Part shown: positions 1 to 28,100 of the stretch, piece after piece | How the letters are laid out: each line of letters opens with the position of its first letter | Numbering within the stretch: the stretch's first letter is position 1 | Virus record (IMG/VR): IMGVR_UViG_3300032287_004036 | Coordinates: 1 to 28,100 of that record | Strand: one strand, 5' to 3' | From: a virus | DNA length: 28,100 nt | The notes under the pieces: model-generated | What the model saw: only the letters and a program-made list of their open reading frames with translations | Databases searched by the model: none | What the model was told of the DNA's origin: nothing | Translations under genes and position numbers: made by a program

Positions 1-380
1 ATTTTAGATGCTCTTTTACTGAATTCAGCACAAAGAACATTAATAACATTAGGGATAATTGGATAGAATTTTAATTCAAATGCTGATGCATCCTCTTTTG
101 TAAGGATGTCAATAATTTCTGCATGCTCATTGTTTTCTTCAACAACATAGTCAGTTTTGTCTATAATACCTTTAGCAAGTTTGTAGTTTTTAAGTAGACG
201 GATGGCATTTCTACGTAGTTGTTTCATACCCTGCCACTCAAGCCAGTCAAGGTTCCATGCTCTCCATTCCTCATCTTTTTCCTTTTCAGATAAAAACTGA
301 ATAGGCTGGGTGAGGGTACCCATCTTATTATATTCTACTTTCTTACCTGCTTTGAGATCAAGGGCATTATATATTTGCAT
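1..380 (-). CDS. Phage portal protein, N-terminal part (runs off left edge)
   Basis: Open frame from ATG at 380 down to the window edge, about 126 residues, no stop. It begins MQIYNALDLKAGKK and ends around PIIPNVINVLCAEFSKR, a pattern typical of the N-terminal region of phage portal proteins, where a conserved helix precedes the main body. The portal forms the dodecameric ring at the capsid vertex through which DNA is packaged. It starts 15 bases after the terminase stop, and the order terminase then portal is the usual one. The portal call rests on context plus this short N-terminus. Confidence 0.7.
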   Translation of the reverse strand, partial: MQIYNALDLKAGKKVEYNKMGTLTQPIQFLSEKEKDEEWRAWNLDWLEWQGMKQLRRNAIRLLKNYKLAKGIIDKTDYVVEENNEHAEIIDILTKEDASAFELKFYPIIPNVINVLCAEFSKRASK

Positions 381-395
381 ACTCTTAAATGTTTT

Positions 396-2609
396 TTATT
401 TAATATTCTTAAAAGGATTTCTATTAGGCTTAAAATTTAAACTTTTGGAGTTTACACCCATATTTCTAAAAGCACTCCTCATACTTAATTTACTTAATTT
501 TTGGGAGTTTACCAATTTATCTGATGTAATCTCCACTCTTTTAGCCAATCCACGGTTATTTTGCTGGATTTGGGCAAATGCTACAAGAGCACAAAATGAT
601 ACAAGTCTATCCACATTGACACCTGGTTGATATTGTTTCATCTCTTCTAGTAACATAGGATCTGGAATTCTTTCCACTCCATAATAGATTTTCTTAGTTT
701 CTCCATTCTCATCCATGTCCTTATCTATTTCCTCTGTAAGGAATTGAATACCATAGGATAACAAATGCTGCTTAAACAAAACACCCGTATTCTTCCAGCC
801 ATATGTAGCATATACATTAGCATTAGATGAAAGCTCTTTAAGGAAAGGAATCTGATCTTTAGGAACTAAATACTTTTGTTTTCTTCTTGATATCATATAT
901 TGTATGAACAAACTTACGTTATTTTCACATAATGTCCAAGCATTATACCATTCTACAATAAGTTCTAATCTTTCATGGGTTTTTTGTAAGTCATCAAACC
1001 TACCACACCAGCTTGCTACAATGGCATCTCTTTCAAAATGTGTGGATATCTTACCCTGACCATCATCTTTTATAACTTCTGTAGCTGTTTTGTACACAAA
1101 TATAGAGCACAATGAATCAGATGTTGTTGTCTTACCTTCACCTACAGGGTCAATTGAAGCATAATATGTTCCCCATGGAACATTTTTAATAGGTCTTTCA
1201 TACACACATATCACTCCAGATTTATCCTCCATAGTTTTATCTACAGGGAATCTATTGATTGGTCTTTTATTAGAAGTTTTAGCTTCCACTTTACCATCTG
1301 CATCATATCTTAAATCCAAATATTCTACAGGATAAACACCTTCCTCAATTCTTTTACTTTGATGTGATAGAAGATGTGGAGGAAATACAGATTCTTTTCT
1401 AGTTGCAAAAGCCTCTTCTATATTAGTGGGCTTTTGGGATATCCTAAGTTGATATTGCTCAGGACTTAAATCTTTTTTCCACTGTTTTCTTTCTTCATAT
1501 ATAGCTTCTAAAGCTTCCACTACAAGTGAGTTACCAAACTTATCTATATATGGAGGCATAGACCATTGTTCTGGAATAAATAAACCAGTTTCTCCAATAG
1601 TTTTATTATTATCTATAAGATTAGTTGTAATAGCCTGCATGCCATATTTATGTGGATAGAGCACCATTTCCTTTAAAGGAAGACATTGGTCCAAATCACC
1701 CACAGATCCTGCAGCAATAAAGGTTCCTGTTGTCACCATACCTGATTGCATGGCTGGTCTCATAAACTCATAAGTGTCCATCATTTTAGGGGCAATACCA
1801 GCCTCTTCATGAAAGAAATATGTTACAGGTCCACCGACACCATTTGTAGGATCTTTCTCAAAAGAGGTACCTGTTATAATACTTTTATTACCTTTGTATG
1901 TATCACGGCCCTGAATCCTCACTTTAATCCTTTGTTGCCATGAAAAAATCTTATCTGGCTCTGAAGGTCTATACCATGCCGTGTGTTCATTCAAGAAGTT
2001 ACGGTATTCATTTAACATCCTCCAAGATCCTTTCTCAGAAATGTAGTCTTTTAAACTAGCTCCTATTTTATTTACAGATCCCTCTTCAAACCAATATTGG
2101 TTTATAAGTTTACCCATATGGAAATAAGAAGATGCAATCTGACGTTTTTTAAGAATAGGAACATGCTTGTAATTTAATTCAGCAAGCCATTCATAAAGAG
2201 CCATATGGTACTGAGCATCCCTCACTTTAGCAAAGTCAAATCTTTTTTCTTCTTTATCATAAATTGGTAAAAAGTTCAACCACATGTAATAGTCTCTAGT
2301 TAGATACCATGTGTTACCATTGTTCTTATATATCACTCCATTTTTACACTTTGCTTTTTGGTCATCCCAATAATGTACAAAGTCTTTACTTTTTATAGGA
2401 GCATTACAATAATATCCTTGTTGCTGAAACTTTTTAGCTTCAGCATTGAATAAAAATGATGTTTCATCAAAATTATATCCTTCATCTGGACCCGCATCTT
2501 TAAACACACTTCTTATAAAGTCACGGAAATCATTTCTTTCCATAAACTCTGTAGTAGTCCATGTGCCATTATCATAAGTGGGGATGGTTATGTAGGCTTT
2601 ATTTAGCAT
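396..2609 (-). CDS. Terminase large subunit (TerL)
   Basis: 737 residues, the usual size for crAss-like TerL. It is the packaging motor that pumps DNA into the prohead through the portal and cuts the concatemer. N-terminal ATPase: a degenerate P-loop near 153-161 (KKRQIASSY, no GKT) and a Walker B-like FFHEEA at 265-270 giving the catalytic glutamate. The RNase H-like nuclease domain has ASIDPVGEG with D487, a second acid at E562 (CENN) and a third at D667 (NVDRLVSF). ATG at 2609 overlaps the end of the upstream small gene by 11 bases. The histidine just before the EE of Walker B is unusual; related Bacteroidota phages more often show FEEAG (from memory). Confidence 0.92.
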   Translation of the reverse strand: MLNKAYITIPTYDNGTWTTTEFMERNDFRDFIRSVFKDAGPDEGYNFDETSFLFNAEAKKFQQQGYYCNAPIKSKDFVHYWDDQKAKCKNGVIYKNNGNTWYLTRDYYMWLNFLPIYDKEEKRFDFAKVRDAQYHMALYEWLAELNYKHVPILKKRQIASSYFHMGKLINQYWFEEGSVNKIGASLKDYISEKGSWRMLNEYRNFLNEHTAWYRPSEPDKIFSWQQRIKVRIQGRDTYKGNKSIITGTSFEKDPTNGVGGPVTYFFHEEAGIAPKMMDTYEFMRPAMQSGMVTTGTFIAAGSVGDLDQCLPLKEMVLYPHKYGMQAITTNLIDNNKTIGETGLFIPEQWSMPPYIDKFGNSLVVEALEAIYEERKQWKKDLSPEQYQLRISQKPTNIEEAFATRKESVFPPHLLSHQSKRIEEGVYPVEYLDLRYDADGKVEAKTSNKRPINRFPVDKTMEDKSGVICVYERPIKNVPWGTYYASIDPVGEGKTTTSDSLCSIFVYKTATEVIKDDGQGKISTHFERDAIVASWCGRFDDLQKTHERLELIVEWYNAWTLCENNVSLFIQYMISRRKQKYLVPKDQIPFLKELSSNANVYATYGWKNTGVLFKQHLLSYGIQFLTEEIDKDMDENGETKKIYYGVERIPDPMLLEEMKQYQPGVNVDRLVSFCALVAFAQIQQNNRGLAKRVEITSDKLVNSQKLSKLSMRSAFRNMGVNSKSLNFKPNRNPFKNIK

Positions 2610-2832
2610 TTAACTTTGCTTTGATTTTTTTGATGTCCCCTTTGTATTTGACCACGAGCTTTTTGATGGACTCCACATTGGTATGGAAGATAATATCTGA
2701 GTGGTTGATATTAGTCCAATAGTGCTGGTAAAGGTCTCGGTGAATTCCGGCCCATAATTTGATGTAAGGGTTGTAGTGAAATACCCAGTCTTGTAAGATT
2801 TCATTTTCCATGGTTTTATTTTTATTGGTCAT
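2599..2832 (-). CDS. Small conserved protein upstream of TerL
   Basis: About 77 residues from ATG 2832, which overlaps the end of the preceding gene by 11 bases. A later ATG at 2811 (MENEILQDWV) and an earlier one at 2850 are also possible. The protein is rich in W, Y and H at its start (DWVFHYNPY, LYQHYWTN) and has a lysine-rich C-terminal helix. I recall similar short proteins directly before terminase in Bacteroidota phages, function unknown. A packaging accessory role is inferred only from position. Confidence 0.7.
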   Translation of the reverse strand: MTNKNKTMENEILQDWVFHYNPYIKLWAGIHRDLYQHYWTNINHSDIIFHTNVESIKKLVVKYKGDIKKIKAKLNAK

Positions 2833-3334
2833 AAGCAAGATTTTGTCCACCTCTTACAGAACTTTGTTGTTCTTCTTGTAAGTCACGGTAGACACCTTTA
2901 AAAGATTGTCTAACAGAATCAAATTTCTCAGCTATTCTTAACAAAGCTGTAGCTGATCCGTCTCTACCAAAGGTAAAAACTTCTGTAGCCATAACCTTTG
3001 CCATATTATCTAAAGCAATTTTAATACCATTATATGCTCTTGATGTTGGTGTTTCATATAATTTACTAGTTATATCTATTGCATATTGTATTTTATCATC
3101 TTCAGCATCAAAATCTCCACCCACTTCTCTTCTGATCATTTCTTCTTTGTCCGTTTCTGGTACATCAAAGAAAGGATTTAAGTCTGGGTTTGGACATGTA
3201 AGATAGTGAATATATGCATATATCTTTAAATATTCATCTGGATATTCATCCATTATATCTTTGTAGCACATCATTGTATAACAATGTTCTGATGCCACAA
3301 TCTTTCCATTTTGTATATCAAATATTCTTACCAT
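2822..3334 (-). CDS. Conserved phage protein two genes before TerL; possible small terminase position
   Basis: 170 residues, mostly helical by inspection. The N-terminus MVRIFDIQNGKIVASEHCYT is followed by DEYPDEYLKIYAYIHYLTCPNPDLNPF. The ATG at 3334 shares bases with the upstream stop (TAATG), so it is translationally coupled. No clear helix-turn-helix or catalytic motif is visible. Position close to TerL in the packaging operon makes a small-terminase or head-completion role possible, but that is inference from order. Confidence 0.75.
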   Translation of the reverse strand: MVRIFDIQNGKIVASEHCYTMMCYKDIMDEYPDEYLKIYAYIHYLTCPNPDLNPFFDVPETDKEEMIRREVGGDFDAEDDKIQYAIDITSKLYETPTSRAYNGIKIALDNMAKVMATEVFTFGRDGSATALLRIAEKFDSVRQSFKGVYRDLQEEQQSSVRGGQNLAYDQ

Positions 3335-3531
3335 TAGTTTATACTTATTAATATGTCTCTATCATAAGACAGTTCAAAATCATAAAAGTGTGATGTACTG
3401 GAGTTTCTAGAAACAGAATATAATATATCCCCAGGATTAACTTGTATGCATGTTATTATTCCTGGTGATTGATCAATATCAGTTTTTACATAAACTGTGT
3501 CTCCAATATTAAATTTATTGTTTATTACCAT
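3334..3531 (-). CDS. Small SH3-like barrel protein
   Basis: 65 residues from ATG 3531 (MVINNKFNIGDTVYVKT). The FNIGDTVYVKT...GIITCI...GDILYSV arrangement is the strand pattern of a small SH3-like (KOW or Tudor-like) barrel. An upstream in-frame ATG at 3555 would add eight residues but overlap the previous gene by 41 bases, so the shorter form is preferred. Function unknown; such barrels usually bind protein or nucleic acid. The gene overlaps both neighbours within the packaging operon. Confidence 0.7.
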   Translation of the reverse strand: MVINNKFNIGDTVYVKTDIDQSPGIITCIQVNPGDILYSVSRNSSTSHFYDFELSYDRDILISIN

Positions 3532-4042
3532 CCCAGTGTTTGTTCGGTTTTTCATAATAGAAAGTTAAGTCTTGTTCATCATCATCATAGTAGTTAGCTA
3601 CAACATCTGATTTAAATTTACTGTTTACATTTTCAAACATAGCTACGGTTACAATATCTCCTACCACCATCTCTTTTAAAAGATTGGTAAGCCATGTATA
3701 ATTACCGCCTCTAATCACTCCAGCTTCCACTAAAAGATAGTTAGAATATTTTACATCTGAAAATCTAAAATGATTTAGAATGGCTAATTTAGCTTTTTCT
3801 ATATAAGGAGCAGCATCTTCATCTGGATAGGGTACATCAATAGGTAGGATGTCTGCCATTTCTCCTGCATAACTTAACTCATGTGCAATGTGCATAGCAA
3901 CGGTGGCTGAATAGTCAGGAGACACCATTAAAACTAATGTATTGCTAGCATTTAAATGAGGAAAGCGGGCAGACAATCCCAATGTTACATGAATAATTGC
4001 TGACATTTCAGCTGTCCTATTCACCATTAAATCCATTCTCAT
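3515..4042 (-). CDS. Conserved phage protein with a phosphoribosyltransferase-like loop
   Basis: 175 residues. ATG 4042 overlaps the upstream stop as ATGA. The segment NYLLVEAGVIRGGNYTWL resembles the nucleotide-binding loop of type I phosphoribosyltransferases (hydrophobic strand, then a G-x-x-x-G-G/T turn), and a preceding strand (NTLVLMVSPDY) suits an alpha/beta fold. The paired acids of an active PRTase loop are absent (VEAG in place of VDD), so if the fold is right the protein is probably not catalytic. The family call is weak; that it is a real gene is well supported by coupling and length. Confidence 0.7.
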   Translation of the reverse strand: MRMDLMVNRTAEMSAIIHVTLGLSARFPHLNASNTLVLMVSPDYSATVAMHIAHELSYAGEMADILPIDVPYPDEDAAPYIEKAKLAILNHFRFSDVKYSNYLLVEAGVIRGGNYTWLTNLLKEMVVGDIVTVAMFENVNSKFKSDVVANYYDDDEQDLTFYYEKPNKHWDGNKQ

Positions 4043-4257
4043 ATATTAAAAAAATTATCTAGTGCTTTAGATTCATGTTCTAAACCAACAGTAGATTCAC
4101 CTTGTTTAAAAGAAACTCCCGAAATAAACACGGTGGTTGTACCGTCACTTACAGATTTGTTTAAATACTTGTTCTTCATATCCTGAGGAACACCTTCAGA
4201 AGGTATATACCATGTATTTCCTTCTTTTTTAATTGGACTCACTTTTAATACTTCCAT
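4039..4257 (-). CDS. Hypothetical small protein
   Basis: 72 residues, predicted beta-rich (NTWYIPSEGVPQDM, DGTTTVFISGVSFKQG). No recognised motif. Its stop overlaps the next start as ATGA, and it lies 10 bases after the preceding gene, so it is part of the leftward operon. Function unknown. Confidence 0.7.
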   Translation of the reverse strand: MEVLKVSPIKKEGNTWYIPSEGVPQDMKNKYLNKSVSDGTTTVFISGVSFKQGESTVGLEHESKALDNFFNI

Positions 4258-4267
4258 ATTATAGGTT

Positions 4268-4489
4268 TTAATTGTTTACATTGGTTTTTGGATTTCTTAG
4301 TAAATCCCTCTCAGCACTCTTAGCTATTTTTCTAAGTGTTGACTGCACAGCTAATTCATGGGTGTGTATCCAACTTACATTATCAAATGCTTTGTGTTGT
4401 TCAGTTAAATAATACTTATGTGCACTCTCTTCTAAATTAAGGGTGCCATTTTCATATTCATCAAGAAGCTCTGCTAATGTAGGTATCAT
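4268..4489 (-). CDS. Hypothetical small helical protein
   Basis: 73 residues from ATG 4489 (MIPTLAELLDEYENG). That ATG overlaps the upstream nuclease stop as ATGA and is preferred to the in-frame ATG at 4528, which would run 40 bases back into the nuclease gene. Mostly helical and charged. No known domain. Translational coupling to the nuclease suggests co-production. Confidence 0.7.
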   Translation of the reverse strand: MIPTLAELLDEYENGTLNLEESAHKYYLTEQHKAFDNVSWIHTHELAVQSTLRKIAKSAERDLLRNPKTNVNN

Positions 4490-5325
4490 CCTTTTGCTTT
4501 TATTTTGTCTCTGTTTTCTTTCAACCACTTTATCAATGCAATCACCTCTTGTTTTAAATAAGGCACTTCATATTGCACCACCTCTTCTACAATAGGATCC
4601 CCATGTGAATTTAGTTCTGCAATTGGATTACCAAATTTGTCTTTTCCTGATTCTTTAAATATAATGTGATGTAACACCATTTTACCAGGAGAATACAAAT
4701 GATTGTGTTTAAGAATAATGTACATATACATACTTAATTGCAATGCATAGTGTATAAAATTACAATCATCTAAATGACTTACAGGACTGCTCATCTTTTG
4801 CACCTTACCATCCCAGCTAGTGAATCCTTCTGTTTTAATTTCTTTATTAGTTTTGTAGTCGGTGATATTCACTTTACCTCTAACCACTTCCACTAAATCT
4901 GACTGACCGCAAAGTCCAGCTGATTTCAAATAAACCATATGTTCTGGATAGATGCCCTCAGTGAGTTTTTGATCTGGTGCTTGTTTAGATCCATCTGTAT
5001 TTATCAATGGAGTGAATACTGGTATAGCAACACCTTCTCTATCTAATGTTTCTAGTTGGCATATATCTTCTTCACGTTGATTGTGATACCAAGTTCCTAA
5101 TGTTGTTGCTCTATTAGCTTCATTTTTCCATGCATCTTTGATTTCATCAGGAGTCATTCCAAACCATTTAGATTTTTTAGACTTTGACACTTTAGAAGCT
5201 ACAGAGTCTGCATCAAACGGTTGTTTAAAATTGCCTATAAAGCTTGTGACACTCAACCATTTTATATCTGATTCAGGATCAAGGGAAACATATTCATGTT
5301 TCTCTGGTTTAAATACTATTGCCAT
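4486..5325 (-). CDS. PD-(D/E)XK superfamily nuclease (RecB/Cas4-like exonuclease)
   Basis: 279 residues. Catalytic signature in order: GTWYH with H81, GQSDLVE with D143, NITDYKTNK with D156 and K158, and the Q-motif YALQLSMY with Q196. This is the RecB-like subgroup of PD-(D/E)XK enzymes, metal-dependent DNA exonucleases or endonucleases. All expected active-site residues are present, so it is likely active. Comparable nucleases are found in crAss-like phages. A role in recombination, genome maturation or host DNA breakdown cannot be separated from sequence. It lies in the packaging arm, three bases after the Cys-rich zinc protein gene. Confidence 0.88.
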   Translation of the reverse strand: MAIVFKPEKHEYVSLDPESDIKWLSVTSFIGNFKQPFDADSVASKVSKSKKSKWFGMTPDEIKDAWKNEANRATTLGTWYHNQREEDICQLETLDREGVAIPVFTPLINTDGSKQAPDQKLTEGIYPEHMVYLKSAGLCGQSDLVEVVRGKVNITDYKTNKEIKTEGFTSWDGKVQKMSSPVSHLDDCNFIHYALQLSMYMYIILKHNHLYSPGKMVLHHIIFKESGKDKFGNPIAELNSHGDPIVEEVVQYEVPYLKQEVIALIKWLKENRDKIKAKG

Positions 5326-5327
5326 AA

Positions 5328-5657
5328 CTATTGGTTTTTGCTATTAAAATCATCTTCTTCCTTTTCTGTAAGCATCTTGTTCCATTTAGGAACAGGTAGA
5401 GGACATTCTGAACTTAAGCTTCTTGTTTTTAATTTTAAGCTACATCCACATCCCCCTAATTTCTTGTTACAGCAAGGCTGGGTGCCAGGCATTTCACAAC
5501 CTGCTCCAGTTACATCATAAAATGTACATCTTTTACAGATTTCCATTCTATCATTTGCTATTATTTCTACATGCTCTGTTTTGAACATGTTATTTTTTAT
5601 TCCTTCCAAGATCTGGGATCGGGAGTTCCATATCTTTTTTATTGAGCTTGGTTTCAT
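5328..5657 (-). CDS. Cys-rich zinc-binding phage protein
   Basis: 109 residues with many cysteines in a metal-site layout: CKRC, then GAGCEMPGTQPCC, then GGCGCSLKLKTRS, then SECPLP before PKW. The pattern matches a conserved Bacteroidota phage family of unknown role that I recognise from its GCGCxLxxKTRS signature. ATG 5657 overlaps the IHF-like gene by 68 bases. A second ATG at 5588, one base after that gene's stop, is an alternative that would drop the N-terminal segment around ILEGIKNN, which I believe the family keeps. Probably binds two zinc ions. Confidence 0.82.
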   Translation of the reverse strand: MKPSSIKKIWNSRSQILEGIKNNMFKTEHVEIIANDRMEICKRCTFYDVTGAGCEMPGTQPCCNKKLGGCGCSLKLKTRSLSSECPLPVPKWNKMLTEKEEDDFNSKNQ

Positions 5658-6000
5658 GTATAAATCTTTTATGTGTTTTTATAAATTCTTTTCTTTGTTG
5701 TTCCTCAGCCATCATCCCTTTCAACATCTCCATCTTCTTAATATACTCATCTAGATGCTCTTGCTCAGGATATTTTATCTTAGTTTTTTGCAACATATCT
5801 ATTGTATTGTCCAGCTTCCAATGCTTGATGGTAAAATCCCCAAGATTGGTTACATGCACACGGTCTTGCTTTAAATCAGAAAGAGATTCTCTCACCTCTC
5901 TCCAATATTCCTGTGCAATAGTGGTTACAACAGACACAGGGAGGTTAAGCTCCATAGCCGTGCTAACTAATAGCTCCTTAGATTTAATTGGCCTCAACAC
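5590..6000 (-). CDS. IHF/HU-like DNA-binding protein
   Basis: 136 residues. The first 60 fit the HU/IHF fold: two helices (KELLVSTAMELNLPV, TTIAQEYWREVRESL) then the turn and strands DRVHVTNLGDFTIKHW. This is the conserved [V]-x-[L]-G-x-F strand pair seen in HU and IHF. The C-terminal 70 residues are a charged helix with coiled-coil character. crAss-like phages carry IHF-like genes beside their packaging genes. It may bend DNA in packaging or transcription. Start overlaps the upstream gene by 17 bases. Confidence 0.75.
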   Translation of the reverse strand: MLRPIKSKELLVSTAMELNLPVSVVTTIAQEYWREVRESLSDLKQDRVHVTNLGDFTIKHWKLDNTIDMLQKTKIKYPEQEHLDEYIKKMEMLKGMMAEEQQRKEFIKTHKRFIHETKLNKKDMELPIPDLGRNKK

Positions 6001-6346
6001 TTAATATCTTGTAATTTAAAAGTATATTACCTGTAGACAATACAGGAATATTGTTAAGAGATATTTTCTTTCTATTGATGCCGTCTTTTGTCACTAGGTT
6101 CATTTTCTCTAGTTTAGACAAAGCATTTCTTACAGACTGAGGGCTTTTAAATATATCCTTTTCAAAAGCTTTTATACAGAATGGTGAAATCTCTGCTTCC
6201 TGCTCTATTCCTAATAATGTAAGACATTCAATTTCTGCCGGAGATAATTGTACATCATTTAAAAAACAATGTGTTAGGATTTGAAACTTAACACAGTTCC
6301 AATTACTCACTAATGCTTTTTTTTCTATTTGATTTACTTTTGCCAT
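5984..6346 (-). CDS. Winged-helix DNA-binding protein
   Basis: 120 residues. The helix SPAEIECLTLLGI (about 35-47) and the candidate recognition helix SPQSVRNALSKLEKMNLV (68-85), followed by KDGINRKKISLN as a wing, fit a MarR- or ROK-like winged helix. It is probably a phage transcription factor or a DNA-binding virion component. It sits directly before the IHF-like gene in the leftward operon. Confidence 0.72.
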   Translation of the reverse strand: MAKVNQIEKKALVSNWNCVKFQILTHCFLNDVQLSPAEIECLTLLGIEQEAEISPFCIKAFEKDIFKSPQSVRNALSKLEKMNLVTKDGINRKKISLNNIPVLSTGNILLNYKILSVEAN

Positions 6347-6656
6347 TTGGTTTTGGTTTTATTACACTCATTGATTCTAGGAGTGTTACTAGTTGATGGT
6401 TCTCAATCCACCAAACTTTATCCATTTTTTTAAAACTCTCTGATACATAATAAGGAGTGATGCCTTCTGTAGGAATTCTCATATGTCCTTTTACATACAT
6501 CTCATGGAGTTCTGTTAATGTAAATATCTTTCTGTAAGTTAAAGAATGCATCCAACATCCCATTCTATATAATATAGAAGCTATGCGGCCTTGCTCATTA
6601 AAATACAAGGCCCATATGCATAGTCTATCTCCAATTATTCTTAATAGAGAATACAT
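6303..6656 (-). CDS. Hypothetical protein
   Basis: 117 residues, starting MYSLLRIIGDRLCIWALYFNEQ and ending in a lysine- and serine-rich tail (KPKPNGKSKSNRKKSISE). The tail overlaps the next gene by 44 bases. No catalytic motif. The middle part (FTLTELHEMYVKGHMRIPTEGITPYYVSES, split around residue 60) could be a small helix-turn-helix, but that is a weak impression. Confidence 0.65.
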   Translation of the reverse strand: MYSLLRIIGDRLCIWALYFNEQGRIASILYRMGCWMHSLTYRKIFTLTELHEMYVKGHMRIPTEGITPYYVSESFKKMDKVWWIENHQLVTLLESMSVIKPKPNGKSKSNRKKSISE

Positions 6657-6657
6657 C

Positions 6658-6999
6658 TTATTTTTTTAGTTTTCTTTTTGGAGATGGTACGGATACAGTG
6701 TCACCGGCTTTGTAGCCTTGTTCTTTAATTGAAGGATTTTCCTCAATATCTTTTTCCGTTATAGTGTAAGGCACCATTTCTTGACCTTCCTCTTCAGGAG
6801 CTGAAGACAATTGAGACATTCTGTAAAGGGCCTGCATTTCTCTAGCTTTCAACTCTGTAAGAGCTGTGTTTAATTCTGCTAGTTGCACTTGTACAGTTTT
6901 GAATTCTATTTGCTCTTTCATCCAAGACAACATCTCTTCTCTAGATGGTTGAGCTTGCTCTTCTTGTGGAGCTTCTGGGATTTGGTTTTCTTCTGTCAT
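6658..6999 (-). CDS. Hypothetical acidic coiled-coil protein, first gene after a leftward promoter
   Basis: 113 residues from ATG 6999 (MTEENQIPEAPQEEQAQ). The in-frame ATG at 7092 is rejected because the 93 intervening bases hold a promoter (boxes at 7076-7079 and 7047-7054) and translate into low-quality lysine and isoleucine sequence. The protein has an acidic Pro/Gln-rich start, a helical coiled-coil middle (EQIEFKTVQVQLAELNTAL) and a basic tail. This could be a scaffold or virion accessory protein, by inference. The promoter makes it the head of the main packaging transcript. Confidence 0.72.
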   Translation of the reverse strand: MTEENQIPEAPQEEQAQPSREEMLSWMKEQIEFKTVQVQLAELNTALTELKAREMQALYRMSQLSSAPEEEGQEMVPYTITEKDIEENPSIKEQGYKAGDTVSVPSPKRKLKK

Positions 7000-7046
7000 G
7001 TTTGTGTGGTTTATATTAAAAATATACTTAAAAAGTTTAAACTTTA

Positions 7047-7079
7047 CAAATTTAACTATATTAACTAACAGTGTCCAAA
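7047..7079 (-). promoter_or_regulatory. Bacteroidota-type promoter for the packaging operon
   Basis: On the minus strand a -33 box TTTG (7076-7079) is followed after 21 bases by the -7 box TAAATTTG (7047-7054), matching the Bacteroidota consensus TTTG...TAnnTTTG. Transcription would start near 7040, leaving about 40 bases before the ATG at 6999. It suggests use of the host primary sigma factor. Confidence 0.7.
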
Positions 7080-7110
7080 TATTCTTATCCACTAGTTATT
7101 AACACAAACA

Positions 7111-7135
7111 CAAAAAAGTCCTTATTAAAAGGACT
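7111..7135 (-). terminator. Rho-independent terminator, leftward
   Basis: On the minus strand AGTCCTT pairs with AAGGACT (7 bp) around a five-base loop, followed by six T residues. It lies after the GroES-like and next genes and just upstream of the 7047-7079 promoter, so it separates two leftward transcripts. Confidence 0.75.
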
Positions 7136-7156
7136 GTAATATAAGAGAGGAATTGC

Positions 7157-7231
7157 TTAGTCTTCACATAAGCATGTGCTGCCCTCACACACTGGGCATG
7201 TTAGCTTTAAGCCGTTGATTTTCTTGTTCAT
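7157..7231 (-). CDS. Possible 24-residue Cys-rich micropeptide
   Basis: ATG at 7231 to TAA at 7157-7159. The peptide starts MNKKINGLKLTCPVCEG and ends CLCED, so it carries two Cys pairs (CPVC and CLC) like a miniature zinc knuckle. It occupies the gap between the terminator and the gene ending at 7274. No ribosome-binding site is visible, and the eight T residues directly before the ATG could instead belong to a terminator. Coding status is uncertain. Confidence 0.4.
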   Translation of the reverse strand: MNKKINGLKLTCPVCEGSTCLCED

Positions 7232-7247
7232 AAAAAAAAGGGAATGT

Positions 7248-7264
7248 TGTACGTCCTGTACAAT
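7248..7264 (-). other. Short inverted repeat after a leftward gene
   Basis: TTGTAC and GTACAA (6 bp, five-base spacer) lie ten bases past the stop of the gene at 7274. On the minus strand the hairpin is followed 7 bases later by eight T residues. It could be a weak terminator; the gap between stem and T-tract argues against an efficient one. Confidence 0.4.
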
Positions 7265-7273
7265 AATAATATA

Positions 7274-7546
7274 CTAAATCTTTGGCTCATCACCAAGTGG
7301 AATGTATTGTGTTTCAAACTTATGTCTCATAACTGGGTAGGTGCCGTAAACAGAGTCCTTACATATATAATCATCAATAAATGCTAAGAGGGTGCCGTTT
7401 TGTGTCTTCACCATAATAATGTTTAATGAATCATGGGGAGAGACATGATCTCCTCCCCATTTTTCAATTTCCCTTAAATTACTCTTAGTGTATTGTATTG
7501 CTTCTACAACGTCTCCGTTTTCTAGATGCTTATACTTTCCTACCAT
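7274..7546 (-). CDS. Conserved small phage protein
   Basis: 90 residues. The pattern DVVEAIQYTKSNLREIEKW...NGTLLAFIDDYICKDSVYGTYPVMRHKFETQY resembles a widespread family of short phage proteins (VxAIQYTGxN...GDYIIKG...YPxKxxxFxxxY) that I recognise from many phages, function unknown. It overlaps the end of the GroES-like gene by 7 bases and is probably co-transcribed with it. Confidence 0.75.
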   Translation of the reverse strand: MVGKYKHLENGDVVEAIQYTKSNLREIEKWGGDHVSPHDSLNIIMVKTQNGTLLAFIDDYICKDSVYGTYPVMRHKFETQYIPLGDEPKI

Positions 7547-7815
7547 ACAATAGCAATATCATGTTCTCCCACCATCATTTTTGGGCTGCCGTCAATATCA
7601 ATTCTCTCAGCATTCTCTAGAGAAGAGATAGTGAGATAGACAGAATCTCCCACTTGGACAGACTCAACACTTTCTCCTACAGCAAACACTGTAAGCTTTT
7701 GCCATTTCTTATACTCAGCCTTTAATAGATCCTCTTGATCTTTTTCAGAAAGCTGTATTACGGATTCCTTTTTCTCAGGAACATTCAATAGAATTCTTCT
7801 ACCTTTTAATTTCAT
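7540..7815 (-). CDS. GroES-like co-chaperonin
   Basis: 91 residues from ATG 7815 (MKLKGRRILLNVPEKKES). The frame is open to 7860, but the extra 45 bases contain a promoter, so 7815 is the real start. The pattern matches cpn10: an N-terminal strand RILLNVPEK, mobile-loop-like region, then LTVFAVGESVESVQVGDSVYL, and a C-terminal strand EHDIAIVW like GroES's ESDILAIVE. Phage GroES relatives (T4 gp31 is the known example) work with host GroEL to fold the capsid protein. No GroEL is visible here. Sequence is divergent, so the call rests on pattern and length. Confidence 0.7.
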   Translation of the reverse strand: MKLKGRRILLNVPEKKESVIQLSEKDQEDLLKAEYKKWQKLTVFAVGESVESVQVGDSVYLTISSLENAERIDIDGSPKMMVGEHDIAIVW

Positions 7816-7829
7816 AAAATATGTTTCTG

Positions 7830-7861
7830 CAAATATACCATCCCCCGGGGGTATATACAAA
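7830..7861 (-). promoter_or_regulatory. Bacteroidota-type promoter with palindromic spacer
   Basis: Minus strand: -33 box TTTG (7858-7861), 20 bases, -7 box TATATTTG (7830-7837), a perfect TAnnTTTG. It drives the GroES-like gene at 7815. The spacer holds a perfect 10-base palindrome CCCCCGGGGG at 7842-7851, well placed for a repressor or activator. Confidence 0.75.
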
Positions 7862-8013
7862 TCAACTTACCCCCACCTTATCCACATATTAAGACACACC
7901 CCCCCTCCCGGTGGGGAAAACTTGGATGATGGAGGGTGTTGCTACCTCCCCATTCAACCATCCCACAGTACTTCTTGACGGAGATAAACCCCCCGTCATA
8001 AAAACTATCTTAT
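7862..8013. promoter_or_regulatory. Divergent intergenic control region with G/C runs
   Basis: This 150-base gap separates the leftward and rightward arms. It holds several G or C runs in an otherwise AT-rich sequence: CCCCC at 7871, CCCCCCC from 7898, GGGG near 7914 and CCCCCC at 7989. GGAGG can pair with CCTCC (about 7931-7950), and GACGG with CCGTC (7978-7998). It must hold the rightward promoter for 8014, but no TAnnTTTG box is visible on the plus strand; a phage-specific promoter is possible. Confidence 0.5.
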
Positions 8014-8328
8014 ATGATAAAATTCATTATTGCACAAAGTGCCAGCAAAACTGTAACAGCATTAGAAGCACATCCTGACTTCTTACCGAAAGAAGAATTA
8101 GGTCAAAAGTTTCCAACTGTTGTTGTTGTAACATTCTCTGACGGTTCAAGAGCATTAGTATCTACAAAAATGGAAAAAGGTTGCTTCACTGCGGATGCTG
8201 ATGGCAATCTCCTTCCAGCATTCATTAGTGCACAAGACACTCTTATGCCAGGGTTCCGTGAGTTCAGTGATAACGGTGTACCGTGGATTACTTCAGGTAG
8301 TGGAAACAAGGGTATTAAATTACCATAA
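8014..8328 (+). CDS. Hypothetical protein, first rightward gene
   Basis: 104 residues (MIKFIIAQSASKTVTALEAHPDFL...). Beta-rich, with FPTVVVVTFSDGSRALVST and a Gly-rich C-terminus (SGSGNKGIKLP). The GC content is higher than in most genes of the window. It is flanked by the divergent control region and by its own strong terminator, so it is a single-gene transcript, typical of an early, heavily expressed product. I do not recognise the family. Its reverse frame is also open but lacks support. Confidence 0.78.
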   Translation: MIKFIIAQSASKTVTALEAHPDFLPKEELGQKFPTVVVVTFSDGSRALVSTKMEKGCFTADADGNLLPAFISAQDTLMPGFREFSDNGVPWITSGSGNKGIKLP

Positions 8329-8330
8329 TG

Positions 8331-8356
8331 AAGGGGGACTATGTCCCCTTTTTTTT
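8331..8356 (+). terminator. Rho-independent terminator
   Basis: GGGGAC (8334-8339) and GTCCCC (8343-8348) pair around a three-base loop, followed by eight T residues. It starts three bases after the stop of the 8014-8328 gene. Confidence 0.9.
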
Positions 8357-8971
8357 ACCTCACCACTCAACCACTTGACACTCTGATGTGAATGTATTCT
8401 CCAAACAGAATATTTTGCACTTAACTGATTGATTGTGTGGGAGTTAGAGTGTGGGTGGTAACATCTCCCACAATTCTCCACATTTTCACACAAGCCATTA
8501 AAAACCCAGAGTGCCTGCGGACTAAATGGCTATAACAACATATTGTTAAATTCTCACAATGGTAAAACTTGTATTGACATATAGGTTATCCTTACACTGA
8601 GTGTAAAGGTTCTTGGTTCCATGCTAGTGGCTTGCATGTAAAATATTAAGACAGCTATATGATAATTAAAAGTCCACTAGGGGACTATAAACCGTGTTAA
8701 GCCTAGTGCGTTCTATATATACAGCAGGAAAACAATTCGGCTCATACCTACCTTAAGTGGACTATGCCTGTTGTATATATAGAGGTCACCATTAAATGGG
8801 CTCTTTCTTTTTATGTTTCTCTTATAGATAATTCTCATAACGGGGGCTTAGGCCACCACAATTTAATGCACCAATCTCACTTCCCAAGGGTGAGCAGTTG
8901 TAAGGTCCAATAATGTACAAATGAAATAGAAAAGGCTTGTATATTACAACTGAGTGCAGAGGGATATTAAC
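8357..8971. other. Long gene-less region rich in inverted repeats
   Basis: About 610 bases with no convincing ORF on either strand. Repeats seen include AGCCATT with AATGGCT (about 8494-8542), CCTTACACT with AGTGT-AAGG (about 8590-8610), CATGC with GCATG (about 8621-8639), the pseudoknot-capable set at 8671-8784, CTCAC with GTGAG (about 8877-8895) and GTTGTAA with TTACAAC (about 8897-8951). The density suggests one or more structured RNAs rather than spacer. Confidence 0.55.
8671..8816 (+). ncRNA. Candidate structured RNA with a pseudoknot and 3' terminator
   Basis: Helix B: 17 bases at 8712-8728 pair with 8767-8783 with one G-U and no mismatch. The 38-base loop of B contains AGTGGACT (8756-8763), complementary to AGTCCACT (8671-8678), which makes an H-type pseudoknot. 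A competing hairpin CACTAGG (8675-8681) with CCTAGTG (8702-8708) uses the same bases, and AGTCC can also pair with GGACT at 8682-8686. A weak terminator-like hairpin with a T-rich tail follows (about 8781-8816). Strand is assumed from the tail. No known RNA family recognised; the 5' end is undefined. Confidence 0.5.
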
Positions 8972-9208
8972 ATGTCACCCATTAAACTAAAAACATATAT
9001 GAAAACCTTAACACTTACATTTACATTCTTGTTTGTACACATGCTTATGTTCACAATCCTATCCATTATTGTATCTATATTCACCAGCACTTTTATGAAT
9101 ATAATCACTAGTGGAGAATGGTTCTTCATTTATAGCATATTCTTCTGCTGCATACCAATAGCTGTTTGTGTGGAAGTAAATGATAAACTAGAAGAATCAG
9201 GTTATTAA
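8972..9208 (+). CDS. Small membrane protein
   Basis: 78 residues from ATG 8972 (MSPIKLKTYMKTLTLTF); a GTG at 8954 is also in frame. Two hydrophobic stretches are visible: LTFTFLFVHMLMFTILSIIV (about 15-34) continuing through SIFTSTFMNII, and WFFIYSIFFCCIPIAVCV (about 50-67). The short charged C-terminus is NDKLEESGY. It probably sits in the host inner membrane. No family recognised. It is isolated between two structured gene-less stretches. Confidence 0.6.
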   Translation: MSPIKLKTYMKTLTLTFTFLFVHMLMFTILSIIVSIFTSTFMNIITSGEWFFIYSIFFCCIPIAVCVEVNDKLEESGY

Positions 9209-9494
9209 ACTTATTTCCCGTAAAAGACTCTGCTCTTTGAAATCTTATTGGGGTGGATGTTGATGTCCCAACCAAAATTATCTTCAAGGACGGTCTGTGG
9301 AAATATTGTTTCCCATAATGGTCCATGCTCTCCTTTTATTGCACGTGCAAAATGCTAATAAATAAGACATGGGCCTGGGAAAAAATCCGGATCAATACAT
9401 AGTTGAGTTTAACCAAATTGCTCTTCAGGTAGACTAGTATTGATAAACAGCCCATCACGGTATGCTCTACGGGGCAGGAGTGAACTGAAGAGAA
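9209..9494 (+). other. Gene-less stretch with long-range pairings before the tRNA-like element
   Basis: No convincing ORF. Complementary segments: ATCAATAC (9391-9398) with GTATTGAT (9437-9444), CTCTTCAG (9421-9428) with CTGAAGAG (9485-9492), and GTAGA (9429-9433) with TCTAC (9466-9470). The 8-bp stem ends two bases before the tRNA-like element, so this may be its structured leader or a separate RNA. Confidence 0.45.
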
Positions 9495-9646
9495 CGTCAG
9501 GTGGTGGAATTGGTAGACACTGTGAGAGTATGTATATGGTGCTGTGCAGCCGATGTATTCTAAGGCACAATGAATTAGTAGATGAATTCAAAGTTGAAAG
9601 TACATACAAAATCTACGTGCAGGTTCAAATCCTGTCCTGACAACTA
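9495..9646 (+). tRNA. tRNA-like element, leucine-type arms, no canonical anticodon arm
   Basis: Acceptor: CGTCAGG (9495-9501) pairs with CCTGACA (9636-9642) in six pairs, with a C-A mismatch at the end. The D arm GTGGAATTGGTAGACAC (9504-9520) is that of tRNA-Leu. The T arm is GCAGG-TTCAAAT-CCTGT (9619-9635). The distance from D arm to T stem is 98 bases against 33 in E. coli tRNA-Leu(UAA), and I find no 5-bp stem with a 7-base loop and proper T33 and purine 37. Present instead are TGTGC (9543-9547) with GCACA (9565-9569), GTATGTA (9528-9534) with TACATAC (9601-9607) and GTAGAT (9578-9583) with ATCTAC (9611-9616). It may be interrupted, degenerate or a tRNA mimic. The tail CTA after an A discriminator matches the tmRNA's. 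Confidence 0.6.
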
Positions 9647-9681
9647 TTATTCACAAACAATTAAACAAAAACACATTAAAC

Positions 9682-9855
9682 ATGAAAAAACTAATCTATT
9701 TCATTTGGCTTGCTCTTGTAGCATCTTTCTCATTCATTTGGTCATTCACTGTAGAACAAGGTAATCTTGGGGATGTATTAGTTCTTCTTATTTCTCTACT
9801 AACATTGGTTATAACGATAGCATATGGACAATTCACTAACCTTGAAAAAGAATAG
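9682..9855 (+). CDS. Small two-helix membrane peptide
   Basis: 57 residues (MKKLIYFIWLALVASFSFIW...). Two transmembrane segments, about 4-22 and 32-48 (VLVLLISLLTLVITIAY), with a short connecting loop EQGNLGD and a charged C-terminus NLEKE. Stop TAG is followed three bases later by the next ATG. Function unknown; small membrane peptides of this kind are common in early phage regions. Confidence 0.65.
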   Translation: MKKLIYFIWLALVASFSFIWSFTVEQGNLGDVLVLLISLLTLVITIAYGQFTNLEKE

Positions 9856-9858
9856 GAA

Positions 9859-10041
9859 ATGACTAAATATCTACTAATCCAATGGCCTGAATCTGAGAAA
9901 GTGTTAGAAATAGCACGGCAGCAAGGCTGGCAGGAAGAATGTTTCCTTGCCGTTGGCTTGACAGAAAACCAAGACAAGTTCTTAGGTGATCAAGCTTATT
10001 TTGTCCCTGTAGGACGATATTCAAATATTGTAAACCAATAA
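9859..10041 (+). CDS. Conserved small phage protein
   Basis: 60 residues (MTKYLLIQWPESEKVLEIARQQGW...GDQAYFVPVGRY). The IQWPESQ-like start and the DQAYFVPVxRY ending recall a short protein family I have seen in Bacteroidota phages and plasmids, of unknown function. It follows the membrane peptide by 3 bases, so the two are probably co-translated. Confidence 0.7.
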   Translation: MTKYLLIQWPESEKVLEIARQQGWQEECFLAVGLTENQDKFLGDQAYFVPVGRYSNIVNQ

Positions 10042-10054
10042 AAACCAATCTCTT

Positions 10055-10195
10055 ATGAGAATTAGAAATCTGAAATTCAGAACCTATCAGCAATTTGTAA
10101 GCTGGTATAGCACCATTGTCAAAAGATTCAATGACATTAAAGTGGTGTTCTTAAAGAAATCATTTGACGCATTATATGTGTCATTAAGCTATTAA
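10055..10195 (+). CDS. Hypothetical 46-residue basic peptide
   Basis: ATG 10055 to TAA 10193-10195. Peptide MRIRNLKFRTYQQFVSWYST continues as IVKRFNDIKVVFLKKSF. Basic, helical, no motif. It is 13 bases after the previous gene and carries the AAAACCAAT leader seen before other starts here (for example 13565). Plausible but unproven. Confidence 0.5.
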   Translation: MRIRNLKFRTYQQFVSWYSTIVKRFNDIKVVFLKKSFDALYVSLSY

Positions 10196-10209
10196 CAGTA
10201 TTGTTTAAT

Positions 10210-10289
10210 GGTGAATAAGGACTTGGACCGGTTGGACTTCACACAACTAGCAGTTTATGGTAATCTCCAAACCATATTTTTTATTCACC
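10210..10289 (+). terminator. Hairpin with T-tract nested in a larger inverted repeat
   Basis: TATGGT (10256-10261) pairs with ACCATA (10271-10276) and is followed by six T residues, a terminator layout. GGTGAATAA (10210-10218) is complementary to TTATTCACC (10281-10289) and encloses it. The outer stem could compete with termination, as in an attenuator before the AAA ATPase gene. Confidence 0.55.
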
Positions 10290-10305
10290 CAAAAAATTAA
10301 ATGAC

Positions 10306-11493
10306 ATGCAATCATGCTGGCAAGTATCAGGTAATCAATATAAACCTGATGAAAAAAGTTCACAAATTGATATACTACCTCCTGGTATATATACAATACA
10401 AAATCACCCTATGTTAGGACTCTATCTAACTAAAACAGGAGAAGACTTTGAATTCAACCATAAAATATATGGGGTTGAAAAAGATTTTATAAACCGGGTG
10501 ACTAAGTCATATAGTGTTATGACTGATAACATGGGTGTCCTACTTAATGGTGTTAAAGGCACCGGCAAATCTGTTACAGCTAAACTAATCTGTAATGAGT
10601 TGAAGAATTTCCTTCCCATCATTATAGTGGATAAGGCATATGAAGGCCTGCCTCAGTTTATCTCTAAGATTCAGCAAGAAGTTATTATATTCATAGACGA
10701 ATTTGAGAAAGTTTATCAAGAATACTCTTCTGAAGTGCTCACTATTATGGATGGTGTATACAAAACAGGATATAAAAGACTGTTCTTGTTAACCACTAAT
10801 AATCTTTACATCAATCAAAACATGTTGCAAAGACCGGGCCGTATCAGATATGTCAAAACATATGGTGATCTTGAATTACCTGTAGTTAACGAGATCATTG
10901 ATGACCTTTTATTATATCCTCAGTTTAGAGCAGACTGTCTTGAAGCTATTTCCACTCTTGAGATTATTACTATTGACTTAGTGAAAGCTATCATCAATGA
11001 AGTGAATATACATGTGGAAAGCCCAACCAAGTTTATGGATGTATTTAATGTTACAAGTGGCTTAAGTGATGACATAAGGAAAAGTGTGGAAGTTGTAGAA
11101 ATTACAAACAATCCAAATACAACACCTTTGGAAATTAAGAACGCTTACTTATACGCTTCATTAGAAAGACTTTGTGAAGGTTATCAAATAAACACTGAAA
11201 GAGAACCTACTTTCATTAAAATCACAGAAAAGTATTCTAAGGATACATTTAAGATAAAGCTTTATTACAACTTAGTGACTAAAGCTGAGCTTGAAAGAAC
11301 TTATGATAATGATGATGAAGATCAGTATTTCTATTCTTATGTTGATAAAACACCAAATGTTATTAAACTTGATAATGGTGATGTTTTAATACCAATTGGT
11401 ACAGATGAAACAGACGCAACCATTGTGGAAAGAATAGTAAAAATTACAGAAAAGAAAACTAAACATTATTCATTTAACTCTATGGCATTTTAA
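10306..11493 (+). CDS. AAA family ATPase
   Basis: 395 residues. Walker A GVKGTGKS at 82-89, Walker B VIIFIDEFEK at 126-135 (D131, E132), sensor 1 LFLLTTNN at 159-166, and QRPGRIR at 175-181 with arginine-finger candidates. The layout fits the classic AAA clade (FtsH/BCS1-like): small N-domain, ATPase core, then an unknown C-terminal part rich in E and D. Comparable ATPases occur in crAss-like phages. Helicase loading, DNA handling or a protein-remodelling job are all possible; substrate cannot be read from sequence. It lies after a possible attenuator (10210-10289). The frame has an alternative ATG five bases upstream in another frame, which is rejected. Confidence 0.88.
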   Translation: MQSCWQVSGNQYKPDEKSSQIDILPPGIYTIQNHPMLGLYLTKTGEDFEFNHKIYGVEKDFINRVTKSYSVMTDNMGVLLNGVKGTGKSVTAKLICNELKNFLPIIIVDKAYEGLPQFISKIQQEVIIFIDEFEKVYQEYSSEVLTIMDGVYKTGYKRLFLLTTNNLYINQNMLQRPGRIRYVKTYGDLELPVVNEIIDDLLLYPQFRADCLEAISTLEIITIDLVKAIINEVNIHVESPTKFMDVFNVTSGLSDDIRKSVEVVEITNNPNTTPLEIKNAYLYASLERLCEGYQINTEREPTFIKITEKYSKDTFKIKLYYNLVTKAELERTYDNDDEDQYFYSYVDKTPNVIKLDNGDVLIPIGTDETDATIVERIVKITEKKTKHYSFNSMAF

Positions 11494-11498
11494 ACTAA

Positions 11499-11609
11499 AT
11501 GTCATCAACAGAAAAAAAGAAAAAGTGGAGTAAAAAGAAAAAAAGATTCACTGAGTACTTCTGTGAAGCTTCTTTACAGATTCAAGTTACCCACTTTTTT
11601 TTACATTAA
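11499..11609 (+). CDS. Possible 36-residue basic peptide
   Basis: ATG 11499 to TAA 11607-11609. It begins MSSTEKKKKWSKKKKRF, a run of lysines, and continues TEYFCEASLQIQVTHFFLH. The nucleotide sequence also holds a hairpin CTGTGAAG with CTTTACAG (about 11561-11579) and a run of eight T residues (11593-11600), so it may instead be a terminator region after the ATPase gene. Confidence 0.35.
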   Translation: MSSTEKKKKWSKKKKRFTEYFCEASLQIQVTHFFLH

Positions 11610-11631
11610 CAAATAAAAATTTTCACTATTT

Positions 11632-12150
11632 ATGAACACAAACTTCCAACACACTGAATCTCAAATGCATAGAGCATTTAATGTTTCTGATGAACAGAGA
11701 AATTTTATTATGCACAACATAATATTTGAAACTATTAACACCTATATACAGGTTTATAGATTATATGATGATTGGGATGATGCCCCACATGAAATGACAG
11801 CTAACACAGCTTTGATAGAAAATATTGCTAAAAGATTAGAAGATCCTGCAGAATTATTATACATGGTGTATACATTCAATGCAGCAAGAGAAGGATTGGA
11901 TGATATGCTTAAGTCTCTACTTTCTAATAAGAAAACAGATGATGACATAGACACAATCAATTCTCATGAAGGTGATATGAAGCAGATTCTTAAAGCTGTT
12001 ATTACAAAGGCAAAGCTTATTCCTGTAAGAAGCATGTTCTCTCAAGTGAAAAAAGCTAATGGTTTATTTGAAAGCTATTGGTCTATGATCACTAATGATG
12101 GTAAAGACACTACAATTGATGATCTTCTTAACAATGCATTAAAAGGATAA
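11632..12150 (+). CDS. Hypothetical acidic helical protein
   Basis: 172 residues. Starts MNTNFQHTESQMHRAFNVSD, largely helical (IIFETINTYIQVYRLYDDWD; LLYMVYTFNAAREGLDDML) and acidic. No recognised motif. It is followed one base later by the next gene, also acidic and unrecognised, so the pair is probably made together. Its function is unknown. Confidence 0.8.
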   Translation: MNTNFQHTESQMHRAFNVSDEQRNFIMHNIIFETINTYIQVYRLYDDWDDAPHEMTANTALIENIAKRLEDPAELLYMVYTFNAAREGLDDMLKSLLSNKKTDDDIDTINSHEGDMKQILKAVITKAKLIPVRSMFSQVKKANGLFESYWSMITNDGKDTTIDDLLNNALKG

Positions 12151-12151
12151 T

Positions 12152-12970
12152 ATGAACAAGATACCAGATTTTATTGCCCGTCCAAGTGATATCAAGAACT
12201 ACTTTGGATCTAATGCTAATGTAGAAGCTTATATAAAAAAGATATCAAAAGGTATTGCACAAACTTCACAGAACTTTTATGAACATTTAAATGATGCACG
12301 TGAAGAAGCAAGTGTTCCACCTATGCTATTTGTATTCATGATTGATATAACAAAGAAATATAGTGAAGATTTAAAGCCACACATTTTTCCTGTTGATATA
12401 CCAGAATTTCTTTTACAAAGGACCGACTCAGCAGAAAAAGGCTTAGCTCTTTACATAGCAGGCTCATTATCAGAACTTTATATTGCTTTCAATATGGGAG
12501 CAACTAAGAGAATAAATGGAGATAATAAAGATGAAGCAACTAGTTTAAAAGAAACTAATAAGCTTATGGGAGTTATATTCCATGCTGAAGCTTATATGGT
12601 GAGAGCTAAAAGAGATGCTGATCCTGATGAAGATGAATACATAGTACCATCGGAACATCCTGATAGACAAGAATGTTATATTCACAGTATTTCTACACTA
12701 ATTGGTGAAGGGGTTATCACATATGATATAGACCGTGATAAAGATAATGCTAAAAGTATTAGCTTTGACAATCCAACTGTAGGACTATCATTTTCAGAAG
12801 ATGAAACACATAGATTTGAAGAGGCAAGTGGAAGATTTAGCAACTTATTTCCTAAAGCTTTAGAATTTATTACAGAAGTTGATGAAGATTTTTCAGTAAC
12901 TGATATAATAAATCAAGAAGGATTAAGTAACTTTGCATCAGTTCATTCTAGTGTTTACAAACCTTATTAA
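12152..12970 (+). CDS. Hypothetical acidic protein
   Basis: 272 residues (MNKIPDFIARPSDIKNYFGS...). No catalytic motif visible. Helical first half (DIKNYFGSNANVEAYIKKIS) and a highly acidic second half with many D and E. The gene starts two bases after the previous stop and ends 8 bases before the tmRNA. It is clearly coding by length and codon use. I do not recognise it. Confidence 0.82.
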   Translation: MNKIPDFIARPSDIKNYFGSNANVEAYIKKISKGIAQTSQNFYEHLNDAREEASVPPMLFVFMIDITKKYSEDLKPHIFPVDIPEFLLQRTDSAEKGLALYIAGSLSELYIAFNMGATKRINGDNKDEATSLKETNKLMGVIFHAEAYMVRAKRDADPDEDEYIVPSEHPDRQECYIHSISTLIGEGVITYDIDRDKDNAKSISFDNPTVGLSFSEDETHRFEEASGRFSNLFPKALEFITEVDEDFSVTDIINQEGLSNFASVHSSVYKPY

Positions 12971-12978
12971 AAATTACT

Positions 12979-13530
12979 GGGGCTGGTCTGGTTTTTGACA
13001 GGGTTGTAAGGGTTATAGTACAGGTGGAGCCAGGATGCATGCTCCTTAATAAAGTATTCAACTATTAAATGGCAACACAGTTGACCTATCTGCATACACT
13101 GCAGAGGCTCTTTTAGCAGAGCTTGAGACTCCAGTAGCATTAGCTGCCTAGTCTCCAGGGGTTTGATATATACACCTTGCAACAGAAATATATCACAATA
13201 AGTCATTTTTATGAAAATAGTTATATGACTCTAATCTTACAAATTATACTACTTACTGATCAGTTTAGAAGAAAAAGTACAACTGGGAATATAGTCACCC
13301 GTCCCTGGTACCAGTTAGTAAACGTTAAGGTGCAGAACCCGATACTATAAAACTAACTTCCGGGTAACAGATCAAAAACTACGGTGCAGAGTGTGTATTA
13401 ATATTGTTAACACTTTAAACAAGTTGAGATGGGTTTAAAAAACACTTGATGCACACTCAGTACTAAACCTGTGAGAAGCTGCTATAAACTGCTTCTGCTT
13501 TGGACCCGGGTTCGACTCCCGGCAGCTCCA
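12979..13530 (+). ncRNA. ssrA: tmRNA (transfer-messenger RNA)
   Basis: The 5' acceptor strand GGGGCTG (12979-12985) pairs with CAGCTCC (13523-13529) in all 7 positions, including the G3-U70 wobble that marks alanine charging. The D-loop-like GTCTGGTTTTTGACAGGG follows directly, as in tmRNAs, and the T arm is CCGGG-TTCGACT-CCCGG. A = 13530 is the discriminator; the CCA is not encoded (CTA follows). An internal reading frame from GGC 13071 to TAG 13149-13151 ends in ALAA, and its stop sits in the H5-like helix GAGACT/AGTCTC. It rescues stalled ribosomes with SmpB, tagging the product for proteolysis. At 552 bases it is longer than the usual 350-400. Confidence 0.95.
13071..13151 (+). other. tmRNA degradation-tag reading frame
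   Basis: Resume codon GGC at 13071, then 26 codons: the tag starts GNTVDLSAYT, passes AEALLAELET and ends PVALAA before TAG. Bacteroidota host tags are usually shorter (GETNYALAA or GENNYALAA type). The G start and the ALAA end, which is the ClpXP signal, are conserved. The resume position is inferred from the AAATGGC context. Confidence 0.85.
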
Positions 13531-13564
13531 CTAATTTTATTTTTAACCATAAAAACCAATTGCC

Positions 13565-13867
13565 ATGAGTGCAGTAAAATTTGAAAAAAAAGAAAGAATA
13601 TCAGAATCTTTAGGTATTGATGATAAAAGATTTGAAGAATTAAGAGAAGGAATATCTTCTGTATTAGCAAAGTCATTAATGGCTCATACAACAGACATTA
13701 TGCAAGGTAAAATCAGTGTAAATGCTGAACTTGATATTGAAATGATCCTTCAAGGAATATCTGATTTAGCTGAAAATGCTAATGAAGCACTATATGTAGG
13801 CTATATGGCCGGTCTTGGTGTTGAGCATATTAAAGCTCAAATGGGTAATATATTAGGAGAAGATTAA
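13565..13867 (+). CDS. Hypothetical protein
   Basis: 100 residues (MSAVKFEKKERISESLGIDD...). Helical, with acidic and Ala-rich segments (SDLAENANEALYVGYMAGLG). The ATG is preceded by AAAAACCAATTGCC, a leader like that of 10055. It follows the tmRNA by 34 bases and precedes a structured RNA candidate. No family recognised. Confidence 0.75.
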   Translation: MSAVKFEKKERISESLGIDDKRFEELREGISSVLAKSLMAHTTDIMQGKISVNAELDIEMILQGISDLAENANEALYVGYMAGLGVEHIKAQMGNILGED

Positions 13868-13872
13868 AAATA

Positions 13873-13961
13873 TTGGAGCTAGCAATGCTGGCTAGCATTT
13901 AACAGGTAATAAAAGAAATTTTGGGGGAAATTTACACATTTATTAACTTAGCTAGCTCCAA
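13873..13961 (+). ncRNA. Candidate three-helix structured RNA
   Basis: Outer stem TTGGAGCTAGC (13873-13883) with GCTAGCTCCAA (13951-13961), 11 perfect pairs. Inside are a hairpin AATGCT-GGCT-AGCATT (13884-13899) and an A/T hairpin AAATTT-TGGGGG-AAATTT (13916-13933). These could form a three-way junction. It occupies the gap between 13867 and 13976 and lacks a T-tract on the plus strand, so it is more like a riboregulator or 5' UTR element for the next gene than a terminator. Confidence 0.55.
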
Positions 13962-13975
13962 AAAAATTACAAACT

Positions 13976-14143
13976 ATGAACATACTACTTGAATACTTAA
14001 GAAGAAGCAAAGTGAATGAAGTGAATGCATTAAAAGAAGAAAATGAATCTTTGAAAGCTAAACTTCAGGAAAAACAAGAACAAATAAACAAGGTAAACAA
14101 ATATTGGAAGGGTAAACTACATAGTTTAAAGTCTAAAAAATAG
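13976..14143 (+). CDS. Small coiled-coil protein
   Basis: 55 residues (MNILLEYLRRSKVNEVNALK...). A continuous heptad-like coiled coil runs through LKEENESLKAKLQEKQEQIN, with a basic tail (WKGKLHSLKSKK). Its ATG is 14 bases past the structured RNA at 13873-13961, which may control it. A small dimeric adaptor is one possible role, by inference. Confidence 0.6.
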   Translation: MNILLEYLRRSKVNEVNALKEENESLKAKLQEKQEQINKVNKYWKGKLHSLKSKK

Positions 14144-14231
14144 GTGTTATAGCTCTATAATCCAGTTATATTCAATACATTATGTTGTTTTTCAACAATT
14201 TCATCCTACTTTTATAGTATAAATATGAAAT

Positions 14232-14492
14232 ATGCTGTATCAACTACCTTCAGGGAGAGTAATTGAAATATCAACAGAGCAGTATTTTGACATGACAGAT
14301 GAAGACATTGAGTATATGATAGCCTACAATATAGGGGATAATATAGAAAACCCATTTTTTGGATCATCAATGCAAAATCAAGATAGCAAAGATATTGTAA
14401 TACCGGATGATATAGAACTAGACCTTGTAACAAAAACATCAGAACAAAAGCTTTCTGATTTAGATTTAGATAAAACTGTTCTAGAAGAATAA
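14232..14492 (+). CDS. Conserved small acidic phage protein
   Basis: 86 residues (MLYQLPSGRVIEISTEQYFDMTDEDIEYMIAYNIGDNIENPF...). The start LYQLPSGxVIEIS...DEDIxYMI...GD is a short conserved N-terminus I recall from Bacteroidota phages, function unknown. The rest is acidic and disordered. The upstream 30 bases contain TTATAGTATA (14212-14221), a sequence repeated before two other starts. Followed by a terminator. Confidence 0.72.
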   Translation: MLYQLPSGRVIEISTEQYFDMTDEDIEYMIAYNIGDNIENPFFGSSMQNQDSKDIVIPDDIELDLVTKTSEQKLSDLDLDKTVLEE

Positions 14493-14512
14493 TTAGAACT
14501 TCATAAAATTTG

Positions 14513-14557
14513 AATGCATAACGTGTCATAAAAGGGACGTTATGCATTTTTTTGTGC
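14513..14557 (+). terminator. Rho-independent terminator
   Basis: AATGCATAACGT (14513-14524) pairs with ACGTTATGCATT (14537-14548), 12 perfect pairs, and T residues follow (seven, 14547-14553). It ends the transcript after 14492. Confidence 0.88.
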
Positions 14558-14607
14558 CTTATAAGACACATTATCCATTTTTAGTGTAACCAATTTAATA
14601 ATTATAT

Positions 14608-15099
14608 ATGACACATCACTCACAGTTTGTCACAGTTAAAGCTGATGACTTAGGTAATGTTATCAATGTCTCTGAAAACAGCCCAGAATTTGGCTATGTA
14701 AGAGTACAACAGTTAGTTCCAGTGATTTCAAACACAGGCTGGGCTAAACCACAGAAAAGATCTGCCTTGATTAAAGGTAAAATTGAAGACTTGAAGATGT
14801 TTGGATTTAAAGACAATGAAAGTATCCCTGGCAAGATTGTTGTTAGAGAATCATTCATGCCTTTTAATCTAAAAGATTCTGAACGTGATCTTAAGATTGC
14901 TGGTGACACAGGTATTATATGCCGTGTTGATGACCAACCAATCTACCGTCAGACATTCTTCACTTATGATTTGAATGCTCAAGATGAACTTATTGCTCAC
15001 ACAAACACAGATGAAATCCGTGAAGTGGCTATGGCATCTAGAGAAATGAGTGCTATTTTATCTCACCATGAGAGAAAAGCAGCAGAAGCAACTTTATAG
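14608..15099 (+). CDS. Conserved beta-rich protein, possible ssDNA-binding protein
   Basis: 163 residues, alone between two terminators (14513-14557 and 15118-15148), so likely made at high level. The sequence YVRVQQLVPVISNTGWAKPQKRSALIKGKIEDL and PGKIVVRESFMPFNLKDSERDLKIAGDTGIIC has a strand-rich layout that I associate with conserved proteins in Bacteroidota phages and crAss-like relatives, often near replication genes. A single-strand-binding or recombination accessory role is plausible. The OB-fold has not been shown by motif. Confidence 0.55.
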   Translation: MTHHSQFVTVKADDLGNVINVSENSPEFGYVRVQQLVPVISNTGWAKPQKRSALIKGKIEDLKMFGFKDNESIPGKIVVRESFMPFNLKDSERDLKIAGDTGIICRVDDQPIYRQTFFTYDLNAQDELIAHTNTDEIREVAMASREMSAILSHHERKAAEATL

Positions 15100-15117
15100 A
15101 ACTAACACACAATTATG

Positions 15118-15148
15118 AGAGCTCTTGTATAATGCAGGAGCTCTTTTT
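15118..15148 (+). terminator. Rho-independent terminator
   Basis: AGAGCTC (15118-15124) pairs with GAGCTCT (15138-15144) and a T-tract runs from 15144 to 15148. It closes the 14608-15099 transcript and excludes an in-frame TTG at 15125 as the next start. Confidence 0.82.
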
Positions 15149-15175
15149 ATTTACAAACCCATAAAACAATCTAGA

Positions 15176-15700
15176 ATGAAAAACAATCCTAACAAGGTAG
15201 TAATGGCTGGGCCAAACAATTTTTGTATATCATATGCTGATAGCAAAAAACACCACTGGATGAACTATGAATCATCTGTAATCACCAAAGACATTCAATC
15301 TAAAGTTCCTAATAGACTATATCAGGAAAAACTAAGACTGAGCCCAAAACAAGTAAAGATGTACCGTCTTGCTGTATATGGTGTAGAAGCACTCACTCCA
15401 GAAGAGTTTAAAGTGATGTCTGCATCTGAATCTGATTCTATCAGAAAAACACAAAGCCGTGCTCAAAGGCTAATTAATTTATGGAAACAAGAGATAGTTA
15501 ACAACACTGTTAATGAATTTTTAGTAACTTTGTTTCCTCAATCTAAACTGATTAATAAGCTTGTAACAGAAGGTAATTATACCTCTCAGAAAGATATTAA
15601 CCCGTTTAGCTTTAAAGAGCTTGGCATATCTCAAAAAATGCTAATAGACAAGCTGGTTGAATGGAATATTTTACCAGTAAACTTTTACCAATTAAATTAA
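15176..15700 (+). CDS. Hypothetical protein
   Basis: 174 residues from ATG 15176 (MKNNPNKVVMAGPNNFCISY). Longer forms would start inside the terminator. The middle contains a helical block (VYGVEALTPEEFKVMSASES), with later helix-turn-helix-like sequence FKELGISQKMLIDKLVEWNILP near the C-terminus. No recognised family. It begins a run of short, closely spaced genes extending to 20.8 kb. Confidence 0.75.
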   Translation: MKNNPNKVVMAGPNNFCISYADSKKHHWMNYESSVITKDIQSKVPNRLYQEKLRLSPKQVKMYRLAVYGVEALTPEEFKVMSASESDSIRKTQSRAQRLINLWKQEIVNNTVNEFLVTLFPQSKLINKLVTEGNYTSQKDINPFSFKELGISQKMLIDKLVEWNILPVNFYQLN

Positions 15701-15707
15701 AAACACC

Positions 15708-16067
15708 ATGGATAAAAATTTTTACCTACCAATCATTTTAGTTATAACTTTTTTTGTTATAAAAGTTATAGAAGAAGTAATGTTTAGAAAAGATACTAAA
15801 GGATATCTACCTAACAGTTCTGCACATCTTACTCTTGTAAGACACTACCTTAAAAAATGTACAATGTTGTCAGCTAGTTCATTATTTGTAGATGAACCAA
15901 ATAAAGAAATTAAGTACATTACATCTGTTCTTAAATCTACAACATTTAAATGGATTATTGTAGGAGAAAACCACAAATATTTAGTTCCAAGATGGTCAGA
16001 ACTTCATAAAGAAATTGAAGCTAAACATTTAGAATTAAAGTATAGTAAAGAATCTAATCTATTTTAG
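15708..16067 (+). CDS. Hypothetical protein with N-terminal membrane anchor
   Basis: 119 residues. MDKNFYLPIILVITFFVIKV gives one transmembrane segment at 6-20, followed by a basic soluble domain (RHYLKKCTMLSASSLFVDEP; KWIIVGENHKYLVPRWSEL). The soluble part would face the cytoplasm if the positive-inside rule holds. Starts 7 bases after the previous gene. Function unknown. Confidence 0.7.
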   Translation: MDKNFYLPIILVITFFVIKVIEEVMFRKDTKGYLPNSSAHLTLVRHYLKKCTMLSASSLFVDEPNKEIKYITSVLKSTTFKWIIVGENHKYLVPRWSELHKEIEAKHLELKYSKESNLF

Positions 16068-16069
16068 TC

Positions 16070-16270
16070 ATGGCAAAGAGTAAAGTTGTATACAAGATAA
16101 TACAGGATGTAACAGATGCAGAAGACCCAAGTGGTGCATATGTTGTCATTGATGTAACTAACAACAAAATCTTAGCAGAGTTTGACTTTAAACTAGAAGC
16201 ACAAAATTACATTAAAGAACTAAAAAATCAATCTAATGGAAAAATTTCACATAGTTTACAAACCGTCTGA
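16070..16270 (+). CDS. Hypothetical small protein
   Basis: 66 residues (MAKSKVVYKIIQDVTDAEDPSGAYVVIDVT...). Beta-alpha pattern with no motif. Begins two bases after the previous gene's stop and overlaps the next one by 35 bases. The overlap is long, so the C-terminal reading is a little less sure. Confidence 0.65.
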   Translation: MAKSKVVYKIIQDVTDAEDPSGAYVVIDVTNNKILAEFDFKLEAQNYIKELKNQSNGKISHSLQTV

Positions 16271-16418
16271 GGATCATTCAGGTATGCCTTCTGGTTTAAC
16301 ACTAGAAGCATTTAATGAATATGAAGCAATCAATCAATTTAGAATGCTTCATCCAGATGGATTCTTTATACTTATGTATAGAGTTGATGATAAAACCGGG
16401 GGTTTAAAAACATACTAA
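16236..16418 (+). CDS. Hypothetical small protein
   Basis: 60 residues (MEKFHIVYKPSEDHSGMPSG...). Short alpha/beta sequence, DGFFILMYRVDD at the end. Its stop overlaps the next ATG as TAATG, so it is coupled to the HNH gene. Function unknown. Confidence 0.62.
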   Translation: MEKFHIVYKPSEDHSGMPSGLTLEAFNEYEAINQFRMLHPDGFFILMYRVDDKTGGLKTY

Positions 16419-16810
16419 TGCAGCCAAAACTTAAAATATGTGCTGAATGCGGTGATCTGTCTCTCATCTACAAAACTGTAGGTAGGGACAGATATTGCAA
16501 ACCATGTGCTATGTTTTTATTTCCACCAAAACCGGTGAATAAAGTAAGTAAGAAAAAGAAACAAGAAGATAAGGAGTACTCCAGATTGAGAAACATCTTT
16601 CTGGAGTCTAATCCTTATTGTGAAGCTAAGCTTCCTGGATGTGCTGGTCATGCAAGTGAGGTGCACCATAAAGCTGGCCGTGGCTTATCTTATTTAGAAA
16701 TATCAACATGGATTGGTTTATGCAGATCATGCCATAGTTGGATTGAACTTCACCCTATTGAAGCTAAAGAATTAGGATTTTCTGTATCAAGATTAAATAA
16801 TGAAGAATGA
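16418..16810 (+). CDS. HNH-type protein related to NinG
   Basis: 130 residues. N-terminal zinc ribbon with CAEC (C8, C11) and CKPC (C27, C30). A basic linker KKKKQEDKEYSRLRNIFL is followed by an HNH-like core: C68 and C75, EVHHKAGRG with H83 and H84, and LCRSCH with C102, C105 and H106. The order (zinc ribbon plus HNH) resembles phage NinG recombination proteins. It probably nicks or processes branched DNA. Start is coupled to the previous gene as TAATG and the stop overlaps the next start as ATGA. Confidence 0.82.
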   Translation: MQPKLKICAECGDLSLIYKTVGRDRYCKPCAMFLFPPKPVNKVSKKKKQEDKEYSRLRNIFLESNPYCEAKLPGCAGHASEVHHKAGRGLSYLEISTWIGLCRSCHSWIELHPIEAKELGFSVSRLNNEE

Positions 16811-17685
16811 CACCAGTGATAGAAAAAGTTACTAGAAAGTCTATGATTATTAGACCTTCTGGTAGAAGTACAGATTATATATCTCCAAGTTTTGGACACG
16901 GGTGCCTTTTTGATTGCAAATATTGCTATATGAAAAGACACAAACCTGAAGGATTAACAATTGCTACAAATCATGGGCAAATACTATCAGAAATAAATGC
17001 TCATGCATGGTTTGCTGATGTAGAAAAGCCAAATCAAACACATGAAAGCTTTATAACTTATGATATATCATGTAATGAAGACTTTGCTTTACATGCAAAA
17101 TACCATAACTGGAAAGAAATATTTGATTTCTTTAAAAACCATGACAAAGCTATGGGATCATTTGCTACTAAATATGTTAATACTGATCTTCTTGACTACA
17201 ATCCTAATGGTAAAGTAAGAATAAGATTTAGTCTTATGCCTACAGAATATTCTTGTTATTTAGAACCTGAAACTTCCTCTATAAGTCATAGAGTATCAAG
17301 TATTAACCAGTTTATAAATGCCGGTTATGATGTACATGTAAACTTTTCTCCTGTGATAGTTCAAGACGGCTGGTTAGAACAGTATGAGTTATTATTTAGA
17401 ATGTTAAATATAGGAGTTGATCCTAAACATAAAGACAGGGTTAAAGCAGAGGTCATATTTCTTACACATAATAAAGATAAGCATAAAAGTAATTTAGAAA
17501 AAGGTGTAGTTAGTGTAGAAAGTGAAAACCTATTGTGGAAACCTGAAATACAGGAATCTAAAATTTCACAATTTGGTGGACACAATATAAGATATAAGCA
17601 TGATTTAAAGGCTGGCTATATTCAAGAATGGACAGAACTACATGATAAAATAATTCCTTGGAACACTATAAGATATATTTTCTAA
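16807..17685 (+). CDS. Radical SAM protein, spore photoproduct lyase-like
   Basis: 292 residues. The radical SAM cluster motif CxxxCxxC is C33-LFD-C37-KY-C40, preceded by SPSFGHG, a layout like SplB-type spore photoproduct lyases and their phage relatives. That family uses a 4Fe-4S cluster and SAM; SplB repairs the thymine dimer spore photoproduct, and a repair or modification role in phage DNA is inferred. The full-length protein is slightly shorter than bacterial SplB (about 340). Its ATG overlaps the HNH stop as ATGA, so the two are coupled. The gene is AT-rich like its neighbours, with no clear sign of recent transfer. Confidence 0.82.
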   Translation: MTPVIEKVTRKSMIIRPSGRSTDYISPSFGHGCLFDCKYCYMKRHKPEGLTIATNHGQILSEINAHAWFADVEKPNQTHESFITYDISCNEDFALHAKYHNWKEIFDFFKNHDKAMGSFATKYVNTDLLDYNPNGKVRIRFSLMPTEYSCYLEPETSSISHRVSSINQFINAGYDVHVNFSPVIVQDGWLEQYELLFRMLNIGVDPKHKDRVKAEVIFLTHNKDKHKSNLEKGVVSVESENLLWKPEIQESKISQFGGHNIRYKHDLKAGYIQEWTELHDKIIPWNTIRYIF

Positions 17686-17894
17686 TGACAGTAATACATG
17701 AAATACAACAAGTGTTGTGGGTGGAAACACCATTAGGTGATGGTCAAGCATTATTTCTTATAGACTATGGTCCACATGAAAACACTATATGGATTGTGGC
17801 TCTTGAGAAAACTGGTGAAATAAAACACTTTAACAGTAATCAGGTAAAACTGTGCTTTAATAATACATTTGATTTAAACATTAAAAAACAGTAA
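17685..17894 (+). CDS. Hypothetical beta-rich small protein
   Basis: 69 residues from ATG 17685, which shares one base with the radical SAM stop (TAATG). This start is preferred to an in-frame ATG at 17658 inside the upstream gene. Sequence (VLWVETPLGDGQALFLIDYG, ENTIWIVALEKTGE) fits a small beta barrel. Likely translated with the radical SAM protein. Confidence 0.68.
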   Translation: MTVIHEIQQVLWVETPLGDGQALFLIDYGPHENTIWIVALEKTGEIKHFNSNQVKLCFNNTFDLNIKKQ

Positions 17895-17895
17895 A

Positions 17896-18057
17896 ATGAC
17901 CATAATAATTATACCTATAATAGCAGTGATTGCCACAATAATTTCTTACTTTTGGGTGAGAGCAATTGATAGATCTATAGAATATTATAAAGAACATCCT
18001 TATGAAAATCCAGCTGAAGGTTGGCTTGATTGGCATGATGAGGATAAAAATAAATAA
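17896..18057 (+). CDS. Small membrane-anchored peptide
   Basis: 53 residues. MTIIIIPIIAVIATIISYFW is one transmembrane segment; the rest (RAIDRSIEYYKEHPYENPAE, then GWLDWHDEDKNK) is soluble and charged. ATG follows the previous stop by one base. No family recognised. Confidence 0.6.
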   Translation: MTIIIIPIIAVIATIISYFWVRAIDRSIEYYKEHPYENPAEGWLDWHDEDKNK

Positions 18058-18060
18058 ACC

Positions 18061-18240
18061 ATGACTCAACAAACAGCATTAGAATATTTATTTGAACAAC
18101 TGTGGGAAACTCCTAAGGATAAGTTTACTTGGAATGCTATATTAGAGAAAGCTAAAGAAAAAGAAAAACAAATCATTAGAGATAATATGCATGGTTATAA
18201 TGCAGCACAGAAACTATTGAAAAACCAATCAAATGAATAA
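18061..18240 (+). CDS. Small conserved phage protein (MTQQTAxE family)
   Basis: 59 residues (MTQQTALEYLFEQLWETPKD...AKEKEKQIIRDNMHGYN). The beginning MTQQTAxExLxEQL with a helix rich in K and E, then KQQI, is a short phage protein pattern common in Bacteroidota phages and prophages. Function unknown. Stop TAA is followed by one base and then the lipoprotein ATG. Confidence 0.65.
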   Translation: MTQQTALEYLFEQLWETPKDKFTWNAILEKAKEKEKQIIRDNMHGYNAAQKLLKNQSNE

Positions 18241-18241
18241 T

Positions 18242-18478
18242 ATGAAAAAGCTATTTCTATTTATTACAGCTACAATGTTAATGTCTAGCTGTTATCATGA
18301 TTCACTCAATAACACCACCACATCAAATGGTGTTAGATTGGAGTTTATGTTTGAAAAAGATAGTGTTAAAGTTTACAGATTTTATGACGGTGGTTATTAT
18401 CACTACTTTACAACTAATGGTGAGACTATGACTACACGTAGAAACAGTAATAACACTCATAGAGAAAATATTAACTAA
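18242..18478 (+). CDS. Small lipoprotein
   Basis: 78 residues from ATG 18242 (MKKLFLFITATMLMSSC). The lipobox LMSSC gives a lipidated cysteine at about 17, so the mature protein would be anchored in the inner or outer membrane. The mature part (RLEFMFEKDSVKVYRFYDGG, HYFTTNGET) recalls a short lipoprotein family common in Bacteroidota phages. It might change the cell surface, for example to exclude a second phage, but that is inferred only. A start at 18233 is possible. Confidence 0.75.
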   Translation: MKKLFLFITATMLMSSCYHDSLNNTTTSNGVRLEFMFEKDSVKVYRFYDGGYYHYFTTNGETMTTRRNSNNTHRENIN

Positions 18479-18494
18479 ATTAAAGTGTTAAATA

Positions 18495-18869
18495 ATGTCT
18501 TTTTCTAAAAATTTTAAAAACCGCTACCGTACAACCCCAAATAACGGTACTGTAAGTATTTATATAGACGGGGAACTTAAGCATGAAAAGTATCATTATG
18601 ATGCACAAATGAGAAACAACTATTGCAATAAAATATTTTATGATAATATAAGCAAACCTATGGAGTTTATATTTAAAAATGAAGACATAGAAATTTTAAT
18701 GCATTCTCATACACCTAAAGAAATAAATGAGCAGGCAAGATATCCTACCATGCTTCCTAGTTACACTATAGATGGCATAGAATATTTTGATGCTGATAAA
18801 TTTTGCAAAATATATGAGCATGGCTATACAGGCCCATCTTCAAATAGTTTACAATCACTAAAATTTTAA
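18495..18869 (+). CDS. Hypothetical protein
   Basis: 124 residues (MSFSKNFKNRYRTTPNNGTV...). No recognised motif. The strand-like GTVSIYIDGELKHEKYHYDA and a later IDGIEYFDADKFCKIYEHGY are visible. It is in a run of closely spaced plus-strand genes and has no overlap with the neighbours. Function unknown. Confidence 0.7.
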   Translation: MSFSKNFKNRYRTTPNNGTVSIYIDGELKHEKYHYDAQMRNNYCNKIFYDNISKPMEFIFKNEDIEILMHSHTPKEINEQARYPTMLPSYTIDGIEYFDADKFCKIYEHGYTGPSSNSLQSLKF

Positions 18870-18871
18870 CC

Positions 18872-19168
18872 ATGGACATAGAAAAATTAGAAAACGGTGG
18901 TTACAAAGCTACCGGAGAATTTGTACAAGAATTATATAACCATATGACACAAGGTAATCCAAAGTGTAAATATGCTATTGGAGATGTTATTAAAAAAGTA
19001 AGCTTTGATAACGGTGACCAAACTGAAATAGGTACCAAAGGATTGGTTATTGGTAATGCAATAACAGGAGATGAAGAAGAATTTTATCTTGTAGAATTTG
19101 AGGATAGAGAGCACCCCACCTTTATTACAAAAGACAAAATAGGATTATTATCAGATGAAACCGTATAA
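18872..19168 (+). CDS. Hypothetical SH3-like small protein
   Basis: 98 residues (MDIEKLENGGYKATGEFVQE...). The central segment YAIGDVIKKVSFDNGDQTEI and GLVIGNAITGDEEEFYLVEF has the look of an SH3-like barrel of the kind that also appears at 3334 and 24320. Function unknown. It overlaps the next gene by 14 bases. Confidence 0.65.
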   Translation: MDIEKLENGGYKATGEFVQELYNHMTQGNPKCKYAIGDVIKKVSFDNGDQTEIGTKGLVIGNAITGDEEEFYLVEFEDREHPTFITKDKIGLLSDETV

Positions 19169-19550
19169 TAGAAACAAAAGAGAGCCTAAAGAAAACACAC
19201 CACTTCCTAATAGAAGAAAGAAAATGTTTGTATTGGAATACATGTGGGATGATGAAGAAATCTACAAAGATGCAATACAAAGAAACAATTTCCTGTTTAG
19301 ATACAATGAGATGGGTGTCTGGTATCCACAATTTGCAAAATTTATTGATGTTGACCATGTCATTGATATGGTCAAGAAAGATTTAAGAAGCTGGATTATG
19401 ACAAATCAGATATTCTATCTCAGAATGTATGGTGGTAAAAAATGGCGGGTTAAAAACTTAGCAACAGGTGAATACACTTATTTAACAATCACTAATGATG
19501 ATGTCTATGTCACAGAAGAAAAAGAGGAAAGCAGTAAAGATCAGCCGTGA
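19155..19550 (+). CDS. Hypothetical basic protein
   Basis: 131 residues (MKPYNRNKREPKENTPLPNR...). Arg/Lys-rich start, aromatic middle (WYPQFAKFIDVDHVIDMVKK) and an acidic tail (VTEEKEESSKDQP). The C-terminus overlaps the next gene by 56 bases in a second frame. No family recognised. Confidence 0.65.
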   Translation: MKPYNRNKREPKENTPLPNRRKKMFVLEYMWDDEEIYKDAIQRNNFLFRYNEMGVWYPQFAKFIDVDHVIDMVKKDLRSWIMTNQIFYLRMYGGKKWRVKNLATGEYTYLTITNDDVYVTEEKEESSKDQP

Positions 19551-19716
19551 GAGAATGACACAAATTCTTATTGAAAATGGTTTTACTGAAGAACAGATAA
19601 AAGAACATTATAAAAATAAGGATAGACAAGCCACAGCTGATGCTAAGAAAAAGAAAAAACAGAATGAAAAACCTAAAGCTGTAATATACGGTGGTTACAA
19701 CACTGTACAAAAGTAA
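19495..19716 (+). CDS. Hypothetical small basic protein
   Basis: 73 residues. Several consecutive ATGs at the beginning (19495, 19498, 19501 and 19507). The sequence MSQKKKRKAVKISRERMTQI and the lysine-rich tail (KKKKKQNEKPKAVIYGGYNT) suggest a nucleic-acid-binding or ribosome-like small protein. It overlaps the preceding gene by 56 bases and ends 5 bases before the helicase. Confidence 0.6.
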   Translation: MMMSMSQKKKRKAVKISRERMTQILIENGFTEEQIKEHYKNKDRQATADAKKKKKQNEKPKAVIYGGYNTVQK

Positions 19717-19721
19717 TAAAT

Positions 19722-20828
19722 ATGACTAGAGACCAGATACAAAATGAAGCCTTAGCATTAGCATTACAGAATAAAAAATGTGGTATAGCATTAAGTATGG
19801 GGGTCGGAAAGACATATCTCGGACTACAATATATCAAACATTATTATGATGAATGCCCTATAAAAGTGCTAGTTGTAGCTCCAAAAATTACTATTTTAGA
19901 TAACTGGAAAGAAGAAGCAATCAAGTTTAACCTTGAAGAGATGTTACCATCTATAACTTTTACCACTTATCTATCATTAAACAAACAATCTTATGACTAT
20001 GATCTAATCATTCTTGATGAGTGTCATAGTTTACTATTTTCACATGATGAATACTTAGCCAACTGTAAATCTAGTAGAATATTAGGTTTAACCGGCACAC
20101 CGCCTAGATATCAGGTGAGTGAAAAAGGCAAGATGGTATATAAATACTGTCCTATTAAGTATAAATACATCACAGATGATGCCATTGATGATAACATCCT
20201 CAATGACTACAGAATTATAGTGCATAAGCTTAAGCTTAATACAGAGAAAACCATCCCTGTAAAAACTACTAACGGAACTTTTAAAGCTTCAGAAGTACAA
20301 AACTATAATTATTGGTCTACAAGAGTACAGGATGCACAAACAGCTGCGGCTAAACAAATTGCTTCTGTAATGAGAATGAAAACCATGATGACTTACAAAT
20401 CCAAAGAGGATTATGCTGCTGAGTTATTTGCAAAAGAAACTGATAAATGTATTATTTTCTGCAATACACAAGACCAAGCAGATGCTATGTGTGAGTATTC
20501 ATACCATAGTAAAAATCCAGATTCTGAAGATAACCTTCAGATGTTTAAATCTGGAACTATAAATAAACTTAGTTGTGTATTACAATTAAGTGAAGGTGTA
20601 AACATACCAAATTTAAAATCTGGAATTATTCTACATGCTTATGGCAATGAAAGAAAAGCCCAGCAAAGAATTGGTAGGATGTTAAGACTAAATCCTGATG
20701 AAACTGCTACAATACATATATTGTGCTATCAGGGCACTGTAGATGAGAAATGGGTTAAAGATGCACTCAATGACTTTGATGAATCTAAGATTACATATAT
20801 CACTGCAGGATCACAACTAATATTTTAA
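19722..20828 (+). CDS. SF2 DNA helicase (DEAD/SNF2-like)
   Basis: 368 residues. Motif I SMGVGKT at 25-31, motif II DECH at 99-102, motif III TGTPP at 124-128, and motif VI QQRIGRMLR at 314-322. The Q-motif-like start (MTRDQIQNEALALALQNKKC) and the DECH box fit superfamily 2. It is short for an SNF2 protein (often 450 or more), so it is a minimal two-RecA-domain form. Small SNF2-like helicases are typical of crAss-like phages. Likely role: replication, recombination or transcription-linked remodelling. The gene is bounded by small unknown genes. Confidence 0.88.
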   Translation: MTRDQIQNEALALALQNKKCGIALSMGVGKTYLGLQYIKHYYDECPIKVLVVAPKITILDNWKEEAIKFNLEEMLPSITFTTYLSLNKQSYDYDLIILDECHSLLFSHDEYLANCKSSRILGLTGTPPRYQVSEKGKMVYKYCPIKYKYITDDAIDDNILNDYRIIVHKLKLNTEKTIPVKTTNGTFKASEVQNYNYWSTRVQDAQTAAAKQIASVMRMKTMMTYKSKEDYAAELFAKETDKCIIFCNTQDQADAMCEYSYHSKNPDSEDNLQMFKSGTINKLSCVLQLSEGVNIPNLKSGIILHAYGNERKAQQRIGRMLRLNPDETATIHILCYQGTVDEKWVKDALNDFDESKITYITAGSQLIF

Positions 20829-20853
20829 TTATTAACAACTAAAAACAAATAAC

Positions 20854-21210
20854 ATGGGACGTTATTACAGTGGAGACATTGAAGGCAAATTTTGGTTTGC
20901 CGTACAAAGTTCATATGCAGCAGACAGATTTGGTGTTGATGGAGAACCGGCTTACATAAATTATAGATTCAAAGAAGAAAACTTAGATGATGTAAATGAA
21001 GAAATAGAAAACATCATAAATGAACTAGGTGATAAAAAAGAAAGACTTGACAAGTTCTTTGAAGAAAAAGACTCATATAGTGACAGTGATCTACAAGCAC
21101 TTAATGTAACAAAAGATGACCTATCTGATTATGCAGACTTACTTTTGGGTATACAAATCAGAGACTATATAGTAGAAAACGGAGAATGTAATTTTGAAGC
21201 AGAATTATAA
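20854..21210 (+). CDS. Conserved hypothetical phage protein
   Basis: 118 residues (MGRYYSGDIEGKFWFAVQSS...). The opening MGRYYxGDIEGKFWF is a pattern I recognise as common to many unrelated phages and some bacterial genes, function unknown. The remainder is acidic (DDVNEEIENIINELGDKKER) and helical. The stop codon overlaps a longer version of the next frame (starting 21194), which is not preferred. Confidence 0.75.
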   Translation: MGRYYSGDIEGKFWFAVQSSYAADRFGVDGEPAYINYRFKEENLDDVNEEIENIINELGDKKERLDKFFEEKDSYSDSDLQALNVTKDDLSDYADLLLGIQIRDYIVENGECNFEAEL

Positions 21211-21220
21211 ACTTAAAAAC

Positions 21221-21628
21221 ATGAAAAAATTACTATTATTATGCTTATTATTTATAAGCTTTAGTGCAGCTGCACAAACTCATATGACATATTATGCTTA
21301 TAAGCTATACTATGACTTAACTGCTATAGAAAAGCCGGCTAATTTTCAGGAAATGAAATTAAAAAGTGATGTTATACTTGATGTCTACTCTACAAATGGT
21401 AAGATGAACGGTATATACAGAATTAAAATAGCTAATGGTTTTAATGATAGATTTACACTTTCAAACTGTAAACACATATCAGATGGCTGGTTAATATATG
21501 AATCTCTAGATGAGAATACAAACACTTATATGTACACTAAAATAAAGCAAGATGAAGATGCAGATAAGTTGTATATTATGCTGCTTTATAAAAATGTATC
21601 TTATTGTTATGAAATAAACATAGAATAA
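21221..21628 (+). CDS. Secreted/periplasmic protein
   Basis: 135 residues from ATG 21221 (MKKLLLLCLLFISFSAAAQ). Signal peptide with hydrophobic core 3-15 and a Bacteroidota-type cleavage site after AAA before Q. A start at 21194 would run into the previous gene and is rejected. The mature domain (THMTYYAYKLYYDLTAIEKP; RIKIANGFNDRFTLSN) is beta-rich and unrecognised. A phage protein sent to the host periplasm may alter the envelope. It shares its final base with the next ATG (TAATG). Confidence 0.75.
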   Translation: MKKLLLLCLLFISFSAAAQTHMTYYAYKLYYDLTAIEKPANFQEMKLKSDVILDVYSTNGKMNGIYRIKIANGFNDRFTLSNCKHISDGWLIYESLDENTNTYMYTKIKQDEDADKLYIMLLYKNVSYCYEINIE

Positions 21629-22026
21629 TGAGACAAGTAACTGCTATCAAAATAGATGTGGTAAAACAAGAAGTTTACCCAGTACAGATCAGTACAAAAA
21701 ACATAGATGACATCTATAATCAACTAGCTTGTGACATATTCACATGTCCAATGACACTTGATAATAATGACACACTATTTGTAGATGATGAAGGTTTATT
21801 TATAGACCCATCAGCATTATTAGGAGCATTTTATATAGATGGATTTCCAAGTCAACCACTATTTGGCCACGGCTTAATAGTAGGTATAGATGATGAAGGA
21901 GAAACAGATGAAGTGTTATCCACTGTAGAAGAAATCAAAAAGAAAGTAACTTTCTTAAATGATGAATCTGCAGAATATGAATTACTAAGATTAAGGGATA
22001 TCCCACCAACATTTTTAAGCTTTTAA
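21628..22026 (+). CDS. DUF3846-like protein
   Basis: 132 residues. The start MRQVTAIKIDVVKQEVYPVQ, then DTLFVDDEGLFIDPSALLGA and FGHGLIVGIDDEGE, matches the layout of DUF3846-like proteins, which are often encoded in phages and plasmids and have no assigned function. The DDEGL motif is the most recognisable part. Starts on the overlap with the secreted protein's stop. Confidence 0.62.
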   Translation: MRQVTAIKIDVVKQEVYPVQISTKNIDDIYNQLACDIFTCPMTLDNNDTLFVDDEGLFIDPSALLGAFYIDGFPSQPLFGHGLIVGIDDEGETDEVLSTVEEIKKKVTFLNDESAEYELLRLRDIPPTFLSF

Positions 22027-22029
22027 TGT

Positions 22030-22428
22030 ATGAAACTAAATTATTTTGGAAAACTAAAGAAAGAAAATGGTAAGCTTGTACATGTAAAGGATGCTGATAG
22101 AAAAACCTATGAAGCTTTTATTAACATGATACCCGAAGGAACTGTTGTAGAATTCTTTGCAGAAGTACAAAATGATAATGGTTCTTTAGCCCAGCTTGCT
22201 AAAATTCATGCAATGGTTAGAGCATTAGCTAATCACACAGGGCATACATTTGAAGAAATGAAACTACTCATAAAGAATGAAGCCGGTATGTGTTATACCG
22301 GCTTTAATCCTGATGGTTCAGAAACTGTTATCTGCAAATCTTTTGGAGATTGTTCTTCAGAAGAACTAAATCTTGTTATTAAGACTGCTGAGCTTCTGGG
22401 TCAACGGGTAAACTTTCTAGTAGGCTAG
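22030..22428 (+). CDS. Conserved phage protein, possibly NinB/Orf-like recombination factor
   Basis: 132 residues. The core LAKIHAMVRALANHTGHTFE, then EMKLLIKNEAGMC and KSFGDCSSEELNLVIKTAEL, has the helical pattern of a family of short phage proteins often found in recombination cassettes. A NinB-like (lambda Orf) role is suggested by pattern only. Its last 50 bases overlap the convergent gene 22379-22720. The coding sequence contains a perfect 10-bp inverted repeat (22280-22289 with 22295-22304). Confidence 0.58.
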   Translation: MKLNYFGKLKKENGKLVHVKDADRKTYEAFINMIPEGTVVEFFAEVQNDNGSLAQLAKIHAMVRALANHTGHTFEEMKLLIKNEAGMCYTGFNPDGSETVICKSFGDCSSEELNLVIKTAELLGQRVNFLVG

Positions 22429-22720
22429 AATCTACACTTTTGTGTTCCACTAAGCCAAGTTTTTCACCCTCTTCATACACTGTTTTAATCAATGTTTGAA
22501 TGGTGATTAAACCAATCATCCATGGTTCAAGTTCTTTTTTCTCATCTATGAGCTTTTGAACATGTTCCATGTCTTGTTCTGTTTTACCTTCAGCCAAGGC
22601 TGCCATGGTAATACCTAGTTGTTGTACAAAACCCGTACCAATATTAACTGGCACAATTGCATCTTTTTTAAGATGTGGGATTAACTCTTGATCAGCTGAT
22701 TGAGTGTTGTTTTCTTGCAT
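22379..22720 (-). CDS. Hypothetical protein, lone antisense gene in the rightward arm
   Basis: 113 residues from ATG 22720 (MQENNTQSADQELIPHLKKD). Longer starts up to 22804 are rejected because a promoter (22738-22771) lies upstream and the extra residues are hydrophobic and unlikely. Helical, with acidic ends and a central MDVF-free region (FVQQLGITMAALAEGKTEQD; EPWMIGLITIQTLIKTVYEE). Function unknown. It is the only minus gene between 8 and 27 kb, and overlaps the end of the gene at 22428 by 50 bases. Confidence 0.78.
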   Translation of the reverse strand: MQENNTQSADQELIPHLKKDAIVPVNIGTGFVQQLGITMAALAEGKTEQDMEHVQKLIDEKKELEPWMIGLITIQTLIKTVYEEGEKLGLVEHKSVDSSLLESLPVDPEAQQS

Positions 22721-22737
22721 AAAATAATTATTTACTA

Positions 22738-22771
22738 CAAAGATATGGAAAATATACAAACAACAGACAAA
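22738..22771 (-). promoter_or_regulatory. Bacteroidota-type promoter for the antisense gene
   Basis: Minus strand TTTG (22768-22771), 22 bases, TATCTTTG (22738-22745), a TAnnTTTG match. Spacing is a little longer than at 7830 and 7047. It lies 18 bases before the ATG at 22720. Its last base is also the first base of the uracil-DNA glycosylase ATG, so the two genes diverge from a shared 30-base region. Confidence 0.6.
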
Positions 22772-23485
22772 AATGCAAAAGAAATTGTTGATTTTGCCAA
22801 ACAAAACCTTATAGAGAAACTCAAAGCTTCTGGATGGGCTGATTTCTTAAAAACTTTCTTACACTCATCAAACTTTGATGATATTATATATAAACTTTGG
22901 GATGCCAAGAATCAGGGCCAAAGGTTCACTCCACAGCTAAAAGATGTATTTAGAGCATTTGAAGTATGCCCTATAAACTCTGTAAAAGTAATTATTGTGG
23001 GTCAGGATCCTTATCCAACTCTTGGTGTTGCCGATGGGATAGCTTTTTCCTGCAGCAAAACTGAAAAGGTTCAGCCTAGCTTGCAGTATATATTTGATGC
23101 TATCAAAAAGACAGTATATAACGGAGCTGATGTAGAATTAGACAAAAACCTAATAAATTGGTCTAACCAAGGGGTATTGTTATTAAACTCAGCTTTTACG
23201 TGCCAGATAGGCAAACCAGGAACACATTATGAAATATGGAAAGAATTCATGGCATTTGCTATTGATATGATGAGCTATGGCTTGGAAAAGACTGTATGGG
23301 TGTTTATGGGTAAGAAGTCACAAGAATTAAGTGAATTAGTAGATGAAGACAAGCACATTATTATTAATACATCACATCCGGCCTCAGCTGTTTATACAGG
23401 TAAGAAAGAATGGGACTGCAATGATGTATTTAATAAAGTGAATGAAGCTTTATTAGAAATGAGTGTACCACCTATAAAATGGTAA
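22745..23485 (+). CDS. ung: Uracil-DNA glycosylase, family 1
   Basis: 246 residues from ATG 22745 (MENIQTTDKNAKEIVDFAKQ); an in-frame ATG at 22700 would add 15 residues through the divergent promoter and is rejected. Motif A GQDPYP at 86-91 with catalytic D88 (a P replaces the usual H of GQDPYH), LLLN at 145-148, and the histidine motif NTSHPAS with H211. It removes uracil from DNA. crAss-like phages commonly carry this enzyme. It may process deaminated DNA or cooperate with the phage's replication. Confidence 0.9.
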   Translation: MENIQTTDKNAKEIVDFAKQNLIEKLKASGWADFLKTFLHSSNFDDIIYKLWDAKNQGQRFTPQLKDVFRAFEVCPINSVKVIIVGQDPYPTLGVADGIAFSCSKTEKVQPSLQYIFDAIKKTVYNGADVELDKNLINWSNQGVLLLNSAFTCQIGKPGTHYEIWKEFMAFAIDMMSYGLEKTVWVFMGKKSQELSELVDEDKHIIINTSHPASAVYTGKKEWDCNDVFNKVNEALLEMSVPPIKW

Positions 23486-23519
23486 TTCAATTCACTCCAA
23501 CTTTAGAAAAAAATCAGAT

Positions 23520-23951
23520 ATGAAACAATTTATAGATAAAACAAAACATTACCCTGGAGGTACAAAATTTGTATATGTTGGATCTAACCTTAGTGAGCAG
23601 ACAATGAGAGATGAAATGTATCCTCTATTAGAAAAAGGTAGACATTATACATTGTATTTTGATAAACAAGCTAATCATGATTGGATATGTTTAATAGGTA
23701 TACTTCAAGAACATGATCATGAAGAATCTTGTAGATTATCATTAGATAACTATTCATTTATGGAAATAGAAGAAAATGACTATGACATAGTTAAAGAGAA
23801 CCCAGAAAGAATGAAAGAGTTTGCAAAAACTGCTCTACAGTATATACTTAATAATCCTAGAATTTATTATGCTATAAAAACTAATATGGAGTATTTAGCA
23901 AAAGAAAAAGAATTTAATGAACATTTAGAAGAAAAAAATTTAAACCAATAA
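23520..23951 (+). CDS. Hypothetical protein
   Basis: 143 residues (MKQFIDKTKHYPGGTKFVYV...). Beta-rich N-terminus (GTKFVYVGSNLSEQ; HYTLYFDKQANHDWICLIGI) followed by a long acidic helix (DYDIVKENPERMKEFAKTAL). No motif. It ends two bases before the next ATG and is probably translated with it. Confidence 0.72.
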   Translation: MKQFIDKTKHYPGGTKFVYVGSNLSEQTMRDEMYPLLEKGRHYTLYFDKQANHDWICLIGILQEHDHEESCRLSLDNYSFMEIEENDYDIVKENPERMKEFAKTALQYILNNPRIYYAIKTNMEYLAKEKEFNEHLEEKNLNQ

Positions 23952-23953
23952 AT

Positions 23954-24316
23954 ATGAAAACGGTAGATTTACAATTATCTAGTCTCTTAGAAGATTTAGG
24001 AAATGGCCTTACATGGCTTAAAAAGGAAGATGTAGGATATGGTAGTATCCAAGAAAAGTATAATGCTTCTGATGTACAGATGAAAATTATCAGAAAACAT
24101 CCTAAGTTACAGAACGTTGAGCCTACTATTGTAGTGTTTAATATTATAGATGATACTGAGCAAACAGCTACAGTTAAAAAAACTAAAAAAGTGGATGATG
24201 TAATTTCAGAACCTATTCCTGTTATAACACTTGAACCTAATGGTACAACTCATAAAGTTGATACATTTGAAAGTGATACACTACAAAATGATATGTCAGC
24301 TTTTGCAAATTTATAG
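23954..24316 (+). CDS. Hypothetical protein
   Basis: 120 residues (MKTVDLQLSSLLEDLGNGLT...). Compact N-terminal part with a later Thr/Val-rich stretch (VDDVISEPIPVITLEPNGTT) and a short C-terminal helix. No recognised domain. Its stop TAG is part of TTATAGTATA before the next gene. Confidence 0.68.
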   Translation: MKTVDLQLSSLLEDLGNGLTWLKKEDVGYGSIQEKYNASDVQMKIIRKHPKLQNVEPTIVVFNIIDDTEQTATVKKTKKVDDVISEPIPVITLEPNGTTHKVDTFESDTLQNDMSAFANL

Positions 24317-24319
24317 TAT

Positions 24320-25840
24320 ATGCAAAGACACACACATAAGTTTAATGTAGGTGATAAAGTAAGGATTATAAAATATGGATCAGGATGTCATTCTACCACT
24401 GTAGGTGAAATAGTCACTATTGCAGAATTAGGAAGATATGACAATGAAAAAACTAAACTTGGTTACAGAATAGAAGAAACACATCTAAGAACTAACTCTT
24501 GGGTAACATTTGAAAACAGTCATCATAATCGTATGATTGGTGAAAGTTCATTTGAATTATATAAAACCCCTGATCAAATATTACAGGAAAAGATAGAATC
24601 AGAAATAGAATCAGAATTAATAAAAAATAGAAACAGTATAAACTTAAAAAAAAGTAACATCATGTCAACTAAAGTAAAAAACTTAAATAAGTCTAAAGTA
24701 GCTGAAGAACGTCAAATTGAAACTTCTTTGATTAACAAAGAAGAGATCTTTAAAATGCTAGCATTAGCAGAATCTATAAAATTACCAATATTACTGGTAG
24801 GTGTACCGGGTACTGGTAAAACAAAAACTGTTGTTGATTATGCAAAAGCATATTTAAACAAAGATGGTAAAATGACTGTTGCAGACTTTATGCAAAAATT
24901 ATATATCTTAGAAACTGATGAGGGCACCAAGTCTTCAGAGGTTAAGGGTATGCCAGATTTAGAGAAATTATTTGTGGATAACAAATATGAAATCATGGCT
25001 CCTATTGCTTCATCTGACATTGTAGTTATCAATGAGGTGGATAAAGCAAGCTCTAATGTACGTAACTCCTTATTAGGTGTTATGAATGAGAAGTTCTTAT
25101 TTAATGGTAAAAGCAAAATACCATGTAACTGGCAGTTGTTTGTAGCAACTTGTAATGAAATCCCTAAAGAAGAAGAGAACTCTCCATTCTGGGACAGATT
25201 TATGTTAAAAGTAAATGTTAGCCGTATCTCTGCTGGAGAAATGACTAAATATTATGCAAACGGTGCTAAGAACTATTCTGAGAAATTTGTTATTGGTGTT
25301 CCAAGCCAAGCAGAAATTGATGCATTAGACATCCCATCTAGCAAACTTGAAAAATTCTTAGAAGTAGGTTATAATAAACTATCTGATAGAACTTTAACTT
25401 TTGTACCTAACATGGCAAAAGCTGTTTCTTATATCTGGAATATCAGTATTGACAAAGCTTTAGTAAAGGTAGCAAGTATTATGATCAATAACTCTGCCGG
25501 TTCTGAATTGCAAAACAAACTTTATTCTCCTGAGGTTAAAGCTTTGATGAGCAAAATTGAGCAGTTGAATACTATCAACACTGCAGAAGAAATGGACAGA
25601 AGACTTGTAGAAATTGAAGGCTTGATAGCTGGATATGCATCTCAAGGCCGTCTTGATGAATCTCAAGTGGCTGAGTTAGAAGCTTCTGTACACTATATCA
25701 TTGATGCTTCTCCAATTAAGCAACGTGGTCAAGATATTGAAGATATCTTATCAGAAACATTTTCTCAACAAGAAGAAGAGATGTTAGCAGAATCACCAGA
25801 CATGAGTCCAGCTGATGCTGCTGTTTCATCACCATTTTAA
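24320..25840 (+). CDS. MoxR-type AAA+ ATPase with N-terminal SH3-like domain
   Basis: 506 residues. Residues 1-82 (HKFNVGDKVRIIKYGSG...GEIVTIAELG) look like an SH3-type barrel, then a basic linker, then a MoxR core. Walker A GVPGTGKT is at 161-168, Walker B DIVVINEVDKA at 233-243, sensor 1 FVATCNE near 274-280, and the arginine finger R293 in FWDRF. The usual MoxR length is about 320-350; the N-terminal 115 residues are an addition. An ATG at 24662 (MSTKVKNLNK) follows the linker and could give a shorter product. MoxR ATPases work with VWA proteins, and one lies next door at 25893. Confidence 0.87.
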   Translation: MQRHTHKFNVGDKVRIIKYGSGCHSTTVGEIVTIAELGRYDNEKTKLGYRIEETHLRTNSWVTFENSHHNRMIGESSFELYKTPDQILQEKIESEIESELIKNRNSINLKKSNIMSTKVKNLNKSKVAEERQIETSLINKEEIFKMLALAESIKLPILLVGVPGTGKTKTVVDYAKAYLNKDGKMTVADFMQKLYILETDEGTKSSEVKGMPDLEKLFVDNKYEIMAPIASSDIVVINEVDKASSNVRNSLLGVMNEKFLFNGKSKIPCNWQLFVATCNEIPKEEENSPFWDRFMLKVNVSRISAGEMTKYYANGAKNYSEKFVIGVPSQAEIDALDIPSSKLEKFLEVGYNKLSDRTLTFVPNMAKAVSYIWNISIDKALVKVASIMINNSAGSELQNKLYSPEVKALMSKIEQLNTINTAEEMDRRLVEIEGLIAGYASQGRLDESQVAELEASVHYIIDASPIKQRGQDIEDILSETFSQQEEEMLAESPDMSPADAAVSSPF

Positions 25841-25846
25841 TTAACC

Positions 25847-25878
25847 AAACAGGGAGTGTGTAAAAGCATTCCCTGTTT
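25847..25878 (+). terminator. Strong hairpin between the ATPase and VWA genes
   Basis: AAACAGGGA (25847-25855) pairs with TCCCTGTTT (25870-25878), extended by three more pairs including one G-U to 12 bp, loop about 8 bases. It is followed by AAATTTTATAG rather than a clean T-tract, so termination is probably partial and read-through to the VWA gene is likely. Confidence 0.65.
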
Positions 25879-25892
25879 AAATTTTATAGTAT

Positions 25893-27563
25893 ATGAGAAT
25901 GTCTAAATCTACGGCTAGAAGATATACAAATATGAGCACAATATTTGAAAAAGTAAAAATGGGTGAGATTAGTTCTACACCTCAAAGAAGACTTTTTACA
26001 AATCTTGATTATAAAAAGAAAGCAGAATTGATTAAACCCTATCTTCATCCTATTGATGACTTTGGTTTAAAGAGAACTTTAGATAGAACATATGGATCAG
26101 GAAACAATAATAATAACAATGAACAAATGGCAGTTATTTTAAATGCTATAAGTTCAGGTGTATTAACCAAAAAAGATGGTAAAGATGCATATACATTTTT
26201 ACATAAAATGAGGGAAATTTATACTAAACTTCCTAGAGAAATATTTGCAGATATCTATAACCAGTATTATTCTAACATCAAGAATCTTAAGTATGAAGAC
26301 CGTAATAATTCTAATAAAAATAGATTTAGAATGGTTGACAAAGCTAATGATCCTGTTACCAAGATTATAACTTCCGGCAGCAACATCAAAAGTTTGGTAT
26401 TTACCAAAAGTATGATTGAATATTTATTAACCATGCTTGTTAAAATGGAAGATGAAGATCCTGAAGAATTCCAAAAATTTATGAACAACCTTAAAGGTAA
26501 TGGTCAAGGAGAACAAAAAGCACAAAGTAATAGTGATCAACAAGGTGAAGGTGAAGGTGAAGAAGAAGGTAGTCCTGATGAGCCAAGTTCTAGTAAAGAT
26601 GCTGGTCAAAAATCTGGTAAAGGTGATACGAGTAAAGGTAGCTATAGTGAACAACTTGAGAAAATTCTTAAAAGATTTACTGAAGAACCAGATAATAAAA
26701 CTCAACAATTCTTTGATAAGCAAATGGACCGTGCAAAAGAAACTGTAGATGCATTGGAAAAAGGTCTTTCTGAAGAAGATCTTAAAAAAATGTGGTCTGA
26801 TCTTACAAAAGGTAATTTAACTGATGTGGATAAAGTTACAACAAGACTTAATCCAGAAAGTGCTAAAAACTTGAGAGATGAGCTAGCAAAGATCAGAATG
26901 AATATGTCAGGCTTAAAAAGCACTATCAAAAACCTTCTTGATAAAAGTATAGCATTCTTTTCTGCAAAAGAAAAAGTTACATTTGATCAGTTCCTTGATA
27001 ATCCTATGATTGATGAGATACAAGAATATATGTATTTACATCCTAAACTTAGAAATGTCTGTGTTGATGACCTATTAGTCAAAGAGATAGAAAGAAAAGG
27101 CAAGATTGATGTTTATGTAGATGTATCAGGTTCTATGGGATCTAGTGCAGAAATTAAAGGTTTATCTAGAAGTGAACGTATATCAAGACTTACATTTGCT
27201 AAAAGTTTAGTTCTTAAACTTAAAGAAATGGATATGCTTAATGATGTTTATTCATTCCAAAATAGAGTTTCAAAAGAAGGGAACACTGTTTCTGATATTG
27301 TATTTATTGACGGTAATGGTGGCACATGCCTAAACAACGTTGTAAAAAAGATTGAAGAAAATGGAACAAATGCTTTAATCATCACTGATGCTGAAGACCG
27401 TTGTCAGATGTATTCTGAGAAAGCATTTTTTATTGGTGTGGCAGGTTCTGATTTCAGATCTTTTGAAGACAATGTTGTTGCACAATATTCTAGAAGAAAT
27501 CAAATTGTTGTCTTTGATGGCAACAGAATAATGAAAGTTGACAGTAAAGGATGTACTGTATAA
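25893..27563 (+). CDS. VWA-domain protein (MIDAS), partner of the MoxR ATPase
   Basis: 556 residues. A helical N-domain is followed by a low-complexity linker (about 200-250, rich in G, E, Q and S) and a coiled helical region. The C-terminal VWA domain has the MIDAS motif D410-V-S412-G-S414 in YVDVSGSMGSS, and the later GNGGT and LIITDAEDR segments fit the other MIDAS loops. MoxR plus VWA pairs assemble or remodel protein complexes and metallocofactors in bacteria. Here the target is unknown. The ATG at 25893 is chosen, with ATG 25899 as an alternative. TTATAGTATA overlaps the start. Confidence 0.85.
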   Translation: MRMSKSTARRYTNMSTIFEKVKMGEISSTPQRRLFTNLDYKKKAELIKPYLHPIDDFGLKRTLDRTYGSGNNNNNNEQMAVILNAISSGVLTKKDGKDAYTFLHKMREIYTKLPREIFADIYNQYYSNIKNLKYEDRNNSNKNRFRMVDKANDPVTKIITSGSNIKSLVFTKSMIEYLLTMLVKMEDEDPEEFQKFMNNLKGNGQGEQKAQSNSDQQGEGEGEEEGSPDEPSSSKDAGQKSGKGDTSKGSYSEQLEKILKRFTEEPDNKTQQFFDKQMDRAKETVDALEKGLSEEDLKKMWSDLTKGNLTDVDKVTTRLNPESAKNLRDELAKIRMNMSGLKSTIKNLLDKSIAFFSAKEKVTFDQFLDNPMIDEIQEYMYLHPKLRNVCVDDLLVKEIERKGKIDVYVDVSGSMGSSAEIKGLSRSERISRLTFAKSLVLKLKEMDMLNDVYSFQNRVSKEGNTVSDIVFIDGNGGTCLNNVVKKIEENGTNALIITDAEDRCQMYSEKAFFIGVAGSDFRSFEDNVVAQYSRRNQIVVFDGNRIMKVDSKGCTV

Positions 27564-27568
27564 TAAAA

Positions 27569-27587
27569 GGGGAGTGTAATGCTCCCC
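27569..27587. terminator. Bidirectional terminator between convergent genes
   Basis: GGGGAG (27569-27574) pairs with CTCCCC (27582-27587) around seven bases. On the plus strand A residues precede and AATTATTTTG follows; on the minus strand the stem is followed by four T residues. It lies between the VWA stop (27563) and the stop of the leftward secreted gene (27590), so it serves both. Confidence 0.78.
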
Positions 27588-27589
27588 AA

Positions 27590-28042
27590 TTATTTTGAAT
27601 ATTTTAATATCATGTTTTCAACGTGATCTATAAGCCAGGTTTCAGGATGTGGTAAGTGTTTTAAAAAGTCATACTCATAACTGTATGCAAAAAACTCCTC
27701 CCTTTCTAAAACCATTTCAGTTTCTGGATATCTATAGTAAAGATGTAAAGATTCATGAACTATTACACATGCAATATCATTGATGCATGCTTTATTCATT
27801 TCTGTGGTGGGAATTAAAATAGTCCTAGGTTGCTCTATAGTGGCAAAACTACCCAGCCAGTAACTAATTTTTGTACAGTTAGCTTTTATAAAGTTATACT
27901 TAGTGGAGTCATACTTCTTTATGACAGCCAATGCTTTTTCAACGGTAGCTTTCCATCCGTCTCCAATGTCATCAATCTTCTGTGCAGAACAATTAATTGA
28001 TATTAACAAACATATTATACTAAGGTATCTTTTCAACAGCAT
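27590..28042 (-). CDS. Secreted protein with HExxH metal site, putative metallopeptidase
   Basis: 150 residues. Signal peptide MLLKRYLSIICLLISINCSA, with cleavage before Q21-K22 in the Bacteroidota style; the cysteine at 18 is not in a standard lipobox. HESLH at 96-100 is a zincin HExxH, and a downstream EREEFFAYSYEYDFL supplies candidate third ligands. The family usually needs a longer domain, so activity is not certain. A secreted peptidase could act on the host envelope. It is convergent with the VWA gene and its ATG overlaps the upstream gene's stop by 23 bases. Confidence 0.72.
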   Translation of the reverse strand: MLLKRYLSIICLLISINCSAQKIDDIGDGWKATVEKALAVIKKYDSTKYNFIKANCTKISYWLGSFATIEQPRTILIPTTEMNKACINDIACVIVHESLHLYYRYPETEMVLEREEFFAYSYEYDFLKHLPHPETWLIDHVENMILKYSK

Positions 28043-28100
28043 ACTTTATTGCTTTTTTCAAGCATGAAGATACGGTCATTTTTTCAAATGGCAAAGAACC
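28020..28100 (-). CDS. C-terminal end of a minus-strand gene (partial)
   Basis: Open frame from the right edge to TAG at 28020-28022. The last residues are CLKKAIKYAVEKIP. Overlap with the start of the secreted protein gene by 23 bases suggests coupling. Too short to assign a function. Confidence 0.45.
   Translation of the reverse strand, partial: GSLPFEKMTVSSCLKKAIKYAVEKIP

Follow-up and report, generated by a model that had tools for sequence, protein, structure and literature searches.

The window analyzed here is the entire IMG/VR virus record IMGVR_UViG_3300032287_004036, a stretch of 28,100 bp. When it was compared with the RNA families of Rfam 15 using cmscan, a single RNA exceeded its gathering threshold, a tmRNA (RF00023) matched over model positions 1–374 of 374 with 78.9 bits against a cut-off of 47 (E 2.7e-29; Table 1). 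The covariance model thus bears out the first-pass annotation, made from the letters alone, in its claim of a tmRNA at positions 12979–13530; the proposed start stands, while the end does not, as the Rfam match continues to 13533 to give an RNA of 555 nt. The gene lies between two reading frames of no recognized family, and its start 8 nt past the upstream stop codon suggests that the two are co-transcribed and the RNA then released by processing.

Table 1. Features of the tmRNA locus (positions in the window; RNA motifs written 5' to 3')
Feature	Position	Strand	Remarks
Upstream ORF of 272 aa without a family match	12152–12970	+	Ends 8 nt before the tmRNA
One-piece tmRNA (ssrA) gene	12979–13533	+	Full-length RF00023 match, 555 nt including the ACUA end
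5' acceptor strand GGGGCUG, with G3 of G3:U70	12979–12985	+	7/7 pairs with 13523–13529
Helix 2, 5' strand ACAGGU	13020–13025	+	6/6 pairs with 13467–13472
Pseudoknot PK1, GGAGC/GCUCC and GGAUGC/GUAUUC, upstream of the resume codon	13026–13059	+	Score equaled in 5/300 shuffles
Tag frame, resume codon GGC, 26 codons, GNTVDLSAYTAEALLAELETPVALAA	13071–13148	+	Frame reading and ARAGORN (other settings)
Helix 5, GAGACU (13125–13130) with AGUCUC (13150–13155)	13125–13155	+	6 bp, predicted
Tag stop codon TAG, part within helix 5	13149–13151	+	
Pseudoknot PK2, CAGGG/CCUUG and UGAUAUAU/AUAUAUCA, after the tag	13156–13195	+	Score equaled in 2/300 shuffles
Additional 13-bp hairpin GAGUGUGUAUUAA/UUGAUGCACACUC, within the extended 3' portion	13389–13458	+	Local helix as strong in 0/300 shuffles
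Helix 2, 3' strand ACCUGU	13467–13472	+	Pairs with 13020–13025
T arm CCGGG-UUCGACU-CCCGG	13506–13522	+	5/5 pairs
3' acceptor strand CAGCUCC, then A and CUA (CCA not encoded)	13523–13529	+	
Downstream ORF of 100 aa without a family match	13565–13867	+	

The architecture of the RNA can be narrowed to the one-piece form. ARAGORN at default settings missed the gene in the whole window; at other settings, applied to a 700-nt excerpt, it returned exactly the 26-residue tag but labeled the gene permuted, because the excerpt had been wrapped as a circle. A two-piece (permuted) gene is excluded by the collinear RF00023 match (1–374), the permuted model matching only in fragments below cut-off, and an intron-bearing form by the uninterrupted T loop and by the lack of any intron family match within 12950–13560. 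The RNA family search of the same interval likewise gave no group I intron as a source of the extra length, most of which falls within 13196–13460. Mycobacteriophage DS6A encodes a tmRNA relative that consists of the tRNA-like domain only (PMC4131195); this form is also excluded, as the window RNA has the tag frame that DS6A lacks.

The molecule carries an alanine-type acceptor stem with G3:U70 and a T arm with a UUCRA loop, and both stems are fully paired (Table 1). Acceptor stems with 7/7 pairs and G3:U70 were also found in 10 of the 10 other phage tmRNAs checked, among which the remaining acceptor pairs differ, that is, covary. Helix 2, which joins the two tRNA-like halves, covaries with the host versions: CAUG/CAUG or CGUG/CACG stands at this position in many of the hosts sampled, so that the phage-type helix 2 (CAGG/CCUG), like the phage-type PK1 (GGAG/CUCC), represents paired changes relative to them. 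Structure significance was assessed with 300 dinucleotide shuffles. The PK3/PK4 region offers candidate helices only; it also holds the 13-bp hairpin. A 9-bp helix pairing 13003–13011 with 13175–13183 was not retained, many helices being equally strong.

The internal frame that had been read from GGC at 13071 to TAG at 13149 is the same as that returned by ARAGORN. It closes with ALAA, a small hydrophobic end, directly before the stop, and it opens as many tags of the sampled Bacteroidota do, with GGC or another GGx codon following UAAAU or UAAC(U). A random frame is very unlikely to run for 26 codons from the resume site of a tmRNA and to end in ALAA. The Rfam consensus resume codon, GCA, falls one base further on, and reading from GCA at 13072 would give a tag ending after 14 codons (ATQLTYLHTLQRLF); as that frame has no degron-like end, whereas the GGC frame ends ALAA-TAG and begins in the context used by host tags, such an alternative is hardly credible. 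In tblastn of phage records, neither the GGC-frame tag nor the L007-type tag described below had a match, and the 11 matches to the tag pattern in bacterial genomes were all treated as chance, the one inspected closely (L076) not being the tmRNA of its genome.

Bacteroidota host tmRNAs provide a yardstick for these dimensions. The main tmRNA in 118 Bacteroidota genomes is about 349–405 nt long, and 47 of the 48 tags read by ARAGORN, such as GENNYALAA, have 9–10 residues and an AA end, the one exception (L131) looking like a mis-call. The window tag is thus about three times longer than those of the sampled Bacteroidota, and the RNA also differs from theirs in its helix 2 type and in the long extra region noted above. 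The first-pass annotation had held that tag and RNA length set this RNA apart, which is correct relative to the sampled hosts (26 versus 9–10 residues; 555 versus about 349–405 nt) but not in the sense of a sole case, as several phage groups have long tags. Some mycoplasmas, too, are known to have long tags, and length by itself is therefore not without precedent. In a 2025 database of 97,179 tmRNAs the commonest tag length is 10 residues (PMC11915505). One Bacteroidota genome contains a second tmRNA-like copy (L119, G154:C1:772761-773172) with a short GENNYALAA frame and degenerate ends. A DNA search of 395 Bacteroidota genomes for the L007-type tmRNA, run without a positive control, gave no match.

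The other phage tmRNAs with long tags come mostly from two sets. The first was found by end motifs, the tag itself not being used. It includes the L007 family (12 contigs; tmRNA of about 467 nt), with the 23-residue tag DN(K/M)STWTFEDAMSFVGADLAVAA; some of these contigs are T4-like large phages, with TerL proteins resembling those of Bacteroidota phages among others. To the same set belong L147 (23 residues, DEMSTWTFEDAMSFVSQDELAIA), L146 (24 residues, AKTAKYKGHVSARVSLVEMAESVA), L151 (30 residues, AKHNSLTTLAKNFVFEVNAPETVEAEFAMA), and L023–L027, with a 14-residue tag; the helix-5 region of L024 resembles that of the L007 family. A match to the L151 tag in L024 is antisense to an ORF and was treated as chance. 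The second set, phages selected for a similar TerL or taken from the cr/crAss set, was searched with RF00023. Flavobacterium phage FpV4 carries a tmRNA at 81947–82361 on the minus strand (58.2 bits) with a 35-residue tag, GNTNNSVVSLEDNAQVEANMNMAFSLIREDVAVAA; this tmRNA is found at 100% identity in 29 of 29 FpV4-type Flavobacterium phage records and is annotated in none, and in FpV4 it lies in a 2.3-kb annotation gap (NC_041872.1, 81439–83767). The 636-kb phage LR756504.1 has a 24-residue tag, DNVNSFEQSILNELFAPVEMAVAA, and LR756500.1 a short one, GNNAEMRMAA. Similarity in DNA to FpV4 led to Cellulophaga phage phi14:2, a cultured member of the Crassvirales, in which the RNA at 4031–4502 has a 38-residue tag, GNDTDNTQLKANMTVVHNILNGSDALIGSSVQKLAMVA, and scores 46.0 bits, just below the cut-off of 47 (E 5e-16); its record has the gene without a tmRNA annotation. 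The RF00023 search gave no tmRNA in MaF61, PTm1, or PAU and no match at a meaningful score in nine additional phages that are crAss-like or related to these. The crAss-like phage L010 (cr125_1) has an annotated tmRNA of the permuted type, with a Hatchet ribozyme and a RAGATH-9 RNA close by.

For FpV4, phi14:2, LR756504, and the L007 family, the tag was taken manually from the frame with a small hydrophobic tail, and ARAGORN misses or mis-calls all of them. More broadly, the program reported an incorrect tag, or failed to report any, for several phage tmRNAs (L004–L022, L182, which is the FpV4 locus, and L184) and for host L131, so automated annotation probably under-counts tmRNAs with long tags.

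Phylogenetic comparison bears on where the window RNA came from. In a tree built from the tRNA-like parts together with PK1, the window, L007, and L024 families stand apart from 30 Bacteroidota host tmRNAs (UFBoot 100), and the separation persists on the 5' part alone (UFBoot 95), the fairer comparison because L024 was found with a motif requiring the phage-type helix. Both trees include an E. coli row, which carries no weight and is absent from the larger phage tree. This grouping, together with the integrity of every key element and a tag and RNA length unlike those of any host seen, argues against a decaying host ssrA or one captured accidentally, for example by imprecise excision. In favor of such an origin, elements often integrate at the ssrA gene of their host (PMC9004378), and the 78.9 bits of the window RNA are lower than the scores of most hosts; no integrase was seen among the window proteins searched, however, and the origin appears very unlikely.

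The larger phage tree joins the window with L007, L024, and L147 (88), then with L146 and L151 (78), while FpV4 and phi14:2 form a clade of their own (97) and LR756504 falls elsewhere, deep nodes being weak. These scattered positions suggest that long tags arose more than once. The tags themselves show limited common ground. In 28 pairwise comparisons, the L007 and L147 tags share STWTFEDAMSFV (p about 0.0005), a core near-identical in DNA as well, so the match does not prove selection at the protein level; DN.Q..ANM is common to the tags of FpV4 and phi14:2 (p about 0.0025, or about 0.07 corrected for the 28 pairs); and the best match of the window tag, to that of LR756504 (p 0.0065), is not significant after correction.

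Neutral drift is a serious rival to a functional extension. On this account, which concerns the extension and not the identity of the RNA, the phage tmRNA needs only a frame with a degron end, and the length of the remainder drifts. Tag interiors are indeed mostly unrelated between phage groups, the tags of these phages are anywhere from 10 to 38 residues long, and L024 has 14 residues despite its L007-like helix-5 region; yet hosts keep to 9–10 residues, long tags occur at several positions in the tree, and the L007/L147 core, possibly also that of FpV4 and phi14:2, has been kept. Neutral extension is given slightly less than an even chance of being the explanation.

The virus itself probably infects Bacteroidota, judging from TerL and helicase likeness at only 24–31% identity. 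The window TerL (396–2609, minus strand) is 24–25% identical to those of Flavobacterium, other Bacteroidota, or crAss-like phages, and the helicase (19722–20828) is about 31% identical to that of the same Flavobacterium phages. Closer helicases occur in 48 uncultured contigs, mostly at 54–62% identity, and reach 71% over short pieces in three incomplete contigs. An RF00023 search of these 48 helicase relatives, more distant than the near-identical contigs and several of them longer than 100 kb, found no tmRNA, nor did a relaxed end-motif scan of loci from them; the tmRNA is therefore an optional gene, not essential to this helicase-related group. The window tmRNA stands as a single sequence because the two near-identical contigs both end before the locus, and searches with the ATPase and the upstream ORF returned only contigs stopping short of it.

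Several other features of the window may be recorded. A spore photoproduct lyase-like protein is encoded at 16807–17685 on the plus strand (PF20903, E 2.5e-24), with 64–66% identity in phage relatives. A Pistol ribozyme-like sequence at 8671–8728 (plus strand; RF02679, 25.4 bits against a cut-off of 34.5, E 0.064 in 2.5 kb) sits in an extended region where convincing ORFs are scarce, and at about 9496–9643 (plus strand) tRNA-Leu-like ends (GTCAGGTGGTGGAATTGGTAGACAC ... GCAGGTTCAAATCCTGTCCTGAC) enclose additional sequence. No tRNA was called in the window, whereas calls for tRNA-Ala and tRNA-Pro were obtained in the near-identical L002 and L003.

A search for SmpB genes in the window, FpV4, phi14:2, and another three phage records found none, and the absence of such a gene from the 28.1-kb fragment suggests that the virus probably uses host SmpB. 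The same absence would suit an RNA that does not tag but acts as a decoy or inhibitor, titrating SmpB or host factors, as proposed for DS6A (PMC4131195, PMC11915505). Since the window RNA, unlike that of DS6A, has an intact resume site, tag frame, stop, and degron end, this role is improbable here.

In trans-translation, an RNA with such parts is charged by AlaRS and bound by SmpB, and its tag is appended to stalled peptides; ends of the ALAA type are read by ClpXP. The window RNA is a phage-encoded one-piece tmRNA of this kind that probably works and would draw on host AlaRS, SmpB, and ClpXP-type proteases. Once it is expressed, host AlaRS would load it with alanine by way of G3:U70 and host SmpB would bind it; the charged RNA would enter stalled ribosomes, alanine and the 26-residue tag would be added to the stalled product, and the ALAA end would direct that product to host ClpXP-type proteases. 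The first-pass annotation had supposed that a phage copy could redirect ribosome rescue toward phage mRNAs or give tagged products a different fate, which is conjectural; by analogy, this end instead indicates ordinary tagging for ClpXP-type degradation as the likely function. Like bacterial ssrA, the window gene combines the common gene order, G3:U70 acceptor, T arm, PK1, and resume context with a stop in helix 5, PK2, and an ALAA end.

As a phage tmRNA, it is of a kind already known, the unusual features being the lengths of tag and RNA. In one survey 402 of 18,146 phage genomes, about 2.3%, had tmRNAs (PMC9004378). They have been reported in mycobacteriophages and phage G, besides the tag-less form of DS6A (PMC4131195), and one is reported in Cellulophaga phage Calle (PMC8776804). 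The window has phage-encoded ssrA in common with mycobacteriophages, Bacillus phage G, Streptomyces phages, and Melnitz, but the Streptomyces phage tags seen in this analysis have only 11–13 residues and the tmRNA of Melnitz is two-piece and of another lineage (PMC9004378). FpV4 and phi14:2 have one-piece tmRNAs, long tags, and TerL proteins distantly related to that of the window, but their tags differ in length and interior and their RNAs form a separate clade. A literature search of incomplete coverage turned up no earlier account of tmRNAs with long tags in these phages.

Phage tmRNAs may, as a guess, have been freed from the short tag of their hosts, with at least some extensions, such as the L007/L147 core and perhaps that of FpV4 and phi14:2, kept for the effect of the peptide, conceivably better degradation or recognition by another adaptor. 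The stronger proposal, that Bacteroidota phages have repeatedly built extended-tag tmRNAs whose extra peptide serves the phage in a role of its own, is doubtful; if true, such roles could include use of another adaptor or protease, a mark for recycling, or the sparing of tagged phage proteins. Default ARAGORN misses or misreads several such genes. As the cultured phi14:2 and FpV4-type phages carry unannotated long-tag tmRNAs, the question is directly testable, and the difference in peptide makes phage-tagged and host-tagged products distinguishable by mass spectrometry. Long tags in unrelated phages thereby offer a handle on why phages carry tmRNA at all.
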